64,000 nucleotides of DNA from Paracoccaceae bacterium (GTDB lineage: Bacteria > Pseudomonadota > Alphaproteobacteria > Rhodobacterales > Rhodobacteraceae). The stretch covers positions 33,611 through 97,610 of the forward strand of contig JAGWAS010000015.1 of the NCBI GenBank assembly GCA_021296235.1, written 5' to 3'. Positions within the stretch are counted from its first letter, which is position 1, and each line of letters begins with the position of its first letter. The notes beneath the pieces were generated by a model. That model saw only the letters and a program-made list of their open reading frames with translations. It did no database searches and was not told the DNA's origin. Positions 1 to 64,000 of this stretch are shown here, in pieces. The translations under genes and the position numbers were made by a program.

Positions 1-110
1 TTGGCATCGGCGATTCCTACGATGATCACGAGTGTGATCAAAGTAACCCACGGCAAGTGCGGCTTTGTCTTTTCCCAGACGAGATTCGCGGACTTGGTTA
101 TGGTTGCCAT
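1..110 (-). CDS. ABC transporter permease, N-terminal fragment (runs off the window start)
   Basis: Minus-strand reading from 110 gives MATITKSANLVWEKTKPHLPWVTLITLVIIVGIADA; it sits directly after the ATPase gene of a sugar ABC operon. Confidence 0.55.
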   Translation of the reverse strand, partial: MATITKSANLVWEKTKPHLPWVTLITLVIIVGIADA

Positions 111-121
111 GTCTACGTTCC

Positions 122-1624
122 TCAAATCATATGATGGACGAGGTCATAGAGCGACGGCTTGCCTTCCCGGAATCCGCGGAAGACGCGCTGCATCTCCCCG
201 TCTTTCAGGACAATGATGACGTGCGCCAAGCCGATCGCCTCTTCGAGCGTGTCAGCCACAAGTATGATTCCGACGCCATCGGCAGATATTTCACGCACCA
301 TGTCGTAGACATCTTCCTTGGCGCCGATGTCGAGACCGCGGGTGGGGTGATCAAGCAGAATGATGTCTGATCCGGCGGAACGCCATTTGGCCAGTACCAC
401 TTTCTGTTGATTGCCGCCTGAAAGTCCTCCGCAATCCTCGTTGACACCGGGTGTCTTGATCCCCAAACGGTTGATCCAGTTCTGGGCAAGTTCCTTTTCC
501 TCGCCGATCCGAAGAACACCGCTCGAAGAGTATCTTTCCATTTGATTGAGCGTCATGTTTTCGTAAACATTCATGCCGACTACGATACCCTCGACCTTGC
601 GTTCGCGGGGAACATAGCCGACACCGCGCCTGACACCGGCCCGGGCGCGAAAACGAGTTACCTTCCTGCCCTTGATCCTGATCGTGCCGGAACTGGGTTT
701 GTCGAGCCCATAGAGCGTCCGCAGGATCGCCTCGCGACCGGAACCCTCCGTTCCAACGAGGCACAGGACTTCGCCCCTGTGCAATTCAAACGAAATGTTC
801 GAATAGCGGCTTCCGTGTGAAACGTTCTCAAAGCTCGCCAACACCTCATCGGAATGGTCGATCTGCTTGGTTTCGCGGTAGTATTCCTTGTCAACCTCCC
901 GACCAACCATCTTGTGCTGAATTTCATTTATGCTGGCATGCTCCCGGCTGACAACATCGACCACCGAGCCGTCTTTCATGACATAGACGCGGTCTGACAG
1001 TTCCAGCACCTCGTCCATCCGGTGGCTGACAAAAATGAAGGATGCCCGCTTGATCAGATCGCGGACGAGCTTGAACAGTAGCTCAACCTCCTCTTCTGCG
1101 AGAACCGATGTTGGCTCATCCAGCAATATCACCAGATCGCCGTCCACCCGTTCCTCAAGCGTCAGAACCTTGGCGAGTTCGACAAGCTGACGCTGGGCAA
1201 AGGACAGTTTTGCGGTAATCGTGGCCGGATCAATGTCAAGCTTGACCTTGGCCAGTTGTTTCCTCGCCGCTTCGGCCATCTTTGACCAATTGATGACGCC
1301 CATCGAAACGAACTGCTGTTCAAAACCCAGAAAAATATTCTCCATCACCGTGAGGTTGGTGATCAGCGATTGTTCCTGAAACACCATTCCAATGCCATGG
1401 TCCATCGCTTGGCGTGGGTTCTGAAACCGCACCGTCTTGCCGTCAATGACAATGCTGCCGCCGTCGGGTTGGTAAGCTCCGTAGATGACCTTCATAAGCG
1501 TCGATTTGCCAGCTCCGTTCTCGCCGACGAGCCCCACAATTTCGCCCCGTCCGACATGGAAATCGACGGACTTCAGCGCTTGAACGCCAGGGAAATTCTT
1601 GTCGATGGCCTTAAGTTCGTACAC
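122..1624 (-). CDS. Sugar ABC transporter ATP-binding protein, duplicated ATPase (RbsA/MglA type)
   Basis: 500 aa; GENGAGKSTLMK Walker A, LLDEPTS Walker B, second LSGGNQQKVVLAKW signature. Confidence 0.95.
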   Translation of the reverse strand: MYELKAIDKNFPGVQALKSVDFHVGRGEIVGLVGENGAGKSTLMKVIYGAYQPDGGSIVIDGKTVRFQNPRQAMDHGIGMVFQEQSLITNLTVMENIFLGFEQQFVSMGVINWSKMAEAARKQLAKVKLDIDPATITAKLSFAQRQLVELAKVLTLEERVDGDLVILLDEPTSVLAEEEVELLFKLVRDLIKRASFIFVSHRMDEVLELSDRVYVMKDGSVVDVVSREHASINEIQHKMVGREVDKEYYRETKQIDHSDEVLASFENVSHGSRYSNISFELHRGEVLCLVGTEGSGREAILRTLYGLDKPSSGTIRIKGRKVTRFRARAGVRRGVGYVPRERKVEGIVVGMNVYENMTLNQMERYSSSGVLRIGEEKELAQNWINRLGIKTPGVNEDCGGLSGGNQQKVVLAKWRSAGSDIILLDHPTRGLDIGAKEDVYDMVREISADGVGIILVADTLEEAIGLAHVIIVLKDGEMQRVFRGFREGKPSLYDLVHHMI

Positions 1625-1636
1625 GACCGGGTTTCA

Positions 1637-2647
1637 CTACTTCACGAAGCTGACCGATTTGCGATCGGTCGAGAGAAAAACCGCCACGATCACCAAAAGA
1701 CCCAACACGCCGTCTTGGATGAATCCCGGCAGGCCGATAACCACCATGCCGTTGTTGATGACGTTCACGATCAAGACACCCACAACAGTGTTCCAGATGC
1801 CGCCAATTCCGCCCCACAGCGCCGTGCCGCCGACGACCACGGATGTGATTGAAACGAACATGAAATTGTTTCCGGTTGCGGTCTCTGCGATCCCGATCCG
1901 ACCCACTGCCAGAAGAGCACCAACGGCGTAGAATGCACCAGCAAGCATGAATCCCATGATCCGGACGCGACCAACATTCAGACCGGATGCATGAGCCAGC
2001 TCCTCGCCGCCGCCAACGGCATAGAAGTTCCGTCCCAGCTTCGTGCGGGATTGGATGAACCAGGCAACCAGCACAAGAGCCATCGCGACGTAGCACATGA
2101 TCGGGAAATTGAACCATCGCACAGTCAGGAGCGAGCGGAACAGCTCATCCTCGATCCTGATGCGGTCGCCTCCCGTAATCAGCAGCGCAAAACCGGTGCC
2201 AACAAATCCCATTGCCAGTGAGGCCATGAAGCTCGGGATTCTCAATCTTATGTGGATCAGCCCGTTTATGAAACCGATGATGGCCCCGACAATCAGGGCC
2301 ACCGGCAAGGCAAGCCAAGCCAACGAGGCCAGCGTCCCACCCAGGGCCAGGAATGCGAATGCGAAGAGTACCGCCGATACCGAAACCGTTCCCTCCATTG
2401 ACAGGTCGATTGACCCCATCAGGATGACGAAGGTCACACCAATCGCGACCATGAGGGCAGGCGAAGAGGAAATCCCGATCCGGGCGAAGTTCCGGATTGA
2501 AAGAAACCGCGGTTCCATGAGTGCGAAAAACGCAATCAAGACCAGCAGAACCAGCAAGGGTGCCCATTTGACCAACGCTTCAAGCACAATTCCGTGCCTT
2601 GGATTATCCGGCAAAGTCGGCGAATTGGTGGTCCGTACTGCAACCAT
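1637..2647 (-). CDS. Sugar ABC transporter permease (RbsC-like)
   Basis: 336 aa, multiple hydrophobic helices, GSIDLS and GGTALWGGIG motifs. Confidence 0.93.
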   Translation of the reverse strand: MVAVRTTNSPTLPDNPRHGIVLEALVKWAPLLVLLVLIAFFALMEPRFLSIRNFARIGISSSPALMVAIGVTFVILMGSIDLSMEGTVSVSAVLFAFAFLALGGTLASLAWLALPVALIVGAIIGFINGLIHIRLRIPSFMASLAMGFVGTGFALLITGGDRIRIEDELFRSLLTVRWFNFPIMCYVAMALVLVAWFIQSRTKLGRNFYAVGGGEELAHASGLNVGRVRIMGFMLAGAFYAVGALLAVGRIGIAETATGNNFMFVSITSVVVGGTALWGGIGGIWNTVVGVLIVNVINNGMVVIGLPGFIQDGVLGLLVIVAVFLSTDRKSVSFVK

Positions 2648-2782
2648 CCCCGTGCTCCGTCAGTTCCGTTACCTGGTGGTGGTGCCACGGACCGGGACAT
2701 CTTCCGGCAGGACCGCGACAGCCCTGCCTTTCGACTCGATACCCGGAACGCCCCTCCCGAAGGTGCCCTGACCGCGCGGTTG

Positions 2783-2815
2783 GCCGCGGCCCGGCGCGTC
2801 GTTCCGGGCCGCGGC
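2783..2815 (-). terminator. Intercistronic GC-rich hairpin downstream of the substrate-binding protein gene
   Basis: Perfect 12-bp stem GCCGCGGCCCGG / CCGGGCCGCGGC with a 9-nt loop; no U-tract, so attenuator or 3' stabiliser is as likely as terminator. Confidence 0.6.
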
Positions 2816-2821
2816 TGGCAA

Positions 2822-3925
2822 TCACTTGTACTTGATCTGACCGTTCGACGGGCCCCAAAAGTCGGTCCAGTCGTAGGTCGGAACACTGTCGAGGTAGTTC
2901 GCTTTGAACTCGAGCGCATCCTCAGGCGTGATCATTATGGTCGGCCCGTAGAACTCGCGGTGCTCGTGCGGCTCCTCAGAAGGCCTGAATGCGCCTGTTG
3001 CCGCGTGATAGGCGAGTGAAGCGGTGATGCCGCCACCCCAATGCGGATTGGTGAAAACGGTAACCAGGAATTCGCCCTTTGCGACCAGTTCCACCGCCTG
3101 CGGATTGCCGTCATAGGCAACAATCGGAATTGAAATCCCCTCGGCCCTCAGTGCCTCAAGCACACCATACCCGATGGTATCGTTTGCACAATGCACGCCT
3201 GTGATCTCGTCGCCGTATCGCGTCAGGAAAGACGACATGACCTGGTTGGCTTTCTGAGTATCCCAGTCTGCCGGCTGAGCGTCCAACAATTCGACATCGG
3301 GATAATCCTTCAATGCGTTTTTCAGGCCGTTCAGGCGCTCGATTGCCGGGTTGTTTGAGGCGATGCCCCCCAAGTGGACGACGCCACCCTTGCCGCCAAT
3401 GGCTTCGAGCAGGATGCGGGCTGTCTGCTCGGCCGGCCCTTCGTCTGACCATGACATATGGCTGACATAGTTGTCGCCAAAATCCCAAGGGTGCAAATCG
3501 TCGGTCTTGTTCCACAGGGTCGAGACGTAGGCGCCAGCGTCGACACAAGCTTCGACGACAGGCCGGGCGTTCGGTGCGTCGTTTGTATCAATGGCAAGTG
3601 CAAGATCGCCATTGGTCTTGGCAAGAAGCGCCTTGACGTCCGCCAGCGATTTTTCGGACGAACCCTCATTGATCAAATGGACCAGCGCGTCTTTTGACAT
3701 GCCGAGTGACTCCACGAACGCTTCACCGCCCGAGACGATTTCGTTCCAGTAGGGGTTTGTCCGGTTTCTGTAGGACCATGCGATCGTTGGGTCCTGTATC
3801 GCCGCCCGGGCCATGCCCGGGCCCAAGAGTCCGGCCGCAGCAACGCCGCCAAGTCCACAGGCAGAGGCAAGCAGAAGATCACGACGATTGATCGTCTCTT
3901 GCTCGATGTACTTCTTGATGAACAT
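2822..3925 (-). CDS. Sugar ABC transporter substrate-binding protein (RbsB-like), Tat-type signal
   Basis: 367 aa; N-terminal NRRDLLLASACGLGGVAAAGLLGPGMARAA; periplasmic binding protein fold motifs (GVHCANDTIGYGVLEAL). Confidence 0.92.
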   Translation of the reverse strand: MFIKKYIEQETINRRDLLLASACGLGGVAAAGLLGPGMARAAIQDPTIAWSYRNRTNPYWNEIVSGGEAFVESLGMSKDALVHLINEGSSEKSLADVKALLAKTNGDLALAIDTNDAPNARPVVEACVDAGAYVSTLWNKTDDLHPWDFGDNYVSHMSWSDEGPAEQTARILLEAIGGKGGVVHLGGIASNNPAIERLNGLKNALKDYPDVELLDAQPADWDTQKANQVMSSFLTRYGDEITGVHCANDTIGYGVLEALRAEGISIPIVAYDGNPQAVELVAKGEFLVTVFTNPHWGGGITASLAYHAATGAFRPSEEPHEHREFYGPTIMITPEDALEFKANYLDSVPTYDWTDFWGPSNGQIKYK

Positions 3926-4045
3926 AGGGTCCTCCTTAGGTTCGTTGGTTTCGAAGTTCCTTCCGATTGGCTACCGAGAGTTCAGCCAAACATGCAGCAA
4001 CGTCTGAGCAGTCCAGAACGCCAACGGGATCGACTGATTCGATAA

Positions 4046-4065
4046 GTAACGTAACAGTTAGTTAC
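4046..4065. promoter_or_regulatory. Imperfect palindrome, candidate TetR-type operator
   Basis: GTAACGTAACAGTTAGTTAC between the ABC operon and the decayed TetR gene. Confidence 0.4.
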
Positions 4066-4167
4066 ATTAATTTGGCAAATCCTGTCAAGCGGCATACAAA
4101 TCAATTCAGGATGCGTGGGGCTGAAGGCAGCCGGCGCCCGAATTTCAGGAGCAAGTGCAGCGCACCA

Positions 4168-4848
4168 ATGGCAAAGATAATTTCAAGGCCCAGAATCGCA
4201 GAGGCTGCCAACGCACGCATCCTGAGAGCCGCGAAAGAATAGTTTGCCGAGAGTGGCTTCGCCGAGGCGCGCGTGCAAAAGGATTGCCGCACGCGCAAAT
4301 GCCGGCAAACGGATGGTGTTTCACCATTTCAAATGGATCGGAATACGCGACTGTTTCAAACTGCACTTGAGGAAATCTGCCTTGACATGCGCAAAGCTGA
4401 GCAAGAATTGCGGCTTGGTTACCTCGAACCGGTTGCAGCACTCGAAGAGCTTGTGAGTGTCACTTGGAACCTTTTCCTCGCAAATCCTGAGTTTCTGGTG
4501 CCTATGAACAGCAAGAAACTGCACAGGGCGCGGTGCCTGACGCGATCAAGGAGGATTAATTTTGTCGGCTGCCATTTCGTCGCCTTGTTGGATAACCTGC
4601 TTGACCGAGGCGTCGCTGAGGGCGTGTTCCGGAATGACGTCGATCCGGTTCAGTTGAACATCACCATCGCGGCGGTTGGATGCTGCCATCTGACCAATCG
4701 CTTCACTGGCACCATTCTGTTTGGGCGGGATCTGATGGCGCCCGATGCATTGGAACAGCGCATCGCCTTCATTTTGGATGCCATGGTGAGATTGGTGCAG
4801 GCTTGGGATCTGTCTGGACGCCAGTCCAGTTGGAGGCCGCAGCTGTGA
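4168..4848 (+). pseudogene. TetR-family regulator, disrupted
   Basis: TetR-like segments split across frames: ILRAAKE*FAESGFAEARV (in-frame TAG at 4240), RIAARANAGKRMVFHHF in another frame, then the C-terminal domain in the original frame. Confidence 0.75.
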
Positions 4849-5121
4849 TCTGCAACCGGTGCAATGATGGCCAGGCAAAACCGACTTGGATACCGCAACC
4901 GCAAAACCGAACATAGGTCCGGTCGATTGCCCCGGAATACACGTCCGCACTTGGCCCACCTGCCCTTCGGAAAGTGAGCCGATGTGTTTGACGGTGCCAG
5001 AATGACCAGCGCATTGCTCGAACGACTTGCGCACCACTGCGATATCCCCAAAACCGGAAACGACAACTGGAGGCAGCAAAGCGGGAGCTGACCACAAAAC
5101 GTCGAACCTGTGGAAAGTCGT

Positions 5122-5147
5122 GCATAATGTTGAACTCAACATTATGC
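5122..5147. repeat. Perfect 10-bp inverted repeat
   Basis: GCATAATGTT GAACTC AACATTATGC. Confidence 0.7.
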
Positions 5148-5262
5148 GCGCCAGTTGACAGCCAAGCAGTCGTCCTCATCGCAAGTTAACAACCGAGACG
5201 CCCGCTGTGCGTAGCAAACGAGCTGCAGGGCACTCAGCGCGAAGCAGCTATTACCGGAAAAT

Positions 5263-5598
5263 CTATTCGTCGCGCGGCTCGTTCAGCGCCACCGATCCGG
5301 CGAGATGATCACCGAGGTTCATTCGTTCGTGCAAAATCTCGGCGATGCCGATCTCACCGCTCGCTAACGCCTTCCAATAAGCGAAGTGCTTGCCGCAACG
5401 AACGTAGCGTCCGGTAACACCGTACTCTGCCTGGATCAGGCGGCCCGGCTCATCTCCGGTGCTGATGGCTTCGAACAATGCATGGAAATCCTCCAAATAC
5501 CGATCCGCCGGCGCTTCCCCCCAGCGTTGCAGGTTGTAGCGGTAGATGTCGATCTGCTGCTGCTGAGCGGCGACAGACAATCGGTAGATCCTCGGCAT
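5263..5598 (-). CDS. parE: ParE/RelE-superfamily toxin
   Basis: 111 aa: MPRIYRLSVAAQQQQIDIYRYNLQRWG...YVRCGKHFAYWKA; adjacent antitoxin-like gene. Confidence 0.8.
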   Translation of the reverse strand: MPRIYRLSVAAQQQQIDIYRYNLQRWGEAPADRYLEDFHALFEAISTGDEPGRLIQAEYGVTGRYVRCGKHFAYWKALASGEIGIAEILHERMNLGDHLAGSVALNEPRDE

Positions 5599-5846
5599 CA
5601 GGCAGTGTCGAGGGCGCGGCGTTTGATATCCGCTGCGGAAACGGCTCCATACGCTTCGTCAGGCAAACCGAAAGCCAGCTGCAATGCCGTCCGCTTGGCT
5701 TCGAACGCGGCTTGTTCGGCCCGCGCCTTGTCCTGCCGGGTCAGAGAGCGCACATATTCGCTGGCGTTGTCATAGTCGCCCTGATTGCCGGTAGCGAAGG
5801 CCAAATGCTCCGACAGTCCGCGACCGACCCGGATATTGAGGTTCAT
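5598..5846 (-). CDS. parD: ParD-like antitoxin
   Basis: 82 aa: MNLNIRVGRGLSEHLAFATGNQGDYDNASEYVRSLTR; shares 1 bp with the toxin gene. Confidence 0.75.
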   Translation of the reverse strand: MNLNIRVGRGLSEHLAFATGNQGDYDNASEYVRSLTRQDKARAEQAAFEAKRTALQLAFGLPDEAYGAVSAADIKRRALDTA

Positions 5847-6121
5847 TGGTTTTGTTATTGAAATTCACTTTCAGGATAGCCGAAGGCCTTGCGCCGTCAA
5901 CTATATTGAAGATATTCTTTACGTAAGGTTCGCTCAAGCGATGTTTGTCAACCGGCACCGTGAGGGGAAAATCTGCAACGGCAGGCTGCAAGACAACTCG
6001 AATTTGGCAGGGCCACAGTCTGCAGGAGTGCAAGGCGGTTCCGTTGAACCCGAATGCGCTTGATTTGTTCCACCTTAGAGCAATCCAGCTGACAATCCAT
6101 GCAATAGCGCCATGCCCGGCA

Positions 6122-6421
6122 TCATGCGTGCGTGTCCGGCAAAACCTTGGCCTCAAGGCCGAAGCCAAGCGCCGACAGCACATTGGTCACGGTACTCAGG
6201 CGAGGATCACCCTTTTCGCTCAATGCCCGGTAAAGAGCTTCACGCGAGACCCCCGAGTCCCTGGCTACGTCAGTCATTCCGCGTGCGCGCGCAACCGTAC
6301 CAATCACGTGTGCAATAAACTTCGGGTCGCCTGTCCCGAACGCTTCGGAAATAAGCTCCGCTTGCACCTCGGGGGATTTGAGGTGCTCAGCAGGATCAAA
6401 CTTCGTGGTTTTCATTGTCAA
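6122..6421 (-). CDS. HigA-like addiction-module antidote (HTH)
   Basis: 99 aa: GTVARARGMTDVARDSGVSREALYRALSEKGDPRLSTVTNVLSALG. Confidence 0.85.
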   Translation of the reverse strand: MTMKTTKFDPAEHLKSPEVQAELISEAFGTGDPKFIAHVIGTVARARGMTDVARDSGVSREALYRALSEKGDPRLSTVTNVLSALGFGLEAKVLPDTHA

Positions 6422-6707
6422 TTTCCTTCTTCAGCTTTCTGGCCCTGAGAATGTCCCGTGCCTGGGAACCCTTGTCTCCACCGCAAAGCAAAATGATGAT
6501 CGTTTTGCCAAGCATGGAAAAGTTGAGCCTGTATCCGGGCCCGTGTTGAATCCTGAACTCGCTCACCCCGCCACCAAGCGATTTCGCATCGCCAAGTAGC
6601 CCGGCTTCGAACCGGACCAGCCGCTTTGCGATCGCCTCCTTGGCCTGTTGGTCCTTAAGTCCAAGAAACCACTTCTTGAACACCGGCGTCTGGCGCAGTT
6701 CAAACAT
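6396..6707 (-). CDS. HigB/RelE-like addiction-module toxin
   Basis: Trimmed to start MFELRQTPVFKKWFLGLKDQQAKEAIAKRL (103 aa); GPGYRLNF and GGDKGSQARDILRA typical of this family; overlaps the antidote. Confidence 0.85.
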   Translation of the reverse strand: MFELRQTPVFKKWFLGLKDQQAKEAIAKRLVRFEAGLLGDAKSLGGGVSEFRIQHGPGYRLNFSMLGKTIIILLCGGDKGSQARDILRARKLKKEIDNENHEV

Positions 6708-6957
6708 GTGTAACTTATAGATTACACCGCCCGGGTTGACAATGAAATGCAAACGAGTTGCAGATGATCGTTGATCTTTGATGCCCCTGCGATCCGTAGA
6801 GGATCGACTGCGTACACCCGCCCGCAACCCCGTCCACAAAAAAGGCTTCTCGAATATTGGAAAGAACAGTAACGGATCGGGAAAGACGTTTTTGTTCTGG
6901 TGCTCCTTATCCCTGTGCGTGTCGTCCAGTTCTGATCCCAACGTCAGAACATCCCGC

Positions 6958-7239
6958 ACAAAGGACGAACTGTTGCGGGTGCTTGAGTATCCGGCCACTC
7001 CACTGAATTCCAATGGTGCCGAGCGCGATATTCGCGCTCATGTTGCCCGGCGGAAGATCTCGTTCGGAACCCGCAGCGAGAGCGGGCGTGCGGCCCGGGA
7101 CGCCTGTCTCGGGACGTTGAAGATCTGCAACAAGCTCGGCGTGTCATACTGGGATTATCTGCGGGATCGCCTCGAAGTTTCCGGCGCTCCCGATGTGCCA
7201 AGACCTGCGGATCTCATCACGCAGCGCGCCGCAACCTGA
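6958..7239 (+). pseudogene. Transposase C-terminal remnant (IS66-like)
   Basis: TKDELLRVLEYPATPLNSNGAERDIRAHVARRKISFGTRSESGRAARDACLGTLKICNKLGVSYWDYLRDR, no N-terminal part. Confidence 0.65.
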
Positions 7240-7529
7240 AAACACTCACCGTCAAAATACTCTGCAACCTAACAGTAGCATTTGATCCCGCGATCGGCAT
7301 TGCGGTGCCGGGAGAAGCGCTGTGTGATCTACTATTGGATCGAGATTGGCGGGCTGAACAAGGGATCTGGTGGCCAGGGAGCGAGGGTAACGGGCATGAT
7401 ATAGGCTGCCAGGTCGTATAGTATAGCGAAAGTGTATAAATTCCCGTAATGTCGGAAAGTGTGTAGGGCGGGTATACTGGCTCCCTTGCTCCCTTGCGCA
7501 AATCCGATTGCAGTGCAATGATACGGTTG

Positions 7530-7552
7530 ATATTCTCGAAAAGTGGGAATAT
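7530..7552. promoter_or_regulatory. Inverted repeat upstream of the AbiEi-like gene, candidate operator
   Basis: ATATTC N11 GAATAT, 23 bp before the ATG at 7576; CGAAAGTG-like motifs recur just upstream. Confidence 0.35.
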
Positions 7553-7575
7553 TTGCTGGTAAATTGTACTTACAC

Positions 7576-8382
7576 ATGAGCAAAGAAGCCGCCATACCTG
7601 AAGGGCGTCGCAAACTGGCCGAGGTGGTCCGGGAAGCTGGCGACATTGTCCGGATCGCCGATGCTGAACGAGCTCTCGACGTCAGTCGTACCGCTGCCGC
7701 CAAGCTGCTGTCCCGGTGGAGCGGGCAGGGCTGGCTACGGCGTGTCGGCCCTGGCGCCTATGCACCGGTCAGTCTCGATTCCCTGATCAGCGAGCAGGTG
7801 CTAGACGACCCTTGGGTACTGGTGCCGGTGCTGTATGACCCTGCCTATGTCGGCGGCCGGACAGCTGCAGAACACTGGGACCTGACAGAGCAGATCTTCC
7901 GCGACATTGTCGTGATGACGGAGCGGTCGGTACGTGCAGGAAGCCAGGAACGTCATGGTGCCAGGTTCACCCTGCGGAACGTCCGGGCGGGCATGATGTT
8001 CGGCACCAAGAGTGTTTGGCGCGGCAGGACCAGGATTGCCGTGTCGGACGTACACCGCACCATCATCGACATGATGGACGATCCTGTGTCGGGCGCTGGC
8101 ATTCAGCATGTCGAGGACTGTCTTACATCCTATTTCGAGCGCAAGGACCGGGACGATGGGAAGCTGGTCGCCTACGCCGATCGGATCGGCAACGGTGCCA
8201 TATTCAAGCGGCTGGGCTTCCTGGCGGAACGCAGGTCCGGCAGTACAGCTCTTCTCGACGCCTGCCGAGAACGGCTGACGAAGGGCAATGCCAAGCTCGA
8301 TCCCGCACTCCCCTGCCGCCGGCTAGTAACGCGCTGGCGTCTCTTCGTTCCGCAGAGCTGGATCCTGGCGGCGCCTGAATGA
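7576..8382 (+). CDS. AbiEi-like antitoxin (type IV TA, winged-helix N-terminus)
   Basis: MSKEAAIPEGRRKLAEVVREAGDIVRIADAERALDVSRTAAAKLLSRWSGQGWLRRVGPGAYAPV...GGRTAAEHWDLTEQIF. Confidence 0.85.
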   Translation: MSKEAAIPEGRRKLAEVVREAGDIVRIADAERALDVSRTAAAKLLSRWSGQGWLRRVGPGAYAPVSLDSLISEQVLDDPWVLVPVLYDPAYVGGRTAAEHWDLTEQIFRDIVVMTERSVRAGSQERHGARFTLRNVRAGMMFGTKSVWRGRTRIAVSDVHRTIIDMMDDPVSGAGIQHVEDCLTSYFERKDRDDGKLVAYADRIGNGAIFKRLGFLAERRSGSTALLDACRERLTKGNAKLDPALPCRRLVTRWRLFVPQSWILAAPE

Positions 8383-9619
8383 TCGATCGCCGCGAGATCC
8401 TCGATACGGCGGAGACCCTTGGTCTGCTGCCTCATGTCGTCGAGAAGGACTACGTGCTGGGTTGGGTTCTTGCCGGGATCTATCGGCAGACGGCTCTCGC
8501 CGAGAGTTGGATATTCAAAGGCGGGACCTGTCTCAAGAAATGCTATTTCGAGACCTACCGTTTCTCCGAAGACCTCGACTTTACGCTCACCGATCCCTCT
8601 CAAATCGATCGCGACTTCCTAGCGGGTATATTCCGCGACATCGGAGAATGGATCTACGAACAGATCGGCATCAAGCTTCCTGAAGAACTGCAGGAATTCG
8701 AAGTCTTCGAAAATTCTCGCGGCACGGTGTCCTGTCAGGGAAAACTGAGCTACCGGGGGCCGATCGCTCCTCGCTCCGGCGGTCTCCCGCGCATCAAGCT
8801 TGATTTGACGCCCGATGAACTTCTCGTGCTGCCGCCGGTCGAGCGCGCCATCTTCCACGAATACAGCGATGCGCCGGCGGAGGGGATCGCCGTCCTATGC
8901 TACGCCTATGAGGAAGCATTTGCTGAAAAGGTGCGTGCCCTCGGCGACCGCGCGCGTCCGCGCGACCTTTACGATGTGATCAATCTGTATCGCAACGCCG
9001 AAGCGCGGCCTCGGGCCGCTGTCCTGCTCGATGTCCTACAGCAGAAATGCAAACACCGCACCCTTGCTGTTCCGTCGCTCAGGGCGCTGGAGACACACAG
9101 AGGCGATCTTGTGAGGGCTCCTGGCAACCGATGCTGGGCCACCAGCTTCAGGTGTTGCCACCTGTCGAAAGTTTCTGGGAAGTACTGCCCGAGTTCTTTG
9201 CCTGGCTTCAGAGAGGCGTGACGCCGGCCGAGCCGGCCACATACCGGCTGGCTGCGGGCGAAACCCTGCTCAGGGAGCGTACCCTGCGCCTTCCGGTTCC
9301 GGGCAGAGTCCAGTCGTATCTGGAGATCATCCGCTTCGCGGCCTCAAACCGCTTGTGCGTAGACCTCGAGTATCTGGGTTCTGTCCGGCGGATCGAGCCC
9401 TACTCGCTGCGCCGCACCCGAGACGACAATATCGTGCTGCATGCCACAAGAGCCTCCGACGGTGGGCATCGGAGCTATCGCATCGACCGCATCCAGGGCG
9501 CTCGAGCGACCCGGCAGAGCTTCATTCCCCGCTTCGCCGTGGAACTGAATCCGCAGGGCGCGCCCGTCATTCCACCGACCGCGAGGCGGGAGGAATCCTC
9601 CGGGCTGTCCCGCAGGTGA
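8379..9619 (+). pseudogene. AbiEii-like nucleotidyltransferase toxin with C-terminal WYL-like domain, apparent frameshift near 9100-9110
   Basis: Frame 1: WIFKGGTCLKKCYFETYRFSEDLDFTLTD to about 9105; continues in another frame as GSWQPMLGHQLQVLPPVESFWEVLPEFFAWL then VDLEYLGSVRRIEPYSLRRT. Starts with a 4-bp overlap on abiEi. Confidence 0.75.
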
Positions 9620-9625
9620 GCGCAT

Positions 9626-9877
9626 ATGGCACCTCGCCGGTCCGGGTCAGTCACTTGGCCAGACGGTCCGCGATACATCTGCGAGTGCATAAATTGCGGC
9701 AAGCACTTCACCCGAAAGAAGACGACATCGCGGCTCAACCCTCACAAGGACAAGTCTGGTTATCCCTGTCCGGGCCGGACAGCCTTCCGAGCTTTTTCTT
9801 CAACGTCTGCTTGCAAATTCCGACGACAGTTGAACACGATTCCGAAAACACTTGAACGCCATTCCGACGACACTTGA
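9626..9877 (+). CDS. Short zinc-ribbon-like segment, possibly the former C-terminus of the AbiEii-like protein
   Basis: RYICECINCGKHFTRKKTTSRLNPHKDKSGYPCPGRTAF; same frame as 9047-9619, separated by one TGA. Confidence 0.45.
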   Translation: MAPRRSGSVTWPDGPRYICECINCGKHFTRKKTTSRLNPHKDKSGYPCPGRTAFRAFSSTSACKFRRQLNTIPKTLERHSDDT

Positions 9878-9883
9878 ACGCCG
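9818..9883. repeat. Three 22-bp imperfect tandem repeats, probably a terminus of an IS21-like element
   Basis: TTCCGACGACAGTTGAACACGA / TTCCGAAAACACTTGAACGCCA / TTCCGACGACACTTGAACGCCG. Confidence 0.75.
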
Positions 9884-10025
9884 TCGGCACCTCACCCGTC
9901 CCGTCCTTCCTCCTGACTTGAACCCCCGGTTTGCGGCGACGACCGCTGATTTTCAGTGTCGGTTCCCGCTCAACCGGGCAATTGTCTCCCTCTTGGTCAG
10001 ATCATCCGAGAGAGAGGAATTTTCG

Positions 10026-10265
10026 ATGAGGAGAACCGACATGCAGATTATGGAGGACATGCTGCGACATCGCCATGAAGGGCTGACGATCGCCGAGATC
10101 GCAGCTGCAACAGGAAGCTCGACCGGAACGGTTTCGCATATTCTTGAACGGGCCCTCAGCGCCGGGCCAAGTGCTCCGAGGACCGTCTTGAACCGGACTT
10201 GGCCGAAGCAGCAAGCACGCCCTTGCGCCTTGACCAAGTGCGGTTTTCAAACCCCGCCGGGCTAG
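10026..10265 (+). pseudogene. Truncated IstA-like N-terminal HTH fragment
   Basis: MRRTDMQIMEDMLRHRHEGLTIAEIAAATGSSTGTVSHILERALSAGP, then no recognisable continuation. Confidence 0.4.
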
Positions 10266-10382
10266 TGGATGAGATCAACATCAAATTGCGCATTCAGAAA
10301 AATTTGATATCCGCCAGTATTTTAGGGACTTATATACTTGCCTAACCATTATCCTTGATAGTCAGAACGCAACAGGATATTG

Positions 10383-10560
10383 AGGGCTAGCGAAGTGCAA
10401 TTCGCTAGCCCTTGTGGTTCGCCACAAATCTTGAGGCGGAAAGGAGGTGATGCCCTATGGAAGGGCTTAAATCCCTGGAAGACGCCGTTAAACCTCATAT
10501 GAGGCGGTGGGTGTAAGGGCGGGAAACCTCCCATAGGGGGATGGTAACAGGAGCCTAACC
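10383..10560. ncRNA. Candidate structured RNA region inside the transposon (strand unresolved)
   Basis: 12-bp perfect hairpin AGGGCTAGCGAA-GTGCAA-TTCGCTAGCCCT; TTGTGG-TTCG-CCACAA; GCCCT-ATGGA-AGGGC; CCTC-ATAT-GAGG; 8-nt long-range complementarity CCCTATGG/CCATAGGG. Confidence 0.5.
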
Positions 10561-10572
10561 ATAGATCAACCG

Positions 10573-11184
10573 TCATGGTTCGACTCCGATCAGAACAAGA
10601 GGCACGGCCGGGACACCCCGGCCCTGCCGGATCACGTTGAGAAGGTCGCGTTCGTAATAGGGAACCCCGCTCGACATCTCTGATTCAAGCGACTTCATGG
10701 GCAGTATCTCAATGCCCACGTCGATCAGGTCCGACACGTAGAAGCTCAGATGCTTGACGAACAGGTCATGTGCGACGAAGGCATACTTGCCGAACTGGAC
10801 CTCCACGGCAACGCGATCTTTCACAAAATCAGTCTGGTTGTATGACATGATTGGTTCGTGACCGGCTGCCTCAATTTCGCGCCTCTGTTCTGCGGCTGAC
10901 AGTTGGTATATGCCGCGCATTAGGCGTTCATCCGACGTAACCCAGAAAGTGTTGCGACGCTCCTCCCACCCCAACGCTTCGAGGCCGTCCTTGAACGCGG
11001 CATTCATATCCAACGGAGAATACAGCAACTGTCCGAGCTTCCTCTGTTCCCATGAAACTTTCGTTCTACATGCTTCCGCGTCCACAGCGTCGATGACGGC
11101 CAGAACCTCCCGCCACAGTTCAGCCCGATGGACCAACAGGTATTCTTCACCGTTTAGATGTGAGTATCGCGCACCGATCTGCAT
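10573..11184 (-). CDS. BglII-like type II restriction endonuclease
   Basis: 203 aa: MQIGARYSHLNGEEYLLVHR...TKVSWEQRKLGQLLYSPLDMNAAFKDGLEALGW...FVKDRVAVEVQFGKYAF; adjacent DNA methyltransferase. Confidence 0.8.
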   Translation of the reverse strand: MQIGARYSHLNGEEYLLVHRAELWREVLAVIDAVDAEACRTKVSWEQRKLGQLLYSPLDMNAAFKDGLEALGWEERRNTFWVTSDERLMRGIYQLSAAEQRREIEAAGHEPIMSYNQTDFVKDRVAVEVQFGKYAFVAHDLFVKHLSFYVSDLIDVGIEILPMKSLESEMSSGVPYYERDLLNVIRQGRGVPAVPLVLIGVEP

Positions 11185-12104
11185 TAGTGCCCGCCCTTGG
11201 GCAGGTCAGGATTGTAGATCGGCTTCCCCATAGGTCTGGTCTTCAGTTCACCATTGCGCCATGCCTCTACCCGTCTCTCGGCAATCGTGACGTATTCCTG
11301 AACCGTGTCGCATCCGTAGGCGTCCCTATTGTGCATCAAGGCCGCAATGACGGCTGATCCTACGCCCATGTATGGATCAAGAACGGCGTCGCCTTCGTCA
11401 GTCATTGACAGCACGAGCCTTTCAACCAGTTCAACTGGGAACTGGCAGGGATGACCTGTCTTCTCGGGATGGTTGCTTTTCACATTCGGAAACTCCCATA
11501 CATCGGTTGGGTTTTTGCCCTTCGGATTGCCTGACAATTTGCCCAAGTTTGGCCCCTTGAAGTGCCTCTTTCCGGGATACTTGGACGGCACCCGGATTGG
11601 ATCCAGATGCCACGTGTAATCGTCCGATGCGGTCCACCAGTTGATTGTCTCATATCGGCCCGACAGCCGCCGCTTGCAATGCAATCCGTGTCCAAAATGC
11701 CAAATGATCCTGTTGCGCAGCTTCAAGCCAAGACGGCGAAATATCGGGTAGGTAAGTGTGTCCAGTGGCATTATCTCTCCGTTGGAGACGTAGTTGCCGA
11801 CCTGCCAGCATATTGAGCCTTGCGGATGCAGCGTTCTTACGCATTCGGCAATCACTGCTGCCTGCTGAGCTAGGTAATCATCCAACGGCGTCCTGGACTC
11901 GTAATCCTTGCCTAGATTGTAGGGCGGCGAGGTCACTACCAGTTTGAAGTGATCGTCTGGAATTCCTCTCAAAAACTCCATGTTGTCCGCACAAGCCATA
12001 ACGGGCACGCGATTGTCCGTGAACGTCTGCGGTCGTTTTGGAAACAGCGACCGAGCCAATGCAACCGGATCGTTGATCACAGGTGGTATAACTGCATCCA
12101 TCAT
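11184..12104 (-). CDS. Site-specific DNA methyltransferase, beta-class motif order (m4C or m6A)
   Basis: 306 aa: VTSPPYNLGKDYESRTPLDDYLAQQ early, DPYMGVGSAVIAAL late. Confidence 0.93.
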   Translation of the reverse strand: MMDAVIPPVINDPVALARSLFPKRPQTFTDNRVPVMACADNMEFLRGIPDDHFKLVVTSPPYNLGKDYESRTPLDDYLAQQAAVIAECVRTLHPQGSICWQVGNYVSNGEIMPLDTLTYPIFRRLGLKLRNRIIWHFGHGLHCKRRLSGRYETINWWTASDDYTWHLDPIRVPSKYPGKRHFKGPNLGKLSGNPKGKNPTDVWEFPNVKSNHPEKTGHPCQFPVELVERLVLSMTDEGDAVLDPYMGVGSAVIAALMHNRDAYGCDTVQEYVTIAERRVEAWRNGELKTRPMGKPIYNPDLPKGGH

Positions 12105-13051
12105 GCCTCTTCTCCCACAAGCTCTTTATACATGAGCCGCTTGCCGACCATCCCTGCAACCATGTCCTGCATCTGCCTTATGGTATCGGCATCACGGATG
12201 TTGTGGCGGCCAGCGAATTCGTTGATGTAGCGGTGCAGATGTTGCGGCGACATGTGATGGAAAGTTCCGTGGTAACCGCGCTTGAGGGCGGCCCAAAAGC
12301 TTTCCATTCCGTTGGTGTGCGCCATTCCGTTGACATACTCGGAAACCGAGTGATTAACGGTCGCATGGTGGTAATCATCCATGCCCCGATACGCCTTGGC
12401 CTCGTCCGTAAAGACCTGCGATCCCGGCTCAACATTGTCCCGGATGAAGCCCTGCAATGTCGGCTTGTCCGTGCTCTCAACGACCTTGGCGGTGATAGTG
12501 TTGGTATCCCGGTCCCTGATGCCAGCAACGGCGGTCTTCCCCACTGGCCCGCGACCGGCCCGGAGCTTCTTCCTGCCGTGCTTGTTCTTCTCTTTGCCAC
12601 CGATATAGGTTTCATCAACCTCGACCGGTCCAGAGAACAGTCCTTCTTCGCTTCCAAATGCTTCCCGGAGACGGTGTGCCATGAACCAAGCCGATTTCTG
12701 GGTGATCTTGAGATCGCGATGCAGTTTCATGCTAGAAACACCCTTGAGGCTCGTTGCATTCAGGTAGATGGCGATGGCCCACTTGCGCAGGGGTATCCGT
12801 GAATGCTCCATGACCGAACCTTGCCGGACCGAAAAGAACTTGCGGCAATCGCGGCACCGGAACGCCATCGGCTTACGGTTCTCCTTGCGCACGGTGTTGA
12901 GGCTTCCGCAATGAGGGCAGTTCCTGTCCCCGTCGGCTGGCCAGCGCACATCCTCGAACCACTTCGCGGCAGTTTCCTCGTTGGGGAACATCTCGAACAG
13001 TTCAATGACGCTCAGCCCTTCACGATGCGATTTTCCCGGTGCTTTTGCCAT
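12101..13051 (-). CDS. IS1595-family transposase
   Basis: MAKAPGKSHREGLSVIELFEMFPNEETAAKWFEDVRWPADGDRNCPHCGS (zinc ribbon), VEVDETYIGGKEKNKH, HTNGMESFWAALKRGYHGTFHHMSPQHLHRYINEFAGRHN. Confidence 0.95.
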   Translation of the reverse strand: MAKAPGKSHREGLSVIELFEMFPNEETAAKWFEDVRWPADGDRNCPHCGSLNTVRKENRKPMAFRCRDCRKFFSVRQGSVMEHSRIPLRKWAIAIYLNATSLKGVSSMKLHRDLKITQKSAWFMAHRLREAFGSEEGLFSGPVEVDETYIGGKEKNKHGRKKLRAGRGPVGKTAVAGIRDRDTNTITAKVVESTDKPTLQGFIRDNVEPGSQVFTDEAKAYRGMDDYHHATVNHSVSEYVNGMAHTNGMESFWAALKRGYHGTFHHMSPQHLHRYINEFAGRHNIRDADTIRQMQDMVAGMVGKRLMYKELVGEEA

Positions 13052-13170
13052 GGTGTTTCTCCTTTCACGAATCAATATAGGGCATTACGCATGGTTAGGC
13101 AAGTATATAATTCCCGTATTTTATGCAGCAAAAAGTGGATCGCGAGGGCCAAGATTTCCTGGTCTCAGGA

Positions 13171-13566
13171 TCACTGAAACAAAACCTTATACATATGCCG
13201 CCCCGGAAACAGCGTGAATGCACCCGCCAGCAGTAGCCCCCAGCAATAGAGCTGTTTCATCGCGCTTTGATGCCGCTCAACCTCGCCGCGCCGTGCTGCC
13301 ATCACACCGTTATAAAGACCATAAAGCACGTATATCGAAATCGCGTGCACGATGCTGAAAGGCCCAATCATCCGCAGCTCATGCACGAAAAACCCAGTGA
13401 CCGCGACGAACGCCATTAACACGACCCAAAGATAGCCGGTGGCGCGATGCTGAACCGTCCCCTTCGGCAAAGACAATTGCGCAATCCCAACCACCAAAGC
13501 CAATAATGCCATAATTGCGTGCGACGGAATCGGAGTTGTGGCGGAAAAGAACAGATCAAGATTCAT
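13171..13566 (-). CDS. DUF2306-like small membrane protein
   Basis: 131 aa, four hydrophobic segments, HAIMALLALVVGIAQLSLPKGTVQHRATGYLW. Confidence 0.75.
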   Translation of the reverse strand: MNLDLFFSATTPIPSHAIMALLALVVGIAQLSLPKGTVQHRATGYLWVVLMAFVAVTGFFVHELRMIGPFSIVHAISIYVLYGLYNGVMAARRGEVERHQSAMKQLYCWGLLLAGAFTLFPGRHMYKVLFQ

Positions 13567-13899
13567 CGAATACTCTAAGGGTTTGACCCATATAACTGTT
13601 TAAGATGATTTTTACACACAGTCCTAAAAAGTTTTTCTAGATTGAATGTCAACCGGCATTGAACTTTGACCCCCATATCGGCATCCAATATTGACCACTC
13701 CTGGTGCTGAGCAGGGCCGGTGCAAAATCTGACGTATTTGACGACGAATCTGGAAACACTTGACGGTCAAATCCACTTTGACGTGTGCGCCCTTTCTCTC
13801 CCGAAACTGGTGCGGGGTTCCTTCCTCCCTGTGTTGGTCCAAAGCTGGCCACCGGCCAGCCAACTGCGGCAGAAGCTGTATCACTTCCGGCTTCCCTGA

Positions 13900-14223
<324 letters not shown>

Positions 14224-14280
14224 GTTGCGACGCTTTATCCAAACATTTCGGGCATTTGGATGTACAGGCCCGCAAAGCGT

Positions 14281-15228
14281 CTAAAGGACACGATTCTTCT
14301 TGAATTGAAACACCTGCAGGATGCGGGCCAACCCACCAGGTGCAAATCGCAGCACAAGGATCATGGCGACGGCGACGATGATGAAGCGAAACTCTTCCAT
14401 TCCGCGCGTGCCCGCCAATGTCTCAGTTGCGAAAAAGATGGCAAAAGCCGCGAATATTGGCCCCGTTATTGTGGCAATTCCACCGATCAGCACCATCGAC
14501 AGGACGAGGCTGAGCGTTCCAAAGCCCAGAACCTCGGGGGAAGCAACCCGCAGGTAGATTGCAAAGAAGCTTCCGGCCATTCCGGGAAAGATTGCGCTGG
14601 CCACCAGCGCCAGAACGCGTGCACGCATTATCGAGATGCCGCGCGCACCGGCATATTCTTCGTTGTCCCGCAATGCCAGCAGCGACTTGCCGAAGGGCGA
14701 GCGCGTCAGCCAAAGCAGATAGAACGTGGACAGCACCAAAAGCCCGAGTGCAACGTAGTAGTATCCAAATTTGAAATCGCGAATGAACTTGTAGTCACCG
14801 ATTTGCAGGGCGGGAATGCGAACCATGCCCTCTGCTCCGCCGGTGATGTGTGACTGGCTGAGGATCAGCTGCAACAGCACCTGTGAAAAGGCAAAAGTAA
14901 CCAGAACCACATAAATTCCCTTAAGTCGTGCAACCGGCGCCGCGACAATCAAAGCGGTCAGAGCTGCCGTTGCACCGCCCAGGGGAATGGTCAACATCGG
15001 CGAAACACCGAGTGTTTTGGCTGCGATGGCCGCGGTGTAGACCCCGGTTGCGAAGAAGGCGATGTGACCGAAGTTGAACAGGCCCGCATAGCCGAGGGAC
15101 AGGTCCCAGTTTGAAGCCAAAATGGCATAGACAAACGCCAGAATGAACAGGTGCCGAGTATAGCTGTCGGTCACGAAAAACGGGAGGATCAACAGAACAC
15201 CAAGCCCGGCGGCAAGTTTCCAATCCAC
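14281..15228 (-). CDS. Branched-chain amino acid-type ABC permease (LivM-like)
   Basis: 315 aa; WDLSLGYAGLFNFGHIAFFATGVYTAA. Confidence 0.93.
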   Translation of the reverse strand: MDWKLAAGLGVLLILPFFVTDSYTRHLFILAFVYAILASNWDLSLGYAGLFNFGHIAFFATGVYTAAIAAKTLGVSPMLTIPLGGATAALTALIVAAPVARLKGIYVVLVTFAFSQVLLQLILSQSHITGGAEGMVRIPALQIGDYKFIRDFKFGYYYVALGLLVLSTFYLLWLTRSPFGKSLLALRDNEEYAGARGISIMRARVLALVASAIFPGMAGSFFAIYLRVASPEVLGFGTLSLVLSMVLIGGIATITGPIFAAFAIFFATETLAGTRGMEEFRFIIVAVAMILVLRFAPGGLARILQVFQFKKNRVL

Positions 15229-15231
15229 CGA

Positions 15232-16095
15232 TCAACTCCTTCCGAACAGGCCGTTCGGCCGCAGCACCAGAACGGCGATTAGACCCAGAAAAATTGCAAA
15301 AGGTGTCCAGTAGAGCCCCAAAGTCAGAACCAGAAACGCCTCAGCCATGCCAATTACCAGTGCCGCGCCGACTGTGGCACCCAGCGAGCCCAACCCACCA
15401 AAGATCACCACAATCATTGCCTTGATCAATGGCTCCGAACCAAGGCTGGGCGTGATGAAACGGATTCCGCCCAGAAGCACCCCGGTCAAACCCGCCAGCG
15501 CTGCACCAAGGCCAAATGCCAATGCAAATGTCAGGGGCACATTGATACCAAGCAGTGCCGCGGCTTCCTGGTTTTGTCCAACCGCGCGCAAACTTCGACC
15601 GACTGGCGTTCGGTTGGTGAACTGCCACAGCGCAATGAGAATCAGCGGTGCCAACACCACAATCAGCGCCTCGTGAGCCGAGATCACAGCTCCCGATATT
15701 GAAATGTCACCTTCAATCATGCGGGGCAGCTGTTTCAATCGGGCACCCCAGATTATCTGAGCCGATTTCTCAAGAATGATCATTGCGGCGAGCGTTGTCA
15801 TCACCGTGATCAGCACCATGTTTCGCTGTCCGTAGAAGGGACGGATCAACAGATATTCAATTATGACACCGAGCACCGTTGTGGTGGCCACACCTGCAAT
15901 CAAACCCGGCCAAAGGCCAAACCCGCCAACTTCGCTGACTGTCCAGGCGACGAAGGCCCCCACCATCATCAACGCACCATGGGCGAAGTTGAAGACACCA
16001 ATCGTGGTCCAGATAAGGCTCAAGCCGCTGGCCATCAGCGCATAGAGGGCAGCCAAAACAAGACCGGATACGAACGTGGCCAGCAGTGTTTCCAT
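15232..16095 (-). CDS. Branched-chain amino acid-type ABC permease (LivH-like)
   Basis: 287 aa; LIWTTIGVFNFAHGALMMVGAFVAW, VVIFGGLGSLGATVGAALVIG. Confidence 0.93.
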   Translation of the reverse strand: METLLATFVSGLVLAALYALMASGLSLIWTTIGVFNFAHGALMMVGAFVAWTVSEVGGFGLWPGLIAGVATTTVLGVIIEYLLIRPFYGQRNMVLITVMTTLAAMIILEKSAQIIWGARLKQLPRMIEGDISISGAVISAHEALIVVLAPLILIALWQFTNRTPVGRSLRAVGQNQEAAALLGINVPLTFALAFGLGAALAGLTGVLLGGIRFITPSLGSEPLIKAMIVVIFGGLGSLGATVGAALVIGMAEAFLVLTLGLYWTPFAIFLGLIAVLVLRPNGLFGRS

Positions 16096-16808
16096 TAGGC
16101 TTGCGCACCAAAGTACATGGCCACTATCTCCGCATGGTCCGGTGTATTGGTTGCAGTGATCTCACGCACGATTTCTCCATGTTCAACCAGAACTTGCCGG
16201 TCGGTTACGGCGAGCAGCAGTTCGACATCCTGCTCAACAACCATAAGCGGAACTGAGTTTGATATCTCAATTAGCGCCTCTGTCAGTTCCTCCTTGAGCC
16301 GGGGTGAGAGGCCCAGTGTCGGCTCGTCAAGAACCAGCAGCCGCGGTGCGCACATTAAAGCAGACCCAATCGATAGCATTTGTCGCTCTCCGCCTGAAAG
16401 CGTCCTAGTTTTTTGCTTTCGACGCTCTGCAAGGCGCGGAAATAGCGCATAGACCTTTTCCAACCGCGCTGTTGCACCGGCCCGGGCGCGCTTGGTGAAC
16501 GCGGCCATTTCCAGCGTCTCTGCCACACCCATGTCCCCAAACAGCGTGTTGCCTTGCTGCGTGTGCACCAGGCCGGAGGTGACAATTTTCGAAGGGCTTG
16601 CGCCGGTGATGTCCCGCCCGTCGAATTGGATTGTTCCAGAACTGGGACGCATCAGCCCGGAGGTCATCCGCAGAAGCGTTGTCTTGCCATGGCCGTTGGG
16701 TCCAAAGAGACCCAAATTCTCGCCCGTCTCAAGCGTGAGTGTGATGTCTCTCAGGACGGTAACCGACCCATATCCGCCCCCAATTCCTTCAATCCGCAAT
16801 ATGCTCAT
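16095..16808 (-). CDS. ABC ATP-binding protein (LivF-like)
   Basis: 237 aa; GPNGHGKTTLLR, LSGGERQMLSIGSALM, LLVLDEPTLGLSP. Confidence 0.94.
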   Translation of the reverse strand: MSILRIEGIGGGYGSVTVLRDITLTLETGENLGLFGPNGHGKTTLLRMTSGLMRPSSGTIQFDGRDITGASPSKIVTSGLVHTQQGNTLFGDMGVAETLEMAAFTKRARAGATARLEKVYALFPRLAERRKQKTRTLSGGERQMLSIGSALMCAPRLLVLDEPTLGLSPRLKEELTEALIEISNSVPLMVVEQDVELLLAVTDRQVLVEHGEIVREITATNTPDHAEIVAMYFGAQA

Positions 16809-17533
16809 GCGGACCGTCCCCCAAGATACGCCTCAATCACACGCTCATCCCGGATCACCTCCTGCGGGTCACCCTCCGCCAACACGGCACCCTGATTGAG
16901 CACTATGAGCCGTTCAGCCAACGACAGGAGCAAACTCAGCACATGCTCTATCAGGAGTATCGTCACTCCGCCTTTGTTGATCTTGACCAAATGCGCATTC
17001 AGTGCCGCTATTTCAGGTCGGGTCAGCCCCGAGGCGGGCTCGTCCAGCATCAGCACCTTCGGTTGCATCACAAGAGCCGAAGCAATCATCAATTGCTTGC
17101 GTTCGTAAACCGAAAGCGCTGTCGTCAGCATTCCGGCGCGGGCGCAGCCGATGCCCGCGGCCTCAAGCTGGGTTTCCGCTGCCTCCGCTGCTGCGCGCCG
17201 GTTCAACCCGCGCCCGTAAATTGCCGCCAGCGCTATGGTTTCTTTCGCCGTGAGGTCAGGGTATTCCGCGTCCTTCTGAAAGGTGCGTGCAAGACCCAGG
17301 CGGGCGATCCGGTGAGAAACCATGCGGGTAATTGGTTTTCCATCAAAGAGGATTTCGCCTGACGACGCGCCGAAGGGAATGCCGGTAACCACGTTGAAGA
17401 GGGTGCTCTTGCCGGACCCGTTGGGTCCGGCAATGCCCAGAAGTTCACCCTCTTCGACACCGAATGTTACGTCATCGACCGCTGTCAGGCCACCGAAGCG
17501 CTTGGTAACATGTCGAAGCTCAAGTACCGGCAT
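16805..17533 (-). CDS. ABC ATP-binding protein (LivG-like)
   Basis: 242 aa; GPNGSGKSTLFNVVTG, VLMLDEPASGL. Confidence 0.94.
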   Translation of the reverse strand: MPVLELRHVTKRFGGLTAVDDVTFGVEEGELLGIAGPNGSGKSTLFNVVTGIPFGASSGEILFDGKPITRMVSHRIARLGLARTFQKDAEYPDLTAKETIALAAIYGRGLNRRAAAEAAETQLEAAGIGCARAGMLTTALSVYERKQLMIASALVMQPKVLMLDEPASGLTRPEIAALNAHLVKINKGGVTILLIEHVLSLLLSLAERLIVLNQGAVLAEGDPQEVIRDERVIEAYLGGRSA

Positions 17534-17553
17534 GGCACCCCATTCGAGATGGT

Positions 17554-17576
17554 CGGGGCGGTGCTGCGCCGCCCCG
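17554..17576 (-). terminator. Intercistronic GC-rich hairpin downstream of the substrate-binding protein gene
   Basis: CGGGGCGG-TGCTGCG-CCGCCCCG; no clear U-tract. Confidence 0.5.
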
Positions 17577-17582
17577 CCAACT

Positions 17583-18812
17583 TCACTTCATCCATGCAGG
17601 TTCTGAAAACTCACCCGTGGCATACACCGGCGGGTAGAACAGCACCCGGTTGCCCTCATTGATCTGGTAAAACTGGATCGGAATGCCGTCGTTCGATTGA
17701 ACTGCGAGATGCGTATCGGGATCGAACTGCACCGCACCCATGGCTGTTTGGGTATTGGACTCTCCAATCGCCCTGCCGATGGCAACGTGGTCGGACGGAT
17801 CCCCAACCTTTTCCAGTGCGGCTGCATAGATCATCACCTGCTCATAGAGCGCCGGGCCGTAAGTGCCCGGCTCGTTTCCGTAGGCATCCTTGTACTTGTC
17901 CAATACCTCCCTGGCGCGCGGGTTGGTTGGCGTGTTCAGCACCCCGCCCAAGAGGTTGTAGACGATTCCCGAGGATTGCTCCTTCGTCAGTTCCAGAAAC
18001 TCCGGAACCGAGGGGGCATACTGGATGAAGACAAGACTGTCGGTTGGGTCCTCATTGAATTGAGACACGAAGAGTGCTGCGTTGGATGACACGTAGTCCG
18101 TATTGATCAGCACCGCGGGCGGATCCTGCCGAACCTTGGCGAGGAAACCGCGCCAATCGTTGATCTCGCCAAAGGGCAGAAGGTCATTGACGATTACCTC
18201 CCAACCTGCGGCTGCAAAGCTCTCGACCATGCCATCGGCAATGCCCTTGGAATAGGGATTGTCCGAGGCAATGATGGCCACCTTCCTGTTGGGAAGGTCC
18301 AGTTTGCCATCTTCGGCAAGGCCCTCAATCACTGGCACAATTTCGGTGTTGTAGCCGGCATAGGACGGGGTCAACGACCAAACGGTGGGAAAATCGTCCG
18401 GCGAAGGTGAGATTATCCCTTCAGTTTGCGATGAGTTGGCAGATATCAAATAGACCATATCTTGCTCGGCCATCATTTCGATTTCAAAGTTCGAGCCCGA
18501 GGCATATCCGGTCATGATTGCACCCATATCCCGGTCGCCAAGCAGCCGTTCGGCTGCAGTGGCCACCGCATCGGCACTGCCTTCACCGACATCCCCCACA
18601 ACCAGTTCGAACGAATAGCCGGCGACACCGCCCGCGGCATTCAACTCGTCGACGGCAAGTTGCGAACCATTGACCATCTCTTCGCCGTCCGCTGCGGCCT
18701 TGCCGCTCACCGGCGCAAGTACGCCGATCTTGACAACCTCCGCCATCGTCAATCCAGCGCTCGCCACCATCGCAATGGCAATCGCCGTTCCAAACAGTGC
18801 TCGTCTTTTCAT
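17583..18812 (-). CDS. ABC substrate-binding protein (LivK-like)
   Basis: 409 aa with signal peptide; VVKIGVLAPVSGKAAADGEEMVNGSQLAVDELNAAGGVAGYSFELVVGD. Confidence 0.93.
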   Translation of the reverse strand: MKRRALFGTAIAIAMVASAGLTMAEVVKIGVLAPVSGKAAADGEEMVNGSQLAVDELNAAGGVAGYSFELVVGDVGEGSADAVATAAERLLGDRDMGAIMTGYASGSNFEIEMMAEQDMVYLISANSSQTEGIISPSPDDFPTVWSLTPSYAGYNTEIVPVIEGLAEDGKLDLPNRKVAIIASDNPYSKGIADGMVESFAAAGWEVIVNDLLPFGEINDWRGFLAKVRQDPPAVLINTDYVSSNAALFVSQFNEDPTDSLVFIQYAPSVPEFLELTKEQSSGIVYNLLGGVLNTPTNPRAREVLDKYKDAYGNEPGTYGPALYEQVMIYAAALEKVGDPSDHVAIGRAIGESNTQTAMGAVQFDPDTHLAVQSNDGIPIQFYQINEGNRVLFYPPVYATGEFSEPAWMK

Positions 18813-18831
18813 CGTCTTTCTCCTCTTGGGT

Positions 18832-20142
18832 TCAATTCACACCGCACATGTCCAGCACAGTAGCGGCAATAACTTTCGTGGTTTCAATCAGGCTTTCGAC
18901 CTCTACGCATTCGTTGTCTCCATGAAAGCCCTCTCCTGCTGGACCAAAGATAACTGGCACAACACCCTTGCCCGCGTAGTGGGCAGCATCAGTAACTGCT
19001 TCAAAACCTTGGATTTTTGGCTGCTTCCTTTGAATTGCCTTGGCTCTCTCGAATACCGCTTTCGTAAGCGGGTGATTCACCGGCGTATCCATGGGAGGGA
19101 AGTGGAGGTCCAAATAATTCCATTCGATCTGGGGAGGGCGGCCACGCATCCAGGGATCCATTGCCGCGAAGTGAGCCACAAAATCCTCAAACTCGGCCTT
19201 CACGTCCGAAAAACTCTCCTGAGGCATGAATTTGTAGTCCAACACCAGCGTAACCACATCCGATATCATCGCGGCATTGGTCATCACCGCCGGGTTCCCA
19301 TCCTCACCCATGCCGGCACCGCCATGAATGGTGCCGGGGTTTATTGTGGCGAGACCAGCCGGCAGGAGAGGGTGATTTTGCGTCCGGCAGCGCGACGCCT
19401 CGAAATCGCGCAACGCCTGAATGAACCGGCTTGCAAGTTCGATCGCGTTGACGCCCGGCTCCAGCCGACCGGGAGTGTCGTGTTGCGGCCAGATCGAATT
19501 GAATCTCCAGCCCGCATGCGCCTGCTTGCCGAAAATTGTGACCTTGACCCAGGACAGGCCGCCCTCGGCAGGAATCACGTTGCCCCAAGTCGGCTCGGCG
19601 ATGATGGCATGTTTGGCAAGTCTGCCCTTTTCAACCAGGTCGATTGCGCCAAATCCTCCTGCCTCTTCGTCCACGACCGTGTGGACCGAAAGGCGCCCGT
19701 TCAACTCCACTCCGACCTTTCGGATTGCGCGCGCCGCAGAAATGCAGGCTGCAACGCCCCCTTTCATGTCGACCGCACCGCGGCCCCAAACCCGATCAAC
19801 TTCCAATTGGCCACCGAATGGATTGCGCGACCAAGCATTGGCATCGCCAACCGGCACCACGTCCACATGCCCGCAAAGGATCATGCTTTTTTCTTCGGTC
19901 CCCGGCAGATCGCCCGCGACATTGGGGCGGCCCGGCAATGCGTCCCAGCGCTCAAGGTCGAAACCCAGCGGGCGCAATTCCTCTTCGATCCGATCCTGCA
20001 CATCGCTTTCGCGATTGAGCCCCTGTTCGACCTGAAACTTCGGATTGACCGAAGGGATGCGCACCAGATCTTGGGTCAGGGCCACCACATGATCCTTGTC
20101 AGCTTCAATCCGGTCGAGCACGGCCTGAATTGCACTATCCAT
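18832..20142 (-). CDS. M20-family peptidase/deacylase (ArgE/DapE type)
   Basis: Trimmed to MDSAIQAVLDRIEADKDHVVALTQDLVRIPSVNP; ILCGHVDVVPVGD, GRGAVDMKGG, DEEAGGFGA. Confidence 0.93.
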   Translation of the reverse strand: MDSAIQAVLDRIEADKDHVVALTQDLVRIPSVNPKFQVEQGLNRESDVQDRIEEELRPLGFDLERWDALPGRPNVAGDLPGTEEKSMILCGHVDVVPVGDANAWSRNPFGGQLEVDRVWGRGAVDMKGGVAACISAARAIRKVGVELNGRLSVHTVVDEEAGGFGAIDLVEKGRLAKHAIIAEPTWGNVIPAEGGLSWVKVTIFGKQAHAGWRFNSIWPQHDTPGRLEPGVNAIELASRFIQALRDFEASRCRTQNHPLLPAGLATINPGTIHGGAGMGEDGNPAVMTNAAMISDVVTLVLDYKFMPQESFSDVKAEFEDFVAHFAAMDPWMRGRPPQIEWNYLDLHFPPMDTPVNHPLTKAVFERAKAIQRKQPKIQGFEAVTDAAHYAGKGVVPVIFGPAGEGFHGDNECVEVESLIETTKVIAATVLDMCGVN

Positions 20143-20785
20143 CAGCACCTCCCTTAAGTTCGGCAACAATTTCACCGGTCGTGACCTGCCGACAGTAGCC
20201 CTTGATTGCACGCAGGGAATTGTCGTGCTGTTCCTGGCTGTAGCTCAGGCAGGCATCCGTAACCTGGGTTACCAGATAGCCAAGGTCGCAGGCGTCGCGA
20301 ATCGCACTCTCCACACATTGTTCGGTCAAAAGTCCCGAGACCGCCAGCTGCCGCACGCCCAAGTTTCGCAATACATAGTCAATTTGTGTCGAGACAAAGA
20401 CGGAGGAAGATGACTTGGGAAGCACAATTTCGTCAATTCCAGGTGCAATCTGGTCAATGACCTTGCCGTCCCAAGAACCCTTCGGAACGTTGAAACCGGT
20501 AATTTTATGGTCAAGTGATCGATCGCGCCCGTCAAGTGTCAGACTCTCAATTGTCGTATACATCACTTCCACCGAAGCTGCGCGGAAAGCGGACTGGATC
20601 GCCTGCATGTTCGGAATTACGCGTTCCTCAAGTTGGCTGAAGTACCAACCGTAATTGGCGTTGAATGCCTCAGGGGTGAGATCCTTGAATTCTGCCCCGT
20701 TCCTGTGGGCTGAAAAATTTTGAACATCGATGAACAAAAGTGCGGATTGGTCGGGCTTAAGGGGAACCTCTCGCGTGAGACTCAT
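20135..20785 (-). CDS. Cysteine hydrolase, isochorismatase-like
   Basis: Trimmed to MSLTREVPLKPDQSALLFIDVQNFSAH; LRNLGVRQLAVSGLLTEQCVESAIRDACDLGY. Confidence 0.92.
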   Translation of the reverse strand: MSLTREVPLKPDQSALLFIDVQNFSAHRNGAEFKDLTPEAFNANYGWYFSQLEERVIPNMQAIQSAFRAASVEVMYTTIESLTLDGRDRSLDHKITGFNVPKGSWDGKVIDQIAPGIDEIVLPKSSSSVFVSTQIDYVLRNLGVRQLAVSGLLTEQCVESAIRDACDLGYLVTQVTDACLSYSQEQHDNSLRAIKGYCRQVTTGEIVAELKGGADG

Positions 20786-21552
20786 GTCAGTTCCCCCACG
20801 ACATCCTTGATTGCGTTGGCCAGCAGCCCGGCCCAATGCGCAGCGCCACCGGCATGGTCGATCTGGTCGTTGCGTATCTCAATCAAGCAGTGCGGAAGGC
20901 CGCGTGCCTCGGCATGAACGGGAATGAACCAATCGGAGTCATCACCAATCCGGTAGGGTTCGTTGACCGCGATGTTCAAATTCGGGGAGGCACAGGAAAG
21001 AAACGCCCTCATCTGATTTGCCGTGTCCATGCTCCTGCGCGTGATGAAACCGGCGTGCCATGGTCGTTGCTTCCCGTTGAAATGCGGCGTGAAGGAGTGG
21101 ATTGAGAAAGCGGCGCATCGTCGCCGTGCGCTGAACACTCCGGCAATTGCCCGGTCCATGGGATCAAAAATGGCAAGCCGCCGCGCCTGTATGTCCTCGG
21201 CGGTCAAGTTCCGATTTCCGTGGATTGTCTCGCCATCGCTGATCTCCGGAATGGAGCTTTGGCTTCCCGGCGGGCGATTTGCGTCAATGACAAGGCGGCT
21301 GTAGCGCTGCAAAATCAGCGGCGCACGCAGCAGGTCGGTCAGCCGGCGTGCCACGTCCCCGGCTCCTATGTCCCAACCGCGGTGACTGTTCAGCACCGCT
21401 TCGTCGATTCCCAATGTTCCAAGTGCGGCAGGCACTTCCGACCCCGCATGTTCGCACAGCAGCAGCAGCGGCACGTCGCTTTCGGCGTGAACCACCTCAA
21501 CCGGTGCAACATCGGCCGGTGCAAGCAATGGAGAGAGTGACGCAGCCTTCAT
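20782..21552 (-). CDS. N-formylglutamate amidohydrolase-like protein
   Basis: 256 aa; LLLCEHAGSEVPAALGTLGI, HRGWDIGAGDVARRL, VIDANRP. Confidence 0.9.
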   Translation of the reverse strand: MKAASLSPLLAPADVAPVEVVHAESDVPLLLLCEHAGSEVPAALGTLGIDEAVLNSHRGWDIGAGDVARRLTDLLRAPLILQRYSRLVIDANRPPGSQSSIPEISDGETIHGNRNLTAEDIQARRLAIFDPMDRAIAGVFSARRRCAAFSIHSFTPHFNGKQRPWHAGFITRRSMDTANQMRAFLSCASPNLNIAVNEPYRIGDDSDWFIPVHAEARGLPHCLIEIRNDQIDHAGGAAHWAGLLANAIKDVVGELT

Positions 21553-21583
21553 GTTCCAAGGTTAAGGAATTATTTTTTTCAAT

Positions 21584-21603
21584 GTCAACATTTTTTTGTT
21601 GAC
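21584..21603. promoter_or_regulatory. Candidate operator in the divergent promoter region
   Basis: GTCAAC N8 GTTGAC in an AT-rich spacer between the N-formylglutamate amidohydrolase and RpiR genes. Confidence 0.5.
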
Positions 21604-21632
21604 TGAAATTTTTTTCTCATCATTCTTCAACC

Positions 21633-22478
21633 ATGTCGATCCGCGATCAAATTGAACTCAATTCGGGTGCGCTGACGCAATCCGAGCGCAAACTGGCCTC
21701 GGCGCTGCTGGCGGACTATCCCTATGCCGGCCTCCATTCGATACAGGAACTGGCCGAACGGGCCGAGGTGTCGGCCCCCTCAATATCGCGCTTTGTCGCG
21801 AAGATCGGACTGTCCGGGTACCAGGAGATGCAACGCCGTTTGATAGCGGAGTTGGCGGAGGGTGCCCGCTCGCCGGTTGAAATTCACAGGACGGGCAAAA
21901 GGATTGAAGGTGGCTTTCTGGAGGAATTCATCGCACGCGCGGCGATACAAATGAATTCGGCAAGTGCAGCGATAACCCAAGCGCAGTTTGAACGGATATG
22001 TGCTTTGCTCTCCGAACAGAAGCGCAGTGTCTATGCAATAGGGGGACGGGTAAGCGACTCCATTGCGATGCATCTGTCGTTCCACCTGCGGCAGGCGCGC
22101 CAGGGGGTTTACCATCTGCCGCGCGATCCGGATGCCTGGCCGGAATACCTCTTGCGGATGAGATCGGGCGACATTCTCTTTCTGGTGGATTTCCGCCGTT
22201 ACCAGCCCAAGCTTGCCCGGCTGGCACAACAGGCGAACCGCAAATGCAAGGCGCAGGTAATTCTGATGACCGACAAATGGCTGTCGCCGGCCACCCGGCA
22301 TGCCTCTGAGGTGCTGGCTGTTCCTACCGAGACCGGGACTATCTGGGACAGCTACTGCGCGGCACTTGCGGTAACCGAGGCGCTGGTTACCCGCGTGGCT
22401 GAACAAAACTGGGACAAGACCCGAGCGCGCATCGAAGCCTGGGATGCCGCCGGTCAAACCGATCCGGAGACTGATTGA
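21633..22478 (+). CDS. MurR/RpiR-family transcriptional regulator
   Basis: 281 aa; HTH_6-type N-terminus (LTQSERKLASALLADYPYAGLHSIQELAERAEVSAPSISRFVAKIG) plus SIS-like domain. Confidence 0.92.
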   Translation: MSIRDQIELNSGALTQSERKLASALLADYPYAGLHSIQELAERAEVSAPSISRFVAKIGLSGYQEMQRRLIAELAEGARSPVEIHRTGKRIEGGFLEEFIARAAIQMNSASAAITQAQFERICALLSEQKRSVYAIGGRVSDSIAMHLSFHLRQARQGVYHLPRDPDAWPEYLLRMRSGDILFLVDFRRYQPKLARLAQQANRKCKAQVILMTDKWLSPATRHASEVLAVPTETGTIWDSYCAALAVTEALVTRVAEQNWDKTRARIEAWDAAGQTDPETD

Positions 22479-23779
22479 TGCAACCCCTGATTTTTGCAGC
22501 GACCTGTGATTTGGCGGGAAAGGTGCGGGGCAAAGCCTTTCCGGCCGGGGATCTTAAAAGAAGACTGAGCCGGGGCGTCGGCTGGACGCCAACCAACGTC
22601 CAGATCAATTGTTTCGACGGAATTGCCGAAAGCCCGTTCGGAGCTTTGGGCGATTTGCTGTTGATACCGGATGCTGACGCCGAGGTTAGATCCGATTTCG
22701 GAAGTGTGGTCGAGCACTTCATGCTTGGGGACATCGTTACGCTTGAAGGCGAACCTTGGGAATTGTGCACCCGTTCGCTTCTGAAGTCCGCACTCGCCAG
22801 GCTGGAGCGTGTTGCCGATGTGCGATTGTTGGCCGCCTTCGAGCATGAGTTCCAGTTGAAATCCGAATTTGAGTTGGAAGGAGAGGCATACGGGCGCACC
22901 GGTTTCGAAATGCAGAGGACCTTCTGTGAATCGCTCACGTCGCATGTCGCAGCCGCCGGACTTTCCACCGACAGCATCATGAAGGAATACGGATCAAACC
23001 AATATGAGTTGGTGATTGGGCCCGAGGAAGGAATCCGTGCCGCAGATGCCGCAGTCATCCTGCGCGAACTCACCCGCTCCACGGCTCGCCACTCGGGCGA
23101 GGCGGCAACCTTCACTCCGATCCGCGACCCGGCGAGCGTGGGCAATGGCGTGCATATCCACCTGAGCTTTCTTGACCGGAATGGAAATCCTGCCACATTT
23201 GACCCCGACGGCCCCTGTGGCATGTCCAGGCTTTCCGGTGCCTTCGCCGCGGGCATCCTGAAATATCTTGACAGCATCCTTGCACTGACCGCTCCATCGG
23301 TCATTTCGTATCTGCGCCTTACGCCGCACCGTTGGTCGGCAGCCTTCAACAACCTTGGTTTTCGCGACCGGGAGGCATCCTTGCGCATCTGCCCGGTTAC
23401 AACGAAAGATCCCACCGCCGTTTCCAGGCAATTCAACATGGAATACCGCGCCGCCGATGCCGCTGCCTGTCCGCATCTGGCACTGGCTGCATTGGTGCAC
23501 GCAGGTGTGCAGGGCATTGAAGAGGGGTTAAGTGCCCCCGTGCCCACCGAAGAGGACCTCTCGCTACTCTCAACAGAGGCTCTCAATGCGCGCGGCTTCG
23601 TCCGCCTGCCGGAAACACTGGAAGCCGCGCTTGGCAAATTTGGTGCCAACGCAACTGTCGCAGGCTGGTTTTCCGAACCGTTCGTGCAGGTTTACCTGGC
23701 TCACAAGGCCTCGGAAATTGCCCACCTCGCCGGGATGGACACTGCCGCCAAATGCGCCGCCTATGAGATGGCCTACTGA
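22475..23779 (+). CDS. Glutamine synthetase-family protein (possible gamma-glutamyl ligase)
   Basis: 434 aa; GNGVHIHLSFLDRNGNP, RLTPHRWSAAFNNLGFRDREASLRICP. Confidence 0.85.
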   Translation: MMQPLIFAATCDLAGKVRGKAFPAGDLKRRLSRGVGWTPTNVQINCFDGIAESPFGALGDLLLIPDADAEVRSDFGSVVEHFMLGDIVTLEGEPWELCTRSLLKSALARLERVADVRLLAAFEHEFQLKSEFELEGEAYGRTGFEMQRTFCESLTSHVAAAGLSTDSIMKEYGSNQYELVIGPEEGIRAADAAVILRELTRSTARHSGEAATFTPIRDPASVGNGVHIHLSFLDRNGNPATFDPDGPCGMSRLSGAFAAGILKYLDSILALTAPSVISYLRLTPHRWSAAFNNLGFRDREASLRICPVTTKDPTAVSRQFNMEYRAADAAACPHLALAALVHAGVQGIEEGLSAPVPTEEDLSLLSTEALNARGFVRLPETLEAALGKFGANATVAGWFSEPFVQVYLAHKASEIAHLAGMDTAAKCAAYEMAY

Positions 23780-24870
23780 TGTCGGGCTTTCCGTCGGATA
23801 AGGCACTTGTTCCTTTCGTCAGCGTTGAGAACATGCTGGCACTGATCCATCGCTGCGGAATTGACCGCTGTCTGATCGAACTTACCGACGCCATTGCTGC
23901 CGACTTTGCCCGGTGGCAGATGTTTCACAAGGCTCCGCGCGTTGCCTCGCATTCGGCGACAGGTGTGATTGAGCTCATGCCCATATCCGACGGCGTCAGT
24001 TATTCCTTCAAGTTCGTCAATGGTCATCCCTCCAACGTAAAGCGGGAATTGCAGACGGTAACGGCCTTTGGCGTTTTGGCATCGGTCGCGACGGGTTATC
24101 CCAAACTCTTTTCTGAAATGACGCTGCTTACTGCATTGCGCACCGCTGCCACCTCGGCTTTGGCCACCCGTATGCTTGCGCGTTCGGACAGCAGCACTGC
24201 AGCAATCATCGGCAATGGTGCACAGTCCGAGTTCCAGATTCGTGCACTTGCAGCCGTCTGCGGGATTACTTCGTTTCGCCTCTACGACATTGACAAACTG
24301 GCAACGCAACGGTGCGTGGCCAATTTGAGCGGCACAGCCTTGAAGCTGAAGGTCTGTGGATGCGTCGAAGCGGCGATTGAGGGGGCGGACGTTGTTACCA
24401 CCTGTACGGCGGACAAGAGCCACCAAACGATCTTGACGGACAACCTTGTCGGCGCAGGGGTGCATGTGAACGCCATTGGAGGTGACTGTCCGGGCAAAAC
24501 CGAGCTCCATCGCGATGTTCTGCTGCGATCGGACATTTTTGTTGAACATGCAGAACAGACCCGGATTGAAGGCGATATTCAACAGCTTGATCCCGATCAT
24601 CCCGTAACTGAGATTTGGGAGGTCATGGCAGGAGTTGCACCAGGCCGCATTCGCGCTGATCAGATCACTGTTTTTGACGGGGTGGGTTTTGCCATCGAGG
24701 ATTTCTCAGCCCTGCGTTGGCTCTGGTCCGCGGTTCAGGACACCACCGTTACTGAACAACTTGATCTGATCGCTGATCCGGACGACCCGAGGGATCTCTT
24801 TGGCATGATCCGCAGGTATTCCGAGCGGAACGGCTCGAACAGTCCCTCAACTGCTTCAACCATCAATTGA
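23779..24870 (+). CDS. Ornithine cyclodeaminase-family protein
   Basis: 363 aa; SATGVIELMPISDGVSYSFKFVNGHPSN, AAIIGNGAQSEFQIRALAAVCG. Confidence 0.92.
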   Translation: MSGFPSDKALVPFVSVENMLALIHRCGIDRCLIELTDAIAADFARWQMFHKAPRVASHSATGVIELMPISDGVSYSFKFVNGHPSNVKRELQTVTAFGVLASVATGYPKLFSEMTLLTALRTAATSALATRMLARSDSSTAAIIGNGAQSEFQIRALAAVCGITSFRLYDIDKLATQRCVANLSGTALKLKVCGCVEAAIEGADVVTTCTADKSHQTILTDNLVGAGVHVNAIGGDCPGKTELHRDVLLRSDIFVEHAEQTRIEGDIQQLDPDHPVTEIWEVMAGVAPGRIRADQITVFDGVGFAIEDFSALRWLWSAVQDTTVTEQLDLIADPDDPRDLFGMIRRYSERNGSNSPSTASTIN

Positions 24871-25430
24871 ATTCACTTCAGAAACGTAAAACGAACTTCA
24901 ACCACCGCTCTCCTTCCAGCCATTTTTCTCTACCGGCAGCCTGGCAGGAAATCTGCTGAACCAAAGACGTTTGAATTCCGAAGCAGGAGTTGGCGGATTG
25001 CGGTGCGTGTCTGATGAAGTGCCTACCGCTTGGGGAGGATGCCCCATCGCCAAGCTGCCGTCGAGCCCCTTCCAATTGAACACGAAAACAGCGCAAAATT
25101 TTGGATTTGACCACAACCGGCATGAAGCTCTTCGACCAATCCCGGGGTTGCGGCAACAGTGGTGGAATCGATGGGGCCGTGCACGCCGACGACATCCGGG
25201 CAGATCCGTTTGGAATGTGTTGTCATCCGGATCGGCTCAGAATTTCTGAAGTGAGTTGCAACTCCCGGAGAACACCCGAAGCCGATGGCCAACATTCCGA
25301 GATACTGCAGGCCGAAAAGACATCGCTTCCCCGACCCTTGACAGACTCGATACGAACTCACGAAACGGCTGCCAATGAAGGTTCGGTTTCCGCAGGCACC
25401 CGGTTTCCTCACCTCGTCCCGGTCCGGAAC

Positions 25431-26141
25431 TCAACCCAATCCAGCCAACCGGCACATGTGCCATGCCAAGGCACGATTGCTCGACATGACCGGAAATCCG
25501 AGCTCTTGTGTCAACCCGGCCAGCACATCCGCCGTTCGCAGATTGGTGCAGGACAGGAACATCCCGTCTACATTCGCCCTCTCAGCCAGCTTCGTGGCCG
25601 CCGCCCAAACCGAGTTGGGTGAAATCCGTGCAACCCGTGCCTCCTCGGCCACACCAAACGATCCAAAGACCGGCGTTTCTATGCCTTCCTCCGCCAGCGC
25701 CTTGCGCAACCCCTCGTTGACGTCCTCAACATAAGGCGAAAGCAACGCCAACCGGCTCAGCCCCTTGTCACGGCATTGGGCGACCACCGCGCTCAGCGGA
25801 TCGGTTACGTGGGCTGTCTCGCACCCTTCCCGAATCAAATCGGCCACTTTCCCGCCACCAATCACCGAGGCTCCGGAGGTGCATCCGTAGCCGACCGCAT
25901 CGAACCGAACCGCCCGAGGAAACAACGCAGCCGCCGAAGTCAGCGTCTTGCCCATTTCGGTCAGTGTTTCACGCGTTACCTTGAGCCCGCTGGGCACCCG
26001 GCTCACATAAAGGCTCACTTCCGGATCGAATATCAGTCGGCGCAGCTCCTGCTCGATCGTTTCATCAGCCTGCAGCACGATCAGTCCCAGCGCTGCCTTT
26101 ACCCCTATCGGACCAGTCATCTCATGGGAAAAATCGCTCAT
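25431..26141 (-). CDS. Asp/Glu racemase / maleate isomerase-like protein
   Basis: Trimmed to MSDFSHEMTGPIGVKAALGLIVLQADETIEQELRRL; FDAVGYGCTSGASVIG, DGMFLSCTNLRT (catalytic Cys pair). Confidence 0.88.
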   Translation of the reverse strand: MSDFSHEMTGPIGVKAALGLIVLQADETIEQELRRLIFDPEVSLYVSRVPSGLKVTRETLTEMGKTLTSAAALFPRAVRFDAVGYGCTSGASVIGGGKVADLIREGCETAHVTDPLSAVVAQCRDKGLSRLALLSPYVEDVNEGLRKALAEEGIETPVFGSFGVAEEARVARISPNSVWAAATKLAERANVDGMFLSCTNLRTADVLAGLTQELGFPVMSSNRALAWHMCRLAGLG

Positions 26142-26486
26142 CCTGAGCACTCCAGGTTCGCCATCTCGGGCCCCAACGGCGTTCCGTGCCACTGCGTTCC
26201 GCTCTTGGCAATCACAACATTCCCCTCATGCACCATCAATCGACCACAGCATTTTGCAACTGCCGGTTTTGGCGTTGCGAACCTTACGGGTGTGATTACC
26301 GTTTGACTGCAGGCCATTACGAGGTTGTCCTGCGCAAGCAATTGCGGCAGCGCCAAGATCCAAGCCGGGAATTGCAGGAGAACTGCGTCCTGCGCTCCAT
26401 CTCCTTGGCCGCCTTCCATCAACCGCCACTCCAACTTCCAGCAACAGGACTTCCCTGCGGATTGCGGACCAACAGTTAACTTTCCC

Positions 26487-27560
26487 TCAAGGACGGTTCA
26501 GGATCTTTCCGTCCCTGTCAAAAAAGTGAATCCGATCCTTGTTGAACCGAACATGGACGGTTTCCCCGGCACAAAGCGGATGCTCGGGCGAAGTTCTCAT
26601 CGTGAGAGGCAAATCGGAGCCATCAAACTGAAGATAAACCAAGGATTCCGCACCCAGCTTCTCAATGATCTCGACCGTTGCCGGAAAATCACCTTCTTCC
26701 GGTCCGGCAAGCTCAAGATGCTCCGGCCGGATTCCGATTGCAGTTGCTCCGGCAACTTGGCAACCGTCCAGTTCAATACTGGCGGAACCTGCCCCAAGGG
26801 ATGTGCAATTCTCCGGGCCGTGCTCGTTCACATCAATGAAATTCATTGCCGGAGAGCCAATGAATCCGGAGACGAACCTGTTTGCGGGGTGGTCATAGAG
26901 ATCAATCGGCGAGCCGACCTGTTCAATTCGGCCCCGGTTAATGACCACGATGCGGTCAGCCAGCGTCATTGCTTCCGTCTGATCGTGGGTTACGTAGATC
27001 ATTGTTGCGCCAAGGCGCTTGTGGAGCCGTGCGATCTCAAGGCGCATTTGCACCCGCAGGGCGGCATCAAGATTTGACAGCGGCTCATCGAACAGAAAAA
27101 CCTTTGGATCCCTGATGATGGACCTGCCAATTGCCACGCGTTGGCGTTGGCCACCCGACAATTGCCGCGGTTTGCGCTCAAGCAGATCCTCAATCTGGAG
27201 GATGCGGGCTGCCTCTGCGACCCGCCTGCCAATTTCCTCCTTTGGAAGTTTTGCCAAGCGAAGCCCGAAACCGATATTGTCTTCGACAGTCATGTGGGGA
27301 AACAGGGCATAGGACTGAAACACCATTGCCACACCCCGTTTCGAGGGCTTCATGCCTGTTACATCCGCTCCGCCGATAAAAATCCGGCCGCCGCCCGTTT
27401 CCTCAAGTCCGGTGATCAACCTCAGCAGGGTCGATTTTCCGCATCCGGATGGCCCAACAAAAACGACAAACTCACCGTGTTTTGCCGCGAAATCAACTCC
27501 ATTGATCACCTGAACATCACCAAAGCGTTTGGAAACATTTTCAAGGCGCAGATCTGCCAT
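26487..27560 (-). CDS. Carbohydrate ABC transporter ATP-binding protein (UgpC/MalK type)
   Basis: 357 aa; [51 protein letters not shown]. Confidence 0.95.
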
Positions 27561-27563
27561 CGT

Positions 27564-28433
27564 TCAACCCTTCACCGCTCCCATCGTCATCCCCTTGATG
27601 AAGTAGCGCTGAAAGAAAAGAAACACGATCAGCGTCGGAATGCTTGCAATCAGGGACAGGGCACCCTGCACACCCCACGCAACGGAATACTGCCCCTTCA
27701 GGTTCACGATTCCGATCATGATCGTTCGTTTTTCATCGGAATTGGTGAATATCAGAGGCCACAGAAAGTCGTTCCAGATCCATGTGAACTGAAGTGTCGC
27801 CAGCACCGCAATTGCCGGCAGGCTCAATGGCAGCGCCACCCGCATGAGCACCTGCCATTCATTTGCGCCCTCCAGAATCGCCGCTTCCCGCAGAGCGTTG
27901 GGAACGGTGGCAAAGAAGTTGCGCATGAGCAGCGTGCAAATTGGAATTCCCAAGGCCGTGTGCACAATTATGATTGGCCACAGGGTGTCGATCAAACCCA
28001 TCGTGTTGAACAGCCGAAACAGCGGAATGAGAATGACCTGAGGCGGGAAGAACATGCCCGAGACAAGAATCAGGAACAAGACGTCGCTTCCCCTGAAAGG
28101 CAGTTTCGAAAACACGTAGCCCGCAAACACACCAAGCGCGATTGAGGCCGCAGTCGCAGGAACTGTAACCAAAATGGTGTTCAGGATGTAGCGATGAACT
28201 GCCGGGTTGGCGATGACTTCACCAAAGTTGCCAAGGAACAGCGTGTCCGGAATGGTCCAAAGCTCGCCAAATGCAATGTCGCGCGTTGTCTTCACTGAAG
28301 AGAGCAGAACACCAAGCGTCGGTGCCAAAAACAGCACGGCGAGACACACAAGGCAGACAACAATCACAGCAGGCCAAGGGTTGAAGTCCCTTAACGGACG
28401 GTCGATGGCAGCCGCGTCAACCATAGATCTCAT
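27564..28433 (-). CDS. Carbohydrate ABC transporter permease (MalG type)
   Basis: 289 aa; EAAILEGANEWQVLMRVALPLSLPAIAVL EAA loop. Confidence 0.94.
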   Translation of the reverse strand: MRSMVDAAAIDRPLRDFNPWPAVIVVCLVCLAVLFLAPTLGVLLSSVKTTRDIAFGELWTIPDTLFLGNFGEVIANPAVHRYILNTILVTVPATAASIALGVFAGYVFSKLPFRGSDVLFLILVSGMFFPPQVILIPLFRLFNTMGLIDTLWPIIIVHTALGIPICTLLMRNFFATVPNALREAAILEGANEWQVLMRVALPLSLPAIAVLATLQFTWIWNDFLWPLIFTNSDEKRTIMIGIVNLKGQYSVAWGVQGALSLIASIPTLIVFLFFQRYFIKGMTMGAVKG

Positions 28434-29298
28434 CCACCCGGCGCAACTGGCGGAAGTAAATGCGGATTATGGTCAGGGCGATCAGAAACAGAACCACCGA
28501 AATGGCGCTGCCGTAGCCCATGAGATATTTCTTGAAGGACTCGTTGTACATGTGCATCGCCAGCGTGTCCGACGAGTGGAAGGGACCACCGCCGGTCATG
28601 ATGTAGAGAATGTCGAAACCCTTCAGCGAGTTGATGACGCTCAATGCAATCACCACCACGGTGGCCGGGGTCAGCAAAGGAATGATCAGCATGCGGATGC
28701 GTTGCCACGCCGTTGCGCCTTCGATTTCGCAAACCTCAATGAGATCCTCCGGGATTGATGTCAGTCCCGCAAGATAGATCACCATCGAAAGCCCGGTTTG
28801 CTGCCAAGCCCATGCAATGATGACCGACCCCAGCGCCGTATCCGGCTTGGCAAGCCATGGGTAACGGAATTCCTCCCCGCTGACGAGACCAATGACCGTG
28901 TTCAGCAAGCCCCAGTCCGGTTGGTATATCCACACCCAAATTTGACCCACCACGACAGCCGACAGGCAAATCGGCAGGTAGAATATCGATTTGAACATGG
29001 TGCCGCCGGGCACCCTGCTGTCAATGAGAAGCGCAAGACCGAGCCCCAGCAATGTCGGCAGCAGGATGGCAGCAACCATCCAGATCACGGTGTTTATCGC
29101 CGCGTTCAGGAACAGCTTGTCGGTAACGATCTTGGCATAGTTGGAAAATCCGACATAGTCGAATTCACGGTTGAATCCGTTCCAGTTGGTGAAACTGTAG
29201 TGAAATGAACTGAGAAGCGGCCAGATCACAAACACGGTGAATACCGCAACCGGCGCCGCAAGCAGAACTGTCCGCCAAAATCTGTTGCTTTGTTCCAT
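28417..29298 (-). CDS. Carbohydrate ABC transporter permease (MalF type)
   Basis: Trimmed to MEQSNRFWRTVLLAAPVAVFTVFVIWPLLSSFHYSF; EIEGATAWQRIRMLIIPLLTPAT. Confidence 0.94.
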   Translation of the reverse strand: MEQSNRFWRTVLLAAPVAVFTVFVIWPLLSSFHYSFTNWNGFNREFDYVGFSNYAKIVTDKLFLNAAINTVIWMVAAILLPTLLGLGLALLIDSRVPGGTMFKSIFYLPICLSAVVVGQIWVWIYQPDWGLLNTVIGLVSGEEFRYPWLAKPDTALGSVIIAWAWQQTGLSMVIYLAGLTSIPEDLIEVCEIEGATAWQRIRMLIIPLLTPATVVVIALSVINSLKGFDILYIMTGGGPFHSSDTLAMHMYNESFKKYLMGYGSAISVVLFLIALTIIRIYFRQLRRVDEIYG

Positions 29299-29319
29299 AC
29301 GCCGTGCGCCGCAAAAAAT

Positions 29320-29347
29320 GGGGGAGCGGGATCCGGCCCGCACCCCC
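29320..29347 (-). terminator. Hairpin plus T-tract downstream of the substrate-binding protein gene
   Basis: Minus strand GGGGGTGCGGG-CCGGAT-CCCGCTCCCCC followed by ATTTTTT. Confidence 0.7.
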
Positions 29348-29365
29348 TTCAATATCAGCGAACGC

Positions 29366-30637
29366 TCAGTTGCTGAAAGCGGCCATTGCACTTTCCTGCG
29401 TGTCAGCCAGCAATGCTTCGTAGTCTGATGGATCATCCATGAACTGGGCAAACATAGAAAGCCCCACTTCAGCCACCGGTGGAGGCGTTGCCAGATCATA
29501 GTTGAACGCAAACGCTTCGGCCGCCGCCACGGCAGCAGATGCCTTCTGCATAACCGAATTATAGGCCGAAGGATCGACATTCACGTTGCCGGACAGGGCA
29601 CCTTGGACGTTGGCCCATTCGACTTGTGCGTCGGTGTTGCTGATGAAATACGCAAGCCAAGCCTCGGCTCCGGCCACGTTCTCTGCATTGGCGGAGACTA
29701 CCCATCCGTCAACCGGTCCCACGACTGCATTCGGAACACCTTCCGTTATGGTCGGGAACTCGAAGAAGTCATAATCCTCGCCCGGCACCATGCCGTTGCC
29801 GTTCCAGTAGCCGGTAATCCAGGTTCCCATCAGGGTCATTGCGGCCTCGCCCCGAGCAACACGATCGGAGGCATCCGTCCAGCTGTCGGCATTGGCGTTG
29901 GGCACAAAGCAACCTCGATTGATCAGATCCGTCCACATGGCCATGGCATTCATGACCTCCGGATCATCATAGGACGCAGTCCCGTTCATCAGGTTCGCCC
30001 GATAGTCCGGACCGGCGGTACGAAGAATAAGATAGTCGAACCAGAATTGGGCTGGCCAACGGTTCTTGGAGCCCAGGGCTATCGGCGCAATTCCCATGCC
30101 CTTGAGATTTTCGCAGAGATCAAGGAAACCTGCCCAGTCCGACGGAAAATCGGTGACGCCGGCATCGTCCATCACCTTCTTGTTGTAGAACATTCCGGCG
30201 TAGTGGTACCCTGCCGGGACAAGATAGCGATTGCCGTTGTACATTGTTGCACTGTCGGCAAGAGCTTGCGCGATCACATCATCCATGCCTTCACGCTCCC
30301 ACATGCCGTCAATGGGCGTCAGGCTGTTTGAATCGACCACAAACTGAACCCTGGCACCTGCCCAATAGCTGAATACATCCGGCAGGCTTTGGCCAGCCGC
30401 CCTTACCAGGATATCGGTCTTGAAGTCCTCATGACCAACCGGGCTGTCCTTCATTGTGTATCCGGTTTCCTCGGCAAATTTGCCGGCAATCGAGTCGATC
30501 GCCGCCTTGCCGAGTTCGCCGGTGAAATAGTGACTGATCGTCACGTCCCCTTCGGCGGACGCCATTCCGGGTATGGACAGCGTCGAAATCGGCAACACTG
30601 CCGCGGCCAGAAGAAATCTACGTTTTGTAATCTTCAT
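29366..30637 (-). CDS. Extracellular sugar-binding protein (ABC, MalE type)
   Basis: Trimmed to MKITKRRFLLAAAVLPISTLSIPGMASA signal peptide; type-1 solute-binding protein. Confidence 0.93.
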   Translation of the reverse strand: MKITKRRFLLAAAVLPISTLSIPGMASAEGDVTISHYFTGELGKAAIDSIAGKFAEETGYTMKDSPVGHEDFKTDILVRAAGQSLPDVFSYWAGARVQFVVDSNSLTPIDGMWEREGMDDVIAQALADSATMYNGNRYLVPAGYHYAGMFYNKKVMDDAGVTDFPSDWAGFLDLCENLKGMGIAPIALGSKNRWPAQFWFDYLILRTAGPDYRANLMNGTASYDDPEVMNAMAMWTDLINRGCFVPNANADSWTDASDRVARGEAAMTLMGTWITGYWNGNGMVPGEDYDFFEFPTITEGVPNAVVGPVDGWVVSANAENVAGAEAWLAYFISNTDAQVEWANVQGALSGNVNVDPSAYNSVMQKASAAVAAAEAFAFNYDLATPPPVAEVGLSMFAQFMDDPSDYEALLADTQESAMAAFSN

Positions 30638-30928
30638 TTCACTACCTCCCTTTCGCAAGAGTTCCAAGGAACGGATCATAGACAACGAATTCGGAAACCA
30701 CAATAAATCGGCCAGCTCTCCGGTGTACAGAACAGCACAGGCCGATGACTACAGAACGAAACCTTGCGAAACCTCACTTGCGGAAGGGAATCCAGCCGTA
30801 AAGGAATCCGCCGAAACGCCGAAGCTGAACCTGTCCCTTTGTCCCAGCGTCCGGAATGCCCAACATGCTTGTGAACCCGCAACAACGGCGTAAGCTGGGG
30901 CGATTGGAGTCTGAATTGGGGGCAGCGA

Positions 30929-32005
30929 ATGGCCGACAGAACCATCGGAGTGGGAATCGTGGGAACAGGGCGGATTTCCGACCTTCACGCAATGGAGTAT
31001 CTGCAAAATTCTGGTGCCCGAATTGTCGCTCTCTGCGACCGCAACGGGGACCGGGCCAGGCAAAAGGCACTGCAGTGGGGAATTCCAGACGTTGCGGTAA
31101 CCGACGACCCATCACAGATCCTGGCCAATCCGGCGGTGGATCTTGTGGAAATCCTTGTCCCGCATGATCTTCACCTTGAAATCGCCCTTGACGCAGCGGC
31201 TGCGGAAAAGGCCGTGTCGCTGCAAAAACCGATCTGCGTTTCCCTGGAGGAGGCTGATCGCCTGGTCGAGGCTGTCCGGGATGCGGAACGGCCATTCAAA
31301 CTGTTCGAGAATTTTCTATTCTTTCCGCCAGTTCTCAAGGCGGCACAATTGATCAAAGAGGGTGCGATCGGGGAACCTCTGTCAATCAGGATCAAGAGCA
31401 ATCCGGGAACCAGCCAAACAGCGTGGGAGATTCCAATCGATGCCGAGACCTGGCGGCAAAGCGGGACAAGATCCGGTGGCGGGCCTTTGGTTTTCGACGA
31501 CGGACACCACAAATTTGCCCTTGCCTGGCGCTTCATGGGGGATCCGCAAGAGGTTCATGCGTTCATCGGCAACACGGACCGGGGCGATGGGCTCTTTTTC
31601 GACGCTCAGTCAATTGTTTCGTTTCGGTTTCCAGGTAACCGGATTGGCAACCTGGAGGTTGTCTATTCACCTGAACTTGAAATCCAAACTCGTCACTATG
31701 CTCAGGATGACAGGGTCGAGATCACCGGAACACGGGGCGTTATCTGGATCAATTGCGGTCACGGACGCTTGGCGGATGCCATGCCGCTGGCGGTTCACAG
31801 CGAGGGCCGCACGACCAAGTTTCCGGATGTCGAAACCGGATGGGAGCAGAGCTTTATTCTGTCGACACGTCATTTCATTGATGTCGTGCGGAATGGCGGC
31901 AAACCGGTACTCACCGCCGATGAAGGACGACGGATTCTGCGCTTTGCCCTGGCAGCCGAACGCTCTGCCGCCGAAAACAGAACAATCAGGTTGGCCCCCC
32001 GTTGA
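30929..32005 (+). CDS. Gfo/Idh/MocA-family oxidoreductase
   Basis: 358 aa; IGVGIVGTGRISDLHAMEYLQ Rossmann motif, LQKPICVSLEEADRLV. Confidence 0.93.
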   Translation: MADRTIGVGIVGTGRISDLHAMEYLQNSGARIVALCDRNGDRARQKALQWGIPDVAVTDDPSQILANPAVDLVEILVPHDLHLEIALDAAAAEKAVSLQKPICVSLEEADRLVEAVRDAERPFKLFENFLFFPPVLKAAQLIKEGAIGEPLSIRIKSNPGTSQTAWEIPIDAETWRQSGTRSGGGPLVFDDGHHKFALAWRFMGDPQEVHAFIGNTDRGDGLFFDAQSIVSFRFPGNRIGNLEVVYSPELEIQTRHYAQDDRVEITGTRGVIWINCGHGRLADAMPLAVHSEGRTTKFPDVETGWEQSFILSTRHFIDVVRNGGKPVLTADEGRRILRFALAAERSAAENRTIRLAPR

Positions 32006-32304
32006 GGAAGAGCACGCTGCGGTGCAGATTCCAAGATATCCGCTGTGAATGGATTGAACATCCGATTGATTTTCGCAGTGCATTCTTCAATGTCTGGCCA
32101 TTGGGGATCCACCTGACGAATGGCCAAATGTTCCTGAACCATTCCCCGTCCAAAACCACGTTGAGTGCAAACGCCAATTGTGCAACCAATGTCGATCAAA
32201 TCGCGGGCCCGGATTTGATCAGTGTCTGAACCATCAGCCAAGGCTGTCGTGTATCTGACCGGCGATTGAGGCTTACGCGAACGATACAGTCAAACTGCCG
32301 GAAC

Positions 32305-32898
32305 ATGAGCATGGACCATTCGAACCACGCGCTGGCCACTCGCTTCCTGGACGTGGTTGAACACGACATCATTCCTCTAACGAGGGAGGGCGTGGAGCGC
32401 GGCGACAAAGTTTTCGGCGGTGCGATCCTCCAAAAGTCGGATTTGTCCCTCGTCATCTCCGCCACCAACCGCGAGACCCTGAACCCGCTCTTCCACGGTG
32501 AGGTAGCAACACTGAATGCGTTCTTTGCCCTGCCCGAGTCCGCGCGCCCTGTGCCCGCGGATTGCCTGTTCCTTTCAACCCATGAACCCTGTTCCATGTG
32601 CCTGTCGGCCATAACCTGGGCCGGCTTTGACAATTTTGTGTACCTCTTCGGCTATGAAGACACTCGAGATGCCTTCAACATTCCCCATGACCTGAAAATC
32701 CTGAGTGAGGTTTTCCGCATCAGGAACGGCCAATATGCCCGCCATAATGCATTCTGGCGAAGTCAATCGATTGGCGATCTCATCGGAGACAAGAACGAAG
32801 AACTGGAGATGAGGGTACGATACGTCAAATCGCTCTATGACGATCTCTCCACCGTGTATCAATCATCGAAGCGGAGCAGCAACATCCCGCTAAGCTGA
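32305..32898 (+). CDS. Cytidine/deoxycytidylate-type (nucleoside/guanine-like) deaminase
   Basis: FHGEVATLNAFFALPE ... STHEPCSMCLSAITWAG: HxE and PCxxC zinc motifs. Confidence 0.88.
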   Translation: MSMDHSNHALATRFLDVVEHDIIPLTREGVERGDKVFGGAILQKSDLSLVISATNRETLNPLFHGEVATLNAFFALPESARPVPADCLFLSTHEPCSMCLSAITWAGFDNFVYLFGYEDTRDAFNIPHDLKILSEVFRIRNGQYARHNAFWRSQSIGDLIGDKNEELEMRVRYVKSLYDDLSTVYQSSKRSSNIPLS

Positions 32899-33244
32899 CG
32901 AGTGAAGTTGCGATGCGACCTCCGGGCAGAAGGATTGTTGCATGCGGATGTTTCCGCAAAATGATACTTAGCACTCAACGGGTGACAGTGATCCTGCAGC
33001 GACTGCTCACCGAAGCTCCTGTGCACGGGAGTGCGCTGACAAGCAAGAAATCATGATTTTGTCCAAAATTGATCCACCTGCCGGTCCCTTTGGATAATCT
33101 GAACTGTTGATGACACGGAACGGCAGACTGCCGATCACAAGCGATCTCGACCCATTCGAATGCCGGAAGTCATGAATTCGCACATCGTCAATTCTGAAAT
33201 GCAGCCGCAGATTTATCCCAGCCGAATTGAGAGTTTTATCAGGC

Positions 33245-33826
33245 TCAGAGCGCACGCAGCGATCTTTCGAGATCGCGGATCAGTTGTTCACAATTCCGGT
33301 TGACCAGCCTAACCGTGTCCACTCCCAAATTCGCAAGGTCGAGGACTTTGCGACTGTCGGACATGCTGCCTGCTCTTGCAATCGCTGCTTCAACCTGGAT
33401 GTGAAGGGTGCAGCGAGGTTCCGCCGCCTTGACCATCGGCATCACCTCATCGGCAAATCCGACGCCGGAGACAATCGAAACCCTGCCGATATCCCTGTTT
33501 CTGACGACCCGCCGACCGGCGACGACCCCAAGGTAACCGCTTCCGAATCTTGGTTTCATGATTTCCTCGCTGAACCTGATATATGCTTGACGCGGCGTCA
33601 AACCGCCGAATTGGGGCGCAGGCAAATCCTTCATATCCTCAAAATGAAGCGGCGGCAGATTGGTCCCGAGTCCATAGTGGTCATGCGTCATTCTCTTGAG
33701 ATTGTTGGACAGGGCAAAGTGATCGCCGTCAAGCCACCCCTTCAGGCAATTGCCGGCACGGTTCTTGCCGGCACGCGGTGGCCCTGAGACAAGGATCAAC
33801 TGATATCCGAACTGAATTTCGGTCAC
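33245..33826 (-). CDS. P-loop nucleotide-kinase-like protein
   Basis: 193 aa; LILVSGPPRAGKNRAGNCLKGWLDGDHFALSNNLKRMTHDHYGL. Confidence 0.55.
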   Translation of the reverse strand: MTEIQFGYQLILVSGPPRAGKNRAGNCLKGWLDGDHFALSNNLKRMTHDHYGLGTNLPPLHFEDMKDLPAPQFGGLTPRQAYIRFSEEIMKPRFGSGYLGVVAGRRVVRNRDIGRVSIVSGVGFADEVMPMVKAAEPRCTLHIQVEAAIARAGSMSDSRKVLDLANLGVDTVRLVNRNCEQLIRDLERSLRAL

Positions 33827-34028
33827 TGCTGGCCGGTGCCATTCTGAGTCCGCGTGCAGAACGAACCATTTGCCATGTGCCTGACGGGTCGGTTTCGCTT
33901 TCGCCCGGCTACATGAAAGGCAACGGAAGTGTCAGTGCTGAATTCCATCTCAACATTCCACAATTCACAGACCGGCGCGCCAATTTCCGCCGCTGAATTC
34001 CGGAATGCCCGTTGGAACCAAATCCGTC

Positions 34029-37000
34029 TCATGTCTCTGCTGCTGCGGCAATGTGCGACAATTCCATCTCTGGCGGAAGTCCGCCATGTTCCTCAATAAT
34101 GCGGGTCAGGGAATTGACACTGTTGCGGTTAACGCCATCCGTGAGCATGTCATGACCTTCGATCGCATTCAAAACGCGCTCCAATCCGTCCGGGTGTTCC
34201 GGCCAAGACAGCCTTAGCAGGGTTCTGCCGTTGAAATCGGCCTCCAATTGCGGAACCCCCTTGAGGAACGACCGTTTGGCATTAACGAATATGTTTCTGA
34301 TTTGTCTGCTGTCCTGCCAAGAAAAATTGGAAAAGCGGACGCTGAATTCCGGCCTCTCGCGCCTGCCGATCCATATCGTCAGATTGTTGAGACTGCGCCC
34401 TTCCAATCTTTCGGCTGCGAGGCCGACGGCAACCCTGCAGGAAGGCACGATCGCCGGCAGGCGATCAAGATCGACCTTTGACCTGTCCACCACAATGCCG
34501 CGCCGCATTTGACCTTCCATTTCGCGAAACAGACTCATGGTTCCGAGCTTGTGGCTCTGAGCCTCAGTGATCGCCGCCAGCAGATTGCCGCTTAGCACCT
34601 GCACCGGGTAGCGCCGACCCAAATTGAGCTGGTTCGCAAATTCCTGCATATGCAATTCGTTCACGCCCATTGAGAGGCCGGGGTGAATCCGCAGACCGTC
34701 CGGCCATGCCGCCAGCAGGCGCTTCAGCGTGTGAATCTCCGGCCTTCCGTCCCCAGGGCATACGGTCCGAACCCGGTAGGCCTGCGGAAGGTGCAGATGC
34801 TCTTCACGAGGCATGGTCAGCTTTACCACGGTTCGCAGAAGCCCGCTTATACCGCCATCCTCCCCGTCAATCTCCAAAACCACTCCTGGCCGGATCAATT
34901 GCAGCAGTTCAATGAATTTAACCAGGAGCGCATGACGGTTCCTGAGCAGATGAAATCGGTTCGGAGTCGCAAGCGCCTCTGCGATGGTCATTCCCGAAGG
35001 AACCAAATGTGCCAGAATTGTCGGCATCATCGTCTCAATGCGAGTTGCGTGGTTCGAAAATCCATCGGTTCCGTCGGTGATCCTCGACCTTTCAACCATC
35101 TGCAGCAGTTGGTCCCCGGTTATGGGCTCGTCATTCATGTGGTGCGTTCCGGTTGAAATGTAGAGCGGCGCAAAGAAGGCCGAGGTCTCCAGATCGGAGA
35201 TTTCGGTTTCAACTCCGGAAAACAACGTCGTCGCGTGAATCTCGACCTCTCCCGGCATTTCCTTCGGCCGCAGAGGGTTTGAATTCCGGCTTTCCAGTTC
35301 CTCAATAATCGCTTCGAATTCAATCGTGATGAGGTCCACAAGGCGTTCCTGGTCAGCGGCCGACAACACAAGGGATCGCGTCAGCGCCTTGTTGGCGATT
35401 GACTCAACCAAGCTCTTCGATGCCCCGGAATCGAACATCATCCAATCAAATTGGTTTTCGTCACCTTCATTGTCTCCCGAAAGAAACTCCGTGAAGCCAA
35501 GACGTCTCGCCAGATCCGGGTTCGAGCGCAGGATTTGCGCGGTCGCCCGATCTCCGACTCTGTTCAGAAGATCAGGAACATCGTCCATGAGCAGCGGATG
35601 AGACCTGTTTCCGTCGACACTGGCCCCAAGTGCCCTCAATTTTCGATTGCGCTGCTGGAGGATCCGCATTTCCGGAATGAGCCCGGTCAATACGGAAACA
35701 ATTCTTGGTTTGGCAATTTGGCCGTAGCGGTTTCCGCGTCCCTGCGACTGTATGTATTTGATGATGTCAACCGGTGTTTCCATCTCAATCAGCGTGCGGG
35801 GCCGCGGGTCGCCGAAATCCGGCGAAGCGTGATAGGAGCCACCGGTTGCGCCTGCTGAATTGTAGATCAGAACGTCAATGCCTCCGTCATTGAAGGCATC
35901 CACAACGGACCTTCGGTCGGACGCGCTGCGCCGAACAATGCGCCGATCCCTGTAGGCCAGGCTGCGCCCGGAGATCTCGCCGGCCACAAAGCCCAATTCA
36001 GCAAGCTTCTCAATCACAGAGTCGACCGGCGAAGCCGGAAGGTCGTCGGGCATCTCGGCAATCATGGAAGAAAGCCGGTGCGAAATGTTCCCAATCTCCC
36101 GGTCGCGCTGCCTTGCATCCTGAATCTGGTCATCAAGCTTGATTCGGAAAATGCTCTCTGCAACCCTTGCTATCTGATCCGACAGGGAGAGCTTCACATC
36201 GGGCGACGCCTGATTGTCGGCAGCAAGCTCATTGAACAGCGATGCCCCCGTGGAGTGGAAGGTAATCAGGGGTTTTCGGCCTTCATTGAGTTCGTTGACC
36301 GCCTCTTCGACAACCTGATCCACCTTGATGGCGTTTATTGTTACCCTCGCCAGCCGAACCAGAGGGCTGCCAATGGCACCGGAATATTGAAATAGTGCGT
36401 TGCATTGCGTGCGGGCAGTTTGCTCATCAACCCCATCATTGATCATTTGAGCATATCGTTGGCTCTGTGCCCTTCCGACGAGGGCACCGACCCGAAGCGA
36501 TGCATCAATCATGAGTTCAACCACCGGGGTCATCCGGTTCATGATCTCCTGATACGCGGCGATGCGGCCGTCGTCCGGCAGCCTGTATTCAAACTCCAGA
36601 TTGGACAGGTCGTGATCTCTGCGGAGGTAGGTGCCATCCTCGCCCAGCATGGTGGCGAAGCTCTCTTGCGCGGTTTCCCCGCCGGGAGCCAAGTCTGCCA
36701 GAATCCTGTCAAGCCGGCCGCCCTCGGCATCAGGCAAAAGTGGAATGTAAAGGTTCGCGCCGGCCGGATTTCGCATGGGCGTTGCAGTGGCATAGACGAC
36801 GTTCCTGCGTCCGACCAATTCGATCATGTTCCTGACCGCCTTGCCGGTATTGGAAGAAGGATTGATGGCGTTGTGGGACTCGTCGAGGATAAGAAGCGTA
36901 TGCACATCGGGTGCAGTCGAGGCCCAAGTTGCGGCGGGGCTGTCCGGACCGCGGCTGAAAAGGCTGTAGTTGGTCAGGATCATGTTGCAGCCCGGAGGCC

Positions 37001-38951
37001 ACTCGCCCGACTCGAAGACCACCTTCCTTTTGGCTGCCGCAAGAGCCGTGTAGCACTCCGGCCGTGACGTCTTGCCGGGCGGAACGCCCGACGATGCAAT
37101 TGTCGGCAGGTTCACCGGCTTGCCGGCAAGAACCACCGGCCTTATTTCGGCAAGGGCACCAACCGCTTCAAGATCCCGCCAGACATCCGGAATGTTGATC
37201 TCGGCATTCTCAGTCAAGTAGAGAACCCTCCCACCCTCGCGAATGTGCAGGCGAGCCATTGCCGCAAGGCTGCGTCCCTTGCCGATGCCGGTCTGGTCGC
37301 CGAGCAGGAACCCGCGATTCCTGGAACTTGCGGAATTTCGCATTGCCACCGCATCGACCTGCTCGGCCGTCAGCACCGATCCCAGCAGTTCAGGTGAAAT
37401 GCCGAGGGAATTGGCAACTGCTGTGTCGACACCTCCGAGTTTTTCGCAATCGGCGGCGACTCGTTGCAACGCCTTGGCAGTGGCACCGTCAAGCGATTTG
37501 GGAATCATGGTGAAGGGAGTAGTGGTCTGCGAAAGAGCCACATAGGGCCGCTGCCTCTCATTGTCCTCAAGCACGGACTCTCGTTGTCCGGCTGCTTTCC
37601 CAATTCCGCGATGCCAATCCCGGATCTTGCGCCGGGATCGAAGAATCTCAGTATGCAGCCTGTCCAAATCGTCCCTGCTGAACACCGAAAATGTACGGAG
37701 TGCCGCAAGCGGCAAACCTTCACTCAGCTCCGGTCGCCGTTCCCCGACCATGAAGAGGGTAACCGGTTCCTGTTCATGCCGACCGGTTGCAACAAGCGGG
37801 GATATCTCTGCAACCGTCTCCAGCGCGTAGCTCTTTCCGACCACCGATCTTGTTGTGGTGGCCTGTGCGCTTTCGGCGGATCCAGAAACAATCAACGTGC
37901 TGGACCCGTCATCACAACGGCCAGCAAGAATGTTGATCACCCTTTCACGAATTCCGGAAGCGGGTCCGGTGGTAAGGTCGCAGAGCTGATGCGAGACGTT
38001 TCCGCTTGCCTTCAAAAGCGGGGTCGCCAAGCCAAGCCTGCTGTTGCCCAAGAATTCAATCTCGGATGCAGTGATGTTGAGGCGCCTCAGAAAGATCAGC
38101 AAGCTGGCCGATGGGTTGAGTCCTTCAACGTCGGATCGATCCGGATCAATCACGGCGTGAGAGTTCTCGGCGAGCTTCATTGCCCTGCGATAGCTGTCTC
38201 GGGAGCCGTCCTCCTCCAAGGTCGCCTCAACGATTTGCTTTAGAAGCTCCTTCCGCAGCGCAATGGCCGCATCGAACCGGTCTTCCCGAACATCCGCCCC
38301 GGGCAGCGTCTCCTGCGCTGCAATTGCCACCCGCTGGAAATCAATCTCGGATACAGAACCAGTTTCCGCCATCGCCAAGAGGCCCGCGGCAATGGCAGGC
38401 AGGTCTCCGATCCCTTCGGACCGCAGGAATTCCGTCGCAAATTCACTTCCGGATTCACGAATGAATTCCGGTTTTCCGGCTTCGTTTCTGACCTTTCTTG
38501 ACCGGAAGCCATTTGCGTCTCGAAAGACACCCTCACCCCGAAAATTCCTGCCAATGAACTCTGGCCGCTGCGACGTCGCAATATTTCGGTAGCTGTTGGC
38601 CTTTCCCTTGTCCGGCGCAGTGTAGTCGATTGTCCAAGGATAGGATTCGAGCTTTTGCCGGGGCATCGTGTGAATGACCCCGCCGAGCATCTTCGCCAAG
38701 GCATCGGCATCAAACCGTGACCGGCGGGCGGGTGCCATCAAATAGAGATCACCCGTGTCCCCGAATTCCAGGAAGCCCGCTTCAAGCGCAAGGCGCCTGA
38801 CCTCCCTGCGCCTGCCTCGGCTTGTGAACTGAAGGAGCAGGCCCTTGGCGCCACTGGACCGAACCATCCTTCTCAGCACGGCGCAATTGTCGTTGAAGAC
38901 CACCCATTTGATGGATGCATCCCCGGAAGCGGGTCGCTTTGACACGCTCAC
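34029..38951 (-). CDS. Strawberry-notch-type superfamily 2 helicase-like protein, 1640 aa
   Basis: GDQTGIGKGRSLAAM (Walker A), LLILDESHNAINPSSNTGKAV (DESH), IEMETPVDIIKYIQSQGRGNRYGQ; long N-terminal extension with no recognised domain. Confidence 0.85.
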   Translation of the reverse strand: MSVSKRPASGDASIKWVVFNDNCAVLRRMVRSSGAKGLLLQFTSRGRRREVRRLALEAGFLEFGDTGDLYLMAPARRSRFDADALAKMLGGVIHTMPRQKLESYPWTIDYTAPDKGKANSYRNIATSQRPEFIGRNFRGEGVFRDANGFRSRKVRNEAGKPEFIRESGSEFATEFLRSEGIGDLPAIAAGLLAMAETGSVSEIDFQRVAIAAQETLPGADVREDRFDAAIALRKELLKQIVEATLEEDGSRDSYRRAMKLAENSHAVIDPDRSDVEGLNPSASLLIFLRRLNITASEIEFLGNSRLGLATPLLKASGNVSHQLCDLTTGPASGIRERVINILAGRCDDGSSTLIVSGSAESAQATTTRSVVGKSYALETVAEISPLVATGRHEQEPVTLFMVGERRPELSEGLPLAALRTFSVFSRDDLDRLHTEILRSRRKIRDWHRGIGKAAGQRESVLEDNERQRPYVALSQTTTPFTMIPKSLDGATAKALQRVAADCEKLGGVDTAVANSLGISPELLGSVLTAEQVDAVAMRNSASSRNRGFLLGDQTGIGKGRSLAAMARLHIREGGRVLYLTENAEINIPDVWRDLEAVGALAEIRPVVLAGKPVNLPTIASSGVPPGKTSRPECYTALAAAKRKVVFESGEWPPGCNMILTNYSLFSRGPDSPAATWASTAPDVHTLLILDESHNAINPSSNTGKAVRNMIELVGRRNVVYATATPMRNPAGANLYIPLLPDAEGGRLDRILADLAPGGETAQESFATMLGEDGTYLRRDHDLSNLEFEYRLPDDGRIAAYQEIMNRMTPVVELMIDASLRVGALVGRAQSQRYAQMINDGVDEQTARTQCNALFQYSGAIGSPLVRLARVTINAIKVDQVVEEAVNELNEGRKPLITFHSTGASLFNELAADNQASPDVKLSLSDQIARVAESIFRIKLDDQIQDARQRDREIGNISHRLSSMIAEMPDDLPASPVDSVIEKLAELGFVAGEISGRSLAYRDRRIVRRSASDRRSVVDAFNDGGIDVLIYNSAGATGGSYHASPDFGDPRPRTLIEMETPVDIIKYIQSQGRGNRYGQIAKPRIVSVLTGLIPEMRILQQRNRKLRALGASVDGNRSHPLLMDDVPDLLNRVGDRATAQILRSNPDLARRLGFTEFLSGDNEGDENQFDWMMFDSGASKSLVESIANKALTRSLVLSAADQERLVDLITIEFEAIIEELESRNSNPLRPKEMPGEVEIHATTLFSGVETEISDLETSAFFAPLYISTGTHHMNDEPITGDQLLQMVERSRITDGTDGFSNHATRIETMMPTILAHLVPSGMTIAEALATPNRFHLLRNRHALLVKFIELLQLIRPGVVLEIDGEDGGISGLLRTVVKLTMPREEHLHLPQAYRVRTVCPGDGRPEIHTLKRLLAAWPDGLRIHPGLSMGVNELHMQEFANQLNLGRRYPVQVLSGNLLAAITEAQSHKLGTMSLFREMEGQMRRGIVVDRSKVDLDRLPAIVPSCRVAVGLAAERLEGRSLNNLTIWIGRRERPEFSVRFSNFSWQDSRQIRNIFVNAKRSFLKGVPQLEADFNGRTLLRLSWPEHPDGLERVLNAIEGHDMLTDGVNRNSVNSLTRIIEEHGGLPPEMELSHIAAAAET

Positions 38952-39022
38952 CCTCCAACTGGAAGGGCTTCAAGCCGGCGATGCTGCCCCGATTGTGGCC
39001 GCAAGCCCCAACCGGCCGACCA

Positions 39023-40387
39023 TCAAAAATCCAAATGTCCGCCGTCTTCCGGTTCGATCCTATCGTTCACTTCCCTGAACACACCTTCAACGCGCTTGGC
39101 ACTTTCAGGACCGGAGGGTGCCTTCTTCGCATGTTCGGCGACATTGTCAATCCCGATCCCGGGCGAAACACTGCTGTCCGGACCATCGGGAAGGACTTCG
39201 AGAGCATGCGCAACAGCCCGCGAAATCGTTGCATGAAATCGCGACACCGCCTTCGGATCGGATGGGGTCGGAACAGCATTCCTTGGCACCGCCGCGCTCA
39301 TTGTCCGGGCCTTCGCCAGAAAGCTGCCGGCGGACGGATCCGCCCCGTACGGCTTGAGCACTGCCGTCGACACCGCAAACCCGTATCTTGCGACACGTGG
39401 AAGCGTAATCCCCATATTGCTGAAGAAGCGTTCAACATCGCAGTTCCAGACACCCTTCCAGCCGATTGACGCAAATGCCGATTTGGCATTGGGATGAGCC
39501 TGCGCAAGAAAGGCGGCCTCCAGCCGGGCCGCATCAGGGGAATCCAGGCGCCGGAGCGTACCCTCGATTCTGGCACCCAGGCCTCCGGTCTGAAAGCTCT
39601 TCAGCGGGATTGCACTCCTTAGCCCGAGATCCATCGACTCGGCGACCTTCGAACCGACTTTCACCACCTCCATCGGAATGACGTCGATCACCCCTCCGGC
39701 CTCATAGACCTGCCTGAACTTCGAAACCGGATTGACTGCAAAGAACCGCTGCAGCGCTTCATCAACCGGAGCCGGTTCACCGTCGCTCCAGCCGCGCAGT
39801 GCTGACAGGGTCTTTCTGCTGACACCCTGCTCGGTCTGTAAAACAACTGCCAACGCCGCAGCACCGGAACACTTCATAGCTGCAGCCAGTGTTTCGCGCA
39901 TGGCCCCCAGTTCCGAGGTTTGCTCGGATCCACCCATGTGCATCAGGAATCCGTTGTAGATGGTTGCGCCGTTCGATCGGAATTGCCTGACACTTCCGTC
40001 GGCGCCAATTGATGGAGAAACCTGCATCGGAATTCCTGCCCTCAGGTCGGCACCGGGATCACCCATCTTGTTGATCCATTGTGCGGTGAACCTGCCACCA
40101 TCAACCCGAAGGTTCTCAAGTGCGAGATAACCTCCCGGTGAAGTCCGAACCATACTCGTTTCGTCCTGAAGATCCGCAACGGTCGAAACACTCGAATTGG
40201 TGGGGGTGATGCGCGTCCATGCATCAATTCGCCTCCCGTCCAGTTGCCCACCCATTACGGTTCCGGAAATGACGCCAGGATGGCAATCTTCGCAAACGGC
40301 ATCGCCATCGTAGGATTCCACCCTGAGCACGATATTGCCGATCGGTCGCGACGGACCCGCCGGCGTTGCATTTGAAACTCTTTTCAT
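39023..40387 (-). CDS. Hypothetical protein between the helicase and DotA/TraY genes
   Basis: 454 aa uninterrupted ORF, same orientation and spacing as its neighbours; no domain recognised. Confidence 0.65.
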   Translation of the reverse strand: MKRVSNATPAGPSRPIGNIVLRVESYDGDAVCEDCHPGVISGTVMGGQLDGRRIDAWTRITPTNSSVSTVADLQDETSMVRTSPGGYLALENLRVDGGRFTAQWINKMGDPGADLRAGIPMQVSPSIGADGSVRQFRSNGATIYNGFLMHMGGSEQTSELGAMRETLAAAMKCSGAAALAVVLQTEQGVSRKTLSALRGWSDGEPAPVDEALQRFFAVNPVSKFRQVYEAGGVIDVIPMEVVKVGSKVAESMDLGLRSAIPLKSFQTGGLGARIEGTLRRLDSPDAARLEAAFLAQAHPNAKSAFASIGWKGVWNCDVERFFSNMGITLPRVARYGFAVSTAVLKPYGADPSAGSFLAKARTMSAAVPRNAVPTPSDPKAVSRFHATISRAVAHALEVLPDGPDSSVSPGIGIDNVAEHAKKAPSGPESAKRVEGVFREVNDRIEPEDGGHLDF

Positions 40388-40621
40388 TGATTGCCTCTTC
40401 CGGTCTGCGCGGGCTTGACCGCCCGATTGACCGGGAGACTCTTCGGGTCAGCCGGTGAAAATCGAAAGCGCAGCTGTCACGATTGGCGCATTCCCTGTTG
40501 AAAACCCTTCGAGTGCATTGGCTGAGGCACCTTCTGCGCCTCCATGTTTCTCACACTCTCGAAAGCCGTGCGGGCATGGTCCGGCAGGTTTAGTCCGGCT
40601 GCTGGTTTTGGAAATGCAACG

Positions 40622-42853
40622 TCAAAGCCGGGCCGGAACGAGTCGGCCCAACTGTCGCGTTGCGGATGCGACTGATGTGGACATCAGCGATGCAGAGGCA
40701 CGGAACTGCCGTTCTCCTGAACCGTCTCCCACGCCAGCGGCAGCACCGACCCATTTTAGGATCCGGTCCGGAAAATCCGCAATGAGGGAAAAACTCCTTT
40801 CAATGATCACAATATGTGCCGCGACGGAAAGAAAGCCGGTGGCAATCAGCCCAAATACCCCAACTATCGGGGAGGCGGAAACAAGAGCGCCCATGGCGAA
40901 GTGCATGCCAAGGTCGAGCAGCCCTGCAACAACCCGGTAGATCACCATGCCGAGAAAATATCCCATGATCATGAGTGCCGGGGTGAGCACGAGCGCAAGC
41001 AGCATGAGCCAACCCTGACGGCCGGCATCCCCTGAGATGCCGTCGCCGTCCAGCCGAAAATGCATCAGGGCCCAAAGGGTCGCAGCAATCACCGCCTCGG
41101 CGACAAGGAGGAAGTATCCGGCGATGCCAAGAATCCAGTAGATGAACGGAAGCATCGGAATGATGAAAGATTGCGCAATCCCGATCGCCGCCATTGGAGC
41201 GGCGATCATGAACACAATTGTCGTTCCGGCACCACCGGAGAAAAGTGAAACCGTTGCACCACCAAAGATCAGGACACCTGCCGCCTCAAGGAACCAGTTG
41301 CCCATGTTGACCAGTCCAACGATCGGATCGCGGCCAAAACCGGCGGGTGAGAGCATTCCCAGAAGAGATTCAATGTCGTCGGCAAACCCGACCTGCCAAA
41401 TGCGGCCGAGAAGGCCGGTCGGGCCGGCAGGCAATGCATCTTCAATGATCCTGCCGGGCAAGCCCATGCCGAGCGGTGCCAGCCTCGCTGCAGCGGACTC
41501 CAATCCTGCATTGGCTGCGGTCCAGATCCGGCCAGCCTCCTCCACATGCATGTATTTGTTCACGTCGGACTTGCCAAACAGGTCGGAGAACCATCCGGAT
41601 GCGTCGGCCGCTGATACGACCTGCTTGTTTAACCTGCGCCAATTTTCCGCAACATATCCCGACTCTGATGCGGTGATTGATGCGTTCATCATTCCCATCA
41701 GTTCCGAATTCAACCGTGCAAGGGTCATGTGCCAGTTGCCCGCTCCGACCCAACCCTCGCCGCCACAGCCCGAATTCCTGACGCAAATGCCTGTCATGAA
41801 ATCGCCTATGGCCTGCCTTGCTGCGCCCCGTTCCCCCTCGCTTCCGGCAACCACGCGGATCAGGCGATGGTTGCCGTCTTTCAATGTGCTGTTTATGCGC
41901 GCAAGCGTCTCCCTGATGTCGCCGGAAATGTCGGGCACCTCCGGATTGCCCACCAGAACAGCCGGCCACTGCCGGGAGATCGCTCTGTTCGATCCGTCAA
42001 TGACGATCTCAAGTATTTCGGCGTGCAGGGCCCGGAATTCCCGCGCCACATCGGAACCGGCATCGGAACGGCCGCCGGAAAGATGGTTCGGCAAGGTTGG
42101 AATTGCGTATGCACCACAGATCTCCGGATTTCTGCCTCCCAGAGATGAGACAACACGAACTGAGTCCCTAACCTCAACCCGTTCAAAGCGAACGCGAAGC
42201 GGACTTCGGGCCGCCTCCAACTGGTGGTTGGCCAGCCAGGCACAAAGCTGGTTGCGATAGACCGTTTTGAACAGTTCGCCGTCAAAGCGAGCCGAAACCC
42301 CTGAAATCGGCAGATCACCGGACACCAGGAGGCCCGCGCCGAGGCCCCAAAGTTCCGAGGCCATCATCGTCGATCCCTTCACGATCCATGCAACTCCGGC
42401 CTGAACCGAATTGTAGCCGCCAAGACCGGGGACGGGAATCAGGAGTGCAACCGCAAAGATCACCCTCAGCGGTGCCCAGAGTGAGGACCAGCGGCGACCA
42501 AGCACCTCACCCTCATGGGCTGATTGAAGAACGCCCGCCACAATGCTCCAAGCAAACAGGAGACCACCAATGGCAAGAACCGCGACGTTGAGGTTGCCGG
42601 CGAGGACGGAAATCGCGGTCGATGAAACCGAGCCTGATTCCGCCGGAAACAGGGAACCAAAAATCCTGTTGAGCAGATTTGCGCTGTTTGCATCGCCGTA
42701 TTGTGTTCCGAAAATCCCGGAAAGGTCGCCGGACATCAACGTTTGGGAATTCTCCTGGGAAAGTGACTGTCGGGGACAGATTGCGGCAACTACTGCAACC
42801 GCATACCCGATGGCACGGCAATACGGTCTCTGACCGGAATGGGAATTGTCCAT
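40622..42853 (-). CDS. DotA/TraY-family conjugative transfer membrane protein
   Basis: 743 aa; N-terminal LAGNLNVAVLAIGGLLFAWSIVAGVLQSAHEGEVLGRRWSSLWAPLRVIFAVALLIPVPGLGGYNSVQ and a cluster of C-terminal helices. Confidence 0.88.
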   Translation of the reverse strand: MDNSHSGQRPYCRAIGYAVAVVAAICPRQSLSQENSQTLMSGDLSGIFGTQYGDANSANLLNRIFGSLFPAESGSVSSTAISVLAGNLNVAVLAIGGLLFAWSIVAGVLQSAHEGEVLGRRWSSLWAPLRVIFAVALLIPVPGLGGYNSVQAGVAWIVKGSTMMASELWGLGAGLLVSGDLPISGVSARFDGELFKTVYRNQLCAWLANHQLEAARSPLRVRFERVEVRDSVRVVSSLGGRNPEICGAYAIPTLPNHLSGGRSDAGSDVAREFRALHAEILEIVIDGSNRAISRQWPAVLVGNPEVPDISGDIRETLARINSTLKDGNHRLIRVVAGSEGERGAARQAIGDFMTGICVRNSGCGGEGWVGAGNWHMTLARLNSELMGMMNASITASESGYVAENWRRLNKQVVSAADASGWFSDLFGKSDVNKYMHVEEAGRIWTAANAGLESAAARLAPLGMGLPGRIIEDALPAGPTGLLGRIWQVGFADDIESLLGMLSPAGFGRDPIVGLVNMGNWFLEAAGVLIFGGATVSLFSGGAGTTIVFMIAAPMAAIGIAQSFIIPMLPFIYWILGIAGYFLLVAEAVIAATLWALMHFRLDGDGISGDAGRQGWLMLLALVLTPALMIMGYFLGMVIYRVVAGLLDLGMHFAMGALVSASPIVGVFGLIATGFLSVAAHIVIIERSFSLIADFPDRILKWVGAAAGVGDGSGERQFRASASLMSTSVASATRQLGRLVPARL

Positions 42854-43291
42854 TCGGAAATTCTATCCGGCCCCGCAAGGAAATCTGCAATTCCCGGCAG
42901 AGGCTGCGACGGTTCCCTGTGGATAACGCAGGCACAGCCGCGTTGATCAGCCTGAATGCAATGGGCCGGACTCATGTTCAGGAATTCAAGGCCAGTCCCA
43001 CGGTACACCACCGCGCGAATCGCCAAGGCCATATTGATCTCCCAGACGCATCAGCCATGTCCAATCTCTTCTGCAATATGGCTCACGGCATGTGGTAAGC
43101 GGTGGAGAAACCCTCCTTTTCGTCAGACTTGCTCCAACTCCCCCTCGCCAGTTGGCTCGGCGCAAATCATCTCTCACTACAGGAAATTGGAGTTTTACAT
43201 GTTGGCTGGGCGGCCGTTTGGCGCCGAAGCCGGCGAAAAGGGCTGTCAGCGCTATCTTCAATCCCGGCCGGGAAAAACCTATATTCCTGCC

Positions 43292-43557
43292 ATGACCAAG
43301 CTTTCCATCGATCAACGCTTCAGCTGCGGTGCAGAGTTGCGCGCCGCGCGCTTCGGAATAGCGTTGCAATACGATGACATCGGCGAGCGGCTGATGGAAC
43401 TGCGCAAGGTTGCCTGGGACCGCTATGACGCCAGCGCCCTGTGGAGCGTGCCGCCACAGTCATCGACGGTCTGCGCAGCTATGGCGATCTTGAAGCGGCC
43501 TATCTGGCAGCAGCGATACTCCAAGAAATCGAGCGCAGGACCGGCGATGCCACTTGA
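43292..43557 (+). pseudogene. Small ORF upstream of the nucleotidyltransferase, apparently frameshifted near 43455-43462
   Basis: MTKLSIDQRF...RLMELRKVAWDRYDASALWSVPPQ in one frame, VIDGLRSYGDLEAAYLAAAILQEIERRTGDAT* in another; its stop overlaps the next gene. Confidence 0.45.
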
Positions 43558-44509
43558 CGAGTTTCAGAAGAGTGTCATTGCAGTCATCAGCTGCAATCGG
43601 GATTCTCAAAGTGCTTTCGCTGGCGGCAGCGTGATCCAGCAGCACGGGGTTCGTCTCACTGACGACCAGGACATATTTGCTGTCAGCGATGAGCGTCTGG
43701 ATGGCCTGGCGGAAACTGACCAGTCGGCGCTGGAGGCCGCGGGTTATATTGTCCAGCCTCGCCGCAGTTTCGACGGATTCCGGGAGTGCCTTGTGATGAA
43801 GCCGCTGGTCGGGACAACGACCCTGCAATGGACAGCGGGCCTCGCAAGTGAGTTTTATGCGCCGGTTCCCGATTCTCTGTTTGGCCGACGGCTGCATTTT
43901 GCCGACCTCGCGGTCAACAAGGCGCTGGCCGCCGGATCCAGGATAAAGAAGCGCGATTTCTTGGATCTGGTGATGTTGGACCGGTACGTCATGCCTCTCT
44001 GGCGGATGGCCTGTGCAGTACCAGGCAAACGGGCAGACCTGAATCCGTTTTCCCTCGTTGAACGCATGTCGCACAACTGGGATATGGCAGTTCGCAGGAC
44101 CACACCTGACGACAGGCTGGTTCTGACAGCAGAAGTTTCATTGGAAGAGATCGGGGAGAGACTGCATTCCGCCCTGAACGAGGCGCGGACCACTTTGCCC
44201 GACGCGCCGCCGGAGAGCTACGGCCGCTTGGAAGTCAAGTCCGACGGCCAACCGGTGTTCAGCCGGAAAATTGCATCCGGCGGAGATTGGAGAGCGCCCA
44301 GACCCGGAGGCGCTCTTCCGGCCTTCGAAGGTATAGATAACGAGATGATCGCCCGGCTGATTGCCGAATTCGGACCTGAGGGCAGCCGCTACACCGCAGG
44401 AACCTCAGAGAACAGCGACCGCCCCGGCAAGGACTTTCGCAGTCCATTCACGACTCCCGACCCGGCCAGACCGAAGCCGGACGACGACGGGCCGGACTAC
44501 GACATGTAA
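43547..44509 (+). CDS. Nucleotidyltransferase-fold protein, AbiEii-like
   Basis: Trimmed to MPLDEFQKSVIAVISCNRDSQSAFAGGSVIQQHGVRLTDDQDIFAVSD: GGS...DDxDIF pattern. Confidence 0.6.
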   Translation: MPLDEFQKSVIAVISCNRDSQSAFAGGSVIQQHGVRLTDDQDIFAVSDERLDGLAETDQSALEAAGYIVQPRRSFDGFRECLVMKPLVGTTTLQWTAGLASEFYAPVPDSLFGRRLHFADLAVNKALAAGSRIKKRDFLDLVMLDRYVMPLWRMACAVPGKRADLNPFSLVERMSHNWDMAVRRTTPDDRLVLTAEVSLEEIGERLHSALNEARTTLPDAPPESYGRLEVKSDGQPVFSRKIASGGDWRAPRPGGALPAFEGIDNEMIARLIAEFGPEGSRYTAGTSENSDRPGKDFRSPFTTPDPARPKPDDDGPDYDM

Positions 44510-44775
44510 AACGGATTGACGGTAGCCTCGTGAGGTTCGTTTCCAGGGCCGTTACGGGTGATTTGTCCGCTGTCATTCACGATAAAAGGGCAGCGTCAAT
44601 CAGGATGACAAAATGGGCAGACGGAGGGCGGGGTCAACGTCTCACATTTGGAATTCTTCGGAATCCGTTGTGCCCGGAACCCGACGACGACGCCTCACGG
44701 CTGGCCGGGCCCCAAACGCTGAGAAGCGTTCCGAAACAACCAATGTCGGCAGAGATTTCCCAATTGCAAAGATTG

Positions 44776-44805
44776 TTGTAGGCAGAATTGAATAAATGCC
44801 TACAA
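44776..44805. promoter_or_regulatory. Perfect 9-bp inverted repeat in the promoter region, candidate operator
   Basis: TTGTAGGCA N12 TGCCTACAA just upstream of the gene at 44812. Confidence 0.6.
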
Positions 44806-44811
44806 TAACGT

Positions 44812-45906
44812 GTGACGATGGTTGACATGCCTCCCGAACGATTGCCGGTATCAATCCAGACGCTCTATGCGGATCTGGCCGACCGGGCGTGGACCGGAAA
44901 TTTCCGGGAAATCATGGAGGCAGGCGGCAGCGCATACAAGCGCACGGTAAAGGGCCGCATTTACTGGTACTGGCAGCCACCGAGCAAGGGAGGCACACGG
45001 CCATCGGCGAAGTATCTGGGACCGGATTCACCGGCAATTCGTCGGCGTATGCAGGATCGGTCCGATTTGGCGGCGGCCCGCAGGGATCGTCTGGAGCTCG
45101 TCCGATGCCTGCGAGCCGCACGGCTTCCGTCTCCGGACGCGATAAGCGGTAATGTGTTGTCGGCGCTTGCCGAAGCAGGGGTTTTTCGCCTGCGTGCGGT
45201 GCTCATTGGTTCGGTGGCCTTCCAGTGCTACGGTCCGCTGCTCGGCTTCCGGACGTCAAGGGAACTGGGCCGTACGGGCGATCTGGACATTGGCCAATGT
45301 CATTCGATCGGCCTTGCCGTTGAGGATGAGATCGACGCGGACCTGCTCACGGTCCTGCAGCGGGCCGATCCCCGGTTCGAGGCGGTTTCATCGCCGTACG
45401 ACACGCGCCGGGCAGCGCGTTATGCCGTCAGGGTCGGCCAGCAGCAGATTTTTTCCGTTGATATTCTGATGCCCCAGCGCGGCTCTCCCCGGTTGGGGCC
45501 GACAAAGCTGAGGGCGCTGAAAGGTCATGCGCAGATCCCGTGCTATCTGGATTTCCTGATCCATCGGGAGACTAAGGCAGTTGCGGTGCACGGGCCGGGG
45601 ATTCCAGTCCGTGTTCCAACTCCGGAGCGGTTTGCCCTTCACAAACTGCTTGTGTCCCGATTGCGCGGTAAAGCGACGGTAAGTCAGGCGAAGGCCCGCA
45701 AGGACATCGAACAGGCGGGTGCGCTGCTACAGGTGCTGGCGGCGGACAGGCCGGATGAGTTGGCCGCAGCATGGCAGGAACTCCTTGGCCAGGGCCCGGC
45801 CTGCAAACGAACGGCGGAAAGTGGTCGTAATGCGCTTAGCGAAAACCTCAGAGATCTATTGGCGGCGCCTGCAAACTCATCTCACCGTGCACCTGCGACG
45901 GAATAA
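44812..45906 (+). CDS. Nucleotidyltransferase-fold protein (GSU2403-like)
   Basis: 364 aa; KGRIYWYWQPPSKGGTRPSAKYLGPDSP, AVLIGSVAFQCYGPLLGFR, GRTGDLDIGQ. Confidence 0.8.
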   Translation: MTMVDMPPERLPVSIQTLYADLADRAWTGNFREIMEAGGSAYKRTVKGRIYWYWQPPSKGGTRPSAKYLGPDSPAIRRRMQDRSDLAAARRDRLELVRCLRAARLPSPDAISGNVLSALAEAGVFRLRAVLIGSVAFQCYGPLLGFRTSRELGRTGDLDIGQCHSIGLAVEDEIDADLLTVLQRADPRFEAVSSPYDTRRAARYAVRVGQQQIFSVDILMPQRGSPRLGPTKLRALKGHAQIPCYLDFLIHRETKAVAVHGPGIPVRVPTPERFALHKLLVSRLRGKATVSQAKARKDIEQAGALLQVLAADRPDELAAAWQELLGQGPACKRTAESGRNALSENLRDLLAAPANSSHRAPATE

Positions 45907-46494
45907 TCCGAGCTCCAACAGCTCCATGTGAGACCCATTTGCCATCACGGACCGGCCCCGGCGGCCCTGAAAGAACTGACAGGGCGGGCAGGTTCGCAGC
46001 CATCGTCAATCCGGAAGCGGGGTGTTTCGGTTCAGGAAATGTGTTTTCGGGCTCGTGTTGTCGTAACAATGCGACGAAGCAGATCAGGCCGTAGCCCGAA
46101 TCAAGGCCGGTTGTAGGCCAGAAATTTCCGGCAAAGCGGATTGCGGCATGGAAGGCTCTGATACGGATTTCCGGAGTGTTTTTCACGACCATGTCAGGGT
46201 CAAGGTTACAGATATGTTGAGGGTGCCTTCACCAACCGGGTTGGGGAACATTCCGGTAGATGTGCTTGAGGTGACCTGAACCGCTTTCATCGATTCTGAG
46301 CCATGCATCTTGGCAGAGCGAGTTCGGCCATGATTGGAGTTCCGACAGGCGCTTGGCGAGATCCTCCCGAACGGTTTCCGGCACCCGGTCATCCCCGGTC
46401 AAAGTTCGGTAAAGCTCTAAAATTAGGCCGCCAACCGACGGAACTTCTTCCATTGAACGTATAATGATTGGTTGCGCACGATCAGGACAGGCCG

Positions 46495-47106
46495 ATGTCA
46501 AGATTATACTCTGCAATTTCCCCATACTGGCTGTGGGCTCTGCTCGCCCTTCCCGCCGCCGGGATGATCGCAGAGGTCAGCGAATCCCCCACTCCGAGTG
46601 TGATTCAGGGGCTCTTGCACCCGACCGGTGAATTCGCCGCGCGCTTCATGATTATCGCACTCATGGCAACACCGCTCGCAATAGTCTTCAAAGGTTGGCG
46701 CGGTCCGAGGTGGCTAATGAAGAACCGGCGATATTTTGGCGTGGCGGCCTTTGGCTACGCGCTTGCGCACACGACACTCTATCTGGTGGATGCCGGAGCA
46801 CTGGCAGAGATTCTTGGCGAAGCACTGCGACTTGATATCTGGACAGGATGGCTTGCCTTTTTCATCTTCATCCCTCTGGCCGCCACCTCGATGGATTATT
46901 GTGTTCGTACCATGGGCCCCCGATGGAAGGCGCTGCACCGCTGGGCTTATGGTGCCGCCATCCTGACACTAGTGCACTGGTCCGCTCTGCATGACTGGGG
47001 TGGGCTGGGACCAGCGCTTGTACACTTCGTGCCTCTTGGTTTGCTGCAAGCATATCGCATCTGGCACCAGTTCACCCGCCGGCGCAAAATGGCCTTCACG
47101 AGATAG
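46495..47106 (+). CDS. Ferric-reductase-like / MsrQ-like heme membrane protein
   Basis: HPTGEFAARFMIIALMATPL, NRRYFGVAAFGYALAHTTLYLVD, LHRWAYGAAILTLVHW with conserved His. Confidence 0.8.
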   Translation: MSRLYSAISPYWLWALLALPAAGMIAEVSESPTPSVIQGLLHPTGEFAARFMIIALMATPLAIVFKGWRGPRWLMKNRRYFGVAAFGYALAHTTLYLVDAGALAEILGEALRLDIWTGWLAFFIFIPLAATSMDYCVRTMGPRWKALHRWAYGAAILTLVHWSALHDWGGLGPALVHFVPLGLLQAYRIWHQFTRRRKMAFTR

Positions 47107-47521
47107 CCACGTCATTGTCTGTAACCGATCAAGTTGATGCCCCAATCTAACGGTTGAGTCCAACGCCATTTTCTGGGGAAATTGCCTTCAATTTGCCCCG
47201 CCGACACGCTCGGAATGGCTTTTGTTCGAAACCAAACTGCCATCCGCCGAATGTTCCGTCTTTGCTCCTTGGGTAAGGTGAATTTTCGGCTGCCGGCTGG
47301 GACTTCCGGCACGCCGCATGCTTATGAACAGAGCAAAACTGCACGAGCCCCATGAGCATCGTGTGGCATCGGCAATTTGAATTTGGCAGGCGAACATTGG
47401 ACGGCCAACGGGCCCAATCGGCAATCGCATCTGTTGTGGCCTTCCCCGTCAGGTGCGGTTATTTCGGGAATGCGCGGATGACGGCGTCTGCGGACGCCTG
47501 TGCCTCGCCCGGGAGGTGGGA

Positions 47522-47623
47522 ATGACGGACAGGGCGCGAAATTGGGAAGTGCGGGTCGCCGATGCGTTGGCTGCGCTCTTTGCAGTTGTGATCCTGATCT
47601 ATGCGGCTTCGGGACCAGATTGA
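47522..47623 (+). CDS. Small single-TM ORF directly upstream of the TRAP permease
   Basis: 33 aa MTDRARNWEVRVADALAALFAVVILIYAASGPD; stop 4 nt before a candidate TRAP start at 47628. Confidence 0.35.
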   Translation: MTDRARNWEVRVADALAALFAVVILIYAASGPD

Positions 47624-47627
47624 ATCC

Positions 47628-49628
47628 ATGGTTGCGGATTTTGAGGAACTTTCCCGCCGCGACCAACGGCTGCTGCTGAAAAATCACTGGTTGGGCGCAG
47701 GATTCAAGGCCTTTGAACGCGGATTCTTGCTGCCCACCGGATTGATACTCGGCCTGCCCATTCTTTTTTCGTTCGTGATCAGCTTCCTGAAATTGCCCGC
47801 TTCCCCGCAGTGGCGTTGGGTAAACACTCTGCTCGCCTGTGCAACGCTTGTTACATTCACCATGTGGACGGCGACGCTCTTTTCCATCGATGCAGGACTT
47901 CTGCCGAATGCAACTGCGACAGACTATATCCTGTTTCCGGTTGCGACGGCCCTAACCCTTTATCTGACCTGGCGGCATTTCGGCGGCTTCATCGTTGCGT
48001 TCTGCGTTTTCTGGATCGTGTATTTCTTCATGCGGGGCCACCTTCCGGACTGGACGGGGGTCTTTGCCGGTTCCGAAGCCAGCTTCGCCCAGAATCTCCG
48101 ATCCATGGTCCTGAATTTCTGGTCGCAGACCGGTGGAATGTTCGGCAAGCCACTGCAGGTGGTTTCGGGCAATGTGCTGATCTTCATCGTGTTCGGCGCG
48201 GTGCTGATGGCATCGGGGGCGGGCGATCTGTTGATGAAGATTGCAAACCGGCTTACCGGGCGCTTTACCGGAGGTGCCGCACATGCGGCGGTGGCTTCCT
48301 CGGCACTGTTCGGAACCCTATCGGGTGCTGCAATCTCGAACGTGGTCTCGACGGGCGTCATGACCATTCCTGTGATCAAGCGTTCCGGCTTCAGGCCTGC
48401 ATTCGCAGCCGCGGTCGAAGCATCCGCCTCAACGGGCGGCCAACTGATGCCGCCGGTCATGGGCGTCGTTGCGTTCTTCGTTGCCGGCCAGATCGGACTT
48501 GAATACCGCTACATCGTTGTTGCGGCCATCATTCCCGCCCTGTTCTACTACCTTGGAACATTCCTGACGGTTTACTTCGAGGCGCGAAGGCTTGGAATTG
48601 GGCCGTTGCCGCAGGAAGCCCGCAAGCGCCTCACTCCAGTCGAAAGACTGCAATGTCTGGTTTTCATCGTTCCGCTTGGCGTGCTCAGCTATTTCCTGTT
48701 TGTTCAGCCTTCGGTTCCAAAGGCGGGATTTTACGGATTCTTGGCCGCATTGGTCAGCGCACTCGCGCTTTTTCCTGCATTCCGGTCGTGGTCCCGTGTT
48801 TTCCGCGCTTTCGCAGAGGCGGGAAGGATGGCCGCGACCATCATTGTTATCGTCGCCGCGATCGGGTTGATCGTTGGCCTCATACAAGTTTCCGGTTTCA
48901 CCGGCCGGCTGTCGCTCCTTCTTGTGCAATTGGCATCGGGGCCGCTGCTGCTGACCCTGATTGTCGTGGCGCTCGGAGCCATTGTACTTGGAATGGGCCT
49001 GCCGCCGGGCGCCACCTATTTCATAATCGTCATTGCGCTCAGTTCAGGAATAGAGGCGGTTGGGATACCGCAGCTTACGCTGCACCTCTTCGTTGTGTTC
49101 TTTGCAGTCATTTCCACGGTAACTCCTCCGGTCGCGCTGGCTGCGTTTGCGGCCGCACCGATTGCTGGGGCCTCACCAATGCACACCGGACTGCAGGCGG
49201 CGAGACTTTCGTTGGCCGGCTTCGTGATTCCCTTCGTTGTCGTCTACCATCCGGCAATGCTCTACAAGTTGCAGGTTCTCTTTGAATGGTTTGGCGGCGA
49301 GCCTGTCGATTCCGCAGCAATGATGGATATCTCGGCGGTAAGCTGGACCGATCTTGGCTGGGCTGTCCTTGCCACGTCGGTTGCGTTGTGGCTGTTCACG
49401 ACCGCACTGACGGGATTTGAGAGAAACCGGCTCCTTCCGGTTGAGCGATTGGCAAGGGTTGTTGCCGGAACGGCGCTGCTGATTCCCATCACTGGAATTG
49501 CCGCACCGGCATTGGTGGTTGCCGCGGCACTGATATTCGGGCACAGGATCCTGCATCCGAAAAGGGCGGCGCCCGAAACATTGGGAACGGCGATGCCGCC
49601 CGCAGGGGAAGACAAGAACTCAGAATAG
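47628..49628 (+). CDS. TRAP transporter fused permease (DctQM-type)
   Basis: Long polytopic ORF; HAAVASSALFGTLSGAAISNVVSTGVMTIPVIKRSGFRPAFAAAVEASASTGGQLMPPVMG. Confidence 0.93.
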   Translation: MVADFEELSRRDQRLLLKNHWLGAGFKAFERGFLLPTGLILGLPILFSFVISFLKLPASPQWRWVNTLLACATLVTFTMWTATLFSIDAGLLPNATATDYILFPVATALTLYLTWRHFGGFIVAFCVFWIVYFFMRGHLPDWTGVFAGSEASFAQNLRSMVLNFWSQTGGMFGKPLQVVSGNVLIFIVFGAVLMASGAGDLLMKIANRLTGRFTGGAAHAAVASSALFGTLSGAAISNVVSTGVMTIPVIKRSGFRPAFAAAVEASASTGGQLMPPVMGVVAFFVAGQIGLEYRYIVVAAIIPALFYYLGTFLTVYFEARRLGIGPLPQEARKRLTPVERLQCLVFIVPLGVLSYFLFVQPSVPKAGFYGFLAALVSALALFPAFRSWSRVFRAFAEAGRMAATIIVIVAAIGLIVGLIQVSGFTGRLSLLLVQLASGPLLLTLIVVALGAIVLGMGLPPGATYFIIVIALSSGIEAVGIPQLTLHLFVVFFAVISTVTPPVALAAFAAAPIAGASPMHTGLQAARLSLAGFVIPFVVVYHPAMLYKLQVLFEWFGGEPVDSAAMMDISAVSWTDLGWAVLATSVALWLFTTALTGFERNRLLPVERLARVVAGTALLIPITGIAAPALVVAAALIFGHRILHPKRAAPETLGTAMPPAGEDKNSE

Positions 49629-49638
49629 GGAGAAACCG

Positions 49639-50616
49639 ATGCACAGAGCCATATTTGCCGCAGTAGCCGGAATTGGCATGGCCGCAGGAGCGGTTGCGCA
49701 GGAAACGACTTTGAAGATGGCCACGATCGCACCGAGCCTTAATCAGGCGATCACCATGGCGACCTTCGCAAACATCGTTACCGACAACCTTGATGGCGTT
49801 TCAATTGAGGTTGCGGCCGGAGGTGCAGCAACTCTGCACATGATGGAAGTTGCCCGCGGAAATCTTGACATGTCCATGACGTCGCCCGTTGTGGCCAATC
49901 TCATGACGGCCGGAAAGGCGATGTATGCCAAGGAAAAGGACGCACCGGAATTGGCCAAAAACCTGCATCTGCTGATGTGGTTCCCCTATGGGGCCTATCA
50001 CTTTGCAGTGCGGGCCGAGAGCGACATTCAGACGCTTGACGACATCGAGGGCGCAACGGTCTTCCTTGGTCCGCAGGGCGGCGGCGCCTACAATGCCGCC
50101 AAAGGCTGGGTAGAGGCAACAACAGGTCTCGTGGCCGGCGAGGATTATGAAGCCATAACCGCCAACTGGCAAACCGGGCATCAGGCATTTCTTGACGGCA
50201 AGGTGGATGTCTACACCATCGGTTGCATTGATCCCTGTGGCCAATTCGTGCAGTTCACGGAAACCGAGGACATTCGGTTCATTGGTCCCGAGGACCCCAC
50301 CGGTGATCATGTCGAAAAATGGTTGGGCGCATTCCGCTATCACGAGGACATTCCGGCAGGCTCATATGACGGCCAGAAGAATGACGGCCCCGTAGCCTCC
50401 TTCGGAACGGCAGTTGGCATTGCCGTTCGGGGCGACCTCGACGAGGATACGGTCTACAGCGTTACCCGCGCATTCTGGGACAACATTGAGCAGGTTACCT
50501 CCGAGGCGCCATGGGCCAAGGCCATCAAGATCGATTTTGCGGTGCGCAAGCAGGGGGTCATTGAACTTCACCCCGGTGCCGAACGCTACTACCGCGAAGT
50601 TGGCGCAATCCAGTGA
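49639..50616 (+). CDS. TAXI-family TRAP solute-binding protein
   Basis: 325 aa with signal peptide; VFLGPQGGGAYNAAKGWVEATTGLVAGEDYEAI. Confidence 0.88.
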   Translation: MHRAIFAAVAGIGMAAGAVAQETTLKMATIAPSLNQAITMATFANIVTDNLDGVSIEVAAGGAATLHMMEVARGNLDMSMTSPVVANLMTAGKAMYAKEKDAPELAKNLHLLMWFPYGAYHFAVRAESDIQTLDDIEGATVFLGPQGGGAYNAAKGWVEATTGLVAGEDYEAITANWQTGHQAFLDGKVDVYTIGCIDPCGQFVQFTETEDIRFIGPEDPTGDHVEKWLGAFRYHEDIPAGSYDGQKNDGPVASFGTAVGIAVRGDLDEDTVYSVTRAFWDNIEQVTSEAPWAKAIKIDFAVRKQGVIELHPGAERYYREVGAIQ

Positions 50617-50804
50617 ACCATACGGGCGGCGGACTTTGTCCGCTGCCCTCCCGCAAACGGTGCAGGCCCGGATGCCAAGGCCTTGGACATTGTCCGGGAG
50701 CAGCAAATCGAGCAATTCACTGGGGCCTTGCCGACCATCGACGAGCATGTGCCTGCCAAGTGCGAGTTGGACTTGAACCGGGTTGGAATGGTCAATCCAT
50801 CACT

Positions 50805-52313
50805 TCAGGAGGCGTGCTCCGGCAGTGCCTCCGGACACGGATACAGTTTGTCCATCCGGACCGACCTGCCATCCGACAGCACCAGGCGAACATGCTCCCG
50901 AGTCATCAGGCGAGGTCTGACAACGCCGCATGAATGGGAAATCATCTGCACTTCCCGGATGACCTTCCTGCAATAGTTGGCAACCCGCACGGATTTTTCC
51001 GTCGGATCAAGTCCTTTCTGCAATCTCGCATTGTGAGTGGTAACTCCGGTGGGACACGTGTTCCTGTTGCATTTGAGAGATTGAATGCACCCAAGGGAGA
51101 ACATGAACCCGCGTGCGGAAGTCACAAAATCGGCACCGGTCGCAATTGCCCATGCCACCTCCGCCGGCGTGATGAGCTTGCCGGACGCAATCAACCTGAC
51201 CCGCTCACCCAAACCGTATTTGTGGAGCGTGTTGGAGGTCAGGGGCAGCGCCTCCTTCACCGGAAGGCCCACATTGTCCATCAACGGCATCGGTGCAGCA
51301 CCAGTTCCGCCATCGCCGCCGTCAACCGCAATGAAGTCGGGAGCGCTCTCGGAACCCCGGGCGCGGATCTCCCTGCACATGTCCTCAAGCCAACCAGTGT
51401 CTCCCACAACAGTCTTGAAACCGACGGGCTTTCCCGAAACGTCGCGAATGCGCTCAATGAAGTCGAGCAATTGCGGAATGTCCTGAATTTCCGGATGCCG
51501 GTTGGGTGATATCGAGTCCTGACCCTCGGGGATGCCCCGGATTGCGGCAACCTCCGAGTTCACCTTTGCGCCCGGAAGAATGCCCCCCTTACCCGGTTTT
51601 GCACCTTGACTTAGCTTCAGTTCGAACATTCGAACATTTTCGTGGGACGCGATTTCGCGCAACTTTTCGTCGCTCATTTTGCCGTCGAGGTCTCGCACCC
51701 CGTATTTTGCGGTCCCGATCTGGAAAACAATGTCGCAGCCACCCTCCAGATGGTGCTTTGACAATCCGCCCTCACCGGTGTTCAGCCAGCAGCCCGCCAA
51801 GGTCGCACCCTTCGACAGCGCCCTGACGGCCGGCGTCGAAAGTGCCCCGTAGCTCATTCCGGAGATGTTGAAAAAGGAGGGCGCGTTGTATGGATGCCGA
51901 CAGTTCTCTCCTATCAACATCGGAACCATTTCCACGGCGTCCTGCGTAAGGGTTGGGAACGGGCAATTCACAAAGATCGCCGTTCCCGCCGGTGTCAGGT
52001 TTTTCGTCGAACCGAAGGCAACGGTGTTGTCGAGGCTCCTTGCCGACCGGTCAACCCAGTCCCGCTCGGCGCGATTGAATGGCATCTCCTCCCTGTCAAG
52101 TGCGAAGAAATACTGGCGAAAGAACTCGCCAAGCATTGAGAACAGATATCGGAACCTGCCAATGACGGGGTAGTTGCGTCGGACGGCATCGCGCGTCTGG
52201 CTGACATCAAGAATGAACAGCACCGCTGCCACCGCGACGGCCAAACCGACAAAAAATATGAAGAGTGCGGAGAGGAATTCGATACCACCCATAACGAAGC
52301 TGTTCAGGATCAT
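50805..52313 (-). CDS. FMN-binding glutamate synthase-family protein
   Basis: 502 aa; PGKGGILPGAKVNSEVAAIRGIPEGQDSISPNRHPEI, IAVDGGDGGTGAAP. Confidence 0.93.
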   Translation of the reverse strand: MILNSFVMGGIEFLSALFIFFVGLAVAVAAVLFILDVSQTRDAVRRNYPVIGRFRYLFSMLGEFFRQYFFALDREEMPFNRAERDWVDRSARSLDNTVAFGSTKNLTPAGTAIFVNCPFPTLTQDAVEMVPMLIGENCRHPYNAPSFFNISGMSYGALSTPAVRALSKGATLAGCWLNTGEGGLSKHHLEGGCDIVFQIGTAKYGVRDLDGKMSDEKLREIASHENVRMFELKLSQGAKPGKGGILPGAKVNSEVAAIRGIPEGQDSISPNRHPEIQDIPQLLDFIERIRDVSGKPVGFKTVVGDTGWLEDMCREIRARGSESAPDFIAVDGGDGGTGAAPMPLMDNVGLPVKEALPLTSNTLHKYGLGERVRLIASGKLITPAEVAWAIATGADFVTSARGFMFSLGCIQSLKCNRNTCPTGVTTHNARLQKGLDPTEKSVRVANYCRKVIREVQMISHSCGVVRPRLMTREHVRLVLSDGRSVRMDKLYPCPEALPEHAS

Positions 52314-52453
52314 CGAAATTCCTCCCTGTTTTTTTTGGTTGCGGCCTATGCCTGTCCTACCGGCGGCTGCACCAATTGGCAGACCCGGTGCAACAATTCA
52401 GGATTTTCCTGCTGCAGTCCGACAAGCCATTGCGTCCCTTCATTGGACATTCC

Positions 52454-53254
52454 TCATTCCAACCCCAACGACAGCAGCCTCTCTTCGACCCTTGCGATGT
52501 CGTCGGGATTGTTGACCTCCCAGAAGAGGTTATGCGCCGCCTCGACCTCCACGCAGAGCACATCCATGCCATGCTCAAGGAAGCGAAGCTGCTCCAGCCC
52601 CTCGCATGCCTCAAGCACGCCCGGCTTGCACCGGCAGTACCAGCGCAGCGCCTCGGGCGTGTAACCATAGACCCCGGCATGATGAAACACCGGGAAGGGA
52701 TCATCGGAAATGAAACTGAAACCGGTCCAGGGAATGATCTCCTTGGAAAAATAGAGGGCACGGTTTCTGGCATTGAACACAGCCGTTGTACCGCCCACGC
52801 GATTGTTTCTCCGGTCTTCCGCGAACCCCTCAAGTGTTTTGCGGTCGAAACGAACGACAGGGGTTGCAACCTGCACACCAGGGTCGGCCCGCATTGCCTC
52901 AATCAGGCTCTCGACAAAAGAGGGCGGGGTGAGCGGTGCATCTCCCTGCAAATTGATCACAATGTCATGGCGTCCGCCTAACCGCTCGATGGCTGCAAAG
53001 CATCGTTCGGTTCCGTTTCTGCAGGTCGGGCTGGTCATCACACATTCACCGCCGAACGCTTCAACCGCGTCGCGGATGCGTATGTCGTCGGTGGCAACCA
53101 CCACCCGGTCAACCCCGCGGGTGGCGGCTGCGGCCTCCCAGGTTCGCTGAACAAGCGTCCTTTCGAGGCCGGTCGCCCCGCGCAGCATCTCAAGCGGCTT
53201 TCCGGGAAACCTCGAAGAGGCAAAACGGGCCGGTATGACGATCAGGACCGACAT
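52454..53254 (-). CDS. kdsB: 3-deoxy-manno-octulosonate cytidylyltransferase
   Basis: 266 aa; VIPARFASSRFPGKPL, VINLQGDAPL. Confidence 0.93.
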   Translation of the reverse strand: MSVLIVIPARFASSRFPGKPLEMLRGATGLERTLVQRTWEAAAATRGVDRVVVATDDIRIRDAVEAFGGECVMTSPTCRNGTERCFAAIERLGGRHDIVINLQGDAPLTPPSFVESLIEAMRADPGVQVATPVVRFDRKTLEGFAEDRRNNRVGGTTAVFNARNRALYFSKEIIPWTGFSFISDDPFPVFHHAGVYGYTPEALRWYCRCKPGVLEACEGLEQLRFLEHGMDVLCVEVEAAHNLFWEVNNPDDIARVEERLLSLGLE

Positions 53255-53265
53255 TCAACAATCAC

Positions 53266-54057
53266 TTAGACAACTGTTCCGGGAGCATGAGCAATGAACC
53301 CGGGATTTTCGAATCCAGGTTTTCCGTATTCAAGCACCCGCCTGTCATCAAACCGCACTAGCCTCCCTCCAACCGCCCTCAATATGGCATGACCAGCCGC
53401 CGTATCCCACTCCATTGTACGCCCAAATCTCGGATAAAGGTCCGCTTCGTGCGCCGCAATCAGGCAAAACTTGATTGAGGACGACATGACCTCGACATTC
53501 CTTACTTGAATTCCCTTGAGAAAATCCGCCATGCGGCTGTCGGAGCGAAGAGCTCGCGATGCCACCACCCGGACCGCGGAATTGTTGCGTCCCGACACCG
53601 CGTGCCGGGCAACAACACGGCATGACGAAGCTTCGGGATCAACGCTGCGTTCAACCACCTTTCCGCCCGCATCAGTGCAAAAATGGCGACCCATGGCAGG
53701 TGCATGAACAACGCCCATGACCGGAATTCCGTCTTCGATCAGCGCAATGTTGACCGTAAACTCCGTTTTCCTGCGCCGAAATCCACTTGTGCCGTCAAGC
53801 GGATCAACCAGAAAGAACCGGCTTGCGCTCCCCGCATGGCTGCCCGAATTCTCCTCGCTGACAACAAGGGTGCCGGGGAATGCCTGCTTCAGCCCTTCTC
53901 TGATCAACTCGTCCGCGGCCAGGTCGGCGGCTGTAACCGGGCTTCCGTCATCCTTCCAACTGGTTTCGATCTCAGGTGCATTGAAAGCGTCAAGAATCAA
54001 TGAGCCTGCCCGCAGCGACAGATCAATGAATGTTTCCTCAACCGCCGAATAATCCAT
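53266..54057 (-). CDS. cysQ: 3'(2'),5'-bisphosphate nucleotidase / inositol monophosphatase family
   Basis: Trimmed to MDYSAVEETFIDLSLRAGSLIL; DGSPVTAADLAADELI, FFLVDPLDGTSGF, EWDTAAGHAILRAVGG. Confidence 0.88.
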   Translation of the reverse strand: MDYSAVEETFIDLSLRAGSLILDAFNAPEIETSWKDDGSPVTAADLAADELIREGLKQAFPGTLVVSEENSGSHAGSASRFFLVDPLDGTSGFRRRKTEFTVNIALIEDGIPVMGVVHAPAMGRHFCTDAGGKVVERSVDPEASSCRVVARHAVSGRNNSAVRVVASRALRSDSRMADFLKGIQVRNVEVMSSSIKFCLIAAHEADLYPRFGRTMEWDTAAGHAILRAVGGRLVRFDDRRVLEYGKPGFENPGFIAHAPGTVV

Positions 54058-54170
54058 CCGTTGCGCTTCCGTCGGGCATCCCTTCCTGTTCACTACAGCT
54101 CCGGCCGGAAAAATTGCACCCCAATTTTGTATTGGACCAACGGCACCGGCAACGCGGTTGCACCAAAGGC

Positions 54171-54836
54171 TCATCCTGCAACCCGAAGTGTCAGGTTCAG
54201 CCTGCCACCCTTGGCAAGAAGCCGCGAGGTGCCGAATTTGATCCTGTCGACCCCGTGATGCAACAGCCGAGCCGAGCCGCCCATCACAACCACATCGCCG
54301 GATCGGAGCCAAACCGATTCCGTCGTGCCTCCCCGGGTTTTGTTGCCGACCCGAAACAGCGCATCATCGCCGAGCGATATCGATACAACCGGCCAGGCAA
54401 GGTTGGCCTCGTCGGCATCCTGATGCATCCCCATGCGGGCGTTTTGTCCATAAAGATTGACGAGGCAGGAATCCGGCTCCGTTTTGCATTCCGCAATCCT
54501 TCGCCAGACATCAAGGACCGACTCCGGAATTGGAGGCCACGGCCTTCCGGATGGATGCGTCGGCTGGTAGCGATATCCCTTCCGGTCGGCAACCCATCCG
54601 AGTGAGCCCGCGGATGTCATCCGCACGGACATTCTTTTTCCCGAAGGCGTTACCGGCTCAAACAGCGGTGCCGCAGCTGCCACATCGCGGATATCGTCAA
54701 TAATTCGAAACTGCTCCGGTTCCGTCAGCAGGGCACTGAAGAATCTGAAGCCGCGGATCGTGCGGGAACCTGCATCCCCATTGGTGTTGCCATGCATGCC
54801 TGACTCCAGCATCGCGCCGAGGCCGCCCAAAATCAA
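54171..54836 (-). CDS. alkB: AlkB-like 2OG-Fe(II) dioxygenase
   Basis: NARMGMHQDADEANLAWPVVSISLGDDALFRVG, GDVVVMGGSARLLHHGVDRI. Confidence 0.92.
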   Translation of the reverse strand: MILGGLGAMLESGMHGNTNGDAGSRTIRGFRFFSALLTEPEQFRIIDDIRDVAAAAPLFEPVTPSGKRMSVRMTSAGSLGWVADRKGYRYQPTHPSGRPWPPIPESVLDVWRRIAECKTEPDSCLVNLYGQNARMGMHQDADEANLAWPVVSISLGDDALFRVGNKTRGGTTESVWLRSGDVVVMGGSARLLHHGVDRIKFGTSRLLAKGGRLNLTLRVAG

Positions 54837-54850
54837 AATTCCGGCGAATT

Positions 54851-54880
54851 CTTGATGGAAGGGTATCGCACACCTATATA
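54851..54880 (+). promoter_or_regulatory. Candidate heat-shock sigma factor promoter of dnaK
   Basis: CTTGATG N15 CCTATATA, about 100 bp upstream of dnaK, resembles RpoH-type promoters. Confidence 0.45.
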
Positions 54881-54978
54881 GCGCGCCGTGATGGTGACCA
54901 CCATCTTCGCAATCTACCGAGATCCGGCCGTTCCGCGTTTAAGGCCCGCGTAGATGGAGGTTTGGAAAGGAATTTGAA

Positions 54979-56919
54979 ATGAGCAAAGTAATCGGAATCG
55001 ATCTGGGAACCACGAACTCGTGCGTAGCAATCATGGATGGCTCTCAGCCGAAGGTCGTTGAGAATTCGGAAGGCGCAAGGACGACGCCCTCAATCGTGGC
55101 CTTCACCGACAATGAGCAACTGGTGGGACAACCGGCAAAGCGCCAAGCCGTAACAAATGCCAGCAACACAATTTTTGCGGTCAAGAGACTTGTCGGCCGC
55201 CGGTTCGATGATGCGGATCTGGCAAAGGACAAAAAGAACCTCTCTTATGAGGTTGTTGACGGCGGTAACGGCGATGCATGGGTCAACGTCAAGAGCGAAA
55301 AATACTCACCGTCGCAGATTTCAGCCGCCATTCTCCAGAAGATGAAGGAAACCACCGAGAGCTATCTCGGCGAAACGGTTTCCCAAGCCGTAATTACGGT
55401 TCCCGCCTATTTCAATGACGCGCAACGTCAGGCGACCAAGGACGCCGGCAAAATTGCCGGACTTGAGGTGCTTCGCATCATCAATGAGCCGACGGCGGCG
55501 GCGCTTGCCTACGGTCTCGACAAGAAGGAAAACAAGACCATCGCCGTCTATGACCTTGGGGGTGGCACCTTCGACATCACAATCCTTGAGATTGATGAGG
55601 GGCTGTTCGAGGTCAAGGCAACGAATGGTGACACCTTCCTCGGGGGCGAGGATTTCGACATGTGCATCGTCAAGCACCTCGCCGATCAGTTCAAGAAGGA
55701 ACACGGCGTCGACCTGACCAAGGACAAAATGGCGCTTCAGCGGCTCAAGGAGGCCTCGGAGAAGGCCAAGATCGAACTGTCCTCCAGCCAGGAAACGGAA
55801 ATCAACCAACCGTTCATCTCCATGGATCCGAGAGGAGGTCAGCCGCTTCACCTCGTAACCAAGCTGACGCGGGCGAAGCTTGAAGGTTTGGTCGGCAGCC
55901 TCATCAAGAAATCCCTGAAACCCTGTGCGGCGGCCCTCAAGGACGCGGGCCTCTCAAAAACCAACATCGACGAGGTCGTGCTGGTCGGCGGAATGACCCG
56001 TATGCCCAAGGTGATCGAAGAGGTTTCCCAATTCTTCGGAAAGGAACCCCACAAGGGCGTGAATCCGGACGAGGTCGTTGCCATGGGCGCGGCCATCCAG
56101 GCGGGTGTCCTCAGGGGAGATGTGAAGGACGTTGTTCTTCTGGATGTAACCCCGCTTTCGCTTGGCATCGAAACTCTCGGTGGCGTGTTCACCCGTCTGA
56201 TTGAGCGCAACACCACGATCCCAACCAAGAAATCCCAGATATTCTCGACCGCCGAGGACAACCAGAGCGCCGTTACCATCAGGGTGTTTCAGGGCGAAAG
56301 GGACATGGCCGAGCACAACAAGATGCTGGGACAGTTCAATCTTGAACAGATCCCGCCGGCACCGCGCGGCATGCCGCAGATCGAAGTTGCATTCGACATT
56401 GATGCCAATGGCATTGTTTCCGTGTCGGCAAAGGATAAGGGCACCGGCAAGGAGCAGAAGATCACCATTCAGGCATCCGGAGGTCTCTCCGATGATGACA
56501 TCGAACAAATGATCGCTGACGCCGAAGCCAATGCCGAGGCCGACAAGGAACGCAAGCTTCTGGTCGAAACCAAGAATCAGGCGGAATCGCTGGTTCATTC
56601 GACACGCAAGAACCTTGAGGAGCATGGCGACAAGGTCGATCCCGCAACCGTCGAAGCGATTGAGCTTGCCATGAAGGCACTTGAAGAGCAAAGGGAGACA
56701 GATGACGTCGAAAAGATCAAGGGCGGCATCCAGAACCTGACCGACGCTGCCATGAAACTGGGTCAGGCAATCTATGAAGCTGAGATGAAGGAATCGGCTG
56801 AAGCGGCCGAGGCTGGCGAAGGAGAGGCAGAGAATGAAGCTGGAACCGATGCCGGAGAGGACGTCGTGGATGCCTATTTCGAGGATGTCGAGGACGAGAA
56901 AAAGGGCAAGAAGGGCTGA
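54979..56919 (+). CDS. dnaK: Chaperone DnaK
   Basis: 646 aa; [38 protein letters not shown]. Confidence 0.99.
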
Positions 56920-56968
56920 ACGAACGGCCTGAAGCCCGCATCTCAGCCGCTGACGCTCCAGGTGTCGA

Positions 56969-58099
56969 ATGGAAAAGCGCGACTTTTATGAAACTCTGGG
57001 AGTCCCTCGAGGGGCATCAGGGGACGAAATAAAGAAGGCATATCGCCGCAAGGCGCGCGAATTGCATCCGGATCAGAACAAGGACAATCCCCAGGCGGAA
57101 TCACACTTCAAATCCGTCAACGAAGCCTATGACGTGCTCAAGGACCCGCAGAAGAAAGAACTCTATGACCAGTTCGGCCACAGCGCGTTCGAAGGCGGCG
57201 GTCCCTCCGGTTCAGCAAACTTCTCGTCGGCATTTTCCGATGTGTTTGAGGATTTTTTCGGGGATTTGATGGGCGGTGGCCGGCGGCAGGGCCGGCGCGG
57301 ACAAGGCAATCGCGGTTCCGACCTGCGCTATGATGTCGGGCTGGAACTTGAGGAAGCCTTCACCGGTGTTCGAAAACGGATCACCGTTCCCGGCTCGATA
57401 TCCTGCGAATCCTGCAACGGAATGGGAACAGAGGGAGGATCCGCTCCCAGCACCTGCCCAACATGTTCGGGTGCCGGCAAGGTGCGTGCTCAGCAGGGCT
57501 TCTTCACCATGGAACGCACCTGCCCGACATGCTCGGGCGCCGGACAGGTCATTCGAAATCCCTGTTCCCACTGCGCCGGAGCCGGAAGAGTCAGGAAGGA
57601 TCAAAGCTTGGACGTCGACATTCCGAAGGGTGTCGAAACCGGATCCCGCATAAGACTCAGCGGCAAGGGGGAAGCCGGTCTGCGCGGCGGCCAGAATGGC
57701 GACCTCTATATTTTCGTGACCGTCAGAAACCACGAGGCGTTCGAGCGATCCGGCGATGACATCCATCATGTTGCGAGAGTTTCCATGCCACAGGCTGCAC
57801 TCGGATGCGACATTCAAATCCCGACCATTGACGGCGGTGTTTCCAAGGTCCGAATTCCAGCAGGAAGCCAACCCGGAAAGCGATTGCGGCTTTCCCGAAA
57901 GGGAATGCCATCGCTCAGAGACCGAAACTCCACACGGGGTGACATGTATGTCACACTGTCCGTCGAAACCCCGACCGACCTTTCAGCCGAGCAGAAAAAG
58001 CTGCTGGAACGATTTGAGGAACTGTCTCAGTACAAGCATGCCAAGGACGCCTCACTTGGAGAAAAAGTCAAGGGATTGTGGGACGATCTGAAGGGTTGA
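56969..58099 (+). CDS. dnaJ: Chaperone DnaJ
   Basis: 376 aa; J domain with HPD, Gly-rich region, CxxCxG zinc-finger repeats. Confidence 0.99.
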   Translation: MEKRDFYETLGVPRGASGDEIKKAYRRKARELHPDQNKDNPQAESHFKSVNEAYDVLKDPQKKELYDQFGHSAFEGGGPSGSANFSSAFSDVFEDFFGDLMGGGRRQGRRGQGNRGSDLRYDVGLELEEAFTGVRKRITVPGSISCESCNGMGTEGGSAPSTCPTCSGAGKVRAQQGFFTMERTCPTCSGAGQVIRNPCSHCAGAGRVRKDQSLDVDIPKGVETGSRIRLSGKGEAGLRGGQNGDLYIFVTVRNHEAFERSGDDIHHVARVSMPQAALGCDIQIPTIDGGVSKVRIPAGSQPGKRLRLSRKGMPSLRDRNSTRGDMYVTLSVETPTDLSAEQKKLLERFEELSQYKHAKDASLGEKVKGLWDDLKG

Positions 58100-58145
58100 G
58101 CTGTGCATCCAACCCTGCGTACTGCAAAAATCTGCGGCACCCATC

Positions 58146-59072
58146 ATGATACTCATCACTGAATTTATGGACGATGCGGCGATTGCTGCCCTCCGGAAAT
58201 ATCATGATGTGGTTCACATTCCCGACTTGGCGGACAACCCTGATGAACTGGCGCGGCATGTGGAATCCGCCAGCGCACTGATCGTCCGAAACCGGACACT
58301 GGTTACCGAAAAACTGCTCCTTCACGCCGATCGTCTCGAATGCATCGGCCGACTCGGGGTCGGGCTGGACAACATTGATCTTGCCGCATGCAGAAAAAAG
58401 GGCGTTGCCGTCTATCCCGCAACCGGAGCAAACGACCGGAGCGTCGCCGAATACGTGATCGCCGCCGCCATGATGCTGCTTCGCCGGGCTTATTCGGCAA
58501 ATGAAACCATCATTGCCGGCGGTTGGCCGCGCCAAAATTGCGTTGGCAGCGAAATCCACGGCAAAACACTGGGGCTTATCGGATTTGGCTCCATTGGGCA
58601 GCTGACCGCGGAAATGGCCGGGGCACTTGGCATGGAGGCCATCGCCTTCGATCCGCATCTTCCCCCGAACAATGACGCCTGGAAACTTGCTGCCCGTCGG
58701 GAGCTTGACGTGCTGCTTTCCGAGGCAGATGTGATTAGCCTGCATGTCCCGCTGGCACCCGAGACCAGAAACCTGATTGGCGCCGCCGAGCTTGCCTCAA
58801 TGAAGTCCGGCTCCATCCTGATCAACACTTCCAGAGGTGGCACGGTAGATGAGGACGCAGTTGCGGACGCCATCAAATCCGGGAAGATCCTGGGGGCAGC
58901 ACTGGATGTCTTTGGAACCGAACCGCCCGGTCGAGCCGGCGGCGCCCGTTTCAAGGGCGTTCCAAATCTGCTGCTGACCCCGCACATTGCCGGCGTTACG
59001 TTGGAATCGAACCAACGCGTCAGCATGCTGATCGCCGAAAAAGTGTTGGTGCATCTGAAGGATTGTGACTAG
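58146..59072 (+). CDS. D-isomer-specific 2-hydroxyacid dehydrogenase (possible sulfolactate dehydrogenase)
   Basis: 308 aa; LGLIGFGSIGQLTAEMAGALGMEAIAFDP, INTSRGGTVDEDAVADAI; function inferred only from the neighbouring genes. Confidence 0.85.
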   Translation: MILITEFMDDAAIAALRKYHDVVHIPDLADNPDELARHVESASALIVRNRTLVTEKLLLHADRLECIGRLGVGLDNIDLAACRKKGVAVYPATGANDRSVAEYVIAAAMMLLRRAYSANETIIAGGWPRQNCVGSEIHGKTLGLIGFGSIGQLTAEMAGALGMEAIAFDPHLPPNNDAWKLAARRELDVLLSEADVISLHVPLAPETRNLIGAAELASMKSGSILINTSRGGTVDEDAVADAIKSGKILGAALDVFGTEPPGRAGGARFKGVPNLLLTPHIAGVTLESNQRVSMLIAEKVLVHLKDCD

Positions 59073-59075
59073 GGG

Positions 59076-59609
59076 ATGTCTGTTGTTCAACCGGGGATGG
59101 TAATGGCAACCGAAACCGACACCAGAATCTTGCAGAGCCTGATCAGCAATCGGGTGGCATTCGCAACTTCGGTGCCGTGCAAGCAACTCGCCGGGGTCAT
59201 TGAACTTGTCGAGGATTCAGGGGACATCCTCCACGTGCCCTGCAACAAGGAGGATGAGGGCATGGGGCTCTGCGCCGGTGCCTACATGGGCGGAATGCGC
59301 CCATGCATCATCATGCAAAACACTGCTTTGGGAGTTGTCATAAACTCGCTGGCCACACTCATTCAGTTTTATCACTTTCCGCTTCCGATGCTGATCAGCT
59401 ATCGGGGTGAGGTCGGGGAAAAGGTCGCCTGCCAGGTCGAAATGGCACTTCACACCAAGGCCATCCTTTCACAGCTGCACATACCCACCTATCATTTCAG
59501 GCACCGCTCTGACGCAAAGGATCTGGATGACATCCTCGGTCATTGCTTCATGTCGAACAAGCCCGTTGCGATTCTTGCCGATGCGATGTTCTGGGGGTCA
59601 GCCTCATGA
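59076..59609 (+). CDS. Sulfopyruvate decarboxylase alpha-subunit-like protein (ComD-like)
   Basis: 177 aa; VPCKQLAGVIELV, CNKEDEGMGLCAGAYMGGMRPCIIMQNTALGVVINSLATL. Confidence 0.82.
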   Translation: MSVVQPGMVMATETDTRILQSLISNRVAFATSVPCKQLAGVIELVEDSGDILHVPCNKEDEGMGLCAGAYMGGMRPCIIMQNTALGVVINSLATLIQFYHFPLPMLISYRGEVGEKVACQVEMALHTKAILSQLHIPTYHFRHRSDAKDLDDILGHCFMSNKPVAILADAMFWGSAS

Positions 59610-60140
59610 TACGATACGATGTCCTCAAGGAGATCATTCCTTTGCTCGACGGTCGGCTGGTGGTCTGCAACATCGGCTCACCATCCCAGGAATTGTTTGA
59701 ACTGCATGATCAGCCTTCGAATTTCTACATGCTGGGAACGATGGGACTGTGCTCGTCCATTGGTCTTGGCCTTGCCCTTGCCCAAAAGAAGGATGTCATC
59801 GCAATCGACGGTGATGGTTCGGTGCTGACAAACTTGGCGACCCTGAGCACGATCGCCAACAATCCCGCCTCCAACTTTACGCTGCTGATCATCGACAATG
59901 GCAGCTATGGCTCAACCGGCGACCAGCCGACCTACGCCGGCGCCAAGACATCCCTTGCCGGAGTGGCCAAGGCCTGCGGTTGCGAAAATGTGGTTGAAGT
60001 TTCGGCCAAAGATACGGCCAAGGAGCTTGAGCGGGCTCTCGCATCTGTCCGGAAACAGGCCCGTTCCGGTGATTTCGATGGACCCCGTCGTCATTGCCGA
60101 CCGCTTCATGAAAAATGCAGGGACCGGACCGGACAGCTGA
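59606..60140 (+). pseudogene. Sulfopyruvate decarboxylase beta-subunit-like protein (ComE-like) with apparent C-terminal frameshift near 60050-60070
   Basis: MIRYDVLKEIIPLLDGRLVVCNIGSPSQELFEL...IAIDGDGSVLTNLATL in one frame; PVPVISMDPVVIADRFMKNAGTGPDS* in another. Confidence 0.7.
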
Positions 60141-60191
60141 ATCACAGGACCGCGGCCGGCACGATTGGCTGGTATCTCACGGGGCCGCTGG

Positions 60192-61928
60192 CTACACATC
60201 CCCTTGAACAGCACTTTCATGAATGGCAGCGATCGCGTCCAGTTTTTCGCCGACCTCATGATCAATCTCATTCTCAGGAACAAAGTTGGCAAGTTCGTAG
60301 AAGTTCTTTTTGTCCATGAGATTGTCCAATCCGATTTTGTCGAAGTACTTTACAAACAATGGGGTCAGGAAGTCATCACTCACTTTGACATCGTGGCTCC
60401 AAGGCGACCCTTTTCCCAATGTGTGCAGGGCATGTTTGACCTCTGCAATTGAGTCTCTCATTGCCTGCAATCGCTTGCCAACTTCGGACGAAGTGAAAAG
60501 CGGCAGCGGTTGTTCTGACATCGCCGAGGCGCGCGCGTAGGCCTCAAGAGTCGCTTCAGTGCACAAATAGTTCTCGATCTCTCGCCTGTCCCAGACCAGA
60601 TGCTTGAACGAAACGTTGTCGGGTATGCCTTTCTCCAAACGATCAAAGAGGGCAATTCCCTTGAGATTTTGGTGTGCTTCCTTGAGACCGTGAAAGTGGC
60701 GTGCAGCTCCCGGGGGATTGTTTCCGACGTAGTGCACAAAGGGCCTTTCCAAAGCTTGAACGGCGTTGTTCTTGCCGAGACATTTGGCGAATGCTCTCAA
60801 AATTGCCAAATCCGTCGAACCTTCGAGATAGAGCACCCAGCCAGTCTGTTCGGCTTGGTAGTATTGATCAAACCCGATCTCCACGAGTGCCTTGCGCACT
60901 TGGCTCTTTCTCCCTCCCAACCGGTGCGGCTTGCCAACAAAGGCAATGACCAGATCTTTGTCGGCCGCCTCCTGCAGTAAAACTTCCGAATGGCTTGCGG
61001 CGATAATCTGATTGCCGGTTTCCGTGGCAACTTCGGTAATCAATTCATAAATCTGGCGCTGGCGAAGGATCTCAAGATGTGCATCGGGTTCATCCAACAG
61101 AATGACCGAGCCAGGATTGTCGTGCATATAGGCAAGAATCAGGAGAGTCTGCTGCAATCCCCGTCCACTAGACGAGAGATCCAGATCCGACCCGCGCTCT
61201 CGATACCCCAAAGTTATTTCGCCCCGTTCCTCCACGTAGCGGGGATTGCCAAGCTCAACTCCGAACAGCGCTTCAATCCGTTCCGTTAACGATGTCCACA
61301 GATCAGGATTTTGGGCAAAAATGCGAAAACACAGATTACGGAGAACTTCGGCCGTGCGACCTTCTCCTATCCTAACGTTCAAAGCACCCTGATCGAGTCG
61401 AGTTTCGGTCGCAGCAAGGCCGGACATTGGAGGAAGAAAAGCAATGCGTACAGAAACGGCTTCCTTTGGAACCTGCATCCTGCTGGGATGGTTACATCCA
61501 TCAAGCCGAAGTGGTCGGCAATAGAACGACTCCTCGTTGGCGTAATCAAACTCAAGACCGCAGGTCCAAGGCCTATCCTCGGTGATCCCCTTGACAATCA
61601 GGTCGATACGCACATTGCTCGTTTGCTGTTTGCCATCAATCTTCTCGACGTTTCGAACATGCAAATCGTGCCATAAGTGTCTTGCACTCGAATGAGGAAT
61701 TGAGAACGCATCTCTTCGGTTGACGGTTACGCCGGATCGCTTCCCCGGCACGCTCTTTCCCGCACGTTTCTCACTCCACCGTTTCACGCCGATGTCCCAC
61801 AGGGTCAAAGCTTGCATGGCTGTGGTCTTACCCGAGTTGTTCGGGCCAATGAACACGACCGGGTTTCCCAACTCGACCTCGACTTCGCCAAAGCGTTTAA
61901 AGTTGCGGATGGTGAGATTGGTAAGCAT
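60192..61928 (-). CDS. OLD-like AAA ATPase / TOPRIM nuclease
   Basis: MLTNLTIRNFKRFGEVEVELGNPVVFIGPNNSGKTTAMQALTLW; SSSGRGLQQTLLILAYM; SVILLDEPDAHLE; C-terminal VLYLEGSTDLAILRAFA TOPRIM-like motif. Confidence 0.85.
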   Translation of the reverse strand: MLTNLTIRNFKRFGEVEVELGNPVVFIGPNNSGKTTAMQALTLWDIGVKRWSEKRAGKSVPGKRSGVTVNRRDAFSIPHSSARHLWHDLHVRNVEKIDGKQQTSNVRIDLIVKGITEDRPWTCGLEFDYANEESFYCRPLRLDGCNHPSRMQVPKEAVSVRIAFLPPMSGLAATETRLDQGALNVRIGEGRTAEVLRNLCFRIFAQNPDLWTSLTERIEALFGVELGNPRYVEERGEITLGYRERGSDLDLSSSGRGLQQTLLILAYMHDNPGSVILLDEPDAHLEILRQRQIYELITEVATETGNQIIAASHSEVLLQEAADKDLVIAFVGKPHRLGGRKSQVRKALVEIGFDQYYQAEQTGWVLYLEGSTDLAILRAFAKCLGKNNAVQALERPFVHYVGNNPPGAARHFHGLKEAHQNLKGIALFDRLEKGIPDNVSFKHLVWDRREIENYLCTEATLEAYARASAMSEQPLPLFTSSEVGKRLQAMRDSIAEVKHALHTLGKGSPWSHDVKVSDDFLTPLFVKYFDKIGLDNLMDKKNFYELANFVPENEIDHEVGEKLDAIAAIHESAVQGDV

Positions 61929-62538
61929 CCGAATTCTCTCCGATTGGCGATGCATGAACCGTTACCGGAAACAGGTTGAACACACACCCGCCATCTTACT
62001 GGCTACTGCGTTCTTGGCGCCGCACACGCGGATATCATCGGTTGTGAGCTTGGACAACTGAGTGTTGTTGCCTTCGACCGATGACAAATCCTCGGCTGCG
62101 GACCTTAACATATTCGATGCTCGGTCATCTTGGCCACACGAGCCGCTGCCGACACTTCGCCTGCACTCTCATGACTGCACATGCACGGCTTAGGGTGAAG
62201 GTGGCGTGTTAACCTGTGTCGAGTGGGGCAATGGCGTGCTCCCTTGTGCAGAGAATTTCCAGCCCCGCCCTTTCCGTTGCGAAGTGGGTCCACATTTCTG
62301 CCCCAAGTCAGATTTCCGGCCGCCATTCCCTGAGATGTTGGGTAAGCCGCCAATGCACGAATTCTTGGGTGGAGGCTTGTCCGGTCCCGATCTTTCGACT
62401 TCGGGCGAGCGCGCAGATCCAACATGGACCATGTTTCCGGCAACCTGAGTGGATTTACTGATCTGCGCCGAGGATTGAAGTTAGAACTGGAGAGCACCTG
62501 CCACAAACATTCGCTTCCGTCGGTGTGCAACCGCGGGA

Positions 62539-62757
62539 ATGAACAACCAAGTCTATCGCTCCGCCTCCGCCAGATCCCTGCAGGTGGTCAAAGAACTTCG
62601 CACCCTTCACATTGACAACCGAACCCTTGCGGCGCCACCGAGAACGGTCAACCGTGTCCTGCCGATACCCCAGCAACGGTGCCAACTCCACAAGAGGGCG
62701 CGTCCTCAATTCGTCGGCCAACTCCCGAAGACCAAAACCCGACTTCCTTCCCATCAA
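62539..62757 (-). pseudogene. N-terminal fragment of a plasmid DUF3991/TOPRIM-type protein
   Basis: RPLVELAPLLGYRQDTVDRSRWRRKGSVVNVKGAKFFDHLQGSGGGGAIDLVVHSRG then loss of similarity. Confidence 0.55.
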
Positions 62758-62927
62758 ACCAACTTCCCAAAACCCAGCTTCCTGAATAAGCTACCGGGAA
62801 AAGGCTACTGGGAAAGAAAACCGGCACAAGACGGGTCAATTTTGCACTCCAGATGGTGGGTCCCCTTTTGTGTGCCGGTTGACACAGGGCGGGCCCCTGT
62901 CGGTTCATTTTCCATGTCCAGTTCTCC

Positions 62928-63240
62928 GTGTTGACTGCATGCAACGCACGCGCGTCCGAATTATCGAGAAACGGAATTCCGGGCTCAATGGCAAAGGAAC
63001 ACGTCGCGGAATGGCCGGTTACGGAACAACAGCGTGATGCCCTGATCGCCCAGCGCAAGGAACTTGCACACAAGAACGCCGTGAGCGAGAGGATCATCGG
63101 CTTCTCGGCAACGGTGGGATCCAACATTGACCAACTCGATTTTGACCAGAGACAGAGACTGCTGCGACTGGTCGTCGACCAAGTCCGCGTCCAGGGCTGG
63201 CGCGTCGACATCAGTCTTCATATTCCCCCGGACAATGCTC
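62928..63240 (+). pseudogene. C-terminal remnant of a large serine recombinase
   Basis: QQRDALIAQRKELAHKNAVSERIIGFSATVGSNIDQLDFDQRQRLLRLVVDQVRVQGWRVDISLHIP; catalytic domain absent. Confidence 0.6.
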
Positions 63241-63590
63241 CGGATCCGCCGAATCCGAAACTGTCCAGCATTGACCGTTTACGTTCCGTTGATAGAGATG
63301 AATGTCGAAAGCTATCGTCGGCGCTCCGCACTCGAGACCTGCAATCGCCGTCGACCGGCGACAAAAGCCACGGAAAAAAACACTTCCGCCGACTGAGCCG
63401 GACAACCCGGAAAACATGCGGCCCGCGGCATCCCAAACCCGCGAGCCGTCTTCGTTCCGGGAAAGAGAGAAATCAGCGACATACAAGACCGGCGGGAAAA
63501 GCACTTGCAATCGACAACAAAGCCGGAAATTATCCCTGATTGACGCCCTATAGTGGGGTGCTCGCTGCACTTACCTCTAACTTTGTTGTC

Positions 63591-64000
63591 ATGTTGAACG
63601 ATATTCATAAGACCATTTCGGCGGCGGCCAAGAGCCCCCTTGGCATTTGGGCGCTCATAATCTTTATCCTCGGAGCGGTCGCATTAGCGTTCTTTCGCGA
63701 ATCGCCGCTTCCCTACAAGGTCGGCATATACATTTTGATGTTTTTTGGTCTCGGGATTTTCGGTCTTGCCGCTTCCCGCACCAAGGCAGGGGCATCTGAC
63801 TCCCCGACGGATGTCCCGGACGATAGCAAGACCTCGCATGCTCATGAGGTGCCCCAGGCCGCGGAGCACGTCGGTCTCGCCTTGTCTGAACCGCGGCGGC
63901 TCTTGGAGAGCGCAAATCGATATTACCGATCAGGCCGCCACGACAAGGCCCGCGAGGCCTTCGCCGAGGCGCGCACCCTCTTCCGGGCAGTCAAAAACCG
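63591..64000 (+). CDS. Membrane protein with TPR-like segment, truncated by the window end
   Basis: Open reading MLNDIHKTISAAAKSPLGIWALIIFILGAVALAFF...LLESANRYYRSGRHDKAREAFAEARTLFRAVKN. Confidence 0.6.
   Translation, partial: MLNDIHKTISAAAKSPLGIWALIIFILGAVALAFFRESPLPYKVGIYILMFFGLGIFGLAASRTKAGASDSPTDVPDDSKTSHAHEVPQAAEHVGLALSEPRRLLESANRYYRSGRHDKAREAFAEARTLFRAVKN

Follow-up and report, generated by a model that had tools for sequence, protein, structure and literature searches.

A conserved ribosome-binding site and a putative tiny reading frame at the left end of an IS1595-family transposon carrying a BglII-type restriction–modification system

A BglII-type restriction–modification operon within an IS1595-family transposon

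The 64,000-nucleotide stretch of DNA analysed here (the window) contains an IS1595-family transposon at positions 10325–13109, recognized by its ends (GGGACTTATATACTTGCCTAACCAT and ATGGTTAGGCAAGTATATAATTCCC), by the match of its transposase and by like ends in relatives. Terminal inverted repeats and an 8-bp target duplication are both present, the latter read directly as GTATTTTA on both sides of the element; related IS1595 elements have the same ends and 8-bp duplications. The transposase is encoded on the minus strand at 12101–13075 and matches Pfam DDE_Tnp_IS1595 (PF12762, 1.1e-42) and, as expected of an ISXO2-like DDE transposase, NCBIfam transpos_IS1595 (NF033547, 6e-60). On the same strand lie the genes for an N6/N4 DNA methyltransferase (11184–12104; N6_N4_Mtase, PF01555, 4e-47), whose start overlaps the transposase stop, and for a BglII-type restriction endonuclease (10573–11184; Endonuc-BglII, PF09195, 1.4e-36), whose start overlaps the methyltransferase stop at 11184. 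These stop/start overlaps point to a single operon of three genes, read from right to left across the element. With a BglII-family endonuclease beside a DNA methyltransferase (PF09195 and PF01555), the cargo belongs to the BglII-type type II restriction–modification (R-M) systems.

The region studied comprises 180–250 bp at the left end of the transposon, from the left terminal repeat to the endonuclease stop. The preliminary description had placed it inside a transposon and beyond that stop, and the boundaries of the IS1595 element bear this out. The 3' end of the endonuclease gene is convergent with the putative plus-strand mini-gene described below.

Pieces of IS21-family transposase flank the IS1595 element on both sides. 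The right piece (13921–14223) matches NCBIfam transpos_IS21 (5.7e-21); the left piece (10029–10265) is an HTH segment on the plus strand, directly upstream of the element, which we infer to be of IS21 type. This suggests that the IS1595 element landed in or beside an IS21 copy that has since decayed or was decaying, and, given the plus-strand remnant at 10029–10265, outside transcription may well enter the element. Positions 7543–9619 hold a type IV toxin-antitoxin pair, AbiEi/AbiEii (Pfam AbiEi_4, AbiEii); an overlapping frame that matches a WYL domain comes next, perhaps as part of a decayed fusion.

A homologous left end and a strongly conserved block

Nine genomes came up in a search with the endonuclease; in one of them, the distantly related alphaproteobacterial genome G337, this type of transposon is present in four complete copies, which were the sole source of a homologous left end. 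The four copies (L073–L076) have identical left ends and share contig C1 with one rearranged copy (L077), which suggests that the BglII R-M transposon recently transposed in G337. Between the window and G337, identity is 81% for the endonuclease and about 69% for the element at the DNA level, and the fourfold-degenerate sites of the three genes, at 26%, 30% and 36% identity, are saturated. All conservation figures given here come from two independent sequences, the window element and the G337 copies.

A block of 30 nt on the plus strand, CAAATCTTG[A/G]GGCGGAAAGGAGGTGATGCC (10425–10454), is identical at 29 of its 30 positions in G337. The probability of such a match is about 4e-14 at a neutral identity of 0.31, and about 1e-9 to 2e-9 when all placements are considered; the best match in 300 trials with shuffled regions was 21/30. 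This identity, found despite saturated fourfold-degenerate sites, indicates that the block is under strong selection. Conservation outside the window copy, on which the preliminary description had staked its reading, was thus found, and the region is under real constraint.

The block includes a near-maximal Shine-Dalgarno sequence of 13 nt, GAAAGGAGGTGAT (10439–10451, plus strand), which is complementary over 12–13 nt to the usual 3' end of alphaproteobacterial 16S rRNA, which we take to be ...AUCACCUCCUUUC. In G000 the 13-mer is found a single time, inside the element, and in G337 it is confined to the four element copies; none of 100 shuffles of the window contains it.

A putative tiny reading frame downstream of the Shine-Dalgarno sequence

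A tiny ORF, MEGLKSLEDAVKPHMRRWV, follows on the plus strand at 10457–10516 and has a homologue, MPNIPKPAMTKWL, in G337. In both homologues 9 nt separate GGAGG from the ATG, which puts the ribosome site at a proper distance from the start codon. The ORFs are 13–19 codons long, the window and G337 versions differing by 18 nt, in frame, and both end at a common stop, preceded by KPHMRRWV in the window and KPAMTKWL in G337 (consensus KPxMx[KR]W[VL]-stop). At the nucleotide level 19 of 29 positions of the tail are identical (P about 1e-4), a modest likeness that spans 8 codons in two independent sequences, with another frame also scoring positive. In predicted folds the Shine-Dalgarno sequence (10439–10451) is partly paired, which counts against reading this unit as a mini-gene. 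On balance, a plus-strand ribosome-binding site with a tiny ORF is the probable reading, and translation of the ORF, as judged from these sequence signals, is well supported. The region, first described as non-coding, thus appears not to be purely so; the Shine-Dalgarno sequence and the ORF, its most conserved part, had been overlooked.

After the ORF stop, a weak hairpin, ACCTCCC-ATA-GGGGGATGGT (10526–10545, plus strand), occupies the same place as a perfect 12-bp hairpin in G337. This arrangement raises the alternative of a leader-peptide sensor, in which KPxMx[KR]W[VL] would stall ribosomes at the stop and switch the downstream hairpin, setting the reach of an antisense transcript by the logic of TnaC and attenuators, or in which the peptide would act in trans. 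Such a sensor would fit the C-terminal eight residues and stop that both homologues share, the variable length of the N-terminus and the hairpin after the stop in each, but with two sequences at hand, and with neither the inducer nor the terminator switch having a candidate, we regard it as unlikely.

Alternative readings of the conserved blocks

A second block, TAACCATAGATCAA (10556–10569), is identical at all 14 positions in G337 and can pair with ATGGTT at 10575–10580 in a 6-bp hairpin that surrounds the endonuclease stop. The conserved blocks adjoin the terminal repeat, and the inner end of that repeat, GCCTAACCAT, recurs in CTAACCAT, whose last letter is at 10562, as might be expected if the blocks were DNA sites at which the transposase or a controller protein binds the left end. 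The 30-nt block is, however, not a palindrome, the right end holds no equivalent of it, and the ribosome-site match of 13 nt within it is beyond chance, making a DNA-level site very unlikely.

Read on the minus strand, the 30-nt block is an exact 13-nt mimic of the anti-Shine-Dalgarno sequence. The 3' UTR of the transposase-methyltransferase-endonuclease mRNA would then contain ATCACCTCCTTTC, a copy of the 16S rRNA 3' end, which could act as an internal anti-Shine-Dalgarno sequence and reduce the translation of this mRNA or of others. Better folding on the minus than on the plus strand would agree with this, but one change in the hairpin conserved in G337 produces a C-A mismatch on the minus strand and a G-U pair on the plus strand, and neither the equally spaced ATG nor the in-frame tail would be expected. 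We consider such a minus-strand element very doubtful. Although alphaproteobacterial anti-Shine-Dalgarno sRNAs likewise contain CCUCC, as the minus strand does here, the region has no Rfam match, and the motif is more readily accounted for by a ribosome site on the plus strand, of which it is the complement.

Most of the folding signal comes from a lineage-specific hairpin

The preliminary description had emphasized secondary structure, and the pairings that it reported are all in place: a perfect 12-bp hairpin between the terminal repeat and the mini-gene (AGGGCTAGCGAA-GTGCAA-TTCGCTAGCCCT, 10383–10412), a 6-bp hairpin with a UUCG loop (TTGTGG-TTCG-CCACAA, 10412–10427, plus strand), shorter hairpins such as CCTCAT/ATGAGG (10493–10504), and an 8-nt complement between CCCTATGG (10453–10460) and CCATAGGG (10531–10538). 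Its view that the region is no simple terminator agrees with our finding of no canonical intrinsic terminator (GC stem with T-run) in 10383–10570, nor at the left end in G337. The absence of a known RNA family was likewise upheld, since Rfam gave no match at the gathering threshold in the window and none at E<=10 in 10200–10700.

The full stretch folds better than its shuffles, with z of -3.6 on the plus strand and -5.1 on the minus strand. Upon removal of the 12-bp hairpin, z fell to -1.5 on the plus strand, where 16 of 200 shuffles folded as well, and to -2.3 on the minus strand, indicating that most of the folding signal comes from this hairpin. The 12-bp hairpin at 10383–10412 is lineage-specific; it is absent in G337, whose terminal repeat runs straight into the UUCG-type hairpin and whose left end also lacks the partners of the 8-nt pseudoknot. 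The hairpin at 10412–10427 keeps six of six pairs in its G337 counterpart, TTGCGG-TTTAT-CTGCAA, through one compensatory change (U-A to C-G) and a second change (G-C to G-U) that pairs on the plus strand only, whereas the 12-bp hairpin and the pseudoknot were not kept.

A structured regulatory RNA with a pseudoknot, serving as an sRNA, a 3' stabiliser or an RNA used in transposition, is highly unlikely, for although the fold scores of the full stretch and the compensatory change in the small hairpin speak for it, the main hairpin and pseudoknot are missing in the sole homologue, the scores without that hairpin are low, Rfam is without a match, and the absence of such a sequence from 15 other related IS1595 elements leaves no sign of a part in transposition. 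There is a genuine feature here, kept by selection, but the structured-RNA reading was aimed at the wrong part of it. The strong fold score traces to a single hairpin that is not conserved; what is conserved is the ribosome site.

The element bearing the putative mini-gene is rare among the genomes searched

We searched for the pattern in 387 genomes of the class, 348 genomes of the same family, and 13 family and 11 order relatives, about 750 distinct genomes altogether, and exact copies of the block were found in G000 and G337 only. Near matches that were read look like chance, and no near-match locus had an IS1595 transposase. A further locus (L125) proved to be a right-end terminal repeat only. 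Against PLSDB plasmids and phages the region gave no match above chance level, nor did the 30-nt block alone against plasmids. Other BglII R-M loci, those of Sphingobium, Komagataeibacter and P. aeruginosa plasmids and of six more genomes, are without the region. The mini-gene is also absent from G101, a third BglII-carrying genome with an IS1595 transposase fragment on the same contig, where a small minus-strand gene (MTDTKPVPKRPRGRP...) is found at its position; the mini-gene is therefore not essential for such R-M transposons.

With IS1595-family transposons that carry passenger genes, the window element shares the transposase, the terminal repeats and the 8-bp target duplications. The 15 other related elements of alphaproteobacterial genomes, most of them with clean ends and target duplications, differ in that none has the left region or the tiny ORF (0/15). 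They carry other cargo, including other R-M or methyltransferase genes, and several have instead, at this end, a small minus-strand gene of about 50–70 codons.

R-M-like cargo recurs in alphaproteobacterial IS1595-family transposons whose ends are clean and flanked by 8-bp duplications, as in the window (10325–13109) and at loci L036, L039 and L040. The kinds of cargo are BglII R-M, a C5 methylase with a GIY-YIG protein, HsdM/HsdS, and a methylase-HNH fusion. The small minus-strand gene of about 50–70 codons (for example MTDTKPVPKRPRGRPVEKPLPELIPDTPLNIARAIMQGPPKKDWDYLKESK) occupies the mini-gene position in relatives, at the left ends of L036, L037, L039, L040, L047, L048 and L049, and lies beside the endonuclease in L072. 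No NCBIfam match was obtained for the two members tested, and no Pfam match for the one tested.

Discussion

The reading that we prefer, tentatively and at somewhat less than an even chance, is that the left end of this R-M transposon carries an inward-facing translated mini-gene that acts as an insulator and/or an antisense regulator of the operon. A plus-strand transcript would start in, or pass through, the left terminal repeat, and would present in order a small 5' hairpin, the near-maximal Shine-Dalgarno sequence, the ORF of 13–19 codons and a further hairpin, before colliding head-on with the end of the convergent transposase-methyltransferase-endonuclease operon. Any left-end transcript would capture ribosomes very efficiently. 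The short translated and structured transcript might then protect the R-M operon against antisense transcripts reading in from the insertion site, and/or pair with the 3' end of the endonuclease message, lowering endonuclease output; an antisense relation of the region to the R-M mRNA, already raised in the preliminary description, is possible. Several results speak against this reading: a consensus scan, which is blind to other promoter types, found no sigma-70-like promoter in 10200–10700, the ORF is followed by no canonical intrinsic terminator in the window or in G337, and G101 does without the mini-gene.

The regulatory role of the mini-gene is a guess. Even granting the ribosome site and the tiny ORF, an insulating or antisense role falls a little short of evens, the remainder being shared by a functional peptide and a leader-type attenuator. 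It is distinctly unlikely, though conceivable, that the mini-gene, inward-facing, translated and antisense, governs the R-M system through ribosomes that sense its peptide tail, as in an arrest-type leader, so that translation at the end of the element itself tunes endonuclease output from the transposase-methyltransferase-endonuclease operon.

At attI1 of integrons, tiny ORFs preceded by good ribosome sites play a part in translation (PMC8876359). ORF-11 and ORF-17 of class 1 integrons resemble the mini-gene in combining a tiny ORF and a good Shine-Dalgarno sequence at the end of a mobile platform, but they feed ribosomes to a downstream sense gene (PMC8876359), whereas downstream of the mini-gene in the window there is only the endonuclease gene in antisense orientation. 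The EcoRI and Eco29I R-M systems use antisense RNAs, and here too transcription against the R-M operon could tune restriction against modification; those RNAs start at reverse promoters within the R-M genes (PMC3874152), whereas the putative window transcript would start at the transposon end and would itself be translated. The mini-gene would be a variant of units already familiar from mobile elements, namely short translated leaders or antisense units.

Type II R-M transposons must hold the endonuclease below the methyltransferase at every new insertion site. We know of no prior description of such a translated unit at a transposon end in connection with R-M balance. If the reading of the left end as an inward-facing translated mini-gene is true, a conserved translated unit at the end that faces outside transcription would be a possible means to that balance.
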